From Dyadobacter sp. 50-39 (GTDB taxonomy: Bacteria > Bacteroidota > Bacteroidia > Cytophagales > Spirosomataceae): a stretch of 64,000 nucleotides of DNA. The stretch is from contig MKSR01000008.1 of the NCBI GenBank assembly GCA_001898145.1, positions 1 to 64,000 on the forward strand, in the 5' to 3' direction. The position numbers and the translations under genes are program-made. This document shows, in pieces, positions 1 through 64,000 of the stretch (the first letter of the stretch is position 1; every line of letters begins with the position of its first letter). Under the pieces are notes generated by a model. That model did not search any database. It saw nothing but the letters and a program-made list of their open reading frames with translations, and was not told the origin of the DNA.

Positions 1-116
1 ACCCCAACTACGAAGGTAAATTCTCAGATCTTCTCCCAAACCGCTGGAAAGCGAACCAGTAATCCTCGTCTATACCTCGAAGAAACCAAGGGGGACAGCC
101 GACTGCTTACATTCAA

Positions 117-881
117 TTGCTGTCGGACGGCCCTGTCGAGCTTAAATACAATACCAGAGGTAGAAATGCTGGTAAACTCTGGAAGGTCATCGTTAACGAC
201 GTCAATCCGGCGGCAAGCTATTATCAGGTTTTCGATTACAGCGACCTGCTCATCGTTAAAACGACTTACAAATCCCTGGATAATACCAAAGTCGGCGAAG
301 TACATTACACGCTAAGTCTGTCCGGCTTGTGCACAAAAAGCAAGAATCTGTCTACCGGAGCGACCTACATCTACGAATACAATGAGCTAAATCAGATCAC
401 GAAGATCTACAATGAGGCATCGCCAAATGCACGTAGTGAGTTCCAATATCTGGCAGACCAGGTAGGTGCCTATCAATCGTTATTCAAAGTTCATCTGTTC
501 AACGGTAGCAATGTAAAGTACAAAGAAATTTCGTACGGATATCAAGGTATGGGTGAAGGGGTTGAAACAGTGAAAGCGGACAAATACCGCATCAATCTGG
601 TTGCTGAAAAGCAGGAGATTCCCGGTTTGTCCGATATCTATCTTCCTATATTTGGTAAGTTCAATACCAACCTTCTCAAACAGGTTTCAGTTAAGCCATT
701 CCCCTATACCGGGCAGGTAGTTTCAGCCATCAAGTACTTCTACGAACTCGAAAGTGATGGTTTAGTAAAAACAAGGACCAGGGTTGCATTTGCAAACGGG
801 CTGACGTCCAATTCAACCGGAACCGATTATGTACATGGCTTGAAATATCTTGTACCTCTGATGCAGCCGGGCGGTATTTGA
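117..881 (+). CDS. Secreted YD-repeat-like hypothetical protein, 5' end frameshifted or outside the window
   Basis: Function unknown. The product has short tyrosine-rich repeats (YEYNELNQITKIYNE is one) that resemble RHS/YD-type strands, and ends near a YLPIFG motif. The following gene (1040-1909) has the same layout and the same YLPIFG motif, so the two are tandem paralogues. The paralogue starts with a lipoprotein signal, and none is visible here. The first usable start in this frame is a TTG at 117, after a stop at 60-62. Frame 1, by contrast, is open from base 1 to about 320, and its translation up to about base 110 (ending SRLLT) joins naturally to the IQLLSDGPVELKYN of this frame. The true gene therefore probably begins before the window and carries a one-base shift near 110. 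Confidence 0.6.
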   Translation: MLSDGPVELKYNTRGRNAGKLWKVIVNDVNPAASYYQVFDYSDLLIVKTTYKSLDNTKVGEVHYTLSLSGLCTKSKNLSTGATYIYEYNELNQITKIYNEASPNARSEFQYLADQVGAYQSLFKVHLFNGSNVKYKEISYGYQGMGEGVETVKADKYRINLVAEKQEIPGLSDIYLPIFGKFNTNLLKQVSVKPFPYTGQVVSAIKYFYELESDGLVKTRTRVAFANGLTSNSTGTDYVHGLKYLVPLMQPGGI

Positions 882-1039
882 TATAGAACTAAACGCCACA
901 TCCACTCACTCCTCTTCAGTTTACCCTGCGTACAGTAATCAGGGCCTTTTCATGAGTATATTTAATATTTGCCTCCACGTAAACCCCTCAAAAGACTCTA
1001 CCATGTTATGCTAATCAATCACTATAAAAAGCATTCACT

Positions 1040-1909
1040 ATGAAAGCACTAAGCAAAATACATGGAATTCTAAGTGCGTTGGCACTGGGCGGACTATTAG
1101 CTGCATGTCAAAACGATCAAATCGTATCTCCGATTGAAAAAAGCAGCGACGCGATAAGCAATCAAAATGCCAGGGGAGTTACACTTACCCGGCTCGTAAA
1201 ACAAGACAACAATTCGATCCAATACAATAAGAGTGGCCTTTACTTTGGCAAAATTTCCAAATTGGAGAAGGCAGATACTTATACTGAATACACTTACGGA
1301 GATATATTCCAGTCCACCAAAAAGCTAATTTCTGCGAAGCAATTCAACAAAGCCACAAAGCAGTTAGTCTCACAATACGATTTCCAGGTAGAAAACGGGC
1401 GCTGTACCGGCAGCTATAACTCGAAAAACGGCCATTCGTATCAGTACAAGTACAACGCTTCCGGTTTGTTGGAAGAAGTTCTGGACAGCCATCCCAGCTA
1501 CCTGAACGGCTGGAACAAGGCAAAATTCACTTACGCCTACAATGCTTCCACAAACAGCTATCGGCTTACCAGAATCGACAAGTCGGATGCAGCAGGACCA
1601 TTAGACGAGAAGATTTTCACCTATACTTCGCAGCCTAATAACGACTTCCCGAATCTCGACTACATCGGCTATGAAGTGGAGCCTTATCTTCCCATTTTCG
1701 GAACATTCAGCGATGTGTTAATTGGAAGTGTTGAATACAACCATTTCGCGTCGGGAATCAAATTGTATGACAAATATGATTATGTGCTCGACAGCAATGG
1801 AAACGTCAGTTCGAGAAGCAGAGAATTCCACCCGCAAGGCAAAGCCAATGCCTCCATGTCTATGTCATCCGTGACATTCCAATTTTCGCAAAACTGGCAG
1901 GGAATTTAA
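1040..1909 (+). CDS. Lipoprotein with YD-like repeats, paralogue of the preceding gene
   Basis: A 289-residue protein with a clear type II signal peptide: basic start (MKALSK), hydrophobic stretch, then LAAC at about residues 20-23, giving a lipidated cysteine. The mature part contains tyrosine-rich strands such as YQYKYNASGLLEEV that look like degenerate YD repeats, and a YLPIFG motif shared with the gene upstream. It is probably anchored to the outer or inner membrane and faces the periplasm or surface. No catalytic motif is recognisable and I assign no function. The pair likely arose by tandem duplication. The gap to the upstream gene is 158 bases and a hairpin lies just after the stop. 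Confidence 0.85.
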   Translation: MKALSKIHGILSALALGGLLAACQNDQIVSPIEKSSDAISNQNARGVTLTRLVKQDNNSIQYNKSGLYFGKISKLEKADTYTEYTYGDIFQSTKKLISAKQFNKATKQLVSQYDFQVENGRCTGSYNSKNGHSYQYKYNASGLLEEVLDSHPSYLNGWNKAKFTYAYNASTNSYRLTRIDKSDAAGPLDEKIFTYTSQPNNDFPNLDYIGYEVEPYLPIFGTFSDVLIGSVEYNHFASGIKLYDKYDYVLDSNGNVSSRSREFHPQGKANASMSMSSVTFQFSQNWQGI

Positions 1910-1951
1910 ATCGCCCTGCTGGCACCGTTCGTTAGTTTCCCTATTCTGACA

Positions 1952-1977
1952 ATAGCGGGTCGTTTTCGGCCCGCTAT
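1952..1977. terminator. Bidirectional terminator between convergent genes
   Basis: Arms at 1952-1962 and 1967-1977 (ATAGCGGGTCG and CGGCCCGCTAT) pair over 11 bases with one G-T wobble around a TTTT loop. The hairpin lies between the lipoprotein gene (stop at 1909) and the convergent M48 protease gene, whose stop codon at 1974-1976 sits inside the right arm. Confidence 0.7.
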
Positions 1978-3062
1978 TTGTTTAATGTCTTCTCTATCGT
2001 ATGCCATTTGATTTCCAGTTCGTCATCTTCCTTTACCCCATTCTGCCCTTCCGCCATCTCCTCGGCAGCCCGCAGCCGTTCCTCCGTCAGCGGGTGAGTG
2101 CTTAGCAATTTTAAACTTCCCATATCCCCGTGTTCGCTCTTTAACACGGTGAACAGGTCCACAAAACCTTTCAGGTCCAGGCCGTCGGCCTGGAAGATCG
2201 CCATCGCTTTTTGGTCTGCTTCAGTTTCCAGCTCGCGTGAGTAGGTGAGATTGGCCAGCATGTTGGAGTTGTCGGCGAGGACGGTAACGATGCCGTTGAT
2301 GTCGTTCAGAAGCAGGGAGAGGAAAAGGTAACCGCCCAGGCTGCGGAAAATATTGCGGAGCGAGTGCCGGTAGTGCACGTGCGAGACTTCGTGTGCAAGC
2401 AATGCAGCAAACTCTTCTTTGGTCTTCATTTTTCGGATAATACCATCGAACACGACAATGTGGCCGCCCGGCAATGCAAATGCATTGACCTCATCCTTCT
2501 TAACCACGGTGATGCTGATTGGGTAGGGTGTTTTAAAGTCGATCGATTTCGCAAAATCGTTCGTGGCGGCCGTCAAGCGTTGATCGACATCATAGGCCTG
2601 GATCATATTTTCATACATCGTGTTGCCCATGCTTACCTCCGTACGCACAGGAAAGCGTGACGCAGCGGCACCCGCGAGCCAGGGAAGGCCAAACCAGTAG
2701 CCAAGGCCCAATAATGTCAAAAGTACCAGCGCAAGGCCCGCAATGGCACCATTACTCCACTTGAAAACGCGCGTGATCCCCTTTTTGAAAAATATCCGCT
2801 CCGGATAACGTTGCCTGAGTGTGGCCGGGAGCGAATCGTCCTTGCATTCAAGCGTTTGCTGCGGAAATTCCCCAAACCTGAAAATGAACAGACTACTGAA
2901 ATTCTCATCCGTCACAATGCCAGGCACTGCCCATCGCACCGAAGTGAGCTCGCCGGAGGGATCACGGTAGTGGATAAGCCAGTGATCGGGCATAAGGGTG
3001 AGCGTCGCGTCATGCGCGATGGACAGTCTGCCGTCGTAGTAACGGACATTAAAATTGTACAT
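1974..3062 (-). CDS. M48 family membrane-associated metalloprotease
   Basis: A 362-residue zinc protease of the M48 family. The N-terminal ~100 residues form a separate cytoplasmic-looking domain, one membrane segment follows (about residues 105-130, rich in L and G), and the peptidase domain contains the HEVSH zinc motif at about 224-228 and a downstream ELETEAD motif supplying the third ligand. M48 proteins of this type degrade misfolded envelope proteins or process membrane proteins; the substrate here is unknown. The open frame reaches further upstream, to 3389, but that part overlaps the DUF898 gene and has no family resemblance, so I start at the ATG at 3062, 17 bases after the DUF898 stop. 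The two genes are probably one operon. Confidence 0.9.
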   Translation of the reverse strand: MYNFNVRYYDGRLSIAHDATLTLMPDHWLIHYRDPSGELTSVRWAVPGIVTDENFSSLFIFRFGEFPQQTLECKDDSLPATLRQRYPERIFFKKGITRVFKWSNGAIAGLALVLLTLLGLGYWFGLPWLAGAAASRFPVRTEVSMGNTMYENMIQAYDVDQRLTAATNDFAKSIDFKTPYPISITVVKKDEVNAFALPGGHIVVFDGIIRKMKTKEEFAALLAHEVSHVHYRHSLRNIFRSLGGYLFLSLLLNDINGIVTVLADNSNMLANLTYSRELETEADQKAMAIFQADGLDLKGFVDLFTVLKSEHGDMGSLKLLSTHPLTEERLRAAEEMAEGQNGVKEDDELEIKWHTIEKTLNK

Positions 3063-3079
3063 GAAGCCAGCAAGGTCGG

Positions 3080-4033
3080 TTAAACAATGCCAATATCGAT
3101 CATATCCGCGAGATCTTCGCCCGTCGCATCGCTGTAATCCCCTTCCGTCTGCTCGATTGCGTCTACATCCAGCGGGCCGTCGATATGAATATTGGCAAAC
3201 ACGAATTGCATCGCGCGCACGATCGCCCAGGGCGTTGCGAGGCCGAGACTGAGAACAATGATGAGCATATTCACCACGATCAGCTTGAAATAGCCTCCGG
3301 CCGTAGCCGTAGATCGGAAGGTCAGCCGTGTATCGCCCTGGTACATCCGGATATTGTTGACATAATAACCGAACAAATCCTTCACCCACCAGAACGAGTA
3401 AATCCCGAGGGTGATCAGCGTAAGGAAATAGCCTTTGACATTAAGCCAGAAAAAAGCTCCGCCCTCGCCTTCATATGAAAAAGTAATGTTGCCAAACCGC
3501 AGGTTTTTGAAAATATACTTCCTGATTTCAATGACAAGCCAGGCACCGTAAATACCAAAAGTGACGAGGGTAATAATGCACCCCACGATGAACATGTTGA
3601 GAAATTCTTTCCTGTCGCCGGGGTAACCGAAGTGGATACCCCGCCACGACGACCGGGAAGTTCTGTAACGGAGCGCACCATGGATAGCAATAGGTATCAA
3701 CAGCAAAAAACCAATATAAAACACAGCCAGGCCGATCATCATGAATGTCGGTTTCTGCGACAAAATCCCCCCGAGCAGGACACAGTAAAGGCCTAAAAAA
3801 ATACCGATAGCCTTGATAAAACCGATGAACATTTCTTTTCCCGTCCCGTGAAAAGTAAACCGGCTCCCCTCGAACTCGGATTCCTCGTACATATACTTCA
3901 GCAATGCAGCCCTCGCCCAGGGGTAGTACAGGCCGAAGGTCACCAGTGTAAGCAGAATATTGACGATGTAAATACCGAATAATTTGGCCCCCTCGCCGTG
4001 GAAGGTAACCTGGCGGGTTTCTTGCTGTTCCAT
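3080..4033 (-). CDS. DUF898 (YjgN) family multi-pass membrane protein
   Basis: A 317-residue polytopic membrane protein with at least six hydrophobic segments and the recurring motif of this family, a TLGIY/TFGIY-type turn followed by W (VTFGLYYPWAR, VTFGIYGAWLV, ITLGIYSFWWV). DUF898/YjgN proteins are of unknown biochemical role. It lies immediately upstream of the M48 protease gene with a 17-base gap, and this pairing suggests that the protease acts in the inner membrane next to this protein. A good Bacteroidota promoter lies about 28 bases before the start codon. Confidence 0.9.
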   Translation of the reverse strand: MEQQETRQVTFHGEGAKLFGIYIVNILLTLVTFGLYYPWARAALLKYMYEESEFEGSRFTFHGTGKEMFIGFIKAIGIFLGLYCVLLGGILSQKPTFMMIGLAVFYIGFLLLIPIAIHGALRYRTSRSSWRGIHFGYPGDRKEFLNMFIVGCIITLVTFGIYGAWLVIEIRKYIFKNLRFGNITFSYEGEGGAFFWLNVKGYFLTLITLGIYSFWWVKDLFGYYVNNIRMYQGDTRLTFRSTATAGGYFKLIVVNMLIIVLSLGLATPWAIVRAMQFVFANIHIDGPLDVDAIEQTEGDYSDATGEDLADMIDIGIV

Positions 4034-4060
4034 TTAGTCAGATTTGAAGTTAAAGAAGGT

Positions 4061-4094
4061 CAAATATAAAAATTTCAATTTGCTAATAGATCAA
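4061..4094 (-). promoter_or_regulatory. Promoter of the DUF898-M48 operon
   Basis: On the minus strand TTG (4094-4092) is followed after 23 bases by TATATTTG (4068-4061), a perfect match to the Bacteroidota -7 consensus TAnnTTTG at acceptable spacing. The start codon is about 27 bases downstream. Confidence 0.55.
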
Positions 4095-4191
4095 TCATAC
4101 CCTGTCGGTCACAAAAAACGAACGTCAATTATTCTCCGGCACAGTTATTTTATCGACGACCTGCAACAATTCATCAAACCAACTGGAAACC

Positions 4192-4449
4192 ATGGATATC
4201 TATCTGGCAAACGAATACCTGGATGCCGCCGACGCAGGAGGCGATCCCAGCGGCCCGCGGGAGACGCCCCCTTTTGATCCCCGGCCCGAAGTACCGTCGC
4301 CCGACGTGCCGGAAGAAACACCCCCTTTTGAAAAAGAGCCTGAAACTCCGCCGGTACAGCCGGAACCGGAACTTCCTCCGGCAGAACCGGTGATCCCCGA
4401 AGTCGAGCCACTTCCGGGAGAAGACCCTGGAATACCGGCATTTAAGTAA
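4192..4449 (+). CDS. Small proline/glutamate-rich hypothetical protein
   Basis: An 85-residue acidic protein. After a short N-terminus (MDIYLANEYLDAADAGG) it is almost entirely Pro, Glu and hydrophobic residues, with the short repeats ETPPF and PPFEKEPETPP. It has no signal peptide or membrane segment and is probably disordered. The antisense frames here encode Arg/Cys-rich sequences with no protein-like pattern, which favours this frame. The ribosome binding site is not obvious, which is common in this phylum. It lies between divergent or unrelated neighbours. Function unknown; it could still be a chance ORF in GC-rich DNA. Confidence 0.5.
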   Translation: MDIYLANEYLDAADAGGDPSGPRETPPFDPRPEVPSPDVPEETPPFEKEPETPPVQPEPELPPAEPVIPEVEPLPGEDPGIPAFK

Positions 4450-4539
4450 ATCTATAAAGTAACCGTTTTCCAGTAATGTGTTGTCTTGAAGTTCTTTCAA
4501 TATGGCGCAGCGATTTTTCAATTAGTCGTCGCAAAAACT

Positions 4540-4556
4540 ACTACAAAAATTGTAGT
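4540..4556. promoter_or_regulatory. Short inverted repeat upstream of the glycosidase gene
   Basis: ACTACAA (4540-4546) and TTGTAGT (4550-4556) form a perfect 7-base inverted repeat with a 3-base centre, about 50 bases before the glycosidase start. It could be an operator; no bound regulator can be named. Confidence 0.3.
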
Positions 4557-4607
4557 CGAAATTAAAATCGTTGTATCTTCAAGCAAATTTCTTTGTAGAC
4601 CCGACGA

Positions 4608-7600
4608 ATGGCTAGAATTTTTACACTCTGTTTTTTACTAATCTCCTTCTCTATCCAGGCACAGTCAACTAAGTTACTTCCCGGAAAGATTGAAGCTGAG
4701 GGATTTACATCAAAGAACGCTATCAAGACCGAAAACACGACGGACGTGGGCGGAGGGCTTAATATTAGTTCTATAAAAGATGGCAGTTGGATGGACTACG
4801 CCGTGCAGGCGCCGTCGCCGGGCTACTACACATTTAACTTCCGGATTGCCAATGGGTTTACGCCTGAGGCGACACTCGCGCTGCGCAATGCTGCCGGGGT
4901 AACCCTGGGCAGAATCATTGTCCCACAGACCGGCGGCATGCAGGGATGGAAAACGATATCCTTTGTCGCACTACTTCCACAGGGGAGTCAAACTATCCGC
5001 ATCTTTGCTGAAAAAGGTGGCTGGAACTTCAACTGGTTCGAGGTGACTGGCTCACGTTCAGTGGTATCCGGAAAAGTGGAAGCGGAGAGCTTCGACGCCA
5101 TGCGCGACATCCGCACGGAAACTACCAACGACGAGGGCGGAGGCATGAATGTGGGTAATATCGATGACAACGACTGGATGGACTACAATCTGAACCTCGC
5201 CAATGCGCGTGACTACGAGATCCAGTTCAGAGTAGCCAATTCTTACGGAAACGGCGTTATTGAAATCCGCAATGCGGCAGGCAATGTATTGGGGCAGGTA
5301 AGTGTACCCAAAACAGGAGGCTGGCAAAGCTGGGCGACTGTCAGTACGACCGTTACCCTGCCTGCGGGTAGCCAGGTGGTGAGGCTTTTTGCCAAAAGCG
5401 GTGCTTTTAATCTCAACTGGTTTGCATTCGCGGCACCTGTATCGCGCATTACGGGTACTATCCTGCCTGGAAAAGTCGAAGCAGAAACCTATAATGATGC
5501 CAACAGCGTACAGATTCAGAATACGGAGGACGTCAACGGCGGGCAGAATGTAGGCTGGATTCAGGACAACAGCTGGATGGACTACGACGTAAGCGTGCCA
5601 ACTGCCGGCATTTACACGATCAACTACCGTATTGCTAACGGGTACAGCCCCGAAGCGCGCCTTGCGCTTAAAAACAGTGCGGGTATGGAATTGGGGAGTA
5701 TCCTCTTGCCGCAAACCGGGGGTATGCAAGGATGGAAGACTGTGAGCATGATCACCCCGCTACCCGCCGGAAACCAGAGATTGAGGATTTTCGCTACCAA
5801 AGGCGGCTGGAATTTCAACTGGTTTGAAGCCAAAGAATCCCGCCCGCTTACGAGCAGAATCGAGGCCGAAACTTTCGACGTAGCTTCGGATGTGCGCACG
5901 GAAGTAACAGGCGACGTAGACGGAAATATGAACGTGAGCTATATCGACGATAATGACTGGCTCGACTACAATGTGAATGTGCCAACAGCCGGAACCTACA
6001 CGGTTAATTTCCGGGTAGCCAACCAATGGGGGAATGGTAATATTCAATTCAAAAATACCGCCGGCACAATTCTCGGAAGCGTGGACGTGCCTCAAACGGG
6101 CGGCTGGCAAAAATACACCACCGTTCGCACCACCGTACAATTGCCGGCAGGCGGCCAGGTGTTCCGCATTTTCGCCAATCGGGGGGCATTCAATTTTAAC
6201 TGGTTTGAAGTGATTCCTGGGTCGGTCCAGAGCGCTTCCGTAATCACTTTCGACCCGATTCCCAACAAAAACCTCACTGATGGTGCGTTCAACCTGACCG
6301 CCAGCAGCACAAATCTTGAAACACCTGTACAATTTACTTCTTCGAATCCAGCGGTCGTTTCCGTATCGAATGCAACCGGCATCTGGAAAGCGACTATCCG
6401 CACGGCGGGACAGGTAACCATCACAGCTTCACAGGCTGGCAATAATAATTACCTGACGGCCGAAAATGTGGCCAGGGCATTTACGGTTACCGACAACACC
6501 AACAACGCGGCACTGGGTACCAAAATCCCGATCGATCCGAAACGCTGGTACCAGCTCACCAATGCCGCCAACGGACTCGACGCCTTATTTGACGGCAACA
6601 CGCAGGAAAACGTATTTACCGGCTGGGGTAAGATCATCAACAACTACGAAGCGTATTATCCTTTAAAAGAAGGCGAAAAAATCACGCTCAATGGCATTAA
6701 GTTCTTCGACTACACCGGTACCGCGCAGGATTTCCCACTGGTGCTCTCGGTGATCACGGATCAATGGCAGCGCATTCCGATCGCAACTTTTACCGGCGAG
6801 ATCTACAACGGCTGGGTAGGCCCCTACCCCAACCGCCAGCTTTCCGGCGACGCGCAGTTCAAGCTCGACCAGCCGATGAGCAATATACGCTATCTGGTGA
6901 TGACGATGTCGAATACACTACCGACGGAGATTGAGTTCTACGGCAGCTACACACCGTCCACTGAAACGCTGAAACCCGCCCGCACCAAGCACATCAAGCT
7001 GAATGACATGCTCGGCGTGAATGGCTACGAATGGAATTTCCAGGACGGAGCGCATTCCCAGTCGCTGGTAGAAAGCAAAGTACAGGTAGCCAAAAGCTTC
7101 ACAGGACTGCGCCATTACATGGACTGGGAAAAGCTGGAATCGAGCGAAGGCGTGTTTTCCTACAATCCGACGTTGAGCGGGAGCTGGAATTATGACCTGA
7201 TCTACGAGCGCTGCAAGCAGGAAGGTATTGAAGTGCTGGCATGCCTGAAAACGCAACCGGCCTGGATGCGGGCGACCTATCCCGAAGATCAGCGTGACCC
7301 TGAAAATGTGCCTGTGCGCTATGGCAAAAGTTTCTCGGACCCGCTTTCGTACATCGAGCAAGCGAAAGTGGCGTTCCAGTATGCAGCACGTTATGGAAGT
7401 AATCCAAATGTAAACCCGGCGCTCCTGAGCGTTTCCTCGACGCCGCGCTGGACGAATGATCCGGTCAACACAGTGAAGATCGGCATGAACCTGATCAAAT
7501 ACATCGAATGCGACAACGAACGCGATAAATGGTGGAAGGGTCGCAAGGGGTACCAGACTGCCCGCGAATATGCGGCGAACATGTCGGCTTTCTATGACGG

Positions 7601-8771
7601 CCATAAAAATACCATGGGAGCTGGTGTAGGCGTCAAAAACGCAGACCCGAATATGAAAGTAGTAATCGCAGGGCTCGTTACAGGTCCGGACTATGTGAAA
7701 GGGATGGTAGACTGGTGCAAAGAATTCCGGGGCTACAATGCGGATGGTACCGTGAACCTCTGCTGGGATGTGGTAAACTTCCACTTGTATACCGACAATG
7801 CGTCGTCCAGCCAGAGCGGTACTTCCACGCGGGGTGCCGCGCCGGAGGTGACTAACGCGAATATCCTGTTGGACAATTTCGTAAAAGTGGCGCGGGAACT
7901 ATCGAACGACCTGCCCGTGTGGAATACCGAAGCAGGGTACGACGTACACCAGGACAGCCCATTGAAAGCGATTCCGATCGGTAGCAAATCTGCATTGCAG
8001 ACCCAGGCCGACTGGGTTCTGCGTACGTCGCTGTTTTCGGCACGCCATGGCATTGAGAAGCTGTTCTTTTACCAAATGTATGACGACAATGGTAGCGGAG
8101 GTATGTTCGCCTCCTCCGGTTTCGTCAACAACGACCAGACCCGCAGGCCATCTGCCGACTATTTCCTGCAAACGCAGAAGCTTTTCGGCCAATACGAATA
8201 CAAGGAAACGCTCCACAACGACCCGATCGTAGACCGCTACGAGCTGAACGGCAAGTCGCTGTTTATCCTTACAGTACCCGATGAAATCGGAAGAACCGCC
8301 GAGTACACCGTGAATCTTAACCAATCGGGCATTGCACGGATCTACACCCCTACCCCGGGCGCCAGCAACATGGCCATGACCGAATTGCCTATTGTGGATG
8401 GCAAAGTAACCGTTACAGCTGGCGAAACGCCTATTTTCGTTATCGCAGCCGACGTGCAGAATGTAAGACAGGGAGCTGTGGAAATGGCGGCACCGAAAGA
8501 AGAGGCTACGCTTCATGCCGATGCAAATGTCTATCCCAATCCAACGTCAGACTTTGTAAGCATCGATCTGGCGAATGAAATCACCGGGCAAATCGAAATC
8601 CGCATTTTCGACGCTAAATCGGGAACGCTTCACAAGGACATCAAGGTGAATAAAACTACCGGCCGCTTCGCTCACCAGCTCAACATCACTCAACTTCCGG
8701 CCAGCGTTTATATTGTGGAGATCAAGCAAGGCAATGACCGCGCATTCCGTAAGATTGCCAAAGTCAATTGA
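4608..8771 (+). CDS. Secreted multidomain glycosidase: four CBM6-like modules, clan-A-type catalytic domain, T9SS sorting domain
   Basis: A 1387-residue exported protein. Signal peptide at residues 1-19 (ending SIQAQS). Four CBM6-like modules of about 125 residues follow (about 22-146, 150-275, 285-407, 412-533), each with an EAE start, WMDY/WLDY and NFNWF or NLNWF motifs. Then come an Ig-like segment (about 540-630), a beta-sandwich region (about 640-785), and a catalytic domain (about 790-1190) resembling clan GH-A: CDNERDKWW offers the acid/base glutamate and VWNTEAGYD the nucleophile glutamate. The end carries a type IX secretion C-terminal domain (VYPNPTSDFVSI, then a final VYIVEIKQGN-type strand). 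It probably acts on a plant or algal polysaccharide at the cell surface or outside the cell. GH39- or GH5-like is my best guess; the family is not certain. It has no SusC/SusD neighbours. Confidence 0.9.
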   Translation: MARIFTLCFLLISFSIQAQSTKLLPGKIEAEGFTSKNAIKTENTTDVGGGLNISSIKDGSWMDYAVQAPSPGYYTFNFRIANGFTPEATLALRNAAGVTLGRIIVPQTGGMQGWKTISFVALLPQGSQTIRIFAEKGGWNFNWFEVTGSRSVVSGKVEAESFDAMRDIRTETTNDEGGGMNVGNIDDNDWMDYNLNLANARDYEIQFRVANSYGNGVIEIRNAAGNVLGQVSVPKTGGWQSWATVSTTVTLPAGSQVVRLFAKSGAFNLNWFAFAAPVSRITGTILPGKVEAETYNDANSVQIQNTEDVNGGQNVGWIQDNSWMDYDVSVPTAGIYTINYRIANGYSPEARLALKNSAGMELGSILLPQTGGMQGWKTVSMITPLPAGNQRLRIFATKGGWNFNWFEAKESRPLTSRIEAETFDVASDVRTEVTGDVDGNMNVSYIDDNDWLDYNVNVPTAGTYTVNFRVANQWGNGNIQFKNTAGTILGSVDVPQTGGWQKYTTVRTTVQLPAGGQVFRIFANRGAFNFNWFEVIPGSVQSASVITFDPIPNKNLTDGAFNLTASSTNLETPVQFTSSNPAVVSVSNATGIWKATIRTAGQVTITASQAGNNNYLTAENVARAFTVTDNTNNAALGTKIPIDPKRWYQLTNAANGLDALFDGNTQENVFTGWGKIINNYEAYYPLKEGEKITLNGIKFFDYTGTAQDFPLVLSVITDQWQRIPIATFTGEIYNGWVGPYPNRQLSGDAQFKLDQPMSNIRYLVMTMSNTLPTEIEFYGSYTPSTETLKPARTKHIKLNDMLGVNGYEWNFQDGAHSQSLVESKVQVAKSFTGLRHYMDWEKLESSEGVFSYNPTLSGSWNYDLIYERCKQEGIEVLACLKTQPAWMRATYPEDQRDPENVPVRYGKSFSDPLSYIEQAKVAFQYAARYGSNPNVNPALLSVSSTPRWTNDPVNTVKIGMNLIKYIECDNERDKWWKGRKGYQTAREYAANMSAFYDGHKNTMGAGVGVKNADPNMKVVIAGLVTGPDYVKGMVDWCKEFRGYNADGTVNLCWDVVNFHLYTDNASSSQSGTSTRGAAPEVTNANILLDNFVKVARELSNDLPVWNTEAGYDVHQDSPLKAIPIGSKSALQTQADWVLRTSLFSARHGIEKLFFYQMYDDNGSGGMFASSGFVNNDQTRRPSADYFLQTQKLFGQYEYKETLHNDPIVDRYELNGKSLFILTVPDEIGRTAEYTVNLNQSGIARIYTPTPGASNMAMTELPIVDGKVTVTAGETPIFVIAADVQNVRQGAVEMAAPKEEATLHADANVYPNPTSDFVSIDLANEITGQIEIRIFDAKSGTLHKDIKVNKTTGRFAHQLNITQLPASVYIVEIKQGNDRAFRKIAKVN
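4677..6215 (+). repeat. Four intragenic CBM6-encoding repeats in A-B-A-B order
   Basis: The repeat units lie at about 4677-5045, 5060-5440, 5455-5830 and 5845-6215. Units 1 and 3 share PQTGGMQGWKT and GGWNFNWFE. Units 2 and 4 share DDNDW, a GNG turn and SGAFN/RGAFN before NWF. The pattern indicates duplication of a two-module block. Confidence 0.8.
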
Positions 8772-8788
8772 CAAAAGCATTAAAAAAA

Positions 8789-8818
8789 CAAAGCCCGGAC
8801 CTCACGATCCGGGCTTTG
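8789..8818. terminator. Bidirectional rho-independent terminator
   Basis: An 11-base perfect stem (CAAAGCCCGGA at 8789-8799 with TCCGGGCTTTG at 8808-8818) and an 8-base loop, flanked by an A-run on the left and a T-run on the right. It serves the glycosidase gene and the convergent AraC-type regulator. Confidence 0.85.
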
Positions 8819-8823
8819 TTTTT

Positions 8824-9870
8824 TTAATCAAGGTAGGAAGCTCCGCTCATTCGCCGGTTCCACTGCCCGCCGCTTTCCAGCCTTGCGATGTTGAACTTGT
8901 CCCGATATTCTTTCGGTGTCACGCCGGTGCTTTTTTTGAACAGCTGCCGGAACGACTTCAGGTCGTTATAACCCGAGTTCAGCATTACTTCCAGTACACT
9001 CTGGTCGGTTTGTGCCAGTAATTTTTTGGCGGCTTCAATGCGGGTCCGCTGCAAATACTCGATCGGCGTCACACCGATAGCCTGCTTGAACCGGCGTACC
9101 ACATTACGGCGGCTTGCCGGAATGTCCTGGATAAGTACTTCTATGGTGCTGCCTTCCTGATATTCCTTTTCGATTTTCTGCTGGGCCATATTGACCAGGC
9201 CGTCGCCGTGATTTTGCGGCGGCGCAAACGTTCCGAAATATGTTTGCTGCTCGCGGTCCATATCTATTGCAAACATTTTCGCCGTCCGCAATGTCAGGTC
9301 CTTTCCACAAAAACGCTGAATCAAATACAGCATCAGGTGAAAACTGCTGGTGGCTCCGCCGCTTGTAAAAATACCTTTGTCTTCCGTCACCACGGCATCG
9401 CTCTTCATGATCACATCGGGAAAGTTCGAGGCTAATGCTTCTGCCGAGTCAATATGTGTCGTGGCGTGCTTGCCGTTCAGCAGGCCAGCCGCCGCGAGCA
9501 GGAACGCACCCGTGCAAAAGCTGGCCAGCTCGGCACCGTTTTTATATTGTTCCCAAAGCCATGGAATGCAGCATTGGTTACTCATAATCGAAAGCTGTAC
9601 GTCGCCCGAGCCGAAAGCAGGCACCAGAATGAGGTCCTGTTTAGCAAACTCGCTGATCGGCTTCATCGGGTAAGCGCCGTAAAACCTCCCTGGCTCAGGA
9701 TCGGGCGAGAATAGCGTAATGTTGAAAAAGTGCGGTTGGTTGGCACGTTCATAAAAGCTGTTCACCGATTCGAATACATCCAGAATCGCCGCTACGCTCA
9801 ATAGCCGGTGCCGGTTGGTAATTAGTAGTCCTAACTGTAACATGTTGTTGATGTGTTTAAACTTTGACAT
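8824..9870 (-). CDS. GlxA-type AraC family transcriptional regulator (DJ-1/PfpI-like sensor plus HTH)
   Basis: A 348-residue regulator. The N-terminal ~190 residues resemble a DJ-1/PfpI (class I glutamine amidotransferase-like) domain, with LASFCTGAFLLAAAGLLNG as the nucleophile-elbow region including a cysteine, and GIFTSGGATSSFHLMLYLI. The C-terminal ~100 residues form two AraC-type helix-turn-helix motifs ending in GYNDLKSFRQLFKKSTGVTPKEYR. Members sense an unknown small ligand. It is divergent from the DUF1579 gene at 10064 with a 193-base shared control region, so that gene is a plausible target (inference). Confidence 0.92.
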   Translation of the reverse strand: MSKFKHINNMLQLGLLITNRHRLLSVAAILDVFESVNSFYERANQPHFFNITLFSPDPEPGRFYGAYPMKPISEFAKQDLILVPAFGSGDVQLSIMSNQCCIPWLWEQYKNGAELASFCTGAFLLAAAGLLNGKHATTHIDSAEALASNFPDVIMKSDAVVTEDKGIFTSGGATSSFHLMLYLIQRFCGKDLTLRTAKMFAIDMDREQQTYFGTFAPPQNHGDGLVNMAQQKIEKEYQEGSTIEVLIQDIPASRRNVVRRFKQAIGVTPIEYLQRTRIEAAKKLLAQTDQSVLEVMLNSGYNDLKSFRQLFKKSTGVTPKEYRDKFNIARLESGGQWNRRMSGASYLD

Positions 9871-10006
9871 TCAGACCAAAGCGGGCACCAATATAGAAAT
9901 TTTGTCTCAAATACCCCTCCCGATTGGCTGTTTACACAGTGGTCTCTCCGCTGATTTTTATCAAATTTTGAATTCCCATATTACTATTTTGTAAATGCCA
10001 ACGGCT

Positions 10007-10040
10007 TTGCCCCAAACGGAACATTTTTCTTCTACATTCG
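10007..10040 (+). promoter_or_regulatory. Possible promoter of the DUF1579 gene
   Basis: TTG at 10007-10009, 23 bases, then TACATTCG (10033-10040), seven of eight matches to TAnnTTTG, 23 bases before the start codon. The spacing is at the upper limit. Confidence 0.35.
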
Positions 10041-10063
10041 CAACGATAAAAATCTGAATTCTC

Positions 10064-10561
10064 ATGAGCAAAAGTAAATTCGAAACGTCCCTGGAATCCG
10101 GCGTACACCATCAGCTTCAGGCCTTAACCGGCAACTGGAAAGGCACCACTAAAACGTGGTTCGAGCCGAATGTCGTCGCTGACGAATCCGAAATGCAGGG
10201 CACCATCAAACCCATACTCGGCGGCCGGTTCCTGCTGCACGAATACCAGGGTAGCCTGAATGGCAAACCATTCGACGGCATCACGATTTTCGGATTCGAC
10301 ATTGCCAACAACAACTTCCAGGCCGCCTGGGTCGACAGTTTTCACATGGGAACCGGCATTATGCTCTCCAACGGCACTCCCACCGAAAACGGCTTTTCCG
10401 TCCTGGGACAATTCAGTGTGCCCGAGTATCCACAACCCTGGAACTGGCGTACCACCGCGGAGCTGAAAGACCCGGACACACTAATCATCACCGCCTACAA
10501 CATCTCCCCCGAAGGCGAGGAAGACAAGGCGACCGAAACGGTGTATAAACGGATGAACTAA
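10064..10561 (+). CDS. DUF1579 family protein
   Basis: A 165-residue cytoplasmic protein with the features of DUF1579: LTGNWKGTTKTW near residue 20, an ILGGRFLLHEYQGSLNGKPFDG core and GFDIANNNFQAAWVDSFHMGTG. The family is predicted to form a small beta-barrel; its activity is unknown. No signal peptide. Its stop overlaps by four bases the stop of the convergent DUF1016 gene. The AraC regulator upstream may control it. Confidence 0.9.
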   Translation: MSKSKFETSLESGVHHQLQALTGNWKGTTKTWFEPNVVADESEMQGTIKPILGGRFLLHEYQGSLNGKPFDGITIFGFDIANNNFQAAWVDSFHMGTGIMLSNGTPTENGFSVLGQFSVPEYPQPWNWRTTAELKDPDTLIITAYNISPEGEEDKATETVYKRMN

Positions 10562-11682
10562 GAACGCATTTGCGCCAGTTCATTCTGAATGAAGCTTTGT
10601 AATTGCTCCCTGCTAGGAAGATTTACGACGTACTTGCTGACAAACAACTTCATATCGCTATCTGCCACCGCATACTCAACCAGCGCCCGGTTCTGACCCG
10701 TCACGAGCAACAAACCGACTGGCGGATTATCGTCCCGGGCCATTACTTCTTTCTTATAGTAGTTGATGTAGGTTTTCAGTTGGCCAATATGTTCGTGCTT
10801 TACCTCATTCGTCTTTAATTCGATCAATACATGGCATTTCAGAATGCGGTGATAGAATACGAGATCGACGAAAAAGTATTCACCCCCGAGCGTGATGCGC
10901 TTCTGTTTGGCTTCGAAGCAAAAACCATGGCCCAGTTCGAGCAAAAAAGCTTCAAGATTATCCACCAGAGCTTGTTCAAGATCGTTTTCGTAAACAACAT
11001 CTTTCGCTTTTAAACCGAGAAATTCAAAAGTAAAAGGAGACTTTACTATATCGGCAACACTGAGCCGCTTCGCATCATTCTTAACACCCTTCGCCAATGC
11101 CTCGGGGTCATTACTTATACCCGAGCGCTCATAGTAAAGCGTGTTGATCTGCCTTTTTAGTTCGGCCACGCTCCAATTACCTTTGATACATTCCCTTTCG
11201 TAAAAGCGGCGCTTTTCAGCTTGGTCTAATGGTAAAAGTTGAACGAGGTGAGTATAGGATAGCCTGGAAAATATTTTAGCCTCGTACAAATCAGATCCTT
11301 CCGTAGATTTGGCAATCAATGATTGCCAAATCACATTCGGCTCTAAATCAAGACCTAACAAAAATAACTTACTCAATAACCCAAGTTCTTCCAGGTCTGC
11401 CTTGATTGCAAAGCCAAGCTCGCGATACACTATATAGAACTGTCGGTAAAGCCGCAGATTACGGTAGGAGAGCGTTTCAAGATTAATTGCATCCGCCAGT
11501 CTTTGCAACAATCGGTCGCCATACCGCGCTCTGTCTTCGCCGTTTTGTTCAAACTCGACTATGTAAAAACCAATTAGCCAGTTTCGGATTGTCAAGTACT
11601 TGTTAATCGCTTTGGCTGCACTTTCCTGTAATGTAAAATGGGTGCCCTGAATCGCAGACACCAATGAATTAAAGTCGGTCAT
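10558..11682 (-). CDS. DUF1016/PDDEXK nuclease domain protein (YhcG-like)
   Basis: A 374-residue protein with the two-part layout of the YhcG family: an N-terminal DUF1016 helical region (IRNWLIGFYIVEFEQNGEDRARYGDRLL) and a C-terminal PD-(D/E)XK nuclease domain, with FVDLVFYHRILKCHVLIELKT giving the D...ExK residues and GLLLVTGQNRALVEYA after it. The family is common in defence and mobile regions and is thought to cleave nucleic acid; its precise target is not established. It stands alone here without a restriction-modification partner. It was probably acquired, although base composition is not strongly different. Confidence 0.9.
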   Translation of the reverse strand: MTDFNSLVSAIQGTHFTLQESAAKAINKYLTIRNWLIGFYIVEFEQNGEDRARYGDRLLQRLADAINLETLSYRNLRLYRQFYIVYRELGFAIKADLEELGLLSKLFLLGLDLEPNVIWQSLIAKSTEGSDLYEAKIFSRLSYTHLVQLLPLDQAEKRRFYERECIKGNWSVAELKRQINTLYYERSGISNDPEALAKGVKNDAKRLSVADIVKSPFTFEFLGLKAKDVVYENDLEQALVDNLEAFLLELGHGFCFEAKQKRITLGGEYFFVDLVFYHRILKCHVLIELKTNEVKHEHIGQLKTYINYYKKEVMARDDNPPVGLLLVTGQNRALVEYAVADSDMKLFVSKYVVNLPSREQLQSFIQNELAQMRS

Positions 11683-11796
11683 GTGATGAAGTTTTAAGAT
11701 TAGAAAGTGAATATCCGATCACTCAACTTCATCCTTTCAATCCAATGTTCTACTGGCACGACTTTGTTACCGACCGGCCTGGAAAGTCATCGATGA

Positions 11797-12975
11797 ATGA
11801 AGAGCCTGAAAAAAATAGTCGTTTTTGCTTTGCTGGGGATGCTTTTCCAGGGCTGCAAGCCTGTGCCGGTCTCGCATTGGTTTCCGGTGACGCCGCAAGA
11901 GCACTATGAGCGAGAACTGCTGAAAGCGAAATTGGAGAAGACCGCCGCCGGCGGCACATGGTTCCGGATGAGTACCGAAGTGCTCTCCGATCCGGCATTC
12001 ACGATACCGCCGTACCAGGAACGGATTTTCCTGGGCGATTCGCTTCCGGCGCAGGCTCTGAGGTTCACCATTCCGGAAGGCCGTAAACTCGTGATCACGC
12101 CCAACCGGGCAAATACCGACTCCGCCGCATTGCTGTTCATGGAGCTTTACAAAATCGGGAGGAATGGGAAGCCGCAGCGACTGGACTATCTCAAAGACAA
12201 CGAACCCGGCATTACCTATTCGAATAGCGAGCAGGACACATTGGTACTGAAACTGCAAACGGGGCTGGCGCAGCAACTTGCCGTCACCGTATCGCTTTCC
12301 ACAGAACCGACGCTCGCATTTCCGGTGGCCGGGCATGATATGTCGGGCGTAATCAGTTTCTGGGGCGCGGAACGTGACGCGGGCGCACGCTCGCATGAGG
12401 GCATCGATATCCGTGCGAAACGCGGCACCCCGGCCATTGCAGCGCAAAACGGCCTGGTAACTCAGGTTGGAACCAATGCGCTCGGCGGGAAAGTGGTGTT
12501 TTTATCGTCGCTGGATAGCCCCTATTCGCTTTATTACGCGCACCTGGACAGCCAGATGGTATCCACCGGTCAGCGTGTGATCGCTGGGGACACATTGGGT
12601 TTGATAGGAAATACGGGAAATGCAGTCACCACCGCCCCGCATTTGCACTTCGGGATCTATGCGAGAGGGGCCGGCGCGGTGAACCCGCTGCCGTTCATCG
12701 ACGACCGCCGCGAGAAGTTGCCAGGCCTGCCGGCTGCTTCCAGATGGCTTGGCGATACGGTAATGATCAAACGGAAGACGATTTTATACAACACCCCGCA
12801 ATCAGACCGGAATGCGATCGTCCGGCAGCTCCCTACGAACACGGTGGTACGTGTCGTGGGTGAAATGGCAAAAGGGTATCACGTGCAATTGGCCGATGGT
12901 ACTAAGGGCTTCATCCCCATCGTCCCATTACAGCCCTATCATGCAAAACCGGAAGGCCTCAGCAAAGCCGAATAA
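11797..12975 (+). CDS. M23 family metallopeptidase lipoprotein with C-terminal SH3-like domain
   Basis: A 392-residue envelope protein. The signal peptide ends in GMLFQGC at about residue 20, so it is probably a lipoprotein. A novel ~160-residue region is followed by an M23 (LytM) peptidase domain with HEGIDIRAKRGTP (H and D zinc ligands), SLYYAHLDS and HLHFGIY (HxH), all intact. The last ~70 residues resemble a bacterial SH3 domain (TNTVVRVVGEMAKGYHVQL, GTKGFIP). M23 enzymes cut peptide crosslinks in peptidoglycan, so a role in wall remodelling or division is likely. The ATG at 11797 gives the proper signal peptide. Confidence 0.9.
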   Translation: MKSLKKIVVFALLGMLFQGCKPVPVSHWFPVTPQEHYERELLKAKLEKTAAGGTWFRMSTEVLSDPAFTIPPYQERIFLGDSLPAQALRFTIPEGRKLVITPNRANTDSAALLFMELYKIGRNGKPQRLDYLKDNEPGITYSNSEQDTLVLKLQTGLAQQLAVTVSLSTEPTLAFPVAGHDMSGVISFWGAERDAGARSHEGIDIRAKRGTPAIAAQNGLVTQVGTNALGGKVVFLSSLDSPYSLYYAHLDSQMVSTGQRVIAGDTLGLIGNTGNAVTTAPHLHFGIYARGAGAVNPLPFIDDRREKLPGLPAASRWLGDTVMIKRKTILYNTPQSDRNAIVRQLPTNTVVRVVGEMAKGYHVQLADGTKGFIPIVPLQPYHAKPEGLSKAE

Positions 12976-12999
12976 GCACCCGTTTCTGATTTACAAAAA

Positions 13000-13030
13000 A
13001 GATGGCCACCGGTCGAGCGAGTGGCCATCT
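13000..13030. terminator. Terminator between M23 and hydroxylase genes
   Basis: A 10-base perfect stem, AGATGGCCAC (13000-13009) with GTGGCCATCT (13021-13030), and an 11-base loop, preceded by an A-run that serves as the T-run for the minus-strand hydroxylase gene. It lies between convergent genes. Confidence 0.75.
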
Positions 13031-13036
13031 GTGAAT

Positions 13037-14149
13037 TTAAGCGACTGCTGCAGTTTCGACTGCAATAGTTTCTACTGCTGCGTGAGCGGGTGTCGTGTTA
13101 GGTTTGAGGGCGATGGGTTCCGGTGTCTCAAAAACGGCGTCGCCTACCACCGGGCCGTTGTGCGAAAGCTCGCTACCTTCTTTTTTGGATTTGAAAATAG
13201 GCCACAAAAACTGGGCGTACCATTCTTCTTCCTGGTAATGCTTGATCCCGTACGAAGTGGGGTATTTGCGGGTGATGATGCCGGTCCCGAAAATAATGTC
13301 CCAAAGGAAAAACATGTTGCCGAAGTTGCCTTTGTAGTAGCCCACTCCGTCGTCGGTCGAGTCGGCATGATGGGCATGATGTGTGGCCGGCGTAGAAATC
13401 AGTCTTTCCAATACCCAGCCGATCGGTTGCAGCCATTTGATCTCGTAAAACGGTTTATCCCAGGGAATACTTGAATGCGCACCGGTGGTAATAAACGATT
13501 TGATCACTTTCACAAACAATGCGGCGTAACCCAGTCCCAGGTAAGTGAGCGCGATGGTCAGGTAGGTTTGCGAGAAAAAGAGCGTATAAATCACATTCTG
13601 CCTGCTTGCCATAGCCATACCCATATAATTGGCGGAATGGTGCGTGCGGTGGAAGCGCCACAGCCAGGGCACCTGGTGGTGCAAACGATGGTACCAGTAC
13701 TGGGTAAGGTCGTCGGCCACGGCGATGATCAGGAATGCCCACCAGAATGGCACCCATTCGAATGCGTTTTTTGCATCGGGCAGGATGAGCGGAAGGAACT
13801 TCAATCCGAAATAGGCGACAAACGGCCTGATAATAAGCTTTGGAATGACGAAGCACACAATGTCCAGAATCCGCTCGTTCTTCGTCCATTTGTTTTCATA
13901 CAAACCCGACGCGAACTCGATCGCGCCGAGCACGAGGATGATTACCGGCAATCCCCAGCTGCTAAGATTTTTGAACACCGCCTCGATAAATGCAGGTGCT
14001 TTAAAAGGAAATTCGTTGCCTCCCTCCCAAGGCCGGTAACCGAATACCTGGAAGCTGGCAAACATCAAAAATATCGGTGCAAGGTATAGCACCACGCTGA
14101 TCAGGCCATCGCGGGTAATTTTCCGGGCCAATACATTATCCAATTTCAT
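13037..14149 (-). CDS. Sterol desaturase/fatty acid hydroxylase family membrane di-iron enzyme
   Basis: A 370-residue membrane protein with several hydrophobic segments and the histidine boxes of this superfamily: HRLHH, HRTHH and HHAHH, preceded by DDLTQYWYHRLHH. These bind two irons and support hydroxylation or desaturation of a lipid chain. The C-terminal ~50 residues are Ala/Thr/Val/Pro-rich and poorly conserved. The substrate is unknown; carotenoid or fatty-acyl hydroxylation is common in this family. A 40-residue membrane ORF lies 34 bases upstream and a structured leader lies before that, so the unit is probably one transcript starting near 14655. A decayed relative lies at 23589-23835. 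Confidence 0.9.
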   Translation of the reverse strand: MKLDNVLARKITRDGLISVVLYLAPIFLMFASFQVFGYRPWEGGNEFPFKAPAFIEAVFKNLSSWGLPVIILVLGAIEFASGLYENKWTKNERILDIVCFVIPKLIIRPFVAYFGLKFLPLILPDAKNAFEWVPFWWAFLIIAVADDLTQYWYHRLHHQVPWLWRFHRTHHSANYMGMAMASRQNVIYTLFFSQTYLTIALTYLGLGYAALFVKVIKSFITTGAHSSIPWDKPFYEIKWLQPIGWVLERLISTPATHHAHHADSTDDGVGYYKGNFGNMFFLWDIIFGTGIITRKYPTSYGIKHYQEEEWYAQFLWPIFKSKKEGSELSHNGPVVGDAVFETPEPIALKPNTTPAHAAVETIAVETAAVA

Positions 14150-14183
14150 GCGTGATTTGATTTTTGTATGGTGAATTGAGCAA

Positions 14184-14306
14184 TCAGATAAAGAATTTCC
14201 ACGCCAGCCAAATGCCGCCGGCGATCAGTACAAAAGGGATGAGTGTAAGTAGTATGCCGACCGCGATCTTCCTCGCGAGCAGCACAACATCTGAGAATGT
14301 GAACAT
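14184..14306 (-). CDS. 40-residue single-pass membrane protein
   Basis: A short ORF whose product starts MFTFSDVVLLARKIAVGIL and has one long hydrophobic segment (about residues 15-37), rich in L, I, A and G, ending in LAWKFFI. It begins with ATG, ends with TGA and lies 34 bases upstream of the hydroxylase on the same strand, downstream of a conserved promoter and leader. Size, composition and position suggest a genuine small membrane protein, perhaps a partner of the hydroxylase. An overlapping longer frame here (81 codons) is Cys/Arg/His-rich and not protein-like. No family is recognised. Confidence 0.55.
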   Translation of the reverse strand: MFTFSDVVLLARKIAVGILLTLIPFVLIAGGIWLAWKFFI

Positions 14307-14361
14307 ATAGACAGTAGTGTAATATTACCGGTTTACTATAAACGCAGCAGAATATGGGCAC

Positions 14362-14454
14362 GGAAATACCCCGGGACAGCACAGCCGGCAACTGAAATCG
14401 CCAACCACCGAAAATTTCAGATGATCAGCCATGACTGTCTGGCGGGGTATTTCC
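14362..14454 (-). promoter_or_regulatory. Structured 5' leader RNA, copy 1
   Basis: Outer arms GGAAATACCCC (14362-14372) and GGGGTATTTCC (14444-14454) are perfect complements and can be extended by one C-G pair. Inside them GACAG (14375-14379) pairs with CTGTC (14435-14439), and a central hairpin on the minus strand (CTGAAAT with ATTTCAG) carries a TTTCGGTGGTTG loop. The second copy at 21083-21165 keeps the loop and the pairing while its arm bases differ, as expected of a conserved RNA structure. It lies 56 bases before the 40-residue ORF. I do not recognise it as a known riboswitch class. Confidence 0.6.
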
Positions 14455-14662
14455 GAGAAATGTCAGAGATAAAACGCCGTTCTCAACAACAGCGACGGGA
14501 ATGATTCCTGGATAAACAAAGCATGAAGGTATGCCCAACCACTTCCCTCAATGGGGCCTTACAAAGTAAATTAACCGCGCTCATATCAAAGATGCCTGGA
14601 TTAATACTCAGCTCAGGGTGGTTCAGGAGCTTTGTTTTTTAATAGTATACTTATTTGATAGA

Positions 14663-14693
14663 CAAAGTAAGATTATTGTTTTTTAAAATGCAA
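14663..14693 (-). promoter_or_regulatory. Promoter of the leader/small ORF/hydroxylase transcript
   Basis: Minus strand: TTG (14693-14691), exactly 20 bases, TTACTTTG (14670-14663). Immediately downstream is TCTATCAAATAAGTA, so TACTT and AAGTA form an inverted repeat over the -7 box. The same arrangement with the same spacing occurs at 21239-21269. Confidence 0.6.
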
Positions 14694-14724
14694 GGGCTCC
14701 CCGCATTTTTCTTGAAATAAAAAA

Positions 14725-14760
14725 ATCCGTGGAGGCAGTAACGCGCTGCCGGCCACGGAT
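14725..14760 (-). terminator. Terminator of the 15764-14814 operon
   Basis: Arms ATCCGTGG (14725-14732) and CCACGGAT (14753-14760) enclose a second stem, GGCAG with CTGCC. On the minus strand the hairpin is followed by a T-run (plus-strand A-run at 14718-14725). Confidence 0.75.
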
Positions 14761-14813
14761 CAGACAGAAAAGGAGCCAGCGGCACCTCTCTGTACATCCT
14801 TATATAAACCAAT

Positions 14814-15719
14814 TTATTTCAACTCGGTAAGCCACTGCTGCGCCAGTGCACGGGCTGTGTTGGTAGGCGTCGCGCCCATACGGTAACAAAACTTCCACAC
14901 GTCGCTTTTGCCTTCGTAGGCTGCATTCACAAACTTTCTGCGGCCATTCGCTTCCTTCGTCTGCGCAGCGAAATCTACGCCTTTGCTCTGGTTGAGGAAG
15001 TCGGTCAGACGTGCAGTGAGCACTTTTTTCGGATCTTTCAACTTCTCGAATTCGTCCGCATTGCTTTTTGCATTCCTGACCAGCGTCTGCTCCGATTGCC
15101 GGATTTCGTCGGCCGCCAGGTACTCTGCATATTGCTTCTTAAACTCCTCCATATTGGTTTTCAAGAGCGGTTTGATCTTTTTGAAAAACGCCGCATTGCG
15201 CTTACCGTCTTCGATCTGCTTCTTGAAATCCGCCCGCTGTTCGGCCGGAATGCTGCTGAGCATGCTTTCCATACCCACAAATGTCTCGGCAGACTCGATC
15301 TGAATGTCCACCACCGGTTCCATATCCTTCGCCTGCAAACCTTGCACACCTTTCAGACGGTTCGCCCGGATTTCCGCTTTACGCTGCTCGCTGACGGTCG
15401 TTTCCAGTTTCGGGTACTTCTTCGCGATCGCCTCGCTATACCTTTTCTGAAAATCCTCCGAATTGAAATACGTTTTCACAAAGGAGCCTGCTTTTCTGAT
15501 CGCAGCCGCCTGAGCTTCGGGTGCCAGCGAACGGCACGCGGATTTGACGGAGCTGCCCAAATACGGCACAGTCACCGATGGCGCTTGTAAACCATTCCAA
15601 AGCCGGTTCTGGATGTCTTTCTGGCTGATTCCATATTCTTCGAACTCGTCGCTGAAAGTGAAATTCAGGAATGCAATGCAGCAAGCGTAAAGGAAAATGG
15701 GTACTATTCTATTTTTCAT
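14814..15719 (-). CDS. Secreted helical hypothetical protein
   Basis: A 301-residue protein. The ATG at 15719 gives a signal peptide (MKNRIVPIFLYACCIAFLN); the frame continues 16 codons further upstream, but that extension would bury the signal. The mature part is Lys/Glu/Ala-rich and mostly helical, with many charged heptad-like stretches (EEFKKQYAEYLAADEIRQSEQ) and few cysteines. It probably acts in the periplasm or on the surface. No catalytic motif or known family is recognised. It follows the small lipoprotein gene by 44 bases and likely shares its promoter. Confidence 0.75.
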   Translation of the reverse strand: MKNRIVPIFLYACCIAFLNFTFSDEFEEYGISQKDIQNRLWNGLQAPSVTVPYLGSSVKSACRSLAPEAQAAAIRKAGSFVKTYFNSEDFQKRYSEAIAKKYPKLETTVSEQRKAEIRANRLKGVQGLQAKDMEPVVDIQIESAETFVGMESMLSSIPAEQRADFKKQIEDGKRNAAFFKKIKPLLKTNMEEFKKQYAEYLAADEIRQSEQTLVRNAKSNADEFEKLKDPKKVLTARLTDFLNQSKGVDFAAQTKEANGRRKFVNAAYEGKSDVWKFCYRMGATPTNTARALAQQWLTELK

Positions 15720-15763
15720 GGCTGTAATTGTAATTAAGGGGTAATGTAGGTAGCGGTTCAGTA

Positions 15764-16189
15764 TCATCGCTTTTCAGCAATCATATCGTAGTCCTGGCCG
15801 TCGAACACGACGAAAATGCTCAGCTTGTTGTCCTTCACAGTTCCTACCTTCTCTGTGCCTTCGTAAATGTCGATCCCCGAGCTGCCGGCGTTTTTCAGGT
15901 TCAGCGTACCAAGGTCCTCGTCGGGCTCGCGATCACCGTCGATCGTCGCCTTGAATTTGCCGGTCAACACTTCCGAGGTAAACTTTTCGAGTTCGATTGT
16001 GATCGTTGCATTGTAATCGTCGAGATCGAAGTCTTCACCGTCAATTTTAAGGTCGGTCACTTTGTAATTTCCTGCCACTTTCGAGCTTAGTTCCGGGGAT
16101 ACGTCCTTGTCTTTTTCTTCGCAAGCGAACATCAGGGTAGAGAGCAGCAACAGAGCAAAAATGTTTTTCAAAAATGTGATCTTTTTCAT
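15764..16189 (-). CDS. Small lipoprotein, lipocalin-like in layout
   Basis: A 141-residue protein with a lipoprotein signal (MKKITFLKNIFALLLLSTLMFAC) and an acidic linker EEKDKD after the cysteine. The remaining ~110 residues alternate short polar and hydrophobic strands (VAGNYKVTDLKIDGEDFDLDDY, LTGKFKATIDGD) like the small lipocalin-type or DUF lipoproteins of Bacteroidota; this is inference from pattern only. The start at 16189 is chosen because the in-frame extension to 16303 has no signal character. A good promoter lies 60 bases upstream. Confidence 0.8.
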   Translation of the reverse strand: MKKITFLKNIFALLLLSTLMFACEEKDKDVSPELSSKVAGNYKVTDLKIDGEDFDLDDYNATITIELEKFTSEVLTGKFKATIDGDREPDEDLGTLNLKNAGSSGIDIYEGTEKVGTVKDNKLSIFVVFDGQDYDMIAEKR

Positions 16190-16247
16190 GGCTGTATTGA
16201 TTAGATATGGGATAATGGATGAGCTGATTTTTTGCCTTCCGACAATA

Positions 16248-16279
16248 CAAAGGTAGCCTGCAGCCGAGCCCGGGATCAA
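16248..16279 (-). promoter_or_regulatory. Promoter of the small lipoprotein operon
   Basis: Minus strand TTG (16279-16277), 21 bases, TACCTTTG (16255-16248), a full match to the Bacteroidota consensus. Start codon 58 bases downstream. Confidence 0.55.
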
Positions 16280-16392
16280 TCCTATAAAAGCATGATTTTT
16301 CAAAATTCATATGTTTATAGGATATTATTAAAAGGTTTTATTTCAGACTTTTGCCACCGTAATTTTCCAATCCATTCTACTCTCCGGACCCG

Positions 16393-18324
16393 ATGAAATT
16401 ATATTTAAGAGCCCTTTTACTGACCTTTTTTTGCAGCCCGGCATTTGCACAAAACCCAGATCCTGCGGCCATTCTGAAACGCATTCAAACCAGCAGGCAG
16501 GATACCAACCGCGTACTCGCCTACATCGAATACGGGCAGTATCTCGAAAACCAGAACCTGGACAGCGCCGGAAAATATTACCTGAAAGCAGATGCCCTGA
16601 GCGAGCAGCTGAACTACGACATTGGCCGGTTCAAGTTCCGCTCGAATTATACCTACATCCTCAATTTGCAGGGAAAATTTGAAGAAGGATTGAAGCTGAA
16701 CCGCGAGAGCCTTGAAATCGCCAAAAGGATGAAGCACCAGGTGAATATCGGCAAGAGCTATGCCAATATCGCCGCGAGTTACACCTATATGGGCAACTTT
16801 ACGGAGGCCATCAAATATTACCAGCAGTCGGCGAGCCAGTTCGACAAGCTGGGTATGAAGGAGTTTTTGCCCCGGCTTTACATCAGCATCGGAACGGCTT
16901 TCGAGCATGCCAATCTGTTCAACAAATCGGTGGTATACAAGCAAAAAGCATTGCAGCTGGCCCGACCGATGAAGGACAGTCTGCAACTCGCGGATATTCT
17001 CACCAATATCGGCGGTTGTTATTTCAATTTAAAAAAATACAATGAAGCCCTCGCGCATTTCAAGGAGGGGCTGGTGGTGTCCGAAAGAATCCATTCGGAT
17101 ATATTCGTAACGCAAGCCTACGCAGGTCTTTGCCGGACCAACCGCCTTTTGAAAAACCTGGACGAAGCCTGGGTATATGGCCAGAAGGGGCTAGACCTGG
17201 CCCGGAAATCAGGGAATGTATTTCTCGAACTTGACTGCCTGAGAGCATTGATGTTCCTGGCCGAGGACGCTAGAAAGACCGATTTGTCGGCCAAATACAC
17301 CAAAGAAGCGCTCACTATTGCGGAAGCCAACAATATGACCGACCATTTGGTAGAACTTTACGAAGATTACGCGACCGACCTCGCCCGCCAGAACAACTAC
17401 AAAGGGGCTTACGACTACCTGATGAAATACTCGATCCTGAACGATTCTATCCAGGGCATCGATATTCAGAAACAGTTACAGGAACTCGATACCAAATACC
17501 TCACGGCGCAGAAGGAGAATAAGATCGTAGCGCTCGAAAAAGAGAAACAGACCCGCAACATATTGATATATGGCCTCATAGCCGGCCTTGTGGGTTTGCT
17601 TGTAATTGCCGTGCTGGTTTACAGGAACATTGCATTCCGCAGACGCGTGGCGGAGCAGGAAGTGCTGCAATTGCAGCAGGAAAAACAGCTGGTGGCTACC
17701 AATTCCATTTTGAAAGGACAAGAAGAAGAACGCACACGCGTGGCCCGCGACCTGCACGACGGTCTGGGCGGACTATTATCAGGCATCAAACTAACTCTGA
17801 ATTCCGTGAAAGGAAATGTAATCCTGCCCGAAGAAAGCGCCATGACGTTTACCAGGGCCCTAACCCAATTGGACGGTGCGATCAGCGAAATGCGCCGCGT
17901 AGCCCACAGCATGATGCCCGAATCGCTTGTACGGTTCGGATTAATCGATGCGCTGAGCGATTTTTGCGAAGGCATCAGCGCTTCCGGTAGGTTAAAAGTA
18001 AATATGCAGGCCTTCGGTTTCGACGACAAACGCCTCGATTCGCAGGTAGAAGTTGTGCTTTACCGCATTATCCAGGAGCTGCTCAACAATGTGCTCAAAT
18101 ATGCCGACGCAAGCGAAGCGCAGGTGCAGCTGACCTGGGTCGAAAACAATGTGAGCGTAACCGTCGAAGACAACGGCAGAGGTTTTGATATTAAAAACCT
18201 TGAACAGAATAAGGGGGCCGGCCTTCGCAACGTCCAGGCCCGCGTGGACTATCTGAACGGCACACTCGACATTCAGTCGAAGCCGGGCGAAGGCACGTCG
18301 GTACTGGTTGAAATAGCGCTTTAA
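16393..18324 (+). CDS. TPR sensor histidine kinase (HisKA_3 type)
   Basis: A 643-residue membrane kinase. Signal peptide at residues 1-19 (ending CSPAFAQ), a periplasmic stretch of about seven tetratricopeptide repeats (about 40-370), one membrane segment (about 390-414), a short coiled coil, then HisKA_3 with the phospho-accepting histidine in RVARDLHDGLGG (about residue 455) and an HATPase_c domain with ELLNNVLKYA, EDNGRGFD and KGAGLRNVQAR. It probably senses a periplasmic or surface condition and phosphorylates the LuxR-type regulator encoded 48 bases downstream. This TPR-kinase form is common in Bacteroidota. Ligand unknown. Confidence 0.95.
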   Translation: MKLYLRALLLTFFCSPAFAQNPDPAAILKRIQTSRQDTNRVLAYIEYGQYLENQNLDSAGKYYLKADALSEQLNYDIGRFKFRSNYTYILNLQGKFEEGLKLNRESLEIAKRMKHQVNIGKSYANIAASYTYMGNFTEAIKYYQQSASQFDKLGMKEFLPRLYISIGTAFEHANLFNKSVVYKQKALQLARPMKDSLQLADILTNIGGCYFNLKKYNEALAHFKEGLVVSERIHSDIFVTQAYAGLCRTNRLLKNLDEAWVYGQKGLDLARKSGNVFLELDCLRALMFLAEDARKTDLSAKYTKEALTIAEANNMTDHLVELYEDYATDLARQNNYKGAYDYLMKYSILNDSIQGIDIQKQLQELDTKYLTAQKENKIVALEKEKQTRNILIYGLIAGLVGLLVIAVLVYRNIAFRRRVAEQEVLQLQQEKQLVATNSILKGQEEERTRVARDLHDGLGGLLSGIKLTLNSVKGNVILPEESAMTFTRALTQLDGAISEMRRVAHSMMPESLVRFGLIDALSDFCEGISASGRLKVNMQAFGFDDKRLDSQVEVVLYRIIQELLNNVLKYADASEAQVQLTWVENNVSVTVEDNGRGFDIKNLEQNKGAGLRNVQARVDYLNGTLDIQSKPGEGTSVLVEIAL

Positions 18325-18372
18325 TGATCGATACCAACGCCAGAAATGGCATTAACCTCTATAAAAGAAATT

Positions 18373-18990
18373 ATGAGCGTCAGAATCCTCATCGTAGACG
18401 ATCACCCGCTAGTTTTGGAAGGGCTTAAATCGCTGCTCGCCGACGCAGAAGGTGTGCGGGTGGTGGGAACGGCCACCAATGCCATCGAAGCGATCGCATT
18501 CCTGAAAAACAACGAAGTGGACATTGCATTCCTCGACATCAACCTGCCCGACATCAGCGGCATTGATCTTTGCAAGAAGGTGAAAGACCAGTTTCCCGAA
18601 GTAAAGACATTGGCATTGAGCACTTTCAACGAGCGTGCGTACGTATCACGCATGATCCAGAACGGGGCGTCGGGCTATCTGATCAAAAGCTCCGGTAAGG
18701 AAGATATCCTGGAAGCCATCGCCCAGGTACAGGCCGGGGGCTATTTCATGAATGTGCAGTTCGATCAGGTAACGCCCACCGCCGCCCCCAAAACGGTTCC
18801 GTTTCTGACTCGTCGTGAGAAAGAGGTGCTGGTGTTGATCGCGGAGGGGCTCACCAATCCTCAGATCGCCGAGCAACTGTTCATCAGCGTGACGACCGTC
18901 AACAGCCACCGTCAGAACCTGCTGATCAAATTTGAAGTATCCAACACCGCCTCGCTGATCAAGCTCGCTGCGGGGTTGGGATTGATCTAG
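18373..18990 (+). CDS. LuxR/NarL family response regulator
   Basis: A 205-residue regulator, partner of the TPR kinase. The receiver domain has the acidic pair DD at residues 9-10, phosphorylation site Asp55 in IAFLDINLPD, the Ser/Thr of LALSTFNE and the Lys of YLIKSSG. The C-terminal LuxR helix-turn-helix is intact (LTRREKEVLVLIAEGLTNPQIA, VTTVNSHRQNLLIKF). I start at the ATG at 18373, which gives the usual short N-terminus before VRILIVDDHPL; a frame extension to 18346 adds nine residues. The stop overlaps the convergent toxin gene by four bases. Confidence 0.95.
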   Translation: MSVRILIVDDHPLVLEGLKSLLADAEGVRVVGTATNAIEAIAFLKNNEVDIAFLDINLPDISGIDLCKKVKDQFPEVKTLALSTFNERAYVSRMIQNGASGYLIKSSGKEDILEAIAQVQAGGYFMNVQFDQVTPTAAPKTVPFLTRREKEVLVLIAEGLTNPQIAEQLFISVTTVNSHRQNLLIKFEVSNTASLIKLAAGLGLI

Positions 18991-19256
18991 CAAGTGCTAT
19001 TTAGGGTAAAACGGCATTGCACAACGATAATCCTACCGTCTTGAATTTTGTACACAAGCCGATGCTCGTCATTAATGCGTCGCGACCAAAATCCCGACAA
19101 CTGATGCCTGAGCGGCTCCGGTTTATCTATTCCCGAGAAAGGAGACTGTGTTATCGACTCCAAAAGCGTTCTGATCCTCCTGATAATCGTTTCGTTGCCG
19201 GTTGATTTCCAATAGTCGAGTTGCGATAATGCCTTGGGAGTAAACTCTATTTCCAT
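18987..19256 (-). CDS. YoeB/Txe family toxin with altered C-terminus
   Basis: An 89-residue RelE-superfamily endoribonuclease toxin. Family features are clear: FTPKALSQLDYWK, PFSGIDKPEPLRHQLSGFWS and RRINDEHRLVY. YoeB normally ends CRYHY or CRFHY, with the final His and Tyr catalytic. Here the end is CRFTLNSTC and the His-Tyr pair is missing. A single inserted base around the TTTT of 19000-19010 would restore a short end at a nearby stop, so the tail looks like the result of a frameshift. The toxin may be inactive or weakened. The gene overlaps the antitoxin gene by ten bases. Confidence 0.88.
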   Translation of the reverse strand: MEIEFTPKALSQLDYWKSTGNETIIRRIRTLLESITQSPFSGIDKPEPLRHQLSGFWSRRINDEHRLVYKIQDGRIIVVQCRFTLNSTC

Positions 19257-19456
19257 ATGTCGTCAAGGCCAATTTTTCGGGTATTACCTTCCCGGGCCTC
19301 TTTGACAGAGTCTAAAAGTTCAGTTTTGTTAGAAGAATTGCTGAGTAGATAGTCTGTGGCATCCTGCTCAGTCCGGAAACTAATCCCGACCGATTTCAGA
19401 AAAGCTTTTACCGTCGCGATCTGATCGTTGTCGCCTTCGATGATCAATGTTGCCAT
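19247..19456 (-). CDS. Antitoxin of the YoeB-type pair
   Basis: A 69-residue protein preceding and overlapping the toxin gene by ten bases, the usual antitoxin-first order. Residues 1-35 look like a small DNA-binding or dimerisation domain (ATLIIEGDNDQIATVKAFLKSVGI), and the C-terminal part is charged and likely disordered until it wraps the toxin (LLDSVKEAREGNTRKIGLDDIWK). It resembles the DUF2683-type antitoxins of Bacteroidota more than Phd/YefM (inference). A perfect -7 box, TATATTTG, lies at 19483-19476 on the minus strand, but no well-spaced TTG was found. Confidence 0.75.
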   Translation of the reverse strand: MATLIIEGDNDQIATVKAFLKSVGISFRTEQDATDYLLSNSSNKTELLDSVKEAREGNTRKIGLDDIWK

Positions 19457-19513
19457 ATCGCATTCAATTGAAAATCAAATATACCAATTTTAATGCAATA
19501 GAAATTGACGTAA

Positions 19514-19547
19514 CACCACCTGACTATCTCCTCGCAATCAGGTGGTG
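19514..19547 (-). terminator. Hairpin downstream of sulfatase gene
   Basis: Arms CACCACCTGA (19514-19523) and TCAGGTGGTG (19538-19547) pair perfectly; the loop is 14 bases. It lies just after the sulfatase stop on the minus strand. The T-run is weak. Confidence 0.5.
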
Positions 19548-19555
19548 CCCTTCAA

Positions 19556-21001
19556 TCAGTTAGTCGCCAAACTCCCGAATGGGAAAATGACCGAGGACAC
19601 ATGGGCCCGGTTCATGATCTGGCCGAGCTCTTTGGCCTTGTCGGGAAACTGGGGTGTAAGATTGCTTCTTTCCTGCGGGTCTTTCGAAAGATCGTAGAGC
19701 TCCACCAATGCATCGGGATTACCGGCCGCCTTCAAGCGGACCGCCTTCCAATTCCCCTGACGCACCGCCTGCCTGCCTCCCTGCTCATGAAATTCCCAAT
19801 ATAGGTAATCGTGTTTCTTCTGTGTGGGCTTGCCTTTTAATGCGTCCGTAAACGAAATGCCATCGATATTGCGGGGAGCAGATGCATTGGCCAGCTCCGC
19901 GAACGTGGGCAAAATATCCCAGAATGCGCCGATATAGTCGCTTTTCGAACCGGGCTTGATCACCGCAGGCCAGCGCACAGCAAAGGGCTCACGGATACCG
20001 CCTTCGTACAAATCGCGTTTCACACCCCTGAAACCCGCGTTGCTGTTGAAGAAATTGGGATCCGCACCGCCTTCAACGTGCGGTCCGTTATCGCTCGTGA
20101 AAATGACCAGCGTATTTTTGTCCAGACCTTTTTCCTTCAGTTTATTCATCACCTGCCCTACGTACTGGTCCAGCCGCGCGACCATTGCTGCAAAAGTTGC
20201 GCGCGGAAAATCCTGCGAGGTATAGCCGCCACGCATTGCGCCCGGGCCGTAGTCTGCACCTTTATATGCCCTTTCTTCAAACTTGCCTTTGTAGTACCTG
20301 AACAGGCTGTCGTCCGGCACCAGCAGTTCCGCGTGTGGAAGAATGTAGGGTAAAAACAAAAAGAAAGGCTGCTTGCCATCCTGGGCATCCATAAAGCTCA
20401 GGGCATTTTTCTGAATGAGATCGGGCGCGTATTCCTTACTGTGCATAAGCCCCTTATTCCCTTCCAACGGTACTTTTTGGCTGTTATCCCAAAGATGTTC
20501 CGGATAGTAACGGTGGGCCAGGCTTTGGCAGTTGTAGCCGTAAAACTTGTCGAAGCCCTGCTTATTCGGATCGCCCTCGGTACCGACAGGCCCAAGGCCC
20601 CATTTCCCGAAAGCCGCCGTCGTGTATCCAGATTTTTTCAGCACCTCCGCAAGTGTCACAACTGAATCGGCAATCGGTTGCTGACCTTCCGGCTCGACAC
20701 TTTTATTACCGCGAATATATGTATGTCCCGTATGCTGACCCGTCAGCAGTGATGACCGCGAAGGAGCGCACACGGATGTACCTGCGTAAAACTGGTTGAA
20801 AATCATACCTTCCGCTGCCAACCGGTCGATATTCGGGGTCTTAATCAGCTTTTGTCCATTGAAACCTACATCGCCGTAACCGAGGTCATCTGCCAGGATA
20901 AATACGATATTGGGTCGTGCCGGTTTAGGTGCCTGTGCCTGGGAATGGTGAGTGAAGAATGATGTGGCTAGGAGGGAAACAACAAAACGATACTTTTTCA
21001 T
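19556..21001 (-). CDS. Secreted sulfatase, family S1
   Basis: A 481-residue exported enzyme. Signal peptide MKKYRFVVSLLATSFFTHHSQAQ. The alkaline-phosphatase-like fold is marked by NIVFILADDLGYGDVG (metal-binding Asp pair) and by CAPSRSSLLTG, where the cysteine of CxPxR is converted to formylglycine. FTSDNGPHVEGG and a C-terminal LYDLSKDPQERSNL are also typical. It removes sulfate esters, probably from a carbohydrate, in the periplasm or outside the cell. A promoter plus structured leader precedes it. The second sulfatase lies 965 bases away, on the far side of a HigBA pair. Confidence 0.95.
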   Translation of the reverse strand: MKKYRFVVSLLATSFFTHHSQAQAPKPARPNIVFILADDLGYGDVGFNGQKLIKTPNIDRLAAEGMIFNQFYAGTSVCAPSRSSLLTGQHTGHTYIRGNKSVEPEGQQPIADSVVTLAEVLKKSGYTTAAFGKWGLGPVGTEGDPNKQGFDKFYGYNCQSLAHRYYPEHLWDNSQKVPLEGNKGLMHSKEYAPDLIQKNALSFMDAQDGKQPFFLFLPYILPHAELLVPDDSLFRYYKGKFEERAYKGADYGPGAMRGGYTSQDFPRATFAAMVARLDQYVGQVMNKLKEKGLDKNTLVIFTSDNGPHVEGGADPNFFNSNAGFRGVKRDLYEGGIREPFAVRWPAVIKPGSKSDYIGAFWDILPTFAELANASAPRNIDGISFTDALKGKPTQKKHDYLYWEFHEQGGRQAVRQGNWKAVRLKAAGNPDALVELYDLSKDPQERSNLTPQFPDKAKELGQIMNRAHVSSVIFPFGSLATN

Positions 21002-21082
21002 TGTGGAGTAGATTAATACACTTCAGAAAGACATTGCAACTCCTGTATTACTTGGATTTGACGCAGTAGCTGTATCTTTGTC

Positions 21083-21165
21083 CCGATACCCTACGACAGT
21101 CCGGTCGACCGGCATGAATTGACAACCACCGAAAATTCCGGCAAGTCGCGCCAGGACTGTCTCTT
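21083..21165 (-). promoter_or_regulatory. Structured 5' leader RNA, copy 2
   Basis: Arms CCGATACCCTA (21083-21093) and TAGGGTATCGG (21155-21165) are perfect complements. Inside, GACAGTCC (21095-21102) pairs with GGACTGTC (21144-21151). The central minus-strand hairpin (GGAATT with AATTC) carries TTTTCGGTGGTTG, matching copy 1 at 14362-14454. It ends 82 bases before the sulfatase start. Confidence 0.6.
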
Positions 21166-21238
21166 AGGGTATCGGAAATCAGATACGTGCTGAATATGGC
21201 GAAGCGGGGGGCTCTTAATAATCTACTTATTCGGTAGA

Positions 21239-21269
21239 CAAAGTAAGAATAAATACTTTGAACAAGCAA
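21239..21269 (-). promoter_or_regulatory. Promoter of the sulfatase leader
   Basis: Minus strand TTG (21269-21267), 20 bases, TTACTTTG (21246-21239), then TCTACCGAATAAGTA. Spacing and sequence match 14663-14693, including the TACTT...AAGTA inverted repeat over the -7 box. Confidence 0.6.
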
Positions 21270-21299
21270 ATGAAATGTAGAATTCACATTTATATTTTG

Positions 21300-21599
21300 T
21301 CAGAGAACTGGTGAAGAAGTGATCCGGTGAACGTTTTGAACACGACCGCTTGCCCTAACCTTCCAGATATCATATTTCTTCTGCATATCCAGCCAAAACT
21401 CCGCACTGACACCAAAACCGCTTTCCAGCCTTACTGCCATTTCAACTGATACGGCTGCCGTCTCATTCACTACCTCGGAAAGCTGCTTGCGGCTCACATT
21501 CAATTCTCTTGCTGCCCGCGTAACGGAAATTCTCATTTCCTTCAATATGTCCTCACGCAATACTGCGCCCGGATGTACCGGCTTCATTTCACTTTCCAT
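21300..21599 (-). CDS. higA: HigA family antitoxin (XRE-type)
   Basis: A 99-residue helix-turn-helix protein of the HigA addiction-module family: HPGAVLREDILKEMRISV, AARELNVSRKQLSEVVNE, then SAEFWLDMQKKYDIWK. It binds the toxin encoded immediately upstream and represses the shared promoter. The order toxin then antitoxin, separated by 6 bases, is the HigBA order. A second, related pair lies at 37141-37761. The C-terminal ~20 residues (VQNVHRITSSPVL) are not conserved between the two. Confidence 0.9.
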   Translation of the reverse strand: MESEMKPVHPGAVLREDILKEMRISVTRAARELNVSRKQLSEVVNETAAVSVEMAVRLESGFGVSAEFWLDMQKKYDIWKVRASGRVQNVHRITSSPVL

Positions 21600-21605
21600 A
21601 ACGCT

Positions 21606-21887
21606 CTAATGATAATCGACATAGTCAACATTGAATACATCACCATTTTCAAACCTGAACAATATCCGGTAATTCCCGGTAACCCAAACAGCCCAAAAAC
21701 CTTCCAGCCTGCCAGACAGCGAATGTAGCCTGTATCCCGGAATTGCTCTGATCGGATCAAGGCTTTTGGCCGTATTCAGTGCCGAAAGAATACGCCTGAG
21801 TTTGTCGACTTGCCCATGCGGCAACTTCGATGCATCATCCTTTTCCCAAAGCTGCTTTAATCCTTTGTGGTTAAAAGTCCTGATCAA
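21606..21887 (-). CDS. higB: HigB/RelE-like toxin
   Basis: A RelE-superfamily mRNA-cleaving toxin of about 93 residues: IRTFNHKGLKQLWEKDD, GYRLHSLSGRLEGFWAVWVTGNYRILFRFENG and the end VDYVDYH, closely similar to the product at 37141. I place the start at the TTG at 21887 because this gives the family N-terminus (M-I-x-x-F-x-H-K-G); the frame is open to another TTG at 21911, which adds eight residues. No ATG is available. The pair sits between two sulfatase genes and has probably inserted there. Confidence 0.85.
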   Translation of the reverse strand: MIRTFNHKGLKQLWEKDDASKLPHGQVDKLRRILSALNTAKSLDPIRAIPGYRLHSLSGRLEGFWAVWVTGNYRILFRFENGDVFNVDYVDYH

Positions 21888-21965
21888 AGTAAAGATAGTG
21901 TGAAACCCCAAGGGTTACAAATATTGGGCAGCAATATGGCTGTTGCTGCCCAAAAACACTATCTC

Positions 21966-23405
21966 TTATTTCCGAACGGTACGCCCTATTTCCCGAACGT
22001 TTTTCCCGGATTTCTGCTGCAAATCGTCGCCCATATCCTCGCGTGCCGCGTCGGCGATCTTTTCGAGTTCGGCTACGATTTCGGGGTTCTGTTCCAGCAC
22101 ATCATAGCGCTCGGACGGGTCGCGGGCCAGGTTGTAGAGTGCTTTCGGAAACTGGTGATCTTCCGGCGCCGGGCCGGGCTGACCGTTTTTACCGGGCATC
22201 GAGCCTTCATAAGTGCGGCCCGGGTGCGCGAAAACGAGCTTCCAGTCGCCCTTGCGAACGGCTTCCAGGCTGTTTTTGCGGTAATAGTAGAGGAAACTTT
22301 CGCGCGGCGTCTGGCTTTCATCGCCTTTAAGCAATGCGCTGAAATCGATTCCGTCAATTTTCTCTTTGGGCAATCTGGCACCGGTCAGTTTGGCGATGGT
22401 CGGCAGGACGTCAAGGGTCGAGAGTAGTTTGTTGGAAACGCTTCCCGCCGGGATTACGCCAGGCCAGCGCATGATGCAGGGCTCACGTTGCCCGCCTTCG
22501 AATGACGTCCCTTTGCCTTCGCGGAAACCGCCGGCGGATCCCGCGTGGTCGCCGTAATTGAGCCAGGGACCATTGTCGCTGGTGAAAATCACGAGCGTAT
22601 TCTTGTCGAGTCCCTGGGCTTTCAGTTCCTTCATGATCTCCCCTACCGACCAGTCGAGCTCCATCATCACATCGCCAAAAATGCCTCTTTCGCTTTTACC
22701 CCGGAACTTCGCCGATGCAGCCAGCGGTACGTGCGGCAGCGGGTGCGGTATATACAGGAAGAATGGCTTGTTTTTATTCCTTTTGATAAATGAAATGGCT
22801 TTCCCGGTAATCACTGGTGTAAGCTCGCTGGCATCTTCAAGATTTTTGATCTCTTTCACCTGCTTATTGCCGTCAATCCAGTGCAGCGGAGGGTATTTGG
22901 CGCGTTCCTGCCATGGGTGCAGGGGCCACATGTCGTGCGAGTAAGGGACGCCATAGTATTCATCGAAGCCCTGTTGCAACGGCAAAAACTCCTGGTCGCT
23001 TCCCAAATGCCATTTACCAAAAATACCCGTTGCATAACCCTGCGCTTTCACCAGTTCGGCAATGGTTTCCTCTTTGGGATTAAGACCTACCCCGGCATTT
23101 GGCCCGAATGCCCCGGAAATGCCCAGTCGGTTGGGATAGCAGCCCGTAAGCAATGCAGCGCGCGACGCACTGCATACCGCCTGCGCGGCCATGAAATTGG
23201 TGAAGCGGGTCCCTTCCTGGGCCATCTTGTCGAGATTGGGCGTTTTGTAACCCAGCGCGCCGTTCACGGACAAGTCGCCGTAACCGAGGTCATCGATAAA
23301 AAAGAGAACAATGTTGGGTGTTTTTGCGGCCGGCTTGTCCGACTGGAAAGCCATCAGGACGCACAGGCCCGCGGATACCAGCAGCAAAGAAAGTACTCGT
23401 AACAT
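21966..23405 (-). CDS. Secreted sulfatase, family S1 (second)
   Basis: A 479-residue enzyme with signal peptide MLRVLSLLLVSAGLCVLMAFQS; the ATG at 23405 is chosen although the frame runs on to 23480 without signal character. PNIVLFFIDDLGYGDLS holds the metal-binding Asp pair and VCSASRAALLTG holds the formylglycine cysteine in CxAxR form. GKWHLG and FTSDNGPWLNYGDH are further family motifs, and LYNLARDPSERYDV is near the end. It is distinct from the first sulfatase in the active-site signature (CSASR against CAPSR) and so may act on a different sulfated sugar. It ends with charged residues and no sorting domain. Confidence 0.95.
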   Translation of the reverse strand: MLRVLSLLLVSAGLCVLMAFQSDKPAAKTPNIVLFFIDDLGYGDLSVNGALGYKTPNLDKMAQEGTRFTNFMAAQAVCSASRAALLTGCYPNRLGISGAFGPNAGVGLNPKEETIAELVKAQGYATGIFGKWHLGSDQEFLPLQQGFDEYYGVPYSHDMWPLHPWQERAKYPPLHWIDGNKQVKEIKNLEDASELTPVITGKAISFIKRNKNKPFFLYIPHPLPHVPLAASAKFRGKSERGIFGDVMMELDWSVGEIMKELKAQGLDKNTLVIFTSDNGPWLNYGDHAGSAGGFREGKGTSFEGGQREPCIMRWPGVIPAGSVSNKLLSTLDVLPTIAKLTGARLPKEKIDGIDFSALLKGDESQTPRESFLYYYRKNSLEAVRKGDWKLVFAHPGRTYEGSMPGKNGQPGPAPEDHQFPKALYNLARDPSERYDVLEQNPEIVAELEKIADAAREDMGDDLQQKSGKNVREIGRTVRK

Positions 23406-23588
23406 AGGAAAGGTTGGTTTTAGGTAAACTGGCGCCAGGCCGGTATAGTTGTCACCAGGCCGGGATTTCGCGCCATTCATTCAAAAGTAGTGACCAGTTG
23501 GGATTTTGTTGCAGGTTCTGCTCCAAATCCCGCTCCTTTTGCCGGACAAGCCAAGGTTGATGACGGCTCGCGTCGAAGCCCCTGCGTA

Positions 23589-23835
23589 TCACCGTCCATA
23601 GATCGTGTGCAGGTACTGCTTTTGCAAGGTCGAGAAGTACAGGAGCGGCAGCACCGCCCAGAATGCCGTCCTCACCACCGCCTGGAAAATGGTAATGCGC
23701 GTCCCTGCCGTGTGGTTAAACTCCTCGCTGGTATGATGCACCACATGAAACCCCCAGGCGCTTTGAAATCCCATATTCGATACCAATCAGCAAGAGGAAC
23801 AATGGAACGGCCAATGCCATATAGTTCAACGTCAT
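23589..23835 (-). pseudogene. Decayed sterol desaturase-like gene
   Basis: The minus strand from 23835 reads MTLNYMALAVPLFLLLIGIEY and so on, a typical hydrophobic N-terminus of the bacterial sterol desaturase family, but stops after about 39 codons. In another frame the conserved core HVVHHTSEEFNHTAGTRITI follows directly, then runs out at a stop at 23589. About 100 or more residues that normally separate these parts are missing, and the frame is shifted. Further on, 23604-23452 in a third frame encodes a protein-like stretch (DLWTVIRRGFDASRHQPWLV and onward) ending at a stop, whose origin I cannot name. The 617 bases between 23405 and 24023 otherwise contain no gene. Confidence 0.6.
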
Positions 23836-24022
23836 AACCGGTTCTTTTTCTATATTTAATTAATAGATTATATATACAAATATTAAATGCTTGATTGTAT
23901 TTGCCAAAAATTTGACGTAAAACCATTAAATAAAATCTAAAACCCTTTTATTCGTGGTTTTACAACGCAGGCACAACGGCTTGCAAAGATTTAGCTACTG
24001 ATACCAAACCTCCCTTTTCCGG

Positions 24023-25081
24023 ATGGAAAAAGAAAATACCTACTACGGCGTGAAGGAAATCGCCCGCCGTGCCAATGTCTCCATCGCGACTGTTGACCGC
24101 GTATTGCACAATCGTTCGGGCGTTTCGGAAAAGACCAAGAAGAAAATCAACGACATTATCAAGGAGCTCGATTACCAGCCGAACATCCTTGCCAGCCGGC
24201 TTGCTTCGAAGAAAATTATCTCGCTGGCCGTGCTCATTCCACGCGTTTCGGAGGAAACCGATTTCTGGGAAGCGCCGATGAAAGGCATAGCCCGCGCCGA
24301 TGCGGAGATTAAAAAATACGGCGTTCAGGTTACAACTTTCTATTTCGACCTGAACGATCCGGCCACATTCAATGAACAGGCAGCAGCCATTCTCGAAGGT
24401 AATTTCAAAGGTGTGCTCCTGGCTCCGTCGTTCATCGAAGAGTCCCGGAAATTTGTCCGCACTTGCCGGGAGAAAAAAGTACCTTTTGTATTCATCGACT
24501 CCGACGTGCCCGATGAGGATAACCTGTGTTACATTGGGCCGCATTTGTTTCAAAGTGGTTATGTAGGTGCGAAACTTTCGACCTATCGCCTGAAAGCGAA
24601 GCATAAAGTGGCGGTCGTCAATATTTCGAAAGAGAGCGACAGCTACAATTACCTGCAGATCGAAGAAGGCTTCCGTTCCTATTTCAAGGAAAAGCAACTC
24701 CCGATCGAAATTATCCGCATCGATATCAAGGATACCGACAGCCTGTCCGTCACGCGCGACCTCATGCGCGCATTGCACGAGCACGCCGACATTGAAGCCA
24801 TTTTCGTCACCAACTCCCGCGTTTTCTCCGTCGCTGCATTCCTCGAAAAGAACAAGCGCTCCGACATTTCGCTCATTGGATATGACTATTTGAAAGAGAA
24901 TATCGCCTACCTGGACAAAGAACTCATCGATTTCCTGATTTGCCACAAACCCGAGGAGCAAGGTTACCGCGGCCTCATGGCACTTTACCAGACGCTCGTC
25001 CTCGGGGCGCCGGTAGAAAAAACGCATTTCATGCCGATCGACATCGTCACGAAGGAAAACCAGGCGTTTTATCAGAATTAA
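24023..25081 (+). CDS. LacI family transcriptional regulator
   Basis: A 352-residue regulator. The N-terminal LacI HTH reads YYGVKEIARRANVSIATVDR followed by VLHNRSGVSEKTKKKI and the hinge helix (YQPNILASRLASKK). A periplasmic-binding-protein-like sugar domain fills the rest. It is encoded just upstream of, and in the same direction as, the Gfo/Idh-to-nagB cluster, and a perfect palindrome stands by that cluster's promoter, so it probably represses the cluster in the absence of its sugar ligand. The effector is not evident from the sequence. Confidence 0.95.
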   Translation: MEKENTYYGVKEIARRANVSIATVDRVLHNRSGVSEKTKKKINDIIKELDYQPNILASRLASKKIISLAVLIPRVSEETDFWEAPMKGIARADAEIKKYGVQVTTFYFDLNDPATFNEQAAAILEGNFKGVLLAPSFIEESRKFVRTCREKKVPFVFIDSDVPDEDNLCYIGPHLFQSGYVGAKLSTYRLKAKHKVAVVNISKESDSYNYLQIEEGFRSYFKEKQLPIEIIRIDIKDTDSLSVTRDLMRALHEHADIEAIFVTNSRVFSVAAFLEKNKRSDISLIGYDYLKENIAYLDKELIDFLICHKPEEQGYRGLMALYQTLVLGAPVEKTHFMPIDIVTKENQAFYQN

Positions 25082-25133
25082 CGATTTGTTGTTGCATTCC
25101 TGACGAAATTTGGAAGGGAATAAATGTGGTTGT

Positions 25134-25214
25134 TGCTACCAATATTACATCGCTACGCGATTCTGATGCTTACATACAGAAACCAATGCCGTCAGGCATG
25201 TAATATTGGTAGCA
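25134..25214. repeat. Dispersed repeat with 17-base perfect inverted arms
   Basis: Arms at 25134-25150 and 25198-25214 (TGCTACCAATATTACAT and its complement) enclose 47 bases with short secondary hairpins (CGCTACGCG, TGCCGTCAGGCA). A second partial right end lies at about 25230-25265 (CCAATGCTGTAAGGCATGTAA). The GCTACCAATATT...AATATTGGTAGC pattern resembles a repeat family seen between genes in many Bacteroidota genomes. No ORF. Confidence 0.7.
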
Positions 25215-25381
25215 TAATCATCCCGGACCGTTCCGCCAATGCTGTAAGGCATGTAACGACCATACCAGCGCAACACTAACACGGCAAAATCGCTTGGCAG
25301 CAACATTTCCTGCAAATACCATATTTACTTCCCTGCATTCACTCGAACACAAAATTTTCTGTAAACAATATCCTCAATAAC

Positions 25382-25410
25382 TTGTAAATTAAAATATGTG
25401 CGTATATTTA
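25382..25410 (+). promoter_or_regulatory. Promoter of the oxidoreductase-nag cluster
   Basis: TTG (25382-25384), 18 bases, TATATTTA (25403-25410), seven of eight to TAnnTTTG. Start codon 63 bases downstream. The gap 25082-25472 otherwise holds only the inverted repeat and the operator. Confidence 0.55.
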
Positions 25411-25424
25411 CGGGTACGTACCCG
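25411..25424. promoter_or_regulatory. Candidate LacI-family operator
   Basis: CGGGTACGTACCCG is a perfect 14-base palindrome directly following the -7 box, where a bound repressor would cover the transcription start. The even-centred symmetry with a central CG is typical of LacI-family sites. The LacI-type gene is the nearest upstream gene. Confidence 0.6.
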
Positions 25425-25472
25425 AAATCAGAGCGGGGCTGACTATTCCTGAACTCTTTTCCCTTTGTTTTT

Positions 25473-26477
25473 ATGCATTCGCTTAGCAGACGAAAGTTTA
25501 TTTTCCAATCGGCAACAGCCGGTATCGGTCTGGGTTTAATAGGTCATTTGCCTGCATCGGGCAGACCGGCGGACGGTAAGCGGGTCGGGATTATCGGGCT
25601 GGATACTTCGCATGCCATTGCATTTACCAAAGCATTGAATGCCGAACAACCCGACGCGGTTTATGATGGATATAAAGTGGTAGCCGCCTACCCCTACGGC
25701 AGCAAGGACATCGAGTCGAGTACGAAGCGCATTCCGGGCTACATCGAGGAAGTGAAAAAGATGGGCGTCGCGATTGTCGGCTCCATCAAGGAGCTACTGG
25801 ACAAAACCGATGTGATCCTGCTTGAAACCAACGACGGCCGCCTGCACCTCGAACAGGCGCTGGAAGTTTTCAAGGCTGGTAAAAGGATGTTCATCGACAA
25901 GCCTGTCGCAGCATCCCTTTCGGACACATTGAAGATTTACGAAGCCTCCAAAAAGTATAATATCCCCATTTTCACGGCATCTTCGCTGCGCTACATCAAA
26001 GGCATTGAGAGTATAGACAAGAAAAAAGTACTCGGTGCAGATACGTATAGCCCAGCCGTTCTAGAAAAAACGCACCCGGATTTCTTCTGGTACGGCATTC
26101 ACGGCGTGGAGACCTTGTATACCGTCATGGGCACAGGCTGCAAAAGCGTAACCCGGGTCAATACTCCTAACACCGACATCGTGGTGGGCATTTGGGGCGA
26201 CGGCCGCACGGGCACTTTCCGCGGCACACGCACCGGCAAGCACGACTACGGCGGCACCGTTTTCACCGAGGACGGCAATAAAGTACTGGGCCCCTATGGC
26301 GGTTATGAGCCGCTTTTGGTCGATATTATCAAGTATTTCAAGACAGGGCAGGTACCCGTCACACCCGAAGAAAGCATTGAGATATTCGCTTTCATGGAAG
26401 CAGCCGACGAAAGCAAACGCCAGGGCGGCAAGAGCGTGACCCTGGAAAGCGTCCTTGCCAAGGCCCGTAAAAAATAA
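25473..26477 (+). CDS. Gfo/Idh/MocA family oxidoreductase, Tat-type signal
   Basis: A 334-residue NAD(P)-dependent-type protein. The N-terminus SLSRRKFIFQSATAGIGLGL is a twin-arginine signal, followed by the Rossmann start KRVGIIGLDTSHAIAF. EKTHPDFFWYGIHGVETLY lies in the C-terminal substrate domain. VGIIGLDTSHA lacks the second and third glycines of the standard GxGxxG, and FIDKPVA is the usual EKP-like motif with K retained. It is first in the nine-gene cluster. Such exported oxidoreductases are frequent in Bacteroidota sugar-processing loci. Substrate unknown. Confidence 0.9.
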   Translation: MHSLSRRKFIFQSATAGIGLGLIGHLPASGRPADGKRVGIIGLDTSHAIAFTKALNAEQPDAVYDGYKVVAAYPYGSKDIESSTKRIPGYIEEVKKMGVAIVGSIKELLDKTDVILLETNDGRLHLEQALEVFKAGKRMFIDKPVAASLSDTLKIYEASKKYNIPIFTASSLRYIKGIESIDKKKVLGADTYSPAVLEKTHPDFFWYGIHGVETLYTVMGTGCKSVTRVNTPNTDIVVGIWGDGRTGTFRGTRTGKHDYGGTVFTEDGNKVLGPYGGYEPLLVDIIKYFKTGQVPVTPEESIEIFAFMEAADESKRQGGKSVTLESVLAKARKK

Positions 26478-26508
26478 GCCCCCAATTCAACCCTTAATCC
26501 ATTATCCC

Positions 26509-27897
26509 ATGGCAGCATTCACCTCCCGATTGTCGCGAAGAACGTTTCTTAAACAGAATTCACTGGCGGGGCTGGGTGTCCTCGCTTCCTCCTCCCTTAC
26601 CGCGCTGCCGGTAATTGGCTCGAAGTCGGCGCAGGTGCCGGCGATATTGGGCGGGCCGTCGGCATGGGCGGAAGATAAATGGCCTGTGTGGCCGCAATGG
26701 AACCCGGCTACGGACGAAAAGCAACTGCTGGAAGTGGTCAGGAGCGGGGTTTGGTCCAGGGCGAATGTGGTAACGCAGTTTGAAAAAGAATGGGCGGCAG
26801 CGCTGAATGTGAAGCGCAGCCTGGCCGTCGTGAATGGTACCAATGCATTGGTGATTGCCATCAACCAGCTCGGGATCGGCGCAGGGGACGAAGTGCTCGT
26901 GCCGCCTTATACTTTCATTGCTTCCGTTTCATCGATTTTGTCCAATGGCGCTATGCCTGTTTTCGTGGATATCGATGCGGAAACTTTTCAGATAGATCCC
27001 GCCAAAATAGAGGCTAAAATTACGCCGCGTACAAAAGCTATTATGGCCGTGCACGTGCTCGGGCTGCCGGTCGATATGGACCGCATTATGGCCATCGCGA
27101 AAAAACATAAGCTGCTCGTCATCGAAGACGCATGCCAGGCGCATTTGGCGGAATATGACAAAAAGAAGGTAGGGACAATAGGTAATGTGGGCTGTTTCAG
27201 CTTTCAAAATTCCAAAAACCTACCTATTGGTGAAGGTGGTGCCATTGTGAGCAATGATGAGCATTTTATGGATTTGTGCTATTCGTATCACAATTTCGGG
27301 AATCCTTATGGAACGGCTGTCGGTTCGGTGAGCACGGGCAGTGTGATGCCGGGCACGAAACTGCGGTTTTCGGAATACCAGGCGGCCATCGGCATTGCGC
27401 AGCTGAAAAGGCTGGATGCCCAGACGACCACACGCAACGAGAATGCCGCTTACCTGAAATCATTGATCAAGGACATTCCCGGCATTGTTCCCTACAAATT
27501 ATACGACAAGGTCAACCGCGGCGCTTTTCACCTGTTTGCTTTCCGTTATCATAAGGATGGTTTCAAAGGCCTTTCCCGCGACAGCTTTATCAAGGCCGTG
27601 AAAGCGGAAGGAGTACCTTGCATGAGCGGCTATTCCACTTTGAATACACAGCCGTTTCTGGGCGAAACTTTCAAGACGGAGAATTACCGGAGAATGTATC
27701 CGAAGGACATGCTCGACATTAACCGCTACAACGAACAGAACAAATGCCCGGTGAATGACCGGATCTGCAATGAAGAAGCCGTTTGGCTTACCCAAAACAT
27801 GCTGCTCGGCACGAAGGAGGACATGAAAGCCATTGCCTCGGCCATCGAAAAGGTGCACCACAACGTCGACAAGATCAAAACGCTTGGACAAAAATGA
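26509..27897 (+). CDS. DegT/DnrJ/EryC1-family PLP aminotransferase-like protein with export signal
   Basis: A 462-residue protein. Residues 1-40 contain SRLSRRTFLKQNSLAGLGVL, a twin-arginine-type signal. The rest is a fold-type I aminotransferase of the DegT family: VNGTNALVIAINQLGIGAGD, HVLGLPVDMD, IEDACQAHLAEY and SFQNSKNLPIGEGGAIV, where K is the PLP-binding lysine. An exported PLP enzyme is unusual. The start is the ATG at 26509; the frame extension upstream overlaps the preceding gene. The stop overlaps the next start (ATGA). It probably acts with the adjacent Gfo/Idh protein on a keto sugar (inference). Confidence 0.92.
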   Translation: MAAFTSRLSRRTFLKQNSLAGLGVLASSSLTALPVIGSKSAQVPAILGGPSAWAEDKWPVWPQWNPATDEKQLLEVVRSGVWSRANVVTQFEKEWAAALNVKRSLAVVNGTNALVIAINQLGIGAGDEVLVPPYTFIASVSSILSNGAMPVFVDIDAETFQIDPAKIEAKITPRTKAIMAVHVLGLPVDMDRIMAIAKKHKLLVIEDACQAHLAEYDKKKVGTIGNVGCFSFQNSKNLPIGEGGAIVSNDEHFMDLCYSYHNFGNPYGTAVGSVSTGSVMPGTKLRFSEYQAAIGIAQLKRLDAQTTTRNENAAYLKSLIKDIPGIVPYKLYDKVNRGAFHLFAFRYHKDGFKGLSRDSFIKAVKAEGVPCMSGYSTLNTQPFLGETFKTENYRRMYPKDMLDINRYNEQNKCPVNDRICNEEAVWLTQNMLLGTKEDMKAIASAIEKVHHNVDKIKTLGQK

Positions 27898-29261
27898 GGA
27901 TAGCCATTGCATTGTCGTTGCTGCTGTCGACCTGTATCCCGGCATTCAGCCAGGGCTGGAAGGCCGGTGTAGCCAAAGTGGCCATTACCCCCGCGGAACC
28001 GATGTGGATGGCCGGTTTCGCAGCGCGTACGCATCCTTCCGAGGGTAAGCTGCACGATATTTGGGCCAAAGCATTGGTCATTCAGGATGCCGGCGGCAAA
28101 CAGGGCGTACTCATTACAACGGATTTGCTGGGATTTCCCAAAGCGATGTCGGACGAGATTCGGGCGAGAATCAACGACCGTTTCAAACTTTCCAAGGCAC
28201 AGATTATCCTCAACAGTTCGCACACGCACTCCGGCCCCGTGCTTGGAGCTGCGTTATCGGACATTTACCCGATAACCGAAACCGACCAAAGGAAAATTGA
28301 TCAGTACTCGGCCACACTCATCGAGCAGATCGTGACCCTGACCGGCAATGCATTGAAAGCATTGCAGCCAGCCACCATCGAATCAAAAAATGGTGTGACG
28401 CGCTTCCAGGTAAACCGCCGCAATAACGACGCCGCCACATTGGAGCGCCTCACCGAAATCACCGGCCCCGGCGACCCGGCCGTACCGGTACTGAAAGTGT
28501 CGGACGCGAAAGGAAAAATCATGGCCATTGCATTCGGTTATGCCTGCCATCCTACCGTGCTGGACGGTTACCAGTTTTCGGGCGATTACCCTGGCTGGGC
28601 GCAGATCGAGCTCGAAAAGCTCTATCCCGGCGCTACCGCATTATTCTTCCAGGGAGCCGGCGCCGACCAAAATCCATTGCCTCGTCACACCGTCCCGCTT
28701 GCCATTCAGTACGGCAAAACACTCGCGGCAGCCGTAGAGCGGGTTTTGAGTGAGGAAATGAAACCATTGGCACCGCAGCTTTCGACGGCTTACAATGAAG
28801 TAACCCTTTCACTGACCACCGCCCCTACCCGCCAGCAACTCTCCGCAATGGCCGAAAAGGCAACCGGTTTCCAGCAAAAATGGGCCAAACGCATGATCGC
28901 ACAGATCGACGAAAAAAAGCCATTCATGACCTCCTACCCTTTTCCACTGCAAGTATGGAAGCTCGGCGACCAGGCCATTATGACGCTCGGCGGCGAACTG
29001 GTGGTGGACTATGCGATCAATCTGAAGAAAATATTCGGTCAGGACACATTCGTAATGGGGTATTCTAATGATGTGATGACCTACATCCCGAGCACGACCA
29101 TCCTGCGCGAGGGCGGCTACGAGGGCGAAGTGGCGGCCATTGTGTACGGCCTGCCCGCAACCTGGGCGTCGGATGTTGAAATAGCAATATTGAACGGGAT
29201 GGTTCAGCTCGCCAGACAGGCCGGCGTAGTGAAACCGGAATCCCGCGTGATTAAAAATTAG
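27894..29261 (+). CDS. Neutral/alkaline non-lysosomal ceramidase-like secreted hydrolase
   Basis: A 455-residue protein with signal peptide MRIAIALSLLLSTCIPAFSQ and the N-terminal domain of the neutral ceramidase family: GVAKVAITPAEPMWMAGF, NSSHTHSGP (zinc histidines) and GYACHPTVL. It is shorter than true ceramidases (about 650 residues) and lacks their C-terminal beta domain, so the amide substrate may be something other than ceramide, for instance an N-acyl sugar derivative. The start overlaps the aminotransferase stop by four bases, indicating translational coupling. The longer frame back to 27783 lies inside the previous gene. Confidence 0.9.
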   Translation: MRIAIALSLLLSTCIPAFSQGWKAGVAKVAITPAEPMWMAGFAARTHPSEGKLHDIWAKALVIQDAGGKQGVLITTDLLGFPKAMSDEIRARINDRFKLSKAQIILNSSHTHSGPVLGAALSDIYPITETDQRKIDQYSATLIEQIVTLTGNALKALQPATIESKNGVTRFQVNRRNNDAATLERLTEITGPGDPAVPVLKVSDAKGKIMAIAFGYACHPTVLDGYQFSGDYPGWAQIELEKLYPGATALFFQGAGADQNPLPRHTVPLAIQYGKTLAAAVERVLSEEMKPLAPQLSTAYNEVTLSLTTAPTRQQLSAMAEKATGFQQKWAKRMIAQIDEKKPFMTSYPFPLQVWKLGDQAIMTLGGELVVDYAINLKKIFGQDTFVMGYSNDVMTYIPSTTILREGGYEGEVAAIVYGLPATWASDVEIAILNGMVQLARQAGVVKPESRVIKN

Positions 29262-29308
29262 TGTTAATTCAAAGTCTGCCTCTTTCCGTGAACAGTATCG
29301 ATTATTCC

Positions 29309-30607
29309 ATGAACTTTGAACCGCTGGCCGGGCCGAAAACTTTGATCGCGAAGCATTACTATTCGGGTTTCTCACGCGCACACGACACATATAATGCGCT
29401 CTCGACCGCGAGCGACGGGAAGATTTACTACCTCCTCTCATCGGACAACCATGAGATCGGCGGGCAGATGTTTGTCTACGACCCTGCCACCCAGAGCATT
29501 ACCCACCTCGGCGACCTGACCGACATTTGCGGCGAAACGCATTTGAAAGCCATTCCGCAGGGTAAAAGCCACGTGCGGTTTTACGAAAGGAACGGCAAGC
29601 TCTATTTCTCCACGCACGTCGGCTACTACCAGCTCATTGAAGGCATGGACCGCCTTCCCGAGCAGGCACCCGAGGGTTATGCATTGTACCCGGGCGGGCA
29701 TTTCCTCTCCTACGACCTCCAAACCGGTGCATTCGAAGACCTGGCATTGGTACCAAACGGCGAAGGCATGGTTTCCATGACCATGGACCGCGACCGGGGG
29801 CATTTGTACGGCATTTCGTGGCCCTATGGTCATTTTATCCATTATGATGTAGATAATAAGGTCCTGAAAAACCTCGGCCCCATTTCGCACAAAGGCGAAG
29901 CCGGCACGCCGGGCAGCGATTTCCGTTCGCTATGCCGTTCACTGTTTGTGGATGCGGAATTGGGCGATGTATATTTTTCCGTAGCCGACGGCGATATTTT
30001 TACTTACAACCCGGAAACCCGGTTTTTACGTAAACTCGAAAACGTAGACCTGCGCCTCGACTATTTCGGCAAATATGACCCGACTCGCCCCGGCAGCATG
30101 TGTTACAATTGGCGGAAGATATTCTGGCATCCACAGGAGCAGGTCGCTTATGGCGTGCATGGCAATTCAGGTTATCTTTTCCGTTTTGATCCGCGTGCCG
30201 AGAAAATCGAGCTGGTGGAGCGCATTACTTCCGAGCCCTCACGCAAAAGCGGCATGTTCGATCAGTTCAGCTATGGCTACCTCGGTTTCCAGCTTGGGCC
30301 GGACGGCGAAACGATCTATTACCTCACCGGCGGGCCGATTTATGAGGATGGCAAACGCATTAGGGGCGAGGACCAGATTGCCAAAGGAGCCGCTCGCGGA
30401 CTGGAAAATCTGCATTTAATTACGTATCATTTACCTACCCATACTTATAAAGACCACGGGGCGATCTTTTATGAAGACGGCGAGCGGCCGACTTACGTGA
30501 ACTCGATCGCCGTCGGTGCCGATGGCAGTGTTTATACATTGGCCCGCTTTGAACACGAGGGCGGGATTATCCAGGACCTTGTAAAGATTCAGAACCCGTT
30601 TCAATAG
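29309..30607 (+). CDS. Cytoplasmic beta-propeller-like hypothetical protein
   Basis: A 432-residue protein without a signal peptide. Repeating strands of the form YDPATQSITHLGDL, YDLQTGAFEDLALV, YDVDNKVLKNLG, YNPETRFLRKLEN and FDPRAEKIELVERI appear about every 50 residues, the pattern of a propeller. Function unknown; ligand or sugar recognition, or a lyase of the propeller type, would fit. I take the ATG at 29309; the frame opens with a GTG at 29261, overlapping the ceramidase stop. It belongs to the cluster by direction and 47-base spacing. Confidence 0.8.
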   Translation: MNFEPLAGPKTLIAKHYYSGFSRAHDTYNALSTASDGKIYYLLSSDNHEIGGQMFVYDPATQSITHLGDLTDICGETHLKAIPQGKSHVRFYERNGKLYFSTHVGYYQLIEGMDRLPEQAPEGYALYPGGHFLSYDLQTGAFEDLALVPNGEGMVSMTMDRDRGHLYGISWPYGHFIHYDVDNKVLKNLGPISHKGEAGTPGSDFRSLCRSLFVDAELGDVYFSVADGDIFTYNPETRFLRKLENVDLRLDYFGKYDPTRPGSMCYNWRKIFWHPQEQVAYGVHGNSGYLFRFDPRAEKIELVERITSEPSRKSGMFDQFSYGYLGFQLGPDGETIYYLTGGPIYEDGKRIRGEDQIAKGAARGLENLHLITYHLPTHTYKDHGAIFYEDGERPTYVNSIAVGADGSVYTLARFEHEGGIIQDLVKIQNPFQ

Positions 30608-30651
30608 ATCCGAACTCCATTTCGATAACCTAACATTAACCTTTTTTCTCA

Positions 30652-32019
30652 ATGGAAAATTTTAAATCAAATAACGACGATAACGCCCGGCGTGACTTTC
30701 TGAAACAATCCCTCGCAGGCAGCGCATTGCTTACTTTCGGCGGCGTGTTGCCCGGTTTCAGTCCGAAAAGCTATGCCAAAATCATCGGCGCGAACGAGAA
30801 GGTACGCGTGGGGATGATGGGGGTAAACAGCCGGGGACTTGCATTGGCGACCAATTACGCATTGCAGCCGAACTGCGAAGTCGTATCCATTTCCGACGTA
30901 GATACGCGTGCTGCCGAGAAATGCATTGGCATTGTAAATGATACCCAAAAATCCAAGCCCGCCAACATTCCCGATTTCCGCAAAGCGCTTGAAAATAAGG
31001 ATATGGACGCGCTGGTAGTAGCTGCGCCGGACCACTGGCACGCGCCGGCAGCTATTCTGGCATCGAAAGCAGGTAAGCATGTGTACCTCGAAAAACCTTG
31101 CAGCCATAATCCGCATGAAGGCGAACTGCTCGTAGCCGTCGCGAAAAAATACAAGAATGTAATCCAAATGGGCAATCAGCGCCGCTCGTGGCCGAATGTC
31201 GCGGCGGGTATCAAGGAAGTGCACGACGGAGCCATCGGTCGCGCCTATTTTGCGAAAGGCTGGTATACCAATAACCGGGCCTCCATTGGCATCGGCAAAG
31301 AAACCGCCATTCCCTCCTGGCTGGATTACGAACTATGGCAAGGGCCCGCACCACGCCGGGCATTCAAAGACAACCTGGTGCATTACAACTGGCACTGGTT
31401 CTGGAACTGGGGCACCGGCGAGGCGCTCAACAATGGCACCCACATGCTCGACCTCATGCGCTGGGGCCTGCAAGTGGATTTCCCGACACGCGTCACCTCT
31501 TCCGGCGGCCGCTACCGGTATAAAGACGACTGGGAAACGCCCGATACGCAGGTGATCAACCTCGAATTCGCGAACAATACTGCCATGACCTGGGAAGGCC
31601 GCAGCTGTAATGGGCGTACGATTGAAGGCACCTCCGTGGGTGTGGTATTTTATGGCGAAAAAGGCTCGATACAGATCGGCGAAGGAAATAACTACAAGGT
31701 TTACGACCTGGATAACAAGCTGGTAAAGGAGGTAAAGAACGACCTCGTTATCGACCCGCGGAATAAAATGAACCCGTCGCAAAGCCTGGATGCATTCCAT
31801 ATTCAGAATTTCTTTGATGGTATCAAAAAAGGCGCCCCACTGGCAGCAGAGATCGTGGGCGGACACCAGAGCACATTGCTGGCGCAGCTGGGCAATATAG
31901 CGCTCCGCTCCGGCGAAACGCTGAATATCGATCCAAGCAACGGGCATATTAAGGGCAGCAAAGCGGCAGAGAAGTTCTGGAAACGCGAGTATCAAAAAGG
32001 CTGGGAACCGACAGTATAA
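30652..32019 (+). CDS. Gfo/Idh/MocA family oxidoreductase (second), exported
   Basis: A 455-residue protein. Residues 13-45 (ARRDFLKQSLAGSALLTFGG) form a twin-arginine-type signal. The Rossmann domain begins VRVGMMGVNSRG, YLEKPCSHNPHEG is the EKP motif, and the tryptophan-rich WHWFWNWGTGEALNNGTHM in the C-terminal domain is typical of the subgroup that includes GH109-type alpha-N-acetylgalactosaminidases and glycoside 3-oxidising proteins. Assignment to a reaction is not possible from sequence alone. It is followed after 3 bases by the transporter. Confidence 0.92.
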   Translation: MENFKSNNDDNARRDFLKQSLAGSALLTFGGVLPGFSPKSYAKIIGANEKVRVGMMGVNSRGLALATNYALQPNCEVVSISDVDTRAAEKCIGIVNDTQKSKPANIPDFRKALENKDMDALVVAAPDHWHAPAAILASKAGKHVYLEKPCSHNPHEGELLVAVAKKYKNVIQMGNQRRSWPNVAAGIKEVHDGAIGRAYFAKGWYTNNRASIGIGKETAIPSWLDYELWQGPAPRRAFKDNLVHYNWHWFWNWGTGEALNNGTHMLDLMRWGLQVDFPTRVTSSGGRYRYKDDWETPDTQVINLEFANNTAMTWEGRSCNGRTIEGTSVGVVFYGEKGSIQIGEGNNYKVYDLDNKLVKEVKNDLVIDPRNKMNPSQSLDAFHIQNFFDGIKKGAPLAAEIVGGHQSTLLAQLGNIALRSGETLNIDPSNGHIKGSKAAEKFWKREYQKGWEPTV

Positions 32020-32022
32020 ACT

Positions 32023-33345
32023 ATGAAAAGCGAAGCCATTGCTATTAAAGTACAAGACCTGACGAAGCGGGAAACGATGATATCGATCTTCCTGATCGGC
32101 CTGATGTTCTTTATTTTCGGTTTTGTATCGTGGGTCAATTCCATATTGATCCCCTATTTCAAAATCGCCTGCGAACTGACGAGCTTTCAGGCTTACCTCG
32201 TCGCATTTGCATTTTACATTGCCTACTTCGTAATGTCGGTGCCTTCGTCGTATTTGTTGAAGGCTGTTGGTTTCAAAAAGGGCATGATGATCGGCTTCTG
32301 GGCGATGGCTTTGGGCGCATTCATCTTTGTACCGGCCGCTATGTCGCGGACTTACGAGATATTCCTCATGGGCCTTTTCACCATCGGAATTGGTCTTGCC
32401 ATTCTCCAAACGGCTGCGAACCCTTACATTACCATCCTCGGCTCCAAGGAACGCGCGGCACAGCGGATCAGTATAATGGGGATTTGCAATAAAGCCGCGG
32501 GCATTCTCTCGCCCATCGTTTTTGCAGCCGTCATTTTGAAACCGACTGATACCGATTTGTTCGCCCAGCTCGGCACGATGAGCGATGCGGAACGGGGCGC
32601 AGCATTGGATGAGCTCATCCGCCGCGTGATCAATCCTTACATTGCCCTCGGCACATTCCTGTTCGTATTGGGCTATCTGGTATTCAAATCCCCATTGCCC
32701 GAAATCGATACCGAGCACGAAACCCAGGAAATCGCCTCGGCGAATGCGGGTAAAAAAAGCATTTTCGACTTTCCGCACCTGATTCTCGGCGCACTGGCCA
32801 TTTTCCTGCACGTAGGCACGCAGGTGATCGCGATCGATACCATTATCGGTTATGCCAATTCAATGGGCATTGATTTGCTGGAAGCGAAGGTTTTTCCTTC
32901 CTATACGCTTTTCTGCACCATTTGCGGGTATCTGATCGGGATTACCGTCATTCCTAAATTCCTCAGTCAGGTGAATGCGCTACGGATATGCACCTTGCTG
33001 GGGACCATTTTTACATTACTTATCATTTTCACGCACGGACAAGTGACATTCCTGGGGCATACGACCGACATTTCCATCTGGTTTGTCGTGCTGCTCGGCC
33101 TGGCCAATTCGCTCGTGTGGGCGGGTATCTGGCCACTGGCGCTGGATGATTTGGGGCGGTTTACCAAACTCGGCGCATCGGTAATGATCATGGGGCTGTG
33201 CGGGAATGCGATTATGCCGCTTTTCTACGGGCATTTCGCGGATGTGGTGAATGTGAGGGAGGCCTATTGGGTGTTGCTGCCTTGCTATTTGTATTTGGTG
33301 TTTTATGCGGTGAAGGGGCACAAGTTGCGGAAATGGGGGCTTTGA
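32023..33345 (+). CDS. Sugar MFS transporter, FucP/NagP-like
   Basis: A 440-residue inner-membrane protein with about 12 hydrophobic segments. Family motifs include FFIFGFVSWVNSILIPYFK, LLKAVGFKKGMMIGF and LQTAANPYITILGSKERAAQR, which identify the fucose/glucose/galactose:H+ symporter group, to which the N-acetylglucosamine permease NagP of Bacteroidota also belongs. Its position before nagA and nagB suggests that it imports N-acetylglucosamine or a related amino sugar (inference). It starts 3 bases after the oxidoreductase stop. Confidence 0.92.
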   Translation: MKSEAIAIKVQDLTKRETMISIFLIGLMFFIFGFVSWVNSILIPYFKIACELTSFQAYLVAFAFYIAYFVMSVPSSYLLKAVGFKKGMMIGFWAMALGAFIFVPAAMSRTYEIFLMGLFTIGIGLAILQTAANPYITILGSKERAAQRISIMGICNKAAGILSPIVFAAVILKPTDTDLFAQLGTMSDAERGAALDELIRRVINPYIALGTFLFVLGYLVFKSPLPEIDTEHETQEIASANAGKKSIFDFPHLILGALAIFLHVGTQVIAIDTIIGYANSMGIDLLEAKVFPSYTLFCTICGYLIGITVIPKFLSQVNALRICTLLGTIFTLLIIFTHGQVTFLGHTTDISIWFVVLLGLANSLVWAGIWPLALDDLGRFTKLGASVMIMGLCGNAIMPLFYGHFADVVNVREAYWVLLPCYLYLVFYAVKGHKLRKWGL

Positions 33346-33431
33346 AAGGAGGGAATGGCGGCGTGAGTAGGGAGGATGAAGGAAAGGGAGGATGATGATA
33401 GAAGAAAAGATTGAGAAAAGAAATTGAAAGA

Positions 33432-33545
33432 TGTCAGTCTGAGCGCAGTCGAAGACAGTCCGAACGGAAAAACGCCCCGTGCGCTGCGACAGCCAATGCG
33501 GTAAAGTGCCATCTTGCATGCCCTTCGACTCCGCTCAGGGTGACA
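33432..33545. repeat. Inverted pair of dispersed CTGAGCGCAGTCGAAG repeats
   Basis: A direct copy at 33432-33454 and an inverted copy at 33523-33545 (CTTCGACTCCGCTCAG) could pair into a long hairpin with about 70 bases between. The same element occurs singly at 38587-38609 and in a group at 45208-45362. Located between the transporter and nagA. No gene. Confidence 0.75.
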
Positions 33546-33582
33546 ATACGGCCGAATTAGCAGTGTCAAACAGTTAAAACCA

Positions 33583-34773
33583 ATGCGATTAAAGATTATA
33601 AACGGAACCATCATCACCCCTTACCGCTACATCCGAAACGGGACGGTTTTGGTTGAAAATGGGGTGATTGTGGGGATTGAAACGCGTGATGTGGATTTCC
33701 CGGATGCCGAGGTGATCGACGCCGAAGGCCATTACGTCGCACCCGGCTTTATCGACCTCCATATTCACGGAGGCGGCGGGCATGATTTCATGGATGGAAG
33801 CGTGGAGGCATTTTTGAAGATTGCTGAAACCCATGCGCAGTATGGTACCACGGCGATGGTGCCGACCACATTGACAGCCGAAAAAGAGGATTTGCTTGAA
33901 ACGCTCGATTTCTATGAGCAGGCCAATGCATCCAATGTAAATGGCGCGCAGTTTCTCGGAATGCATTTGGAAGGGCCCTATTTCGCATTGAGCCAGCGGG
34001 GTGCGCAGGACCCGCGGTATATACGCAATCCTGATCCTGCCGAGTATGAGGAGGTTTTGGCCTATTCCAATTCCATTACCCGTTGGAGCGCCGCGCCGGA
34101 GTTGCCGGGGGCTATTGATTTTGGAAAAAGATTAAAACAAAAAGGCATTCTGGCGGCGGTAGCCCATACGGATGCGATTTATGAAGATGTGCTGGAAGCT
34201 TACGAAAACGGCTACACGCTCGCGACGCATTTGTACTCGGCCATGTCGGGCGTGACACGCAGGAATGCGTTTCGTTATGCGGGCACGATCGAAAGCGCAT
34301 TTTTGCTCGATATGGATGTGGAGATCATCGCCGACGGCGTGCATTTGCCTGCGCCACTTTTGAAACTCATTGTTAAAATCAAAGGTCCGGACCGCATTGC
34401 ACTGATTACGGATGCCATGCGTGCGGCCGGGATGCCCGAGGGCGAAAGTACGCTCGGCTCGCTGAAAAACGGGTTGAAAGTGATCGTCGAGGATGGCGTG
34501 GCGAAGCTGCCGGACCGTACCTCATTTGCCGGAAGCGTGTCCACGGCCGATCGCCTTGTGCGCACGATGGTGAATATGGCCGACGTATCACTGCTCGATG
34601 CCGTGCGCATGGCCACTGTCACGCCCGCACGCATTATGGGCGTACACGACCGCAAGGGCACATTAGTAGCGGGCAAAGACGCCGATATCGTGATTTTCGA
34701 CGCCGACGTCCGCATTCAAAGGACATTGATCAAAGGAAAAACAGTTTACCATAACGCTATACCCCAAACCTAA
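33583..34773 (+). CDS. nagA: N-acetylglucosamine-6-phosphate deacetylase
   Basis: A 396-residue amidohydrolase that converts N-acetylglucosamine-6-phosphate into glucosamine-6-phosphate and acetate. Motifs: FIDLHIHGGGGHDF (HxH; the second histidine is present), FLGMHLEGPYF (glutamate metal ligand), AAVAHTDAIYE, ATHLYSAMSG and LITDAMRAAG (catalytic Asp). It starts after the repeat pair, so it may have its own promoter, but direction and function fit the cluster. Followed 12 bases later by nagB, giving the two steps to fructose-6-phosphate. Confidence 0.95.
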   Translation: MRLKIINGTIITPYRYIRNGTVLVENGVIVGIETRDVDFPDAEVIDAEGHYVAPGFIDLHIHGGGGHDFMDGSVEAFLKIAETHAQYGTTAMVPTTLTAEKEDLLETLDFYEQANASNVNGAQFLGMHLEGPYFALSQRGAQDPRYIRNPDPAEYEEVLAYSNSITRWSAAPELPGAIDFGKRLKQKGILAAVAHTDAIYEDVLEAYENGYTLATHLYSAMSGVTRRNAFRYAGTIESAFLLDMDVEIIADGVHLPAPLLKLIVKIKGPDRIALITDAMRAAGMPEGESTLGSLKNGLKVIVEDGVAKLPDRTSFAGSVSTADRLVRTMVNMADVSLLDAVRMATVTPARIMGVHDRKGTLVAGKDADIVIFDADVRIQRTLIKGKTVYHNAIPQT

Positions 34774-34785
34774 CAACGCCATCAA

Positions 34786-35562
34786 ATGAAAGTTGATTTA
34801 TTGGAAATAAATATATCCGAAACCCGCCAGCAAATGGGCGAAGCTGCGGCCAAAGCAGTTGCGGATAAGATCCGGGAGATTCAGGATACCAAAGAATTTG
34901 TAAACATCATATTCGCCTCGGCACCTTCACAGAATGAGTTTCTGGCGACGTTGAAGGACGAGCCGGGCATTCGATGGGAAAAAATCAATGCTTTCCATAT
35001 GGACGAATACATTGGCATTGCCGCTGACGCATCACAGAATTTCGGGTATTTCCTGAAAGTACGGTTGTTCGATCACGTGCCCGTGCATTCGGTTTCGTAT
35101 CTGGACGGTAACGCTACCGATCCCCAGCAGGAATGCGACCGGTATGCGGCATTGCTCCGCGAAAACCCGATCGACATTGTGTGCCTCGGCATCGGTGAGA
35201 ATGGGCATTTGGCCTTCAACGACCCGCATGTGGCGTTTTTCGATGACCCATTGGAAGTGAAAGTGGTGGAGCTCGACGACGCCTGCCGCCAGCAGCAGGT
35301 CAACGACGAATGCTTCGATACCTTCGACGAAGTTCCGCAAACCGCATTGACTCTCACTATTCCTACCCTCATGAAGGCCCAATATGCCTTCTGCATCGTG
35401 CCGGGCGAGAAAAAGGCGCAGGCCATTTACCATACCGTGGCTGAGGATATCCAGGAAGCGTTCCCGTCGACCATCCTCCGCAAGCATCCGCACGCGATCC
35501 TGTTCATCGACCGGGCGAGTTCAGGGAAGCTCAAAGAAATTTCGTCATACTCGCAGGCATAG
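34786..35562 (+). CDS. nagB: Glucosamine-6-phosphate deaminase
   Basis: A 258-residue enzyme converting glucosamine-6-phosphate into fructose-6-phosphate and ammonia. Motifs: IFASAPSQNEFLATL (phosphate-binding N-terminal region), HMDEYIGI (general base region) and CLGIGENGHLAFNDP with the catalytic His. The length matches the family. No kinase for N-acetylglucosamine is present in the window, so that step must be encoded elsewhere or the transported sugar is phosphorylated otherwise. Confidence 0.95.
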   Translation: MKVDLLEINISETRQQMGEAAAKAVADKIREIQDTKEFVNIIFASAPSQNEFLATLKDEPGIRWEKINAFHMDEYIGIAADASQNFGYFLKVRLFDHVPVHSVSYLDGNATDPQQECDRYAALLRENPIDIVCLGIGENGHLAFNDPHVAFFDDPLEVKVVELDDACRQQQVNDECFDTFDEVPQTALTLTIPTLMKAQYAFCIVPGEKKAQAIYHTVAEDIQEAFPSTILRKHPHAILFIDRASSGKLKEISSYSQA

Positions 35563-35607
35563 TTCCGCGCCGGAGCTATCTTGCATGTATTACCTCAACC
35601 CATTCAA

Positions 35608-36993
35608 ATGAGAAAAGAACTCTTGACAATCGCTTTATTGAGCGCAATGGTATTCAATCAGGGATGTAATTCGAAGAAAGAGGAAGCAAAGAGTGAGGAG
35701 AAGAAACCGCTGAGCCTGATCGTGGTCGAACCCGGCCACTTCCATGCGGCACTGGTCCAGAAATCCATGTATGCCGACGTCGATTCCGTCGTGCACGTGT
35801 ACGCGTCCGAAGGCCCGGACGTGAAGGCTTACCTCGACAAGGTGGAGAAATACAACACCCGCCCGGAAGACCCGACGCATTGGAAAGAAGAGGTGTACAC
35901 CGGCCCCGATTTCTTTGAAAAAATGATTTCGGAGAAAAAAGGAAATGTAGTCGTACTGGCGGGTAACAACCAGAAAAAGACCGATTTCATCAAAAAATCC
36001 GTCGACGCAGGCCTTAACGTCCTTGCCGACAAACCGATGGCGATCGACGCGGCTGGTTTTGACAAGCTGAAAGAAGCCTTCGCCAGCGCAGATAAGAATA
36101 AGGTGCTCCTGTACGACATCATGACGGAGCGTTACGAGATCACCAACACCCTGCAACGCGAGCTCGCATTGCTGCCCGAGATTTTCGGCGAACTGCAAAA
36201 AGGTACGCCCGAAAACCCGGCGGTATCGAAAGAAAGCGTGCACCACTTCTTCAAATACATTTCCGGCGAACCGCTCGTACGCCCTACCTGGTTTTTTGAC
36301 GTAAACCAGCAAGGCGAAGGCATGGTGGACGTGACCACCCACCTCGTGGACCTCGTGCAATGGAGCTGTTTCCCAAATGTATCCCTCGATTATCAAAAGG
36401 ACATTCAGCTCCTATCTACCAAGCGCACGGCTACCCAGCTCACGCCGTCGCAGTTCAAGCTCGTGACCAAAAGCGAAACTTATCCTGAATTCCTCAAAAA
36501 GGACGTAAAGGACACTTTGCTGAATGTGTATTCGAACGGCGAGCTGAACTACACCCTGAAAGGCGTGCATGCAAAAGTATCCGTGATCTGGAACTTCCAG
36601 GCCCCCGAAGGCACCGGCGACACGCATTACTCAATCATGAAAGGCTCGAAAGCCAACCTGATCGTCCGCCAGGGCAAAGAGCAGAAATACAAGCCGGTGC
36701 TTTATATTGAAACCACCGACAAATCGAAGGCTTACGAAGACGCCGTGGCGGCTGCATTCAAATCTGTGCAGGATAAGTTTCCTGGCGTGGAGCTGAAAAA
36801 GAACGCTGCGGGTTGGGAAGTTGTGATTGATGCAAAGTATGATACGGGGCATGAATCGCACTTTGCGCAGGTGGCGAACAAGTATATGGAGTATCTCAAA
36901 GCCGGGAAGTTGCCGGAATGGGAAGTGCCGAATATGATTGCGAAGTATTGGTTGACGACGGAGGCTTTGAAGCAGGCGAAGGGCGGGAAGTAA
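35608..36993 (+). CDS. Gfo/Idh/MocA family oxidoreductase lipoprotein (third)
   Basis: A 461-residue protein. The lipoprotein signal is MRKELLTIALLSAMVFNQGC, with a charged linker NSKKEEAKSEEKK after the cysteine. The oxidoreductase core follows: SLIVVEPGHFHAALVQ (glycine-poor nucleotide loop), NVLADKPMAID (EKP-like motif) and VDVTTHLVDLVQW. It resembles the putative oxidoreductase group with an extra C-terminal domain, common in Bacteroidota. Start at the ATG at 35608; a nine-codon extension lacks signal character. A short degenerate copy of its 3' end is found at 38631. Confidence 0.9.
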   Translation: MRKELLTIALLSAMVFNQGCNSKKEEAKSEEKKPLSLIVVEPGHFHAALVQKSMYADVDSVVHVYASEGPDVKAYLDKVEKYNTRPEDPTHWKEEVYTGPDFFEKMISEKKGNVVVLAGNNQKKTDFIKKSVDAGLNVLADKPMAIDAAGFDKLKEAFASADKNKVLLYDIMTERYEITNTLQRELALLPEIFGELQKGTPENPAVSKESVHHFFKYISGEPLVRPTWFFDVNQQGEGMVDVTTHLVDLVQWSCFPNVSLDYQKDIQLLSTKRTATQLTPSQFKLVTKSETYPEFLKKDVKDTLLNVYSNGELNYTLKGVHAKVSVIWNFQAPEGTGDTHYSIMKGSKANLIVRQGKEQKYKPVLYIETTDKSKAYEDAVAAAFKSVQDKFPGVELKKNAAGWEVVIDAKYDTGHESHFAQVANKYMEYLKAGKLPEWEVPNMIAKYWLTTEALKQAKGGK

Positions 36994-37018
36994 TTGAGAG
37001 TAAAAAACTAGTCTCTAG

Positions 37019-37038
37019 CCGTCGTCTTAAGACGACGG
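37019..37038. repeat. 20-base perfect palindrome
   Basis: CCGTCGTCTTAAGACGACGG is a complete palindrome, located 26 bases after the preceding stop. It resembles palindromic extragenic repeats of Bacteroidota; it may also help to end transcription. Confidence 0.55.
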
Positions 37039-37056
37039 TAATAGATTTCTTTGGGG

Positions 37057-37087
37057 CGAGCGGTTTTTGGCTGCTCGTCTTTTTTTA
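37057..37087 (+). terminator. Rho-independent terminator after the sugar cluster
   Basis: CGAGCGG (37057-37063) pairs with CTGCTCG (37071-37077), one wobble, 7-base loop, followed by TCTTTTTTT. Confidence 0.75.
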
Positions 37088-37104
37088 TTTTAGCTAGAAT
37101 GCTG

Positions 37105-37135
37105 TTGGCAAATGTAACGTACTATGTTACATTTG
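37105..37135 (+). promoter_or_regulatory. HigBA promoter with overlapping operator palindrome
   Basis: TTG (37105-37107), 20 bases, TACATTTG (37128-37135) is a full consensus promoter. CAAATGTAAC (37109-37118) and GTTACATTTG (37126-37135) form a perfect 10-base inverted repeat with a 7-base centre that covers the spacer and the -7 box, the expected place for HigA autorepression. Only five bases separate the -7 box from the ATG, so the mRNA is probably leaderless. Confidence 0.7.
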
Positions 37136-37140
37136 TGTTC

Positions 37141-37419
37141 ATGATAAAAAGCTTCCGACACAAAGGGTTACGGTTGTTTTTTGAAGATGAAGACACTACC
37201 AAACTACCCGCAACACACATTATAAGAATTCGCAATATTCTCACTCGTTTGGAATTTGCGAAATCACTGGATGATATAGGCACGCCGGGGTCAAGGTTAC
37301 ATCCATTGTCGGGAAGACTGAAAGGCTTTCACGCAGTAAATGTGTCGGGAAACTGGCGGATTATTTTCAGATTTGAAGAGGGGAACGCTTACGACGTCGA
37401 CTATCTGGATTATCATTAA
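37141..37419 (+). CDS. higB: HigB/RelE-like toxin (second copy)
   Basis: A 92-residue toxin: MIKSFRHKGLRLFFEDED, RLHPLSGRLKGFHAVNV, GNWRIIFRFEEGNAYDVDYL. It is about half identical to the 21606-21887 product and ends with the same YLDYH/YVDYH tail. I start at the ATG at 37141, which gives the family N-terminus; a longer frame from 37051 runs back through the promoter and operator and is rejected. It is the first gene of the HigBA pair and opens the accessory island. Confidence 0.92.
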   Translation: MIKSFRHKGLRLFFEDEDTTKLPATHIIRIRNILTRLEFAKSLDDIGTPGSRLHPLSGRLKGFHAVNVSGNWRIIFRFEEGNAYDVDYLDYH

Positions 37420-37431
37420 CAACAGGAAATT

Positions 37432-37761
37432 ATGAAAAGAGGTATGAGACCAGCCCACCCGGGTGCATTGATAAAAGAAACCATCGAGGGGCTGAAAGAG
37501 GAAACCGGACATAGCTACACCCAGGCTGAAATCGCGAAAGGCCTCGGCATCACCCGCAAAACACTATCCAACATTCTGAATGAGCATCAGGGAATCAGCT
37601 CGGAAATGTGTGTACGGCTCTCGGAGGCATTTGGAACCAGCGCGGAGTTCTGGCTGGATATTCAACGAAACTACGATCTGTGGCATGCTGAAAGAGCCGT
37701 AGAACGTAAGTCGATTCAGCATTTCCGGCCATTGCAGAGCAATGCATTTCAGCCGGCCTAA
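37432..37761 (+). CDS. higA: HigA family antitoxin (second copy)
   Basis: A 109-residue XRE-type antitoxin: MRPAHPGALIKETIEG, IAKGLGITRKTLSNILNEHQG and TSAEFWLDIQRNYDLWHAER. It follows the toxin by 12 bases and probably binds the palindrome at 37109-37135 to repress the pair. Compared with the 21300 copy it has an extra insert (LKEETGHSYTQ) before the HTH. Confidence 0.92.
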   Translation: MKRGMRPAHPGALIKETIEGLKEETGHSYTQAEIAKGLGITRKTLSNILNEHQGISSEMCVRLSEAFGTSAEFWLDIQRNYDLWHAERAVERKSIQHFRPLQSNAFQPA

Positions 37762-37791
37762 CACATACTATGTCAACTATCAATTGCGGCC

Positions 37792-38385
37792 ATGACGATC
37801 ACAAACCTGAATCAGCTTGATTTAAATGCGTCCTACTCCTACGCCGACTACCTGAAATGGCAGTTCGAGGAGCGCATTGAGTTGATCAGAGGCAAGATTT
37901 TCAAAATGTCGCCCGCCCCTGCGACGAAGCACCAGCAATACGTGGGTGAGATATTCCGGCAGATCAGCAACCACGTGCATCGCAGCTCCTGCAAAGCATT
38001 CGTCGCACCTTTCGACGTGCGCCTGACACCTATCCACAAAGCCGAATCGGACAAGATTTACACTGTAGTCCAACCAGACGTATGCGTAGTGTGCGACCCC
38101 GCCAAAATCGACGCCAAGGGCTGCATCGGCGCGCCGGACCTGATCGTGGAAGTACTCTCTCCCGGAAACACTGATCGGGAGATGAATGAGAAGTTTGAAA
38201 TCTATCAGGAAAACGGCGTCAAAGAATATTGGCTGGTGGAGCCGAATGACCGCATTGTGCTGGTGTATGTGCTCGATGGAACCGGCAAGTACATTGGTTT
38301 GAAGCCATTCACAGAATCGGAAACGCTCACTTCCCAATCCCTTGGCTCGTTTCAGCTTTTGGTGAGGGATATTTTTGATGTTTAG
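37792..38385 (+). CDS. Uma2 family endonuclease-like protein
   Basis: A 197-residue member of the Uma2 (DUF820) group of the PD-(D/E)XK superfamily: FEERIELIRGKIFKMSPAP, VVQPDVCVVCDPAKID, GAPDLIVEVLSPGNTDREM and EYWLVEPNDRIVLVY. PDxxV and the DLIVEV acidic pair form the putative active site. The biological role of the family is not settled. A 50-residue ORF lies five bases downstream. Confidence 0.92.
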   Translation: MTITNLNQLDLNASYSYADYLKWQFEERIELIRGKIFKMSPAPATKHQQYVGEIFRQISNHVHRSSCKAFVAPFDVRLTPIHKAESDKIYTVVQPDVCVVCDPAKIDAKGCIGAPDLIVEVLSPGNTDREMNEKFEIYQENGVKEYWLVEPNDRIVLVYVLDGTGKYIGLKPFTESETLTSQSLGSFQLLVRDIFDV

Positions 38386-38390
38386 CTACT

Positions 38391-38543
38391 ATGAACACGG
38401 TTAAAGAACAACTAGAATTCAGGGACAAGATTATTGCCGGTCTTGAAAAAGCCTATGAAAAGCTCATCGAATACAAGAAGCAGAAGAACAGCGTACTAGT
38501 TGTCATGAGAGACGGCAAAATCACGCATATCAAACCGGAATAA
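38391..38543 (+). CDS. 50-residue protein downstream of Uma2
   Basis: A short ORF from ATG to TAA giving a charged, helical product (MNTVKEQLEFRDKIIAGLEK, then YEKLIEYKKQKNSVLVVMRD) ending HIKPE. It starts five bases after the Uma2 stop. Its sequence is protein-like: coiled-coil first half, then a beta hairpin VLVVMRDGKITHI. It is probably a partner or accessory protein of the Uma2 gene; no family is assigned. Confidence 0.7.
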   Translation: MNTVKEQLEFRDKIIAGLEKAYEKLIEYKKQKNSVLVVMRDGKITHIKPE

Positions 38544-38586
38544 TAGGTCACCGTAATGCGTTGCAGTGGCAGCAATATCACGTTTT

Positions 38587-38609
38587 TGTCACGCTGAGCG
38601 CAGTCGAAG
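38587..38609 (+). repeat. Single copy of the CTGAGCGCAGTCGAAG repeat
   Basis: Contains TGTCACGCTGAGCGCAGTCG and ends in AAG. Same family as 33432-33545 and 45208-45362. Confidence 0.75.
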
Positions 38610-38630
38610 CGCATGCGAGATGCCCATTTA

Positions 38631-38664
38631 CCGAATGTGATTGCCAAGTATTGATTGACAACTT
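38631..38664 (+). pseudogene. Remnant of a Gfo/Idh gene 3' end
   Basis: These bases read PNVIAKY, stop, LTT, matching PNMIAKYWLTT at the end of the 35608-36993 gene (bases about 36926-36962) with only a few changes. No more of the gene is present. It is probably debris of a duplication or rearrangement next to the repeat at 38587. Confidence 0.4.
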
Positions 38665-38804
38665 CAGATTTTCCTGCTCGTCTCTTTTTGCTGGCGAAAA
38701 TTATTCAGACCATGCCGCTAGCATGTTGTCCCCAACTAAAAAATCAGTTTGCGAGTAGATGCTCCGGCGAGACTTGTTACTACTCATAAAACGATAATAT
38801 ATCC

Positions 38805-39098
38805 ATGAGTAAGAGCGAGAAAGAGCACCGCAAGCAACTTTTAGCAAATTTACGGCAAAAAGCTGCCACCGAGTTTGAAAATAGTCTTCCTATGAGCCGG
38901 GAGAATTTTCGTCGGCTATTTGACTTCTTAGACGATGAATTGCAGACAACAGAATGTGACGACAAATTAACTATTACCACCACTTTCCTCAACAACCAGA
39001 ATATTTCGAATGTGGAACAGGTGTTAAGCTGGTTGGCAAACCACGGCGGATATTGCGACTGCGAGGTACTTGCAAATGTCGAAGAGCATTTTGAGTAA
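38805..39098 (+). CDS. DUF2695 family protein
   Basis: A 97-residue protein. Residues 35-97 match the DUF2695 pattern: FRRLFDFLDDELQTTECDDK, then a run ending NHGGYCDCEVLANVEEHF with the conserved GYCDCEVL motif. The N-terminal 30 residues are charged and helical. Function of the family is unknown; related proteins are often found next to polymorphic toxins and may act as immunity proteins (inference). Confidence 0.85.
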   Translation: MSKSEKEHRKQLLANLRQKAATEFENSLPMSRENFRRLFDFLDDELQTTECDDKLTITTTFLNNQNISNVEQVLSWLANHGGYCDCEVLANVEEHFE

Positions 39099-39121
39099 CT
39101 CTGCAAAACGGATATTGCACA

Positions 39122-39391
39122 TTATACGCCGTCAATTTCCCCCACCTCCCCTCTCCCAATCCTTCCCACATTCTCAAAAAACTCCACCAACTCCTTAAAC
39201 GAAAAGTAAGTATCGCAAAGGTCCGGCGCGGGGCCTTGTTCTTTGAGGGAGATGATGTAGCCGGTGAAGATCGTCCAGAGTTCGTCGCGCCAGCTTTCGG
39301 GGCTGCTGCTGCTCAGGAGCTTGCCTACCTCGCGGCCATAGGCCAGCAACGTCGCATCCGTACATTCGATAGGGTGTGTTTCTTTGTTCAT
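39122..39391 (-). CDS. Small acidic hypothetical protein
   Basis: An 89-residue protein beginning MNKETHPIECTDATLLAYGR and ending in an acidic, glycine-rich tail (IGRGEVGEIDGV). It has no signal or membrane segment, with a helical centre (SWRDELWTIFTGYIISLKEQ). The ATG at 39391 is preferred; the frame extends 12 residues further. It is the only minus-strand gene within the island. No family recognised. Confidence 0.6.
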   Translation of the reverse strand: MNKETHPIECTDATLLAYGREVGKLLSSSSPESWRDELWTIFTGYIISLKEQGPAPDLCDTYFSFKELVEFFENVGRIGRGEVGEIDGV

Positions 39392-39568
39392 GTTGTGGGT
39401 GTAAGAAGTGTGGGACAAACCGTGCATTTACGTTTTCCGTAAAGCACGCATTCCTGCAACCCGTACCCAACCCGCGGGCCCCGTAACTTACGCCGAAATA
39501 CCTGTAAATTACCGGAACACTTCCCGATGGATTTATATAAATTGCCTTTTCAACGAAAAAGCCCCGGT

Positions 39569-39991
39569 ATGACACATACTACCTCCAACCCGAAGATCCA
39601 TGAAGGCCGCAACGTGAAACGGTTCCGCGAAATGCTCGGAATCAAACAGGACATGCTCGCCTTCGAGCTCGGCAGCGATTGGAACCAGCAAAGAATCTCC
39701 ACGCTCGAACAGCGCGAAAAGATCGATTCCGACATTTTGGAACAAGTAGCAGCGATACTGAAAATACCTGTGGAAGCGATTCGGAATTTTGATGAAGATC
39801 AAACGATCAATATTATTTCAAATACATTTCATGATCAGGCTTATCTAGGTAATCCGCATTCAAGTTTCAAGGTCAATCCACTTGCTGAAATAAGAAGATT
39901 GCACGGCGAAAAAATGGAGCTTTACGAGCGGATGTTGAAGGAGAAAGATGAGATGATGGAGCGGTTGGAGAGGTTGATAGGAAACAAATAG
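39569..39991 (+). CDS. XRE-type helix-turn-helix regulator with C-terminal coiled coil
   Basis: A 140-residue protein. The HTH region is GRNVKRFREMLGIKQDMLAF, ELGSDWNQQRISTLEQ; the end is a coiled coil (LHGEKMELYERMLKEKDEMM). Similar HTH proteins are widespread in Bacteroidota. It stops 9 bases before the MntA start and may regulate the HepT-MntA module. The ATG at 39569 gives the common N-terminus; an earlier start at 39527 is possible. Confidence 0.85.
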   Translation: MTHTTSNPKIHEGRNVKRFREMLGIKQDMLAFELGSDWNQQRISTLEQREKIDSDILEQVAAILKIPVEAIRNFDEDQTINIISNTFHDQAYLGNPHSSFKVNPLAEIRRLHGEKMELYERMLKEKDEMMERLERLIGNK

Positions 39992-40000
39992 GTGAGAAAC

Positions 40001-40303
40001 ATGGACAGACTGCAAAAATACCAAGCGGCCATTACCAAACTTTGTAAAGCACACAAAGTGAAGAGCTTGTATGCGTTTGGGTCCGTTTTAAGCGAAAACT
40101 TTAATGCGGAAAGCGATATCGATCTGATTGTTGATTTCGCTAATATGGATGTTGAGGATTATGCGGATAACTATTTTGACTTCAAATTCTCATTGCAAGA
40201 ACTCTTCAAACGTCCGATTGACCTACTAGAAGAAAAGGCCATTAAAAACCCCTACTTCCGCGAAAGCGTGAATCAGAAACGTGAGCTCGTATATGGATCA
40301 TGA
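40001..40303 (+). CDS. MntA-type minimal nucleotidyltransferase (antitoxin)
   Basis: A 100-residue nucleotidyltransferase with the full GSx10DxD signature (GSVLSENFNAESDIDLIVDF) and further family residues. In HepT-MntA modules this enzyme adds AMP to the toxin HepT and so neutralises it. It overlaps the HepT gene by 11 bases. I use the ATG at 40001; a GTG at 39992 is also in frame. Confidence 0.9.
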   Translation: MDRLQKYQAAITKLCKAHKVKSLYAFGSVLSENFNAESDIDLIVDFANMDVEDYADNYFDFKFSLQELFKRPIDLLEEKAIKNPYFRESVNQKRELVYGS

Positions 40304-40631
40304 AATTAAGACATGGCTGTATGATATGCTCAATGCGATTGCGGAGATTGAAAGCTTCTTTGCCGACAGGCCAATGCAATTTGCTAACTACCAAGCTGAT
40401 TTGCGGACAAAGCGTGCCGTTGAACGCAACCTGGAAATTATTGGTGAAGCTATGAACCGCATCGTCAGGAAGGACAGTGCGATTCAAATTTCTAATTCAA
40501 AAAAGATCGTCGATGTCCGTAACCGGATTATTCACGGCTACGATACGGTTTCTGATGAAGTAGTTTGGGGAATCGTGGTTCGGCACCTTCCAGTATTAAG
40601 AATAGAGATTGAAGAACTACTTAGCGAATAA
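40293..40631 (+). CDS. HepT-type toxin (HEPN ribonuclease)
   Basis: A 112-residue HEPN-domain protein of the HepT (formerly DUF86) family: the catalytic RX4HXY motif is present as RNRIIHGY in VDVRNRIIHGYD, and ERNLEIIGEAMNRI is the conserved helix before it. It is an RNase toxin held in check by AMP transfer from MntA. Overlaps MntA by 11 bases; the ATG at 40293 matches the usual short N-terminus. Confidence 0.9.
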   Translation: MDHEIKTWLYDMLNAIAEIESFFADRPMQFANYQADLRTKRAVERNLEIIGEAMNRIVRKDSAIQISNSKKIVDVRNRIIHGYDTVSDEVVWGIVVRHLPVLRIEIEELLSE

Positions 40632-40636
40632 GGGGG

Positions 40637-40765
40637 TTGAAATTGTCGTTAACCCTTCGGGTTGTCGCAAAACTTAATGAGCTAGCCGACATTGAAAAAC
40701 TTAATCGGGCCAAATTTCACCATATCCCTGCCCACCTGACGCTCTTAACTCTCTGCAAAGACTTT
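40637..40765 (+). pseudogene. Fragment of a 2'-5' RNA ligase-like gene
   Basis: The frame reads LSLTLRVVAKLNELADIEKL, then NRAKFHHIPAHLTLL, resembling the N-terminus of bacterial 2'-5' RNA ligase (2H phosphoesterase) proteins, including the HxT motif (HLT). The similarity ends after about 42 residues, whereas the family has about 170. The open frame continues to 40915 with unrelated, non-conserved sequence and no ATG, so it is not a gene. The rest of the gap to 40912 contains AT-rich promoter-like DNA. Confidence 0.35.
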
Positions 40766-40911
40766 CTCAAAATAGCATTCAGATACTATCATTCCGAAAA
40801 AGGCTCTCCGCACGCATACAACATTCCTTCATCAAGCATAGTATTATTATATTTACATGATGTTGCATTTACCTTGCACGACACGGAGACTAAGATAGAA
40901 CGCCCTCTACA

Positions 40912-41760
40912 ATGACCAAAGCAAAAATAAATCCCAATGGTGACAAAGACTATATAGATCAGGTCGACCTTGTCAACGCGAAAAACTTCCCCAAATTCCT
41001 AAAAAGTATTTCCCTATCTCCATTTCGACACATTGAAAATCTAACCGTTAGTTTCAACCATCCAATTTCTATTGTGGCCGGTACCAACAGGTCTGGAAAA
41101 TCGACTTTGCTAATGGCCCTAGCATGCAGCCACTTCCTCTTCCAAAAGAGAAATGTACAGAATGGCAAGCTTGAAAGGCATACATGGAGCTCTTTAATGC
41201 AGTTCACGAACCATGATAAGCAGGCGAGAGACTGGACATATCACATAACATACAAGCTCGGAGAAAAGATTGAAAGTAAGCGAGGTCAGCGCAAGTCAGC
41301 AACTCAAAAATGGAATGGAATAGGAAAAAAGGAGAGCCAGTTCAAAGATAGACAGGTAATCTTTATCGATTTGGACAGAGTCGCACCAGCAAGGCACTTC
41401 GGCAAAACCATTTTTAACAAAGCTACGAAAGCACAAGCCACGCATATTTCAGCTAAAAATGTTGGTCGCATTGAAGAATATTTGTCTTTTATCCTCGAAG
41501 ACAATATAAAGTTAAGCAAACTAGCAGATCATCTTGACAAAGACATCTTTAAATACACTGGAACTAATGAGTATTCCAGCTATAATGCGGCAACCGGTGA
41601 AGAAGTTTTAACAAAGATTTTAATTGACGTTGTTGAAGCTCCCGATCACTCCTTAATACTAATTGATGAAATAGAAGTAGGTCTACATCCGAAAATTCAG
41701 AGGCGCTTGATGCAGGTATTATATCACGTGCAAGAAGTGATTCAAAGCAATTTATTGTAA
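40912..41760 (+). CDS. OLD-like ATPase, N-terminal half (split by frameshift)
   Basis: A 282-residue frame encoding the ATPase core of an AAA/ABC-type protein: ISIVAGTNRSGKSTLLMALA (Walker A), LILIDEIEVGLHPKIQRRLM (signature region and Walker B). It ends nine codons after YHV in an unrelated tail. The conserved H-loop (FIVTTHSPSIL) is found in another frame at once after. Loss of one base near 41730 (CACGTG|GCAAGA reduced to CACGTGCAAGA) explains this. Together with 41790-42452 it would form one protein of about 513 residues. Low GC and codon use suggest recent acquisition. Confidence 0.85.
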   Translation: MTKAKINPNGDKDYIDQVDLVNAKNFPKFLKSISLSPFRHIENLTVSFNHPISIVAGTNRSGKSTLLMALACSHFLFQKRNVQNGKLERHTWSSLMQFTNHDKQARDWTYHITYKLGEKIESKRGQRKSATQKWNGIGKKESQFKDRQVIFIDLDRVAPARHFGKTIFNKATKAQATHISAKNVGRIEEYLSFILEDNIKLSKLADHLDKDIFKYTGTNEYSSYNAATGEEVLTKILIDVVEAPDHSLILIDEIEVGLHPKIQRRLMQVLYHVQEVIQSNLL

Positions 41761-41789
41761 CAACTCACTCACCATCAATTCTATCTAGT

Positions 41790-42452
41790 GTGCCTGATAA
41801 AGCTAGGACTTTTGTTGAACGTACCCCCGATGCAAAATTTAAGGCAATTGCTAACATTAGTGTCAATGCGGCCTTATCTAAGATGGATTCTACATCATAT
41901 CCCTTAGTGGACCTCTTTTGTGAAGATAGAGAAGCGAAGAAAATAATAGACAAGGCAATATCATCTATACAGTCGACAATGAAGCTAAATAATTTTGTTG
42001 ATTTAGTTAATATCATTGTATCAGGCAGCGACACAACCACATATTCCTATTTTAAAGCTCATCAAGCGACTTATTCCAGTAAAAGAATAAAGACTGGCTG
42101 TGCATGTGTACTTGACGGAGATCGAAAGAGCTTAAAAAGCAAAAATGGCGATCCGCTTTATACGCCAGAAACTGGGCTCCATTTTCTATATTCCAATGAT
42201 AGTCCAGAAAAATTTCTAGTTTCGGAGTACATTACGGCCGTTCCGAATGAGACAATGTCTTATCACCTTTCTTCTAGCAACGTTCACGCATTATTCGAGA
42301 AAATGGTAGAAAATTCTCTCGCAGCCACTAGGAACGAAGCATTTGATCTTTGTTGGAATCACTTTTTAACTACATCTCATGGCAAGGAATATTTCGAAGA
42401 GTTAAAAGCATTTCTATTAGATATGGTAAAACAATATTCGCCTGACCTGTGA
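41790..42452 (+). CDS. OLD-like ATPase, C-terminal half with TOPRIM-like motifs
   Basis: A 220-residue open frame from a GTG; its real reading frame is open from about 41730, where the H-loop motif TTHSPSILSSVPDKARTF is encoded. DLFCEDREAKKIID (acidic residue in the first motif) and CACVLDGDRKSLKSKNG (DxD) are consistent with a TOPRIM nuclease domain as in OLD-family and GajA proteins. The later part (HLSSSNVHALFEKMV onward) is unclassified. Without the N-terminal half it should be inactive. Confidence 0.75.
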   Translation: MPDKARTFVERTPDAKFKAIANISVNAALSKMDSTSYPLVDLFCEDREAKKIIDKAISSIQSTMKLNNFVDLVNIIVSGSDTTTYSYFKAHQATYSSKRIKTGCACVLDGDRKSLKSKNGDPLYTPETGLHFLYSNDSPEKFLVSEYITAVPNETMSYHLSSSNVHALFEKMVENSLAATRNEAFDLCWNHFLTTSHGKEYFEELKAFLLDMVKQYSPDL

Positions 42453-42569
42453 ATCGTTTAACCTTTCGCATGCGCTATCGGCCATTTTTATTTATATAGA
42501 AATACTTAGCAAGAAAAAGAACATCTATAACTTGGATCAATTACTTCAATAATAAAACTATTCAGAGGA

Positions 42570-43460
42570 ATGCACTCTAAGCGTCTACACAATGTTCTTG
42601 AAGGATTTGATTACAAACTACTTGAAAGTTCCGAATTTAAGGAGGATTCGGTTCGAGAAGAAATTATTGTTCCAATACTCAAAGGTCTAGGTTACACATC
42701 TGGAAAACCGAATCAGATTATTAGAAGCAGAAAGCTTCTCCATCCATTCGTATCAATCGGATCGAAGCGAAAAGAAATTTATATCGTTCCTGACTATCTT
42801 TTTGAGGTCGATGGGAAGGCTGCGTGGGTTTTGGACGCAAAATCACCATCAGAGGATATACTTAAATCAAAACACGTAGAACAAGCATACTCCTACGCAA
42901 TTCATAGTGAAGTACGAGTCAATTTCTTTGCTCTTTGTAACGGAAAAGAATTTGCATTATACGATGTGCAAAAGATTGACCCTATCGTACACTTTGATAT
43001 TAGAGCAATACCTTTGTATTGGGACACATTGAAAAAATTCCTAGCACCAGATCGAGTTTTCTCAACTAATCATCATAAGCTGGCCAAGGACTTAGGCTTA
43101 CACCTCAAAAGACTCGGTTTCGATAAGATGGAGAGCCTTATCTTCCCGCATGTACCACTTACCCACGTGGGGCAATTGAGTCCAAACATGTTCTCATCCT
43201 CTGGCGGAATTAAAACCGATGAGGGTAATTACGTCGTAACGTTTGACTTTGATGAACGTATATTAAAAGAACTCGCCGGGAAAATTCCCGACGAGGCAAT
43301 TCGAAAATTGTCAGTGCGTAAACCTGGGATGAATCAAGTTGTTCACTTTCCCGACAAAGTTTATCTTGTCTCAATTGATTGTCGAATTGGAGAAACACTT
43401 GAAGAAAACAACGACGAAATATTTCTCCCGCTGATCATAAACAAGATTCTGGACAATTAG
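42570..43460 (+). CDS. HsdR N-terminal-type PD-(D/E)XK nuclease domain protein
   Basis: A 296-residue stand-alone protein resembling the N-terminal nuclease domain of type I restriction subunit R: EEIIVPILKGLGYTSGKPNQ, IYIVPDYLFEVDGKAAWVLD followed by AKSPSEDI (D...DxK active site) and VEQAYSYAIHSEVRVNFFAL. The rest (about 190-296) has no visible helicase motifs. It starts 117 bases after the ATPase frame, in the same direction and AT-rich composition, suggesting a two-gene defence unit. It is intact. Confidence 0.85.
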   Translation: MHSKRLHNVLEGFDYKLLESSEFKEDSVREEIIVPILKGLGYTSGKPNQIIRSRKLLHPFVSIGSKRKEIYIVPDYLFEVDGKAAWVLDAKSPSEDILKSKHVEQAYSYAIHSEVRVNFFALCNGKEFALYDVQKIDPIVHFDIRAIPLYWDTLKKFLAPDRVFSTNHHKLAKDLGLHLKRLGFDKMESLIFPHVPLTHVGQLSPNMFSSSGGIKTDEGNYVVTFDFDERILKELAGKIPDEAIRKLSVRKPGMNQVVHFPDKVYLVSIDCRIGETLEENNDEIFLPLIINKILDN

Positions 43461-43480
43461 CTAGTAGGGCCAATCGTCTC

Positions 43481-45190
43481 TCACCCCTTCCACTCTGTCT
43501 CAATCCCTTGCTCGCTCAAAAACCCCTGAAACCCCGCCAACAACCCCTTATCCTCCCTAACACCCCGCGGAAGCACATTCTTCGAAGAAGCAAACTTCAC
43601 CAACAACCCCACCCCTTCCCCAATGCTCCACTCCACCGGATGCAACCGGTAACACCCATTCGTAATATGCGTAGTACCAATATTCTTGTTAGCAGGCAGA
43701 ATATTCTCCATCCGCACAGGCAGCAGCGCACCAAGCGGAATCTGAAACGGCAGTGACCCAAAATCAATGTAATTATCCCCGCCGGTGCTCGGGTGCAAGT
43801 CAATATGGTAATAACCAATCCCAACGCTGTCTTCAAAAGCAGCCGCTTTCACGCCCGCAGATTGCCCGGTGACCGCAGCGCGCTGCTCAGCACCGACGTG
43901 CTCTTCCTTAATAGTAAATAGCGCTTTGATGCGGCGGGATTCGCGGACGTAGGGGTATTTGGCAAGGCCGTCTTCGGTGCCCATGACGTCTTTGCGGAGG
44001 CGGATGCCGGGCCAGCCTTTGCCGCCGTCGGGACGCGGGGCCTCTGTTTGGAGCCAGTACAGGAGCGAGAGGCTGAGCTGCTTACCGCGTTCGAAATGCT
44101 TTTCGAAGTCCTTTTCGCTGGCGCCGATGAGGTTGCCGAGGGTGTAGTCATTTTGCGGCCAGTTTACGATGGTAATGTCGCCGGCGTAGGTGCCGGGGGC
44201 GAAGTTGGCCTTGTTGATAATGCGGCGGTAGAGCCAGAGGTTCAGGTTGTTGCCAGTCGGGATGCCCTCGGGGTGGAAGCCGAGCTGTTTCGGTTCGAGG
44301 GTTTTGGGGTTGGAATAGGAAAGGTCCAGCAGCCTGCCCGACCAGGGTTTGGCCATTTTGGGGACGTAATTTTTCCAAAACTCATATTCCCGCGGCTTTT
44401 CGATCACGTGGTTTTCGCCCGGGCGGTAGTCGATGGCGTAGCAGACGGTGAATGCCTGCACATTGTTCGGGTCGGCTTTTTCGGGCGCGTGGAATTCGCC
44501 GGTTTCGGCTTTGGATTCGGCGCCGGTCACGTATTCGGTGCCGGTCATGGGCAGCAGGTCGCCAAGCTCGGTAGCGTCCGCGAAATAAGGTGCTGTGAGG
44601 GTGAGCAATGCTTTATTGCGGCGGTTTTGGGCGGTGAGCGATTGTACTTTGTTGCCTTTCACGTCGGCGGACACGATTTTGTGTTCCAGCAGCAAGGTGA
44701 GCTTACCGGTGCTCAGGTACGGGTTGAGCATGTCCGTGAGCACGGCTACGGCCACGCGCGGCTCGTGACAGAGCTTGGATACAGATCCGTCGCCCGGATT
44801 GAGGTTCTTGCGGTTTTTGGCCTCGGCAGTGAGCGGGTAGTTTTTCTGGTAATACTCGCGCACTGCGGTGCGGAACTGCCGGTAGGCTTTCGTTGCACCG
44901 TGCGTTTCGATCCACTGGTGCTCGTCGGGTGGGACGCCCTGCTGCGATACCTGGCCGCCGATCCAGTCGGTTTCTTCGGTGAGGATTACCGAGAGGCCAT
45001 TGCGCAATGCAGCTAATGCCGCGGCACAGCCGCCCAGGCCGCCGCCGGCGATCACCAGGTCGGCGGTTAATGTTCTCCCGGACTTGTTTTCTTGCGACAA
45101 AGGTCCGGACTGTGCGGCCGGACCTTTGTCGAGATTAGTAACTAATGCACCGCCGAGTGCGATGCTTTTTAAGAATTTGCTACGCTTCAT
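43481..45190 (-). CDS. FAD-dependent oxidoreductase, exported
   Basis: A 569-residue flavoprotein. Signal-like N-terminus MKRSKFLKSIALGGALVTNL, then the dinucleotide-binding motif LVIAGGGLGGCAAALAALRN and EETDWIGGQVSQQGVP. The C-terminal part includes VRMENILPANKNIGTTHITN, a pattern of the FAD-dependent oxidoreductase group found with sugar-processing genes in Bacteroidota and Planctomycetota. Substrate unknown. The ATG at 45190 is chosen since upstream codons come from the neighbouring repeat. Confidence 0.9.
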   Translation of the reverse strand: MKRSKFLKSIALGGALVTNLDKGPAAQSGPLSQENKSGRTLTADLVIAGGGLGGCAAALAALRNGLSVILTEETDWIGGQVSQQGVPPDEHQWIETHGATKAYRQFRTAVREYYQKNYPLTAEAKNRKNLNPGDGSVSKLCHEPRVAVAVLTDMLNPYLSTGKLTLLLEHKIVSADVKGNKVQSLTAQNRRNKALLTLTAPYFADATELGDLLPMTGTEYVTGAESKAETGEFHAPEKADPNNVQAFTVCYAIDYRPGENHVIEKPREYEFWKNYVPKMAKPWSGRLLDLSYSNPKTLEPKQLGFHPEGIPTGNNLNLWLYRRIINKANFAPGTYAGDITIVNWPQNDYTLGNLIGASEKDFEKHFERGKQLSLSLLYWLQTEAPRPDGGKGWPGIRLRKDVMGTEDGLAKYPYVRESRRIKALFTIKEEHVGAEQRAAVTGQSAGVKAAAFEDSVGIGYYHIDLHPSTGGDNYIDFGSLPFQIPLGALLPVRMENILPANKNIGTTHITNGCYRLHPVEWSIGEGVGLLVKFASSKNVLPRGVREDKGLLAGFQGFLSEQGIETEWKG

Positions 45191-45207
45191 AAAGTATTTT
45201 AAAAGTA

Positions 45208-45362
45208 TGTCATGCTGAGCGGACCGGGCCACGAGGCGGTCGAAGCATCGTGGTAGATGGCATTATATCTGTAGGTTGTCACACTGAGCGCAGTCGAAGT
45301 GCTTGCACGATGGCGTTTACATCTTTCGCTACGGACTGCCTTCGACTGCGCTCACGCTGACA
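45208..45362. repeat. Cluster of three CTGAGCGCAGTCGAAG-type repeats
   Basis: A long variant at 45208-45245 (starting TGTCATGCTGAGCGG, with a 20-base inner extension), a standard copy at 45277-45299, and an inverted copy at 45340-45362. The latter two could form a long hairpin. Located between the FAD oxidoreductase and anti-sigma genes. Confidence 0.75.
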
Positions 45363-45381
45363 TTTCAGGTTGTCATTTATT

Positions 45382-46275
45382 CTAACTCACTTTCCCCATC
45401 ACATACATTTCGTCCATGGTCGGGGTAGGGTTGCCGCCTTCTTTTTCCAGCGTAATGGCGAATGCGGCTGCACCCGGTTTGGTATTTTTCATTTTCATCA
45501 CCTTCCCGGTGAATGTGTTGTCGAGCATCCCATTATCCATCGGCTTGCCATCCACGATACTCCAAAGCTGGTATTGCTTGCCCTGGGGTGCGGCGGGAAG
45601 GTTCTGTACGTCAATCAGCACCTCGTTCGTTTGCGTATTCCAGAATGCGGAAACGGCACTTGCAGGTGATTTCGCCAATCCCGCCATGTGGACGTGCTTA
45701 TAAGTCGGGCTGCGGAACAAGGAGGCGAGCGCCTGGTTGTATTCCGTCTGCGCTTTCATCGCTGTCATCTCGGCCTGCATCGTTTCCACTTTGGCCACGG
45801 CTTCGTTGTTGGCACTTTTGAGATCGGTCATCTGCATGGCCGACCATCCCGCAAACAGCGCGAGCAATATCGCGGCGGCTACGGCCAGTTTGGCCCAGGC
45901 TGGCGTTACCACCTGCGTTTCCACGCGCTCAAATGCATTGTCGATCACGCGCGCTTCCCTCAGCACAGGCTCTGCCGGCGCGGCGTCGTCGGTTTGGTTT
46001 ACAGTCTGCTGTTCTGCCGCATCCTCCGCTTTCGGTTCTTCCGCGGAAGTTCCGAAACTCATTTGCGCAAAAATCGACTCTTTCAATGAAGGCGGTGGCG
46101 TTGCCTGGTGTTTCAGCGCATATTCTTCCAATGCACTTTCGGTACGCAACAGCTCTTCCTTAATCTCAGGGTAAATATGCGACATACACTCCACCTCCTG
46201 CTTCTCCTGGGGAGAAACAGTGCCCAATACATATTCCTCCAATATACCGGACTCTATATAGGCTTGGATATTCAT
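45382..46275 (-). CDS. Anti-sigma factor (RskA-like)
   Basis: A 297-residue inner-membrane protein. Residues 1-80 form the anti-sigma region (IESGILEEYVLGTVSPQEKQ, SALEEYALKH); one membrane segment lies at about 140-155 (LAVAAAILLALFAGWSAMQM); a coiled coil and a C-terminal RskA-type domain face the periplasm (VLIDVQNLPAAPQGKQYQLW, KVMKMKNTKPGAAAFAITLE). It sequesters the ECF sigma factor encoded just upstream, with which it shares a four-base ATGA overlap. Confidence 0.92.
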   Translation of the reverse strand: MNIQAYIESGILEEYVLGTVSPQEKQEVECMSHIYPEIKEELLRTESALEEYALKHQATPPPSLKESIFAQMSFGTSAEEPKAEDAAEQQTVNQTDDAAPAEPVLREARVIDNAFERVETQVVTPAWAKLAVAAAILLALFAGWSAMQMTDLKSANNEAVAKVETMQAEMTAMKAQTEYNQALASLFRSPTYKHVHMAGLAKSPASAVSAFWNTQTNEVLIDVQNLPAAPQGKQYQLWSIVDGKPMDNGMLDNTFTGKVMKMKNTKPGAAAFAITLEKEGGNPTPTMDEMYVMGKVS

Positions 46276-46817
46276 ACTGCAAAGTATTGTTTTAACTCCT
46301 GTAATGCGGTCCTGATCCGCGATTTCACGGTGCCCAGCGGTATACTCAGCTCCTCGGAGATTTCCTCATGCGTGTAGCCCTGGAAATAGGCCATATCAAT
46401 GAGTATTTTCCGCTCGGGCCTGAGCATGTCGACGATCGCCTTCATGTCCGAACTGATTGTCTGTGCATCTTCGTACGTATCCTTCTCATTGAGGACCACC
46501 GTGTTTTCAATATCATCCATTGCCGGCTTACGGCCCTCCGCCCTGACTGCGTCAATCGCCCCGTTTCGGGCGATATTCATAATCCATGTAAACAATCGTC
46601 CTTTCTCGGGGTCATAGGAAGCGATATTCTTCCATATTTTCAGAAAGCATTCCTGCAATACATCTGCGGCCTTTTCCTCATCCCTCAATGTTTTTGAAAT
46701 GATATTAAACAAAGCTCCCGAGTAATGGTCGTACAGGAAGTCGAAGGCAGTCCGTTCGTTTCTTTTCAGGGCTGCCACCAATTCCTCTTCCGAGTATTTT
46801 ACCTTGCTTGTCGCCAA
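46272..46817 (-). CDS. ECF-type RNA polymerase sigma factor
   Basis: An RpoE-like sigma factor of about 181 residues: region 2 (AFDFLYDHYSGALFNII, AADVLQECFLKIWKNI, RLFTWIMNIARNGAID) and region 4 (MAYFQGYTHEEISEELSIPL, GTVKSRIRTAL). It and the RskA-like protein form a sigma/anti-sigma switch. No ATG stands at the right place; I propose the TTG at 46817 (MATSKVKYSEEELV), giving the usual length. The frame stays open to a GTG at 47045 overlapping the gldF stop, but that part has no sigma-factor character. Confidence 0.9.
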   Translation of the reverse strand: MATSKVKYSEEELVAALKRNERTAFDFLYDHYSGALFNIISKTLRDEEKAADVLQECFLKIWKNIASYDPEKGRLFTWIMNIARNGAIDAVRAEGRKPAMDDIENTVVLNEKDTYEDAQTISSDMKAIVDMLRPERKILIDMAYFQGYTHEEISEELSIPLGTVKSRIRTALQELKQYFAV

Positions 46818-47041
46818 GAGTCGCTTAACATTTAATTGTAAATTACTTGTTGGCAATCTAGTAAATTTTCCTACACGCCTGGCCGGGCCATACCAAATTA
46901 TTGCCTTATCGCCAGATCGGAAGGAAATTACCAAAGAAGGGGGAATGGACTGCATTCCGGGTCGTATGCCTGTGTGTGCCATCGTAGTGTGCTTTTCATC
47001 ATATACGAACGGCGCACCGGATTGGATCGACAGGCCCGGTT

Positions 47042-47770
47042 TCACTTGCGAAGGCCTTCTACGCGCCAGAGCGTCAGGAAGATAAAGAAGGTGATCAGGC
47101 TGAGCAGATAAATCACGTTGCGGGAGTCGATAAGGCCTTTACCCAATGCCTGGTATTGAACGTCCAACGCTATACCGGAGAGCAGCGAAGCCCCGAAACC
47201 ATCGCCGAACATGCCCGAAACAGCCCCGAAACCGACATACCAGATAAACGCCAGAAACACAGCAAGGATGAATGCGACGATCTGATTGTCATTCAATGAA
47301 GAAGCCCAGATACCCATCGCAACCAGCACACCGCTCAGCAGGAACAGGCCCAGGTACGACCCCGCCACGGCCGCGGAATCGACGTCACCCACGGGGTTGC
47401 CCAATTGGTATACACTGTAATAGTAAATAAGCGTGGGAAGCATTGTGAGCACCACCAGCACCCAGTTCGCGAAGAATTTCCCGAGTACGAGATCGATATT
47501 CCGGATGGGCTTGGTCAACAGCAGTTCCAGCGTCCCATTGCGCGACTCTTCGGCCAGCGAGCGCATGGTGATGGCCGGTATCAGAAATATCAGCACATAG
47601 GGTGCCAGGCCGAAAAACGAACCGAGATCGGCATAACCATAATCGAGGATATTGGAATCGGGAAAAACCCAGACGATCAGGCCCACCGCCGTCAGGAAGA
47701 CAGCCATCACAATGTAGGCGATCAATGAGTTAAAAAAACTGGCTATCTCTTTCCGGAAGATTGCTAACAC
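47042..47770 (-). CDS. gldF: Gliding motility ABC transporter permease subunit GldF
   Basis: A 242-residue membrane protein with six hydrophobic segments. MLAIFRKEIASFFNSLIAYI, IPAITMRSLAEESRNGTLEL and LLLTKPIRNIDLVLGKFFAN identify the ABC-2-type permease GldF, which with GldA and GldG forms a transporter needed for gliding in flavobacteria. gldG normally follows gldF, but the next gene here is the ECF sigma factor. The start is a GTG at 47770. Probably in one operon with the upstream DUF4199 genes (34-base gap). Confidence 0.9.
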   Translation of the reverse strand: MLAIFRKEIASFFNSLIAYIVMAVFLTAVGLIVWVFPDSNILDYGYADLGSFFGLAPYVLIFLIPAITMRSLAEESRNGTLELLLTKPIRNIDLVLGKFFANWVLVVLTMLPTLIYYYSVYQLGNPVGDVDSAAVAGSYLGLFLLSGVLVAMGIWASSLNDNQIVAFILAVFLAFIWYVGFGAVSGMFGDGFGASLLSGIALDVQYQALGKGLIDSRNVIYLLSLITFFIFLTLWRVEGLRK

Positions 47771-47804
47771 TATTCGGGGATTTTAAAGTCTTTTCAGGAA
47801 TGCG

Positions 47805-48320
47805 TTATTCGAAGACCGGCTTTTCCTTGCGCATGATAGCCGCCGCGATCAGCGAAATGATGAATCCCGAGATCAACGTAACAACGACTACCGACATGAA
47901 CATAATGCCCGGCGACATCATCTTTTGCGACATTTCGATCACCTGCTCGATCTGCGCATCGTCCTTTCCTTGCTTTTCCAGATCCTCCCGGAGCTGGTCG
48001 AGGCCCTGGGCAATGGACGAACTATCGATAAACTGAATGTAAAATATCGTAAAAGTCGAAGTCAGAAAACCGTACACGGCCGAAAGAAGAGAGCCCAGAC
48101 CAAGGCCTTCGCCATAGCTGATATACCCTTTGTTCTTCTCGCGAAACTCTTTCATAGCCAAAAAAATGGCCACGATCAGGAATGCGTAGGTGAGCGCCGC
48201 CAGCAACCTGTTCTGCCCCAGTCCCGAAACATTGAGGATTGTCGAATAAACCATCGTCACTACGGCGGTAACAACACCGTATTTGAGGGCAACGCGGGCA
48301 GTAGAGGTTTTTTCTTCCAT
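47805..48320 (-). CDS. DUF4199 family membrane protein (first)
   Basis: A 171-residue protein with four membrane segments and the DUF4199 pattern: ALKYGVVTAVVTMVYS, FLAMKEFREKNKGYISYGEG, LGLGSLLSAVYGFLTS and a periplasmic coiled stretch (IDSSSIAQGLDQLREDLEKQ). Function unknown. Tandem with a second copy of the family, six bases apart, downstream of the dihydroorotase-like gene. Confidence 0.9.
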   Translation of the reverse strand: MEEKTSTARVALKYGVVTAVVTMVYSTILNVSGLGQNRLLAALTYAFLIVAIFLAMKEFREKNKGYISYGEGLGLGSLLSAVYGFLTSTFTIFYIQFIDSSSIAQGLDQLREDLEKQGKDDAQIEQVIEMSQKMMSPGIMFMSVVVVTLISGFIISLIAAAIMRKEKPVFE

Positions 48321-48326
48321 GAAGGT

Positions 48327-48890
48327 TTAAGATTTGTTGTCTTGAAGAATGCTGTAATCCTGTTTTCTCAAAATCAATGAAATGACCAGGATCGGAATGA
48401 TTGCCATCACCGTTTTTTTCCCAACCTCGTCCGTAATGAGTTCCGAAGTTGCCATGTCACCTACGCCCTTGTACATTTTCTGAAATTCGGCCTCTCCGAT
48501 GTTCTTGACGAGCTCGGCCTTGCCTTGCATCATCAGGTCCTGCATCTGGGCGACGTATGCTGTGAAAACAGCGGGATCAATGTAAGTTACAAAAAAATAG
48601 ATCAGCCAGCCGGCGATCAATGCACCAACGGTATTCACCACGTAACCGATCGTTAATGCCTCCCACAAATGCAAAAAGCCGTTTCCGACTTTCTTGCGGT
48701 AATACCAGCATGCGCCCGCAACGAGGATAATGTGGATACCGATGTCCATCACCTTATTATTCCCGAGCGGCACAATGCCCATTGCATACAAGCCCAGGAA
48801 AAACGCAAAGACCAGTAGGCCCAGCGCCAGCCCGAACAGCAGCGAGTACTTTAAAATAGGTTTATTAAAATATGCTATCACCGAATTCAT
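48327..48890 (-). CDS. DUF4199 family membrane protein (second)
   Basis: A 187-residue four-segment membrane protein of the same family as its neighbour (LGLALGLLVFAFFLGLYAMG, IGIHIILVAGACWYYRKKVG, GFLHLWEALTIGYVVNTVGA), with modest similarity to it. The ATG at 48890 overlaps the stop of the dihydroorotase-like gene (ATGA), which sets the start; the frame runs three codons further to a GTG. Probably translationally coupled. Confidence 0.88.
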   Translation of the reverse strand: MNSVIAYFNKPILKYSLLFGLALGLLVFAFFLGLYAMGIVPLGNNKVMDIGIHIILVAGACWYYRKKVGNGFLHLWEALTIGYVVNTVGALIAGWLIYFFVTYIDPAVFTAYVAQMQDLMMQGKAELVKNIGEAEFQKMYKGVGDMATSELITDEVGKKTVMAIIPILVISLILRKQDYSILQDNKS

Positions 48891-50176
48891 TTGAACCACT
48901 CCTGTTTACCATTGTTAATGACCCCTCTTACCTTGCCTCTCAGCGTCTGGCCCAGGAACGGCGTATTCTTCGATTTGGAGTAACTTCCGCCGAATACCCA
49001 TTCGGCATTCGGGTCGAAAAATGTGAGATTGGCCGCAGCGCCTTCCGCTAAGCTCACCTGCGGCAGGCGCAGGATCCGGCGTGGCTGTACAGCCAATTTC
49101 TCCACGATATCGTCCACCACAAGGCCGCTATGCATTACCGCTAATGCGAAAGCCGTTTCCAACGCCGTAATGCCAAAATCCGCATGGTCGAATTCGAGGT
49201 TTTTGCTTTCCTCGTCATGCGGGTTGTGGTCGGATACGAGGGCGTCGATGGTGCCGTCCGCCAAGCCCTGGCGCAGCGCAGCATTATCCTCCGCCGAACG
49301 GAATGGCGGGTTTACTTTCAGGTTGGTATCGAAAGTAATGAGGTCTTTGTCTTCAAATGCGAGCTGGTGCGCCGCAATATCCGCCGAAACCGGCAGGCCT
49401 TTCGCCTTGGCCTCGCGGACCAGTTCCACGCCCCGCACGGTCGACAGCAGCGAAACGTGCAGTACCGGCGCGGTAGTGTCGTAAGTGTTCTTTTCTAATG
49501 CGTATTCGAGCAGTTTCAGGTCGCGGATGAGCATCATTTCTTCGGCCAATGCCGGCATTCCCTTCATCCCTACGAGCGTGCTCGTTACACCTTCGTGCAT
49601 TTGCCCGTACAGCGTGAGCTCGCGATCTTCGGGGCGGTTGATGAGCAATGCATTCAGCGGGCGCAGGTACAGAATGGTTTTCAACAGCAGGTCCGCATTC
49701 TGCACCGGATTTTCACCGTCTGTAAATGCAATGGCGCCTGCCTGGTGCAGGTCCATCATTTCGGTAAAATCCACCCCGTCGGCTTTCCTGGTAACCGCCG
49801 CTGCCGGGTGCAATGTTACCAGGCCCCCGAAGCCGCTATGCCGGATGTAATTGAGCGTGTCTTTTGTATCGACTACGGGCTGCGTATTGGGCAGTAATAC
49901 CACTTCCGTAAATCCGCCGTGTGCGGCTGCTTGCCGCACAGAATGTAAATCTTCCTTATGCTCGAAGCCCGGGTCGCGCCCTTGCACACGCATATCCACC
50001 CAGCCCGCGGATACGCAAAGGCCATGGCCGTCGACTACCTGCGCAGTGCCCGCGTCGAGGCTGTCGCCAATTTGTTTAATCTTCCCATCTTCGATCAGGA
50101 TGTCTTTTACCTGACCATGGAAAGGGGATTGCTTATCAATTACCCGAACCGAGCTAACTAACAATTTCATATGCAT
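48887..50176 (-). CDS. pyrC: Dihydroorotase-like protein lacking most metal ligands
   Basis: A 429-residue amidohydrolase of the class I dihydroorotase family, recognised by RDPGFEHKEDLHSVRQAAAH, the AIAFTDGENPVQNADLL segment, GMPALAEEMMLIRDLKLLEY and VSDHNPHDEESK. The HxH motif normally found before REPG is replaced (VDMRVQGRDPG), and the histidine of HAED is Asn (INRPED). One later histidine (LHVSLL) and the final Asp (SDHNPH) remain. It is therefore probably non-catalytic or binds metal differently, as known for PyrC-prime-type dihydroorotases that pair with aspartate transcarbamoylase. A second true dihydroorotase should exist elsewhere. Confidence 0.88.
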   Translation of the reverse strand: MHMKLLVSSVRVIDKQSPFHGQVKDILIEDGKIKQIGDSLDAGTAQVVDGHGLCVSAGWVDMRVQGRDPGFEHKEDLHSVRQAAAHGGFTEVVLLPNTQPVVDTKDTLNYIRHSGFGGLVTLHPAAAVTRKADGVDFTEMMDLHQAGAIAFTDGENPVQNADLLLKTILYLRPLNALLINRPEDRELTLYGQMHEGVTSTLVGMKGMPALAEEMMLIRDLKLLEYALEKNTYDTTAPVLHVSLLSTVRGVELVREAKAKGLPVSADIAAHQLAFEDKDLITFDTNLKVNPPFRSAEDNAALRQGLADGTIDALVSDHNPHDEESKNLEFDHADFGITALETAFALAVMHSGLVVDDIVEKLAVQPRRILRLPQVSLAEGAAANLTFFDPNAEWVFGGSYSKSKNTPFLGQTLRGKVRGVINNGKQEWFK

Positions 50177-50222
50177 TTCAAACTATACACCGGAACGCAG
50201 CATGGCCCCGGTTTCAAAAAAA

Positions 50223-50240
50223 AAGCTCCGAATGGAGCTT
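50223..50240 (-). terminator. Rho-independent terminator of the gcvH transcript
   Basis: AAGCTCC (50223-50229) and GGAGCTT (50234-50240) with a GAAT loop. On the minus strand the hairpin is followed directly by a run of T (plus-strand A-run 50217-50224). Located 12 bases past the gcvH stop. Confidence 0.85.
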
Positions 50241-50251
50241 CAAACCTAATA

Positions 50252-50632
50252 TCAGGCACCTATAAATTTCTCGTAATCTTCGGCTGACAACAATCCGTCT
50301 TCATCACCGGGGTTAGCCAGACTGATTTTCACCATCCATCCGCGACCATATGGGTCGGTATTGACGAGTTCAGGCTCTCCGTCGAGTTCTTCGTTTACTT
50401 CCAGCACAGTACCTGCAACCGGGATAAAAAGGTCGGACACTGTTTTCACAGCTTCCACCGAACCGAATACATCACCTTTGCCCAACGCCTCTCCTACCGT
50501 GTTAATGTCCACATACACAATGTCACCTAATTCATTCTGGGCGTGGTCGGTGATGCCGATGATTGCCGTATCTCCTTCAATACGAATCCATTCGTGATCT
50601 TCTGTGTATTTGAGTTCTGATGGAAAATTCAT
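50252..50632 (-). CDS. gcvH: Glycine cleavage system H protein
   Basis: A 126-residue lipoyl carrier protein: [40 protein letters not shown], and [12 protein letters not shown] with the lipoyl-lysine. It carries the aminomethyl group in the glycine decarboxylase complex. I start at the ATG at 50632 rather than an upstream in-frame codon, to give the family N-terminus [15 protein letters not shown]. It follows sprA, a gene order seen in related bacteria, and ends the transcript at the terminator at 50223. Confidence 0.95.
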
Positions 50633-50709
50633 GATAAAATCAGGTAAGTAGGTGAACATCTTTGGAGCGCAAATTACACGATGTAAGCTGTATTTTCCAA
50701 ATCAAAATG

Positions 50710-53700
50710 TTATTCAGCCAAATTGAACTTCAGCTGCACGCCACCTGCCGTGCTGGCACGATAGAATGAGTTGGAAACCAGCGGGTCGTTGAAGGTGCGA
50801 TCGAAATAGAATTGTACGCTCAAACGGTTGTTGACCATGTAATTTACCGTCGGGCGCAGCTGGAAGTTGATATTACCGGCAATCGGGATATTCTCTCCGT
50901 CGAACTTCCGCTGGATCGAGCGGGTATCGCGGAAAGTCATCGCGAGCTGCATCGTCATATCGTTTTTCAGCTTTTTCTTCACCCCATTGATCTTGAACGG
51001 CAGCGGCACATTGTTTTTGGTAAAGCCGATGTTAACCGTAATGTCCTGGTTGAAAAGCTCGGCCACCTGCGAGTTCGAGAGGTTCAATGCAATGGTGCGG
51101 TCGCGGTTGTACTCCACGCGTGCGGTGACGCGGCTCTGTGTGCGCATCTCCACGCCCACGAGCGGCTGGAATTTTTCCGAAAGCGTGATCGTGCTCATTG
51201 CAAACACCGGAATGTACTGCCCAAGGTCGTTCAGCCTCGACGACAACGGATAACCCGTTACGGCCAGGTTCACATATAGCGCCTCATAGTCGAGTGACGA
51301 GGTGAAGTTCCCCACGCTGTAATTGGACATGTACTTGTGCCGCAAAGTAAACGAACTGAAAAAACGCTTGAATGCCGGAATTTGTGAAAGGCCAGAATAG
51401 CTCAGATCCCAGTTTGGCATAGGGAATTTCAGGAACGGGTTGGTACGCACCGTGTTCGGGTCCTTACCGGTGTAAGCCGCGAAGAACGACGAAATGAGCA
51501 CATCCTGCGAAGTTTCATTATACTCGCCGCCGCTATTGTTTTCCGCATTCAGGCGGTCCCGCAAAATGGCGCGGTAAGCACGGAACTTGTCGAATACCGG
51601 CGAAGAATTGTCGCGTCGCATTTTGGCAAACGCCGTCCGGAACGACATAAACGACATGCTGAACTGGCCGTTGCGCAGCGGACTTTGTGATGCAAAATTG
51701 CCGGAGGTATCGGGCCGGTAGAATTCCTGGTATGCATCCTGCCGGGTCAGGCGCGCTTCAATGATCAGCCTGAAATCCTTGAAAGGCTCCAATGTGGTAT
51801 TGGCAGAGAAGTTCTTGGCAATCGTCTGCTGGAACGGCATGTTCTGCTGCTTGCTTCTGGTAATCCAGCCCTTTTCAGCCGCTTTCATCTGGAAATTCCT
51901 GTCCTGCTGTCCCAGCACAAAGCCCAGGCCGGGGGCATTGGCATTGTCCAGACCGAAGTATTTGGGAGCTCTCAGATAGCCCGGCAATGCGGTAGTTTCC
52001 AACACCGAGTAGCTGACGTTGATACCGCGGACGGTCATCAGGGCCCTGGTAATGTTCTTCACAATATCCGTCGTGCGCATGTCTATCTCCTCGATATCGC
52101 CGGGACTGCGTGCAAAATTCTTTCTGGCAGCCGATGGGGTATTCGCAAATTTGAGATACCGTAGTTTGTTGTAAAGCAATACAAAATCCACCTTCCCGGT
52201 GACACCCCGCTCGCGGCTGTTGCGGATGATATCCCCAAACGGCAGGCCGGTGGTATCCTTCAAGTTCAATGCATTCGCCTGGTAGTTGTACCCGACCGAA
52301 TGCTTGTAATCTGCCGACATCCAGTCGAGTACCGGAATTTTGTCGAGCGGCAGGCGGTAGGTCAGGTCAATTTTCTGGTCGAAATTTTTGATACGGCCCA
52401 GCTTTTTGAAATTACTCCACAGCGAGTCCTTCTTTGCTCCCGTGTTGATATCGCCTTCCGGTTCATCGACGATCGAGTTGGCCGTGGCGGCGTAAGTAAG
52501 CGTCATGTTTCGCGTGAGGTTCCAGCCGAAATCGTAATAGCGGTTGAACCAGAAATATTTCTCAAACAGTGGCTGAATACCGTCCGTCGTCAGGTCTGCA
52601 TTGCGCAGCTGGGTTTTCAGGAAGCGGCGGTCTACATCGGTGCGCAGCGAGACCATGTTCGGCAGGAGCGTCACATTGAATTCTTTGATAAACTCCGCCC
52701 AGCGGCCGGTTGCTTTCCATTTTTTGAACGGCTCGATGGCCTTTGGCTGACTCGCATACATGTAGGAAATACCTGCCCGGTAGGCGCGCTGGTTGTACTC
52801 CTGCGTCAGGATATTCCGTCGCTTATCATCACTGAATGCGTAAGTGAACGAGAAGTTTTCAAAATCATAGAAGTGATTTCTCGCGCCCGGCTTGGTCTTG
52901 ATCTTTCGGACGTTCGAAAAGTTAAACCCTCGCTTGACGGCATTTTCCTCCACCATTCGCCTGTAACCGTCGCGTTGCTCGTCGGTGAGCAGGTTGTCCA
53001 GTGATGTACTCAGCGGTGTGTCCGGATCCAGCGGGTCAAAATGTGGTTTCACATTTCGCCGGTCGTAGCTGACAAACAGCGGGATCTGGAAGCCCCAGTT
53101 GGCCGGCAGCAGTTTATCCAAAGCAATATTGGAAGAGAACCCGTATTCGGAAGTAAAGTTACGCGAGCGCTCACCAATGCGCTGCTGCACGGTACCGAAG
53201 CCGAAAGTTTCAATCCGGCCGGAAGCGGTTAATGTGGCAAAGTCGGCCAGCTTGGCATTCAGCTGCGCGATGGCAGCCACACCGCCCGTATCGTCGAAGC
53301 CTTCGACGTGCATTTCATCCACCCAGATACAAAACGACTTCGGACGCTCATCCACCGATTTCGGGTTGCGCATACCGATCATCATCACTTTCACAGCGCT
53401 CAAATCCGGGTTACCGACTACGGTCAGCTTGTACCTCCCGTCGGCTGTCGTGATGGTATACGGCACGCTCAGGTTTTTATCAATCTGCCGGTTACGCTGC
53501 GCTTTCGCGTTGATCAGGTCCGACAATGCAATGTTGATTTCATTGACTTCCGGCCAAACTTCGTAATCGTTTACTTCGCTTGGTCGGGTCGCCTTCAAAG
53601 CAGAGAGATCGATCTCATAGTAGTTCTGGGTGAGGTCGGTACCGATACGCATGAATGTACCCACCATATTGTCTTCGCTTTGCTCATTCTGCATGTGTAC

Positions 53701-56700
53701 ATACATGCGAAGGCGTTTGCGGAAGAGCAGGTCAAGATTCACATTTTTGAAAACCGCGCGTGAATCGCCATCCCGCAGATCGGTTACGCAAAGGCTCATC
53801 GACTGTTCATTCAGCTGCAATGGCGGACGCTGCGTGTTGTCCTGATCGCGAATCCAGGTCGGAGGAATTTTGTACACATATTTGTTCGCGTCACCATTTG
53901 CCTGCCCGTTTTCTTCGATACTTACCGTCCCAACGGTGAATTTCGCATCGTAAGGCTCGGGAACTTCCTGCAAGCCGGGAGCATCGAGGTTGTAGGTATA
54001 TTTCCGGTATTGCTGGCCCACCATCTGAAGCTGTGCAAAACGCAGCACGACCGGCTGTTGGAAGTCCGTAAGGTACATCCGCATGAAACGGATCGATTTA
54101 AAGCCATTCATACCCCCTACCATTCCCGAAAACTCCTTGATAGGAACGCGGAACAGGTACCAGGTCTGCTGGTCGGCGGTATTGACGGTTTTATCCACGA
54201 TGTAACCATTACCTACTTGAAGCTGCCCCGGTTTCAGGTCAATTTCGTACTCATAGTAGGATTCGTTGTCGTTAATGGTGTTGTCGACGTTCATATCCTC
54301 ACCGTCGGGAATATTGGTAGAGGCCGGCGTAACATCCACAGATCTGCCCTGGCTTTCGGGAGAGTTGTTTTCCATCCCGATGTAATTCTTATACCGTTCC
54401 AGCACTTTCTGATCGGCGCTATCGAGTTCAGCGCCGAGGAAAAACTTGAAATCGTCACCGGAAGGGTCAGCCAGGATTTTGGCGCGGGCCTCTGCGGTTA
54501 GGTTGGCCGGCAGGCGATCAATGAAATTTTTGAAGAATGTGCGCTCTTCTTCGTTGCTTAGCCCGTCCAAACCTACATCCTGCTTCTGCCGCGCACCGTT
54601 CTCGTTACTGAATGCATTGATCAGGTATTGCGATTTGGTGGCATAGCCCCATACAGTCTCATCTACATTGACACCCACTTCCCTCGGTACGAGCGGCAAG
54701 CCATTTTCGAAGTTGTAGCGTTCGTCGGGGATTACGTCTTCCGAGATATCTCCAAGGTTGAATACCAGCTTTCCACCGGTTGTATTGGACTGTTCAGAGA
54801 ATCCGTCCCTGATCACGCTTTTTTTAGTGCCGTCATTTATAAATGGATCCAGCATCCAGAACTCAATACTTTCGATGTTGGCATTATCAAAGTCATTATC
54901 CGAGGTAATAGCACGACTTAACGCTCCGAAGTTATTCCTCGGGTTTTTCATGCGGCCATCCGGATTCAGGTCGGTGTTGTAGTTATACATTCCCCGCTCG
55001 CTGGGATAATAGGCAATATCCAGTACCTGCTGCGGGTAGGTTACGAGGCCGGCGATGGCGCGGTTCGGGAATATTTCATTGGGAAGATAAAGCCGCTCGT
55101 AGTAGTTTTTACGGTCGTCATCATTGAAATTGGCTGGTGGCTGATACCCTCCGCCCAGACCCTGCGCGCCGCCGAAGATGTTGTCGACCGTGTAGGCCGA
55201 AATCTTCGCCCGCTTGTATCCGTAGTTCAGGTTTTTCCCGTCATATCCGTCCCTGAACTTGCCGGGCACTGCTGCCAGGCGCCATTTCTGCGGTTGACGA
55301 GCCAGGTCGTAAACTGTGCGTGCCGCTTCGAAGTCATCCACCAGTGAACGGTTTCGGACGTCCTTCGACACACCGGGAAGCAATTTGGCAAACTCTCCCT
55401 TGAACTGGATCGACGACATTTCCTTCGTTTGAATCAGCGGCAATGCGTCCAGCCATTTGGTGAGGAATGGTGCGTCCTTTCGGAAATTCACGTCGAACCC
55501 AAGCATGGTATTGTTCACAGGCTCATTCCCGATAGAAACCCTCGAAAGGAATCCCGCCGTACGCTCCTTGTATTTCATGGCCGTCAGACCGACGCTCAGG
55601 TTCCTGTTGAATACATAGTCAAGGCGCGTTCCTACCAACGTCCGGATCTGGTTCTGGAACATATCCGGGCGCTCGTACTCGATTACGATCTCGCGGCCGG
55701 AAGCCAATACGCTGGAATTCAATATCCGCACGCGACCGATTTGCGCTTCGACGATATAATCAGAGCCTGGGGATAGCGGTACGCCGCCGGAAGTAACAGT
55801 TACGGAAGTTTCCAGCACACCAAATGGCAGCTGCACCTCAGCCCCGCCGCTCGATTGGTAGGCGCCTTTGATAAAAAACTTATTGCGCTCGGATACCTGC
55901 TGCGCATCGATCATCGTCGTGCGATACAACTCGCTGAACACATATTTATTCCGGTACACATCCTCACCCGGACCAAATTTCCGTGAAAGGTTGCTGCCAA
56001 ACGGTTCCAGTACGGGGAAGATAATGCGGCCTGTTTTGCTATCGATCGTGATGCCGTCCACAAAGTCGAAATTACCGTCGGGTTGGAGGTCGTTGACGGG
56101 GTTCAGGCGGTCGAGGCCCGAGAGGCGGATCAGGGGAATGTTGGCAATGCTGCTCTCCTGCAAGTTCGGGTTATCGATACCGGTCTGGTCATCCTTATAA
56201 ATAACCCTTAATTGAAAACCTTGCTTGTCGATCTGGCTTGTACCGAGTGAGTAGATATTTTTCATCATCAAATCCCACATCGGCAACTTCGTATTGTTCC
56301 GGATTGTCGACGATTTCAGCAATTTCAGCGCGATTACCTCATTGTCTTTTCGGGCCTGATAATCCTCGGTAAGCTCGCCCACCTTGAATGCGCGGCCGTT
56401 CAGGGTATATTCATAAGAAACCGCAAGGACTTCGTCGTTGCGGAGTGCATTGGTAAGGGATATGTAACCAAGCTGGGGATGAAATGTATAATCACGGTCG
56501 ACGATCAGCCGTTTGGCACCGCGCAGCAATTCATAGTCGATTGTCTTCTCGAAGCCGAAACCTGTGATGGCGGTATTGGTGTTGTCGACCTCCCGGAATG
56601 CCGGGTTATCGACTAATTTTTTGTAGAGTCCGTTGGCGTCGTTGCTGGCAGGCGACGTGGAGCGCACAGGCTGCAAGTTCGGATTTCCGGCGCGGTAGGG

Positions 56701-57909
56701 AGCAGGTTCACCCAAGTCGGCAAAACCGGCTATATTCCTCAATGACTCCGTCGTAGTAGTGCGATTGGTCACGTACACTTCCAGGCGCGTTACCGTCACA
56801 CCCGATGTAATGGTGGGGGTGTTTTGCAGCGAGCTTTCGTAAATGTTCCTGAAATATTGGGATAGGAAAAAGTTACGGTTTTCATCGTAAGTATCTGCCC
56901 GTAATTCAAAATCACGGCTTTGCGCGCCGCCGCGAAGTGTAATCCGTTCCTTACTCGATTTTTGCTGCGATGCTACAAAAGTGGCGCTCAGGCGTCCGAA
57001 CTGGAAGTCGGTTTTCAAACCAAACAAATTCTGAACACCAGGAATCAGCTGGCTATTAATCGCCCAGTTGATGTTTCCAGCCTCTATTTTCCGGATAAAG
57101 CTTTCCTCCGGGTTTTTATAATTCAGCTTGATCGCATTCTCGAAGTTGAAGTTGGCCTTGGTATCGAAATTGGTCTGGAACCCGAGCATATCGCCGAGTT
57201 TCGCATCAAAATTGATGTTGATCTGCTCGTTGAAAATGAATTGGGTATTCTTTCGCTGACGGATCGGGATAGCCGGGTTATCGAGAAACTGGTGCATAAG
57301 CCCCAGATCGAGCGATACAAAGCCGGTTGGTTTGAAATTCACGAAATCGTCGCCGAGCAATTTGGTAAGTCCTGGCGGAAGGTCAAGCTTGGGCAGCAGC
57401 CCGCGTGCCCCCATAGCGCTATTACCGTCCTGGCGGCCGGCGTACTCGCGCAGGAGACTTTTGAATGCACGGTCTTCCTGGATCTTGTTGTAAGTATCGA
57501 GGTCCATGCGCTCGGGCAAGCGGTAATTCAAAGTGCTGCCCGGCGTCATACCGCCCGGTGTGGCTACGCCCGGCGTTTGAATTTTCTCGGTCACTGCAAC
57601 TTTCCCTGCACTGTCGAGCGTAATATTGGTAGAGATATTGTTTGGTTCGCGAAGGTAGAATGGCGAACGCGGCCTTGGTTCGGTAATCCGGTTGGAATAA
57701 TAATCTTTCCATCGCATAATGAGCTGGGAGCCCGATCTGTCGATGTTTTTCTTGGTGGTATCTTCTTTAAGCGTGTCGGCGAGTATGGCCCATTCCTGTG
57801 CCTGCTCCGAATATGGTCCACCCTTGCCGCCTGAAACGTTGACGAGTAACACCGCTCCGGCCGAAATGCTTAATACCTTAAAAAGAAATGAGTAAATCGT
57901 TGATGACAA
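50710..57909 (-). CDS. sprA: Gliding motility/type IX secretion outer-membrane channel SprA
   Basis: A 2399-residue protein of the size and motif content of SprA, the giant outer-membrane translocon of the type IX secretion system. A signal-like start (TIYSFLFKVLSISAGAVLLV) is followed by long beta-rich stretches, including the N-terminal SprA domain with LPERMDLDTYNKIQEDRAFK, a RGLLPKLDLPPGLTKLLGDD segment, and the repeated GRIIFPVLEPFG- and LNPDGRMKNPRNNFG-type loops. The end is a strand with terminal aromatic-poor motif LKFNLAE. It exports the sorting-domain protein at 4608, among others. The start is a TTG at 57909; no ATG is available until residue ~60. Confidence 0.97.
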   Translation of the reverse strand: MSSTIYSFLFKVLSISAGAVLLVNVSGGKGGPYSEQAQEWAILADTLKEDTTKKNIDRSGSQLIMRWKDYYSNRITEPRPRSPFYLREPNNISTNITLDSAGKVAVTEKIQTPGVATPGGMTPGSTLNYRLPERMDLDTYNKIQEDRAFKSLLREYAGRQDGNSAMGARGLLPKLDLPPGLTKLLGDDFVNFKPTGFVSLDLGLMHQFLDNPAIPIRQRKNTQFIFNEQININFDAKLGDMLGFQTNFDTKANFNFENAIKLNYKNPEESFIRKIEAGNINWAINSQLIPGVQNLFGLKTDFQFGRLSATFVASQQKSSKERITLRGGAQSRDFELRADTYDENRNFFLSQYFRNIYESSLQNTPTITSGVTVTRLEVYVTNRTTTTESLRNIAGFADLGEPAPYRAGNPNLQPVRSTSPASNDANGLYKKLVDNPAFREVDNTNTAITGFGFEKTIDYELLRGAKRLIVDRDYTFHPQLGYISLTNALRNDEVLAVSYEYTLNGRAFKVGELTEDYQARKDNEVIALKLLKSSTIRNNTKLPMWDLMMKNIYSLGTSQIDKQGFQLRVIYKDDQTGIDNPNLQESSIANIPLIRLSGLDRLNPVNDLQPDGNFDFVDGITIDSKTGRIIFPVLEPFGSNLSRKFGPGEDVYRNKYVFSELYRTTMIDAQQVSERNKFFIKGAYQSSGGAEVQLPFGVLETSVTVTSGGVPLSPGSDYIVEAQIGRVRILNSSVLASGREIVIEYERPDMFQNQIRTLVGTRLDYVFNRNLSVGLTAMKYKERTAGFLSRVSIGNEPVNNTMLGFDVNFRKDAPFLTKWLDALPLIQTKEMSSIQFKGEFAKLLPGVSKDVRNRSLVDDFEAARTVYDLARQPQKWRLAAVPGKFRDGYDGKNLNYGYKRAKISAYTVDNIFGGAQGLGGGYQPPANFNDDDRKNYYERLYLPNEIFPNRAIAGLVTYPQQVLDIAYYPSERGMYNYNTDLNPDGRMKNPRNNFGALSRAITSDNDFDNANIESIEFWMLDPFINDGTKKSVIRDGFSEQSNTTGGKLVFNLGDISEDVIPDERYNFENGLPLVPREVGVNVDETVWGYATKSQYLINAFSNENGARQKQDVGLDGLSNEEERTFFKNFIDRLPANLTAEARAKILADPSGDDFKFFLGAELDSADQKVLERYKNYIGMENNSPESQGRSVDVTPASTNIPDGEDMNVDNTINDNESYYEYEIDLKPGQLQVGNGYIVDKTVNTADQQTWYLFRVPIKEFSGMVGGMNGFKSIRFMRMYLTDFQQPVVLRFAQLQMVGQQYRKYTYNLDAPGLQEVPEPYDAKFTVGTVSIEENGQANGDANKYVYKIPPTWIRDQDNTQRPPLQLNEQSMSLCVTDLRDGDSRAVFKNVNLDLLFRKRLRMYVHMQNEQSEDNMVGTFMRIGTDLTQNYYEIDLSALKATRPSEVNDYEVWPEVNEINIALSDLINAKAQRNRQIDKNLSVPYTITTADGRYKLTVVGNPDLSAVKVMMIGMRNPKSVDERPKSFCIWVDEMHVEGFDDTGGVAAIAQLNAKLADFATLTASGRIETFGFGTVQQRIGERSRNFTSEYGFSSNIALDKLLPANWGFQIPLFVSYDRRNVKPHFDPLDPDTPLSTSLDNLLTDEQRDGYRRMVEENAVKRGFNFSNVRKIKTKPGARNHFYDFENFSFTYAFSDDKRRNILTQEYNQRAYRAGISYMYASQPKAIEPFKKWKATGRWAEFIKEFNVTLLPNMVSLRTDVDRRFLKTQLRNADLTTDGIQPLFEKYFWFNRYYDFGWNLTRNMTLTYAATANSIVDEPEGDINTGAKKDSLWSNFKKLGRIKNFDQKIDLTYRLPLDKIPVLDWMSADYKHSVGYNYQANALNLKDTTGLPFGDIIRNSRERGVTGKVDFVLLYNKLRYLKFANTPSAARKNFARSPGDIEEIDMRTTDIVKNITRALMTVRGINVSYSVLETTALPGYLRAPKYFGLDNANAPGLGFVLGQQDRNFQMKAAEKGWITRSKQQNMPFQQTIAKNFSANTTLEPFKDFRLIIEARLTRQDAYQEFYRPDTSGNFASQSPLRNGQFSMSFMSFRTAFAKMRRDNSSPVFDKFRAYRAILRDRLNAENNSGGEYNETSQDVLISSFFAAYTGKDPNTVRTNPFLKFPMPNWDLSYSGLSQIPAFKRFFSSFTLRHKYMSNYSVGNFTSSLDYEALYVNLAVTGYPLSSRLNDLGQYIPVFAMSTITLSEKFQPLVGVEMRTQSRVTARVEYNRDRTIALNLSNSQVAELFNQDITVNIGFTKNNVPLPFKINGVKKKLKNDMTMQLAMTFRDTRSIQRKFDGENIPIAGNINFQLRPTVNYMVNNRLSVQFYFDRTFNDPLVSNSFYRASTAGGVQLKFNLAE

Positions 57910-58008
57910 GGTAATATACTTATTTAGAGAAGGTTGTATTTACAAACAAATCCATCAACACGATTGTACGGTTGTAAAATTTTTCACCCAATATCATTTC
58001 AGTCGCGG

Positions 58009-58599
58009 TTAACGTAACGCCAGTTTGATCAGATTTTCAACGCTAATGGATTGCCCCTCTCGTTTGATGATGGCATCCAGACTTTTCTCCGCCGTCGCCT
58101 TTGGAATACCCAAAGTAACGAGCGCAGCCAACGCTTCACTCCGGAGAGTGCTTGACGACGCCTCAACAGATTTCGGGCCTGTTGAAACGAGTTCTTCCTT
58201 TCGAATTTTGTCTCTTAGTTCGAGGATTACGCGTTGAGCAGTCTTGGACCCTATGCCTTTGATCGACTGGATCAGGCGCAGGTCTTCATCAATGATTCCT
58301 TGCCGGATTTCAGAGGAGGAAAGGGAGGAAAGCATCACGAGCGCTGTCGACGGCCCGATCCCGGAAATACTCGTGAGATCCAGGAAAAGCTTTTTCTCAT
58401 CATTTCCCCAAAATCCGTAAAGGACGTGGGCATCTTCCCGTATATTGAGAAACGTTACCAGCTTGCACCGGGCACCGATATCCGGAAGCGAAGTGTAGGT
58501 CTGCAATGAAATCCTGACCTCATATCCCACCCCGTTGACATCGATAATAGCGTACGCTGGATCTTTATAAGTTACAATCCCGTTAACGTAGGCAATCAT
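58009..58599 (-). CDS. ruvA: Holliday junction branch migration protein RuvA
   Basis: A 196-residue protein with the OB-fold domain (VGYEVRISLQTYTSLPDIG), tandem helix-hairpin-helix motifs (SISGIGPSTALVMLSSLSSS and QSIKGIGSKTAQRVILELRD) and the C-terminal RuvB-contact domain (AALVTLGIPKATAEKSLDAI). It binds four-way junctions and recruits RuvB. Encoded 33 bases after the transglycosylase gene and 99 bases before sprA. Confidence 0.96.
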   Translation of the reverse strand: MIAYVNGIVTYKDPAYAIIDVNGVGYEVRISLQTYTSLPDIGARCKLVTFLNIREDAHVLYGFWGNDEKKLFLDLTSISGIGPSTALVMLSSLSSSEIRQGIIDEDLRLIQSIKGIGSKTAQRVILELRDKIRKEELVSTGPKSVEASSSTLRSEALAALVTLGIPKATAEKSLDAIIKREGQSISVENLIKLALR

Positions 58600-58632
58600 A
58601 AAAATAGTATGTGTATGTTGAAGCGTTAATTG

Positions 58633-60204
58633 CTAGGTAGAAATGATCAGCTTTTGGCCCGGCTTGATCGAGTTGCCCCGGATCTTGTTGCGCTTTTTCA
58701 ACTGGCCGATTTCCAAACCATATCGCTGCGAAATAATCCATAATGTATCTCCTTTTTGTACGGTATGATAGCGCTTCCGGGTGTGGCGCTGCTGCTTCGC
58801 CACTTGCTCCTGCTCTTCCTGCTGTGGCCGTGGTTTGGCTGCAATGCGCGTTGCGGGTAAGGTTTCCTTCACCTCTTTGTAAATCACCAGTCGCTGCCCT
58901 TTGCGGATGACGTTGCGGCGGATGTGGTTCCATTTGCGGAGCGATGCGACAGAAACGCCATATTTCCGGGCAATGGCGGCTACATTGTCGCCGCGGCGTA
59001 CCGTGTAGGACACCCGTTTGGTGCGGCTACGCTGAATGGTTTCTTCCTCACCATCATCCTCATAGTCTTCGTCACCGGATGCGTTTTGTACATTCGATGC
59101 GAGCACATAAGGGAATGAGCCGCTGCCTCCCAGCGAATCCGTTTTGGTGCTGTCGGCTTTGGCGACCATTACCCCGGTAGGCAGGTATTTCCTCGTGCAC
59201 GAATCCATGATCGACGAGCGGTTGCTCATCAGGTAGGTAAACTGTACGCTCGGAACTTTCAGTACAAAATCGCGTGTCTGGTCCGGCAGGATTTTCTTCG
59301 TGATCTGCGGATTAAGCTTTTTAAGGACTTCAAAATCAATGCTTGCATTGTTACAGAATGTTGCCAGGTCAATGTAGCCGTTGATATGAATGGTATCGTT
59401 CGGAATCTGGAATTCTGTGTTTTCCGGGAAGATTCCGTGGTCGTACCCGTAATTCATCATGTAGTTCATCGCTACATATTGCGGTACGTACGAGCGGGTT
59501 TCGCGGGGGAGCACATTGTAGATCGTCCAGAAGGTTGTTCCACGCGAGCGGCGCATGGCGCGCTTCACATTGCCCGGGCCCGTGTTATACGACGCCAATG
59601 CAAGTTCCCAATCGCCGAAGATGTTGTAAAGCTGTTTGAGATAAAGGCAAGCCGCTTCGGTGGCTTTGGCAGGTTCGAAGCGCTCATCAATGTATTTATC
59701 CTGGTAAAGACCGAATTCCCGCCCGGTTGCCGGCATGAATTGCCAGAGCCCGCCTGCCCGTGCGTGGGAAATCACCGTCGGGTTAAGGCCCGACTCGATC
59801 ATTGAAAGGTATTTAAGTTCGGTAGGTAAGCCATGTTTCGCCAGTGCTTTTTCAAAAAGCGGGAAATAGAGCGGCATACGCTCCATCATCGTCCGGGTGA
59901 AATTGGCTTTTTTGTAGATGAAGTATTCTACAAATTCATGGGAAGATTTGTGGTAGGTAAGCGGGATAGACTTTTCCAGCTTCGCAAACCGGTCTTTCAA
60001 AAGTGCCTCCGGTACTGCCGGATTCGGACCGATCTCCTCGACTTCCGGAAGTGACGGCATCAAATCATTTTCATCCTGAGCAATAGTCTCAACTGTATCC
60101 TGCCCGGATGTCAAACTCACCTGTGGAACCATCGCCCCGACAGGCGCATTCCAAAACCCTGCACACATGGCTCCGAGCCACAATACTCTTTTCGAAATCC
60201 TCAT
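58633..60204 (-). CDS. LysM-containing lytic transglycosylase (MltD-like)
   Basis: A 523-residue exported enzyme cleaving peptidoglycan glycan strands. Signal peptide at residues 1-25. The SLT domain carries SMIESGLNPTVISHARAGGL (catalytic Glu in ES...P), WQFMPATGREFGL and LALASYNTGPGNV. Two LysM domains are at the end: YTVRRGDNVAAIARKYGVSV and YHTVQKGDTLWIISQRYGLE. The overall layout is that of MltD. It opens the presumed transglycosylase-ruvA-sprA-gcvH transcript. Upstream, 60205-60488 has no gene and no clear promoter. Confidence 0.95.
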   Translation of the reverse strand: MRISKRVLWLGAMCAGFWNAPVGAMVPQVSLTSGQDTVETIAQDENDLMPSLPEVEEIGPNPAVPEALLKDRFAKLEKSIPLTYHKSSHEFVEYFIYKKANFTRTMMERMPLYFPLFEKALAKHGLPTELKYLSMIESGLNPTVISHARAGGLWQFMPATGREFGLYQDKYIDERFEPAKATEAACLYLKQLYNIFGDWELALASYNTGPGNVKRAMRRSRGTTFWTIYNVLPRETRSYVPQYVAMNYMMNYGYDHGIFPENTEFQIPNDTIHINGYIDLATFCNNASIDFEVLKKLNPQITKKILPDQTRDFVLKVPSVQFTYLMSNRSSIMDSCTRKYLPTGVMVAKADSTKTDSLGGSGSFPYVLASNVQNASGDEDYEDDGEEETIQRSRTKRVSYTVRRGDNVAAIARKYGVSVASLRKWNHIRRNVIRKGQRLVIYKEVKETLPATRIAAKPRPQQEEQEQVAKQQRHTRKRYHTVQKGDTLWIISQRYGLEIGQLKKRNKIRGNSIKPGQKLIIST

Positions 60205-60488
60205 TAATAAATGTTTTTTGAAGGTTAATCAATTCACGGTTTTCAATGGCTTATACCTGTTGATGATTGACTTACAGATAGAAGAATCCTTTTGGGTTTT
60301 GAACTTGCCAGATGAATCAGAATAATCTCTAATACATTTTTAAATATCACACAACATCCTCATTCAGAATAACGTAACCTGGTCGCCTGCTATTCTGGCA
60401 CGATAATTTTCTTTAAAACTGTGGTTATAAATACAGCCTTCGCTTTTTTAATGAGCGCAAAAAAAGGGATATCTCCCCATTTAATGCA

Positions 60489-61946
60489 CTAGTTGCTCTG
60501 GATGTATGATTCGGCCCTTTCCCTGTTCAGTTCAGTGAGGTAGTTGGCAAATGCCAGCATTTTTTCCTCTCCGAAATAAGAAGCCATAACTTGTATCCCG
60601 ATCGGCATTCCCTGGTCATCCAGCCCGTTTGGAATAGACACCGCGGGATTACCCACGACATTCGCCTGCACGGTGAAAATATCCGCAAGATACATTTGTA
60701 AAGGATCTTCCGTCTTTTCGCCAATCGTAAAAGCTGTGGTAGGTGTTACTGGGGACATCAGGAAATCGAACTGCTCGAAAAAACGGATCGTTTCCTCCCG
60801 CACCAATCTTCTAACGCGTTGCGCTTTGGTATAGTATGCGTCGTAATAATTTGCACTTAATACGAAAGTACCCAACAGTATTCTTCTCCTTACCTCCTCG
60901 CCAAAACCTTCCGTACGGGTCTTTTTGTACATGCTCTCCAGATCCACGGACCCGGGGCTACGGTAACCGTACCGTACGCCGTCAAACCGGGATAGGTTCG
61001 AACTTGCTTCGGCAGTGGTGAGGATATAATAGGTGGGCAAAAGCGAATCAAGCAGCGGCATATCAATGCCTGTCACTTCATGTCCTTCCGCGCGAAGGCG
61101 GTTGAGCAGTTCGGATGTTTGCCGGCGGATTTCCGGGGCGATCGCCTCGTTCTCGACGGCACTCTTGATATAACCGATTTTAGCCTTGCCTTTCCATTCC
61201 AGACTGGCAGTATAAGCTGGCACCGGACGCTCAGAAACCGTACTATCACAATCATCGGCACCTGACATTACTTCCAGGAGCAATGCCGCGTCGGCCACAC
61301 TTTTGGTAATGGGGCCAATGCAATCGAAAGACGAAGCATAAGCAATCAGTCCATAACGGGAAACGCGGCCATAGGAAGGTTTCACGCCGATCACCCCACA
61401 GAATGCGGCAGGCTGGCGCACCGATCCACCCGTATCGCTTCCCAGGGAAGCGTGGCAAAGCCCGGCCTGAACGGCCACTGCCGAACCACCCGACGATCCG
61501 CCCGGCACTTTGGAATTGTTAATCGCATTTAGCACCGGCCCGAACGATGAATTTTCATTCGAAGAACCCATCGCAAACTCGTCGCAGTTTTGCCGCCCGA
61601 TGATGATCGCGTCTTCATCGATGAGCCGCTGCACGGCGGTTGCAGTGTAGGGTGCCGTATAATTTTGTAGGATCTGGCTTCCGGCCTGCAAGCCATGGCC
61701 AGTGAGTGAAAGCACATCTTTCAAACCGATCACCATGCCGGCCAGCCTTCCGGCAGTGCCATTGGCGATCTTCGCATCCACGGCCAGAGCGGCCTGTTTT
61801 GCTTCCTCTGTATAAACTTCAACGAAAGCATTGAGATGCTTGTTAGCCTCTATTTTTTCCAAATAGTGGTCAACCAACTTGACGCACGTCAAACCTTCTT
61901 CACGTAGATCTCTCTGAATTTCGGTCAGCGTCAGATACTCTTTCAA
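60489..61946 (-). CDS. gatA: Glutamyl-tRNA(Gln)/aspartyl-tRNA(Asn) amidotransferase subunit A
   Basis: A 485-residue amidase-signature protein: GLKDVLSLTGHGLQAGSQIL (catalytic Lys), PGGSSGGSAVAVQAGLCHAS (Ser-cisSer) and SLGSDTGGSVRQPAAFCGVI (nucleophile serine). It supplies ammonia for transamidation of misacylated tRNAs together with GatB and GatC, which are not in the window. The C-terminal SPVTPTTAF and NVVGNPAVSIPNG are also GatA-like. The start is a TTG at 61946 (KEYLTLTEIQRDLR follows); no ATG is near. Confidence 0.96.
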   Translation of the reverse strand: MKEYLTLTEIQRDLREEGLTCVKLVDHYLEKIEANKHLNAFVEVYTEEAKQAALAVDAKIANGTAGRLAGMVIGLKDVLSLTGHGLQAGSQILQNYTAPYTATAVQRLIDEDAIIIGRQNCDEFAMGSSNENSSFGPVLNAINNSKVPGGSSGGSAVAVQAGLCHASLGSDTGGSVRQPAAFCGVIGVKPSYGRVSRYGLIAYASSFDCIGPITKSVADAALLLEVMSGADDCDSTVSERPVPAYTASLEWKGKAKIGYIKSAVENEAIAPEIRRQTSELLNRLRAEGHEVTGIDMPLLDSLLPTYYILTTAEASSNLSRFDGVRYGYRSPGSVDLESMYKKTRTEGFGEEVRRRILLGTFVLSANYYDAYYTKAQRVRRLVREETIRFFEQFDFLMSPVTPTTAFTIGEKTEDPLQMYLADIFTVQANVVGNPAVSIPNGLDDQGMPIGIQVMASYFGEEKMLAFANYLTELNRERAESYIQSN

Positions 61947-61979
61947 GGCAATTTCTTTGTGGGGTTGTAAATAAAGAAT

Positions 61980-62011
61980 CAGAGCCGTTAAGTGCTAGCT
62001 TAATGGCTCTG
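61980..62011 (-). terminator. Hairpin between tatA and gatA
   Basis: CAGAGCCGTTAAG (61980-61992) pairs with CTTAATGGCTCTG (61999-62011), one wobble, 6-base loop. It lies after the tatA stop on the minus strand; the following bases are moderately T-rich. Confidence 0.5.
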
Positions 62012-62038
62012 GATCAAACCTTCGATAAGATGGAAGCG

Positions 62039-62239
62039 TTATTTGGGGTCTTCCATGCTTTTTTCAATATTTTCCTTAACGTCTTTAGTAGCGTTCTTGA
62101 ACTCATTGATACCCTGCCCCAAACCGCGCATAAGTTCTGGGATTTTCTTTGCTCCGAAGAAAAGCAACACGAACAGAGCAACCAGGAAAATTTCCTGTCC
62201 GCCCAACCCCATAATTCCTAAAACGGTTATTGATTCCAT
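62039..62239 (-). CDS. tatA: Sec-independent protein translocase TatA/E
   Basis: A 66-residue protein with an N-terminal membrane helix ([20 protein letters not shown]), the hinge [20 protein letters not shown] and a charged amphipathic tail. It forms the oligomeric channel of the twin-arginine pathway, which exports folded cofactor-containing proteins such as the Tat-signalled oxidoreductases and the aminotransferase-like protein at 25.5-32 kb. tatC is not in the window. A consensus promoter lies 25 bases upstream. Confidence 0.95.
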
Positions 62240-62263
62240 ATCTGTTTCTTTTATTAATGTTTA

Positions 62264-62291
62264 CAAAAATAACTATTCTTTTTTATAACAA
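62264..62291 (-). promoter_or_regulatory. Promoter of tatA
   Basis: Minus strand TTG (62291-62289), 17 bases, TATTTTTG (62271-62264), a complete match to the Bacteroidota consensus. The start codon is 25 bases downstream. Confidence 0.6.
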
Positions 62292-62309
62292 CCAGACCCG
62301 CGGCCACTT

Positions 62310-62741
62310 TTATCCGATATTAATCGTCTTGGCTGTCTTTTCCCAATCGGCGAATTTCTGGATATCGTTCCCCAGCGTCTTGATCAACCACACGACCAAT
62401 GCAACATCATCGGTAATGCCGATAACCGGCAGGAAGTCAGGAATAAGGTCTATGGGAGATACGAAATAGATGAGCACAGCGACTATCGACACCAAACTTT
62501 TCCACGGAAGCTGCTTATATTCGCCGGAAGCGTAGGCCCTCACCATGCGGAGCAGCAGCTGCACACTCGACTGGAATTCGGAGAGGTTTCCCTTGAAGCC
62601 CACTGTCTGGAGCTTCCCGATCACCTCTTTGGCAAGTTCAAACAAGCGGGTAGAATTTCTGGCGTAACGTCCTGCTTTTCCTGTGGCCTTTTTAAAAAAA
62701 ATCGACTGTAAAATCCGCGAAATCATTGATTGGTCATTCAT
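62310..62741 (-). CDS. DUF1232 (YkvA) family membrane protein
   Basis: A 143-residue protein with the DUF1232 hallmark ALIYFVSPIDLIPDFLPVIG-type stretch followed by DDVALVVWLIKTL. Two hydrophobic segments. Function unknown. It lies upstream of and in the same direction as tatA with a 70-base gap that contains a separate promoter, so the two need not be co-transcribed. Confidence 0.92.
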   Translation of the reverse strand: MNDQSMISRILQSIFFKKATGKAGRYARNSTRLFELAKEVIGKLQTVGFKGNLSEFQSSVQLLLRMVRAYASGEYKQLPWKSLVSIVAVLIYFVSPIDLIPDFLPVIGITDDVALVVWLIKTLGNDIQKFADWEKTAKTINIG

Positions 62742-62852
62742 CGTACAAAGCAGGAAAAAGTGGTTTATAAAGCCATTATAACTATCAACTTACGGAAAAA
62801 ATTGCATTCCGGATGCCGGCCGGACGATTTGCGGCAAAAAATCAATTTCCGC

Positions 62853-62884
62853 TTGGTTTAAACAAATTATGGTTCATACTTTTA
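62853..62884 (+). promoter_or_regulatory. Promoter of mdh
   Basis: TTG (62853-62855), 21 bases, TACTTTTA (62877-62884), seven of eight to TAnnTTTG. The start codon is 50 bases downstream. Confidence 0.5.
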
Positions 62885-62934
62885 GGAAAAAATATAAAAA
62901 GCATCAATTTCTATACAATTAACCATATTTCCCT

Positions 62935-63864
62935 ATGAAGATTACTGTTGTAGGTGCGGGTGCGGTAGGCGCAACCACTGCCGATAATATCATTCGTCGT
63001 GAGCTGGCAGAAGAAGTGGTGTTGCTGGATATCAAAGAGGGTGTCAGCGAAGGCAAGTCACTGGATATGTACCAGACAGCAGCCTTACTGGGATTCAATA
63101 CCAAACCCATCGGCTCGACCAATGATTACGAGAAGACCAAGGGTTCGGATGTGGTGGTAATCACCTCGGGGCTGCCCCGCAAACCAGGCATGACCCGCGA
63201 AGAACTGATCGGCATCAATGCAGGAATCGTAAAGGGAGTTACAGAAAACCTTCTGAAATATTCGCCGAAAGCGATTGTGATCGTGGTTTCCAATCCGATG
63301 GATACCATGACTTACCTGGCGTTGAAAGAATCAGGCATTCCCAAAAAACGGCTGATCGGAATGGGCGGCGCATTGGACAGCGCCCGCTTCAAGACTTACC
63401 TGGCCATGGCTATGGATGTTTCGCCGCTCGATATTCACGGAATGGTGATCGGAGGCCATGGCGACACCACGATGATTCCCCTGACAAGATTAGCGACGTA
63501 CAACGGTATCCCGGTAAGCCGCTTTCTATCAGCCGATCAGCTTGAAAAAGTGGCTGCCGACACGATGGTGGGAGGCGCTACGCTGACCAAGCTGATCGGT
63601 ACTTCGGCATGGTATGCTCCGGGTGCCGCTACGATGATGCTGGTTGAAAGCATTGTCCGCAACCAGAAGCGCGTCGTGCCTTGCAGCGTATACCTGAATG
63701 GCGAATATGGCCAAAAAGATATTTGCATGGGCGTACCCGTGGTGTTGGGCCGCAACGGCTGGGAGAAGATCATCAACCTGCGCCTGAGTGATGCGGAAAA
63801 AGCGGCATTTGAAAAGTCAGCAGAAGCTGTCCGGTCTATGAATGCGGCTTTGAACCTGGCCTAA
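62935..63864 (+). CDS. mdh: Malate dehydrogenase (LDH-like type)
   Basis: A 309-residue enzyme of the TCA cycle converting malate and oxaloacetate with NAD. KITVVGAGAVGATTADNIIR is the Rossmann loop, with VVLLDIKEG after it. TSGLPRKPGMTREELIGINA carries the substrate-binding arginines, IVVSNPMDTMTYLA and VIGGHGDTTMIPL (catalytic His) complete the site. The arginine in the PRKPGMTREEL loop indicates malate rather than lactate. It has its own promoter and a strong bidirectional terminator. Confidence 0.96.
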   Translation: MKITVVGAGAVGATTADNIIRRELAEEVVLLDIKEGVSEGKSLDMYQTAALLGFNTKPIGSTNDYEKTKGSDVVVITSGLPRKPGMTREELIGINAGIVKGVTENLLKYSPKAIVIVVSNPMDTMTYLALKESGIPKKRLIGMGGALDSARFKTYLAMAMDVSPLDIHGMVIGGHGDTTMIPLTRLATYNGIPVSRFLSADQLEKVAADTMVGGATLTKLIGTSAWYAPGAATMMLVESIVRNQKRVVPCSVYLNGEYGQKDICMGVPVVLGRNGWEKIINLRLSDAEKAAFEKSAEAVRSMNAALNLA

Positions 63865-63881
63865 TACGCCATCCTGTATTT

Positions 63882-63925
63882 CCACAAAAAAGGTATCCGG
63901 CGTAGGTCGGATACCTTTTTTGTGG
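63882..63925. terminator. Strong bidirectional terminator after mdh
   Basis: Left arm 63882-63899 and right arm 63908-63925 are perfect 18-base complements (core AGGTATCCG with CGGATACCT, flanked by A- and T-runs); loop 8 bases. Located between mdh and a convergent minus-strand gene. Confidence 0.9.
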
Positions 63926-63937
63926 GGTCAATGCAGT

Positions 63938-64000
63938 TTAAATGGAGATTTGGTACTGCAAAATCCAGCTACCTTTCCGGCCGCTTTTTTCCAGCTCATT
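63938..64000 (-). CDS. C-terminal end of a gene running off the window
   Basis: The minus strand from 64000 reads 20 codons ending GSWILQYQISI and a TAA at 63940-63938, just past the bidirectional terminator. The alternating hydrophobic residues suggest a final beta-strand, as in outer-membrane barrel proteins. The identity cannot be told from this piece. Confidence 0.4.
   Translation of the reverse strand, partial: NELEKSGRKGSWILQYQISI

Follow-up and report, generated by a model that had tools for sequence, protein, structure and literature searches.

A promoter and hairpin leader module in a sulfur-gene context in Dyadobacter and its family

In the window analyzed here, the whole 64,000-nucleotide stretch of Dyadobacter sp. 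50-39 contig MKSR01000008.1, a fatty acid hydroxylase gene and a sulfatase gene are preceded on the minus strand by the same arrangement: TTG-N20-TTACTTTG, then TCTAYCRAATAAGTA, then a long hairpin with a common loop, here called hairpin B. What kind of leader is this, and to what might it respond? The two copies read as follows.

14663..14693, minus strand: promoter-like element TTG-N20-TTACTTTG of copy 1, read directly
14646..14662, minus strand: inverted-repeat element TCTATCAAATAAGTATA of copy 1, at the expected transcription start, a candidate operator
14361..14455, minus strand: hairpin B of copy 1, loop GGTGGTT at 14409-14403
13037..14149, minus strand: fatty acid hydroxylase superfamily gene (PF04116), the first large gene after copy 1
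21239..21269, minus strand: promoter-like element TTG-N20-TTACTTTG of copy 2, read directly
21222..21238, minus strand: inverted-repeat element TCTACCGAATAAGTAGA of copy 2, read directly
21083..21175, minus strand: hairpin B of copy 2, loop GGTGGTT at 21130-21124
19556..21001, minus strand: sulfatase gene (PF00884) after copy 2

A first-pass annotation had described identical TTG-N20-TTACTTTG spacing in both copies and a nearly identical stretch behind it, and both descriptions hold: the spacer is 20 bases at 14693-14663 and at 21269-21239, and TCTATCAAATAAGTATA (14662-14646) corresponds to TCTACCGAATAAGTAGA (21238-21222). The linkers do differ in length as it stated, with its figures of about 200 and 75 bases corrected to ~207 bases from promoter to hairpin B in copy 1 and ~63 bases in copy 2. 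The copy 1 linker also holds a second hairpin (hairpin A) and a leader ORF with Cys codons at its end, absent from that annotation's list. The -7 part plus the following stretch was found in 46 of 48 Dyadobacter genomes, whereas reversing all 48 as a control gave a single match in total.

Hairpin B has outer arms that differ in sequence between the copies and remain paired (14443-14455/14361-14373 in copy 1, complementary at 13 of 13 positions; 21165-21175/21083-21093, CCGATACCCTA/TAGGGTATCGG, in copy 2), and TTTTCGGTGGTTG is exact in both loops, just as had been noticed before. When folded, the copies have z-scores of -6.7 and -5.7, none of 200 shuffles being equally stable, and GGUGGUU is predicted to be only partly open (unpaired 0.17 and 0.23 at its two ends). 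The 13-mer TTTTCGGTGGTTG alone is unremarkable, with 4 window matches at up to 2 mismatches versus 2.35 expected by chance and at least 4 in 18 of 100 shuffles; combined with GACAGTCNTGGC, it marks just these two sites in the 7.7-Mb genome, and the reversed control gave 0.

Among aligned relatives, the stems vary widely while the loop stays fixed. Nineteen of 31 pairs in the B alignment are changed on both sides (179 such cells versus 61.8 after shuffling and at most 46 after sliding), as are 33 of 38 pairs in a wider set of 47 sequences (325 cells versus 131.1 shuffled and at most 113 slid). This wider set realigns 47 of 52 sense sequences, an earlier alignment that mixed 52 sense with 35 antisense matches having been set aside; alignment A2 took in 35 of 48 distinct sites. 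G·U far exceeds A·C among the pairs (87 versus 7 in 1050 cells), indicating an RNA on the strand of the downstream gene. Hairpin B is under selection at the RNA level on this strand, and the earlier proposal of selection on RNA structure is supported by homologues with compensatory changes. Two other readings were discarded: the hairpin as coding sequence (FRWLSIHA or MPEFSVVVNSC), rejected by eye since frames and ends differ among relatives and the bases are constant, and an antisense reading, which drew on the likeness of CAAAGATA after the hairpin to a reversed -7 box in many sulfatase copies but is at odds with the G·U bias. The RNA class had gone unrecognized, and no Rfam family explains either copy: the window gave 0 matches at gathering scores, and at E values up to 10 copy 1 gave 0 and copy 2 gave 2 sub-threshold matches, none credible. 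A T-box leader (RF00230) scored only 11.7 bits (E 2.3) in the copy 2 search, on the plus strand.

The B model matched 44 of 48 Dyadobacter genomes, 55 of 222 genomes of the family, and 8 of its 36 genera, with 2 copies in the source genome; no other family was matched in samples of 395 genomes of the phylum and 390 of the order. D. fermentans and D. beijingensis each have the loop at the two kinds of site. Twenty-four further matches were read, 15 from other genera and 9 from Dyadobacter. The promoter lies within the 330 bases shown in 22 of them, one is the second of a tandem behind the promoter, and one lacks it; the promoterless hairpin of L209 precedes a sensor-kinase-type gene. Genes behind hairpin B include sulfatase genes, metY (MetY, TIGR01326 above cut-off), and a YeiH-type transporter gene (PF03601; TIGR00698 below cut-off). 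Of the exact-loop matches in other genera, that in G133 is a true relative. Those in G160, G163, and G185 were dropped, having no promoter and looking like coding sequence by eye, as were those in G166 and G170, which look coding from the match lines alone. Clostridia and KSB1 matches of the genome scan (L139 and L173) were also dropped for weak folds and no promoter.

Is the link to sulfur more than the neighboring sulfatase? Two sets of loci with the same promoter element, 8 and 10 in number, were submitted to Rfam, and 2 and 5 of them, respectively, have the SAM-I riboswitch (RF00162) directly behind that element; the gene next to it is of cysteine desulfurase type in L283 and has a redoxin domain in L086. 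The riboswitch shares promoter and gene set with the leaders studied here, and in two genomes of one other genus (L264 and L265) one of its terminal loops reads AACCACC, with an ORF behind it that contains GGTGG and has QCYC or QCCC at its end; the window copies, in contrast, do not match RF00162. The leader set lies in a sulfur-gene context, and the guess of a metabolite- or sulfur-responsive leader gains independent support in its sulfur part, because SAM riboswitches share the promoter and metY and YeiH-type genes follow hairpin B. In the sense of a riboswitch it fares less well, since copy 1 better fits a cysteine leader-peptide attenuator, whose candidate elements are these.

14611..14630, minus strand: hairpin A of copy 1, GCTC-CTGAACCACCCTG-GAGC, with AACCACC at 14623-14617
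14483..14584, minus strand: leader ORF of copy 1, MSAVNLLCKAPLREVVGHTFMLCLSRNHSRRCC and a stop codon, ending in two Cys codons (...RRCC)
14537..14542, minus strand: GTGGTT within this ORF, the complement of six A-loop bases

Cysteine-ending ORFs and GGTGG are both enriched in A leaders. Of 52 non-redundant A leaders, 36 have an ORF with two or more Cys among its final 7 residues (mean 1.6 and maximum 5 in shuffles), those of many relatives ending in CCC or CCCC, and 40 have GGTGG, which is complementary to the A loop, no more than 170 bases behind that loop (shuffled mean 4.3, maximum 13). In predicted folds, 44 of 51 aligned A leaders leave the AACCACC-type heptamer unpaired within a hairpin loop; copy 1 is among the 7 exceptions, its last loop base being weakly paired, and its pairing of A with the ORF is present in the minimum-energy fold and absent from the centroid fold. 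Exact GGTGG is missing from 6 of the 36 Cys ORFs, including that of copy 1, which has GTGGTT, and some AACCACC leaders carry GGTGGCT or GGTGGGC in the ORF, giving a shorter pairing. L108, L120, and L124 have no Cys ORF; there, GGTGGTT is part of the beginning of the main gene, or GTGGTTAAC directly precedes that gene. Of 30 ORFs that contain GGTGG, 29 have it in the same reading frame, which counts against pairing alone because pairing would not need one frame; common descent or a coding constraint (x-Val-Gly/Val/Ala/Asp) may also have fixed it. That the Val codon is always GTG is no argument here but a circular one, the ORFs having been selected for GGTGG. An NCBIfam search of three leader peptides returned no family. 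As for the genes controlled, the promoter set offers a matching metabolism (sulfatases, metY, and cysteine desulfurase-type genes); the hydroxylase of copy 1 is not known to be linked to sulfur. A short ORF with a run of Cys codons is found in copy 1 and not in copy 2, where neither hairpin A nor a Cys-ending leader ORF was found.

The loop of hairpin B, GGUGGUU, is the full 7-base complement of the A loop AACCACC, with a predicted duplex of -12.5 kcal/mol. Both loops are nearly invariant, so covariation cannot support their pairing. Nor can A in cis be the sole partner of B, since 9 of 26 non-redundant B leaders, copy 2 among them, have no A in cis (the 26 exclude row L216 at 576, where GGTGGTTG belongs to a leader ORF instead of a hairpin).

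We lean, somewhat beyond even chances, towards a cysteine-responsive leader system acting through AACCACC/GGUGGUU pairing, with hairpin B as an added module, both the pairing and the cysteine response being inferred. The window copies would be members of a set of sulfur-regulon mRNA leaders in this bacterial family, driven by a common promoter whose inverted repeat at the start site may bind a sulfur-responsive regulator. Many of these leaders then carry hairpin A, followed by the ORF with internal GGTGG and terminal Cys codons; when cysteine is short, a ribosome stalled on these codons would free GGUGG, 26-53 bases upstream of them, for pairing with the A loop. Hairpin B would be an extra module, placed downstream of any leader ORF and ahead of the gene. 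Where A and B occur together, as in copy 1, B and the ORF segment may compete for A, and translation of the leader peptide would switch the leader between two pairings; the A loop does have alternative candidate partners, and neither window leader was found to contain a terminator. Where B stands without A, as in copy 2, its loop would have to act via a trans partner or some other factor. Further extended, this becomes a regulon-wide pairing code in which the AACCACC loops of one group of sulfur mRNAs, a SAM riboswitch loop included, and the GGUGGUU loops of another group pair in cis and between mRNAs, leader peptides sense cysteine, and mRNAs cross-regulate by kissing loops, a scheme that we regard as improbable.

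How else might hairpin B be explained? It could be the binding site of some protein, or of ribosomal RNA or tRNA, that recognizes the CGGUGGUUG loop, with the AACCACC complementarity secondary, for example as a mask or mimic. This has a substantial chance of being right, if well below even: the loop is fixed despite widely differing stems, some B genomes show no A, and the B-only leaders L208, L209, L210, L212, L217, and L222 all have CGGTGGTTG even though they were found by the model and not by a loop pattern. Against it, GGTGG recurs in A leaders outside any B, where it is the second most frequent 5-mer, and this speaks for pairing with A and not just for a factor that binds the hairpin. A small RNA is another candidate, the sulfatase mRNA leader or its fragment kissing the AACCACC loops of other sulfur mRNAs in trans. 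The complementarity and duplex strength of the loops suit this idea, as do G051 and G055, where B stands upstream of the sulfatase alone, a TonB-receptor-type gene is preceded by an A-like hairpin with the loop TACCACC, and a cysteine desulfurase-type gene has a SAM riboswitch with AACCACC following it; likewise, a pattern search found no A in any of the four Dyadobacter genomes that lack B. The same pattern search, however, found no A in 4 of the 44 B-positive Dyadobacter genomes (G051, G055, G086, and G090), and in G090, G040, G042, and G145 no convincing A was found among the best few model matches per genome. T-runs (5 or more T in the scanned 36 bases) occur near the hairpin in 7 of 38 copies, but the other 31, both window copies included, have none, and that of L048 is not adjacent. 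We consider the small RNA unlikely. ColE1 RNA I and RNA II are antisense transcripts of one locus that interact by kissing loops; they too have fully complementary 7-base loops, whereas both loops here lie in one leader or in different mRNAs.

A riboswitch for a sulfur compound, as first guessed, would agree with a conserved structure in 5' leaders of sulfur genes, yet hairpin B is a single long hairpin with interchangeable stems and a nine-base loop as its invariant part, neither copy matches Rfam, and elsewhere in the set the leaders have Cys-ending ORFs or SAM riboswitches. To our knowledge, a single hairpin with only a short invariant loop is unlike known metabolite aptamers, and we find this explanation very unlikely. 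To read hairpin B as an intrinsic terminator or a palindromic DNA repeat, and not as a regulatory RNA, is scarcely credible: the stem is strong and one sub-group has T-runs, but these stand near so few of the 38 copies, neither window copy has a U-run directly after the stem, G·U outnumbers A·C as given above, and copies are few per genome (2 in this one) and nearly always follow the same promoter, unlike REP-like or mobile palindromes.

Which known systems resemble the cysteine-responsive leader that we favor? A literature search, to which subscription papers were largely inaccessible, yielded no description of it. In mycobacteria, polycysteine leaderless short ORFs are cysteine-responsive attenuators (Canestrari et al. 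2020, as summarized in review PMC9031893). There, too, a short upstream ORF with contiguous Cys codons precedes cysteine-controlled genes (PMC9031893), whereas the ORFs described here belong to another phylum, lie ~80 bases into the leader behind the AACCACC hairpin, and mostly carry GGTGG; the review's passage on the mycobacterial ORFs mentions no hairpin resembling B. Within Bacteroidota, transcript maps of Flavobacterium psychrophilum led to the suggestion of leader-peptide attenuators ahead of its amino-acid biosynthesis operons (PMC9723704). These share the use of leader peptides, while no cysteine ORF, AACCACC hairpin, or B-type hairpin is named in the passages of that paper on them. If our reading is true, an environmental Bacteroidota family controls sulfur scavenging by a layered leader that combines a promoter element, a cysteine-reading peptide, a conserved loop-loop code, and a structured RNA without an Rfam match. 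Such leaders could serve as a test system for ribosome stalling that steers long-range RNA pairing, and loop plus promoter would provide a bioinformatic handle on sulfur genes of unassigned function, perhaps including the fatty acid hydroxylase of the window.

One more small reading frame lies between hairpin B of copy 1 and the hydroxylase gene.

14184..14306, minus strand: 40-aa ORF with one hydrophobic stretch

It has no match in Pfam or NCBIfam, and ORFs resembling it are present in the relatives L032, L059, and L060.

The two copies of the module in the window lie ahead of different genes, among these features.

14362-14693 (-), copy 1, ahead of the fatty acid hydroxylase gene
~14718-14760, terminator-like hairpin plus T-run of the gene upstream of copy 1
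21083-21269 (-), copy 2, ahead of the sulfatase gene
21073-21080, CAAAGATA, the reverse complement of a TAnnTTTG -7 box, within a few bases after the hairpin
21300-21911 and 18987-19456 (-), gene pairs resembling toxin-antitoxin systems, judged by eye, one on each side of the sulfatase

Direct reading confirmed the first-pass annotation on the identical promoter spacing of both copies, on the stretch they share where transcription is expected to start, and on a long hairpin (hairpin B, loop GGTGGTT; 95 and 93 bases) whose outer arms differ with TTTTCGGTGGTTG the same in both. GACAGTCNTGGC followed by AATTTTCGGTGGTTG 8 to 20 bases on occurs at only two sites in the 7.7-Mb genome, copies 1 and 2. 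The gene upstream of copy 1 has its own terminator-like hairpin and T-run, so the copy 1 module looks like a new unit. The comparison with Rfam that the annotation had proposed gave no family for either copy, and hairpin B has no family match in Rfam 15.

The compensatory differences noticed between the two copies recur in alignments of hairpin B. In an alignment of 35 sequences, pairing holds in 92.1% of 1050 cells, and both sides have changed in 19 of 31 pairs (179 such cells versus 61.8 in shuffles); every pairing measure falls when the partner is slid as a control. A more diverse alignment of 47 sequences keeps pairing in 82.4% of 1715 cells, with both sides changed in 33/38 pairs. The alignments were made by sequence (MAFFT), but as the pair lists come from folding those very sequences, some excess of paired cells is expected, and the double-change counts are the stronger evidence for the structure. 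G·U outnumbers A·C in the pairs by 87 to 7, indicating selection on the strand of the downstream gene. CGGTGGTTG is invariant in 47/47 sequences of the wider alignment, many of which were retrieved by the loop pattern and are thus guaranteed to contain it, and is also present in 24/24 sites fetched from hits of a model that itself rewards CGGTGGTTG.

Across the genome collection, ATTTTCGGTGGTTGNCNATT matched 44 stretches: 40 in Dyadobacter, 2 in Rhabdobacter roseus, and 2 elsewhere, taken as chance matches; this places the window in Dyadobacter (NCBI family Spirosomataceae). Covariance-model searches had also been suggested by the first-pass annotation. A first model, built from 35 sequences, revealed hairpin B in 55/222 genomes of the family, in 44/48 Dyadobacter genomes, and in 8/36 genera of the family. 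A broader model, built from 47 sequences, detected it in at least 1 of 395 genomes sampled from the phylum, namely the source genome, and in at least 23 of 390 sampled from the order, the matches listed all being in Spirosomataceae; as the best 9 candidates per genome at most were scored, weak or remote homologues could have gone undetected.

At the Dyadobacter loci read, hairpin B is followed by a sulfatase or a window-type hydroxylase gene and, at locus L041 (genome G074), by a TonB-receptor-type gene. Many sulfatase leaders have CAAAGATA shortly after the hairpin, as copy 2 does, and a subgroup (L031, L036, L038, L044, and L067) has a T-run there instead. For 24 further hairpin B sites (15 in other genera, 9 in Dyadobacter), 330 bases upstream were read: 22 have such a promoter there, L219:10834 comes second in a tandem pair of hairpins following such a promoter, and L209 has none within that distance. 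The genes behind these sites include metY (L210; TIGR01326 above cut-off), a YeiH-type putative sulfate exporter (L217; PF03601 above, TIGR00698 below cut-off), sulfatases, substrate-binding proteins, TonB receptors, and hydroxylases; that of L209 is of periplasmic-binding sensor-kinase type, its link to sulfur not obvious, and no clear gene was found behind L208.

With up to 2 mismatches, ACTTTGTCTATCNANTNAGTAGA occurs in 46/48 Dyadobacter genomes, and the reversed controls of all 48 gave 1 match. By eye, the genes after 30 such loci are of substrate-binding-protein type (14), sulfatase (5), cysteine desulfurase type (5), redoxin type (4), hydroxylase (1), and TonB receptor type (1), and family searches of representatives were consistent with these calls.

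Sulfatases: PF00884
Hydroxylases: PF04116
Desulfurase: PF00266, with NCBIfam cysteine desulfurase models all below cut-off
Redoxin-type protein: Redoxin PF08534
TonB receptor: SusC/RagA TIGR04056
Substrate-binding proteins: PF12849, just under cut-off

A SAM riboswitch follows the promoter element in 2 of 8 loci sent to Rfam (L074 and L086) and in 5 of 10 sent separately (L264, L265, L267, L269, and L283). At L267, GGTGGTTGTC comes soon after the riboswitch, ahead of a cysteine desulfurase-type gene; its genome, G070, lacks hairpin B by covariance model. At L253 (contig C6 of the source genome), a sulfatase-like sequence after the substrate-binding protein is apparently split over reading frames, which appears to be a frameshift or an assembly error.

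The 207-base linker of copy 1 contains a second hairpin (hairpin A, loop AACCACC) and the ORF MSAVNLLCKAPLREVVGHTFMLCLSRNHSRRCC, ending at a stop. The source genome has two more A leaders.

Contig C6: ahead of a substrate-binding protein, ORF ending AYRCCC, then stop
Contig C12: ahead of a SusC-type TonB receptor, ORF ending ALCCPCC, then stop

Of 51 aligned A leaders, 44 present the AACCACC-type heptamer as unpaired bases of a hairpin loop. A Cys ORF (an ATG ORF of 12 to 60 residues with at least two Cys among the last seven) is present in 36 of 52 nonredundant A leaders (shuffles: mean 1.6, maximum 5), and GGTGG follows A in 40 of the 52 (mean 4.3, maximum 13), against shuffles preserving single-base composition only. 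GGTGG lies inside 30/36 Cys ORFs, 26 to 53 bases (median 33.5) upstream of the start of the Cys run, and 29 of the 30 share one frame, NNG-GTG-GNN, with ten different residues preceding the Val. This fixed frame may reflect common descent, coding constraint, or a fixed place relative to a stalled ribosome. Three leaders without a Cys ORF favor a role for the bases themselves: L108 and L120 have GGTGGTT at the 5' end of the main gene, and L124 has GTGGTTAAC directly before the main gene ATG versus GTTAACCAC in A. At L120 (genome G071), the leader ORF seems to have merged into the substrate-binding protein's signal peptide, losing its Cys codons and keeping GGTGGTT. Substrate-binding-protein leaders (e.g., L076, L084, and L101) carry a further similar stretch, approximately TTTTCACCCTGTTACAT, between Cys ORF and gene.

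A pattern search gave no A in the four Dyadobacter genomes that lack B (G066, G070, G095, and G097), nor in 4 of the 44 that have it (G051, G055, G086, and G090). A later search with a sequence model, in which 30 loci among the matches listed were read, found an A-like hairpin (loop TACCACC) ahead of a TonB-receptor-type gene in G051 and G055; in both, AACCACC also follows the SAM riboswitch that precedes a cysteine desulfurase-type gene. The G086 leader shows a TCCACC variant, and its ORF ends in CRCCC before the stop. In G101 and G108, AACCACC forms a terminal loop within a SAM riboswitch (60 bits), followed by a GGTGG-containing ORF ending QCCC or QCYC; at L264 and L265, a SAM-I riboswitch with AACCACC in a terminal loop and the GGTGG-containing leader ORF behind it (QCYC or QCCC) lie at 1528-1620 and from 1639 onward. 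G090, G040, G042, and G145 gave no convincing A among the matches listed.

From the anatomy, enrichment, and selection of the leader system established here, our best reading is a cysteine-responsive system with pairing between the A and B loops. A ribosome stalled on the Cys codons would leave GGUGG free behind it to pair with the A loop, and under free-running translation A could pair instead with the downstream hairpin B loop. GGUGGUU (B) and AACCACC (A) are complementary at 7/7 positions, with a predicted -12.5 kcal/mol for the isolated loop duplex. The minimum-energy fold of copy 1 combines the A-ORF pairing with an intact hairpin B, and the centroid fold keeps hairpin A instead of that pairing. 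A lies upstream in 16 of 26 nonredundant B leaders (counted after removal of one mis-called row), or 17 with the variant AACCACU in L218; the 9 without it, copy 2 included, are the weak point of the pairing model. Copy 1 fits leader-peptide attenuation, a known mechanism, and cysteine-codon attenuators are known from mycobacteria (PMC9031893). A literature search covering mainly open-access papers found no description of this leader system and no described counterpart of the loop code or hairpin B.

Beside the sulfatase of copy 2, the product of 21300-21599 matches HTH_3 (PF01381), and some other genomes have other genes in place of the flanking toxin-antitoxin-like pairs.
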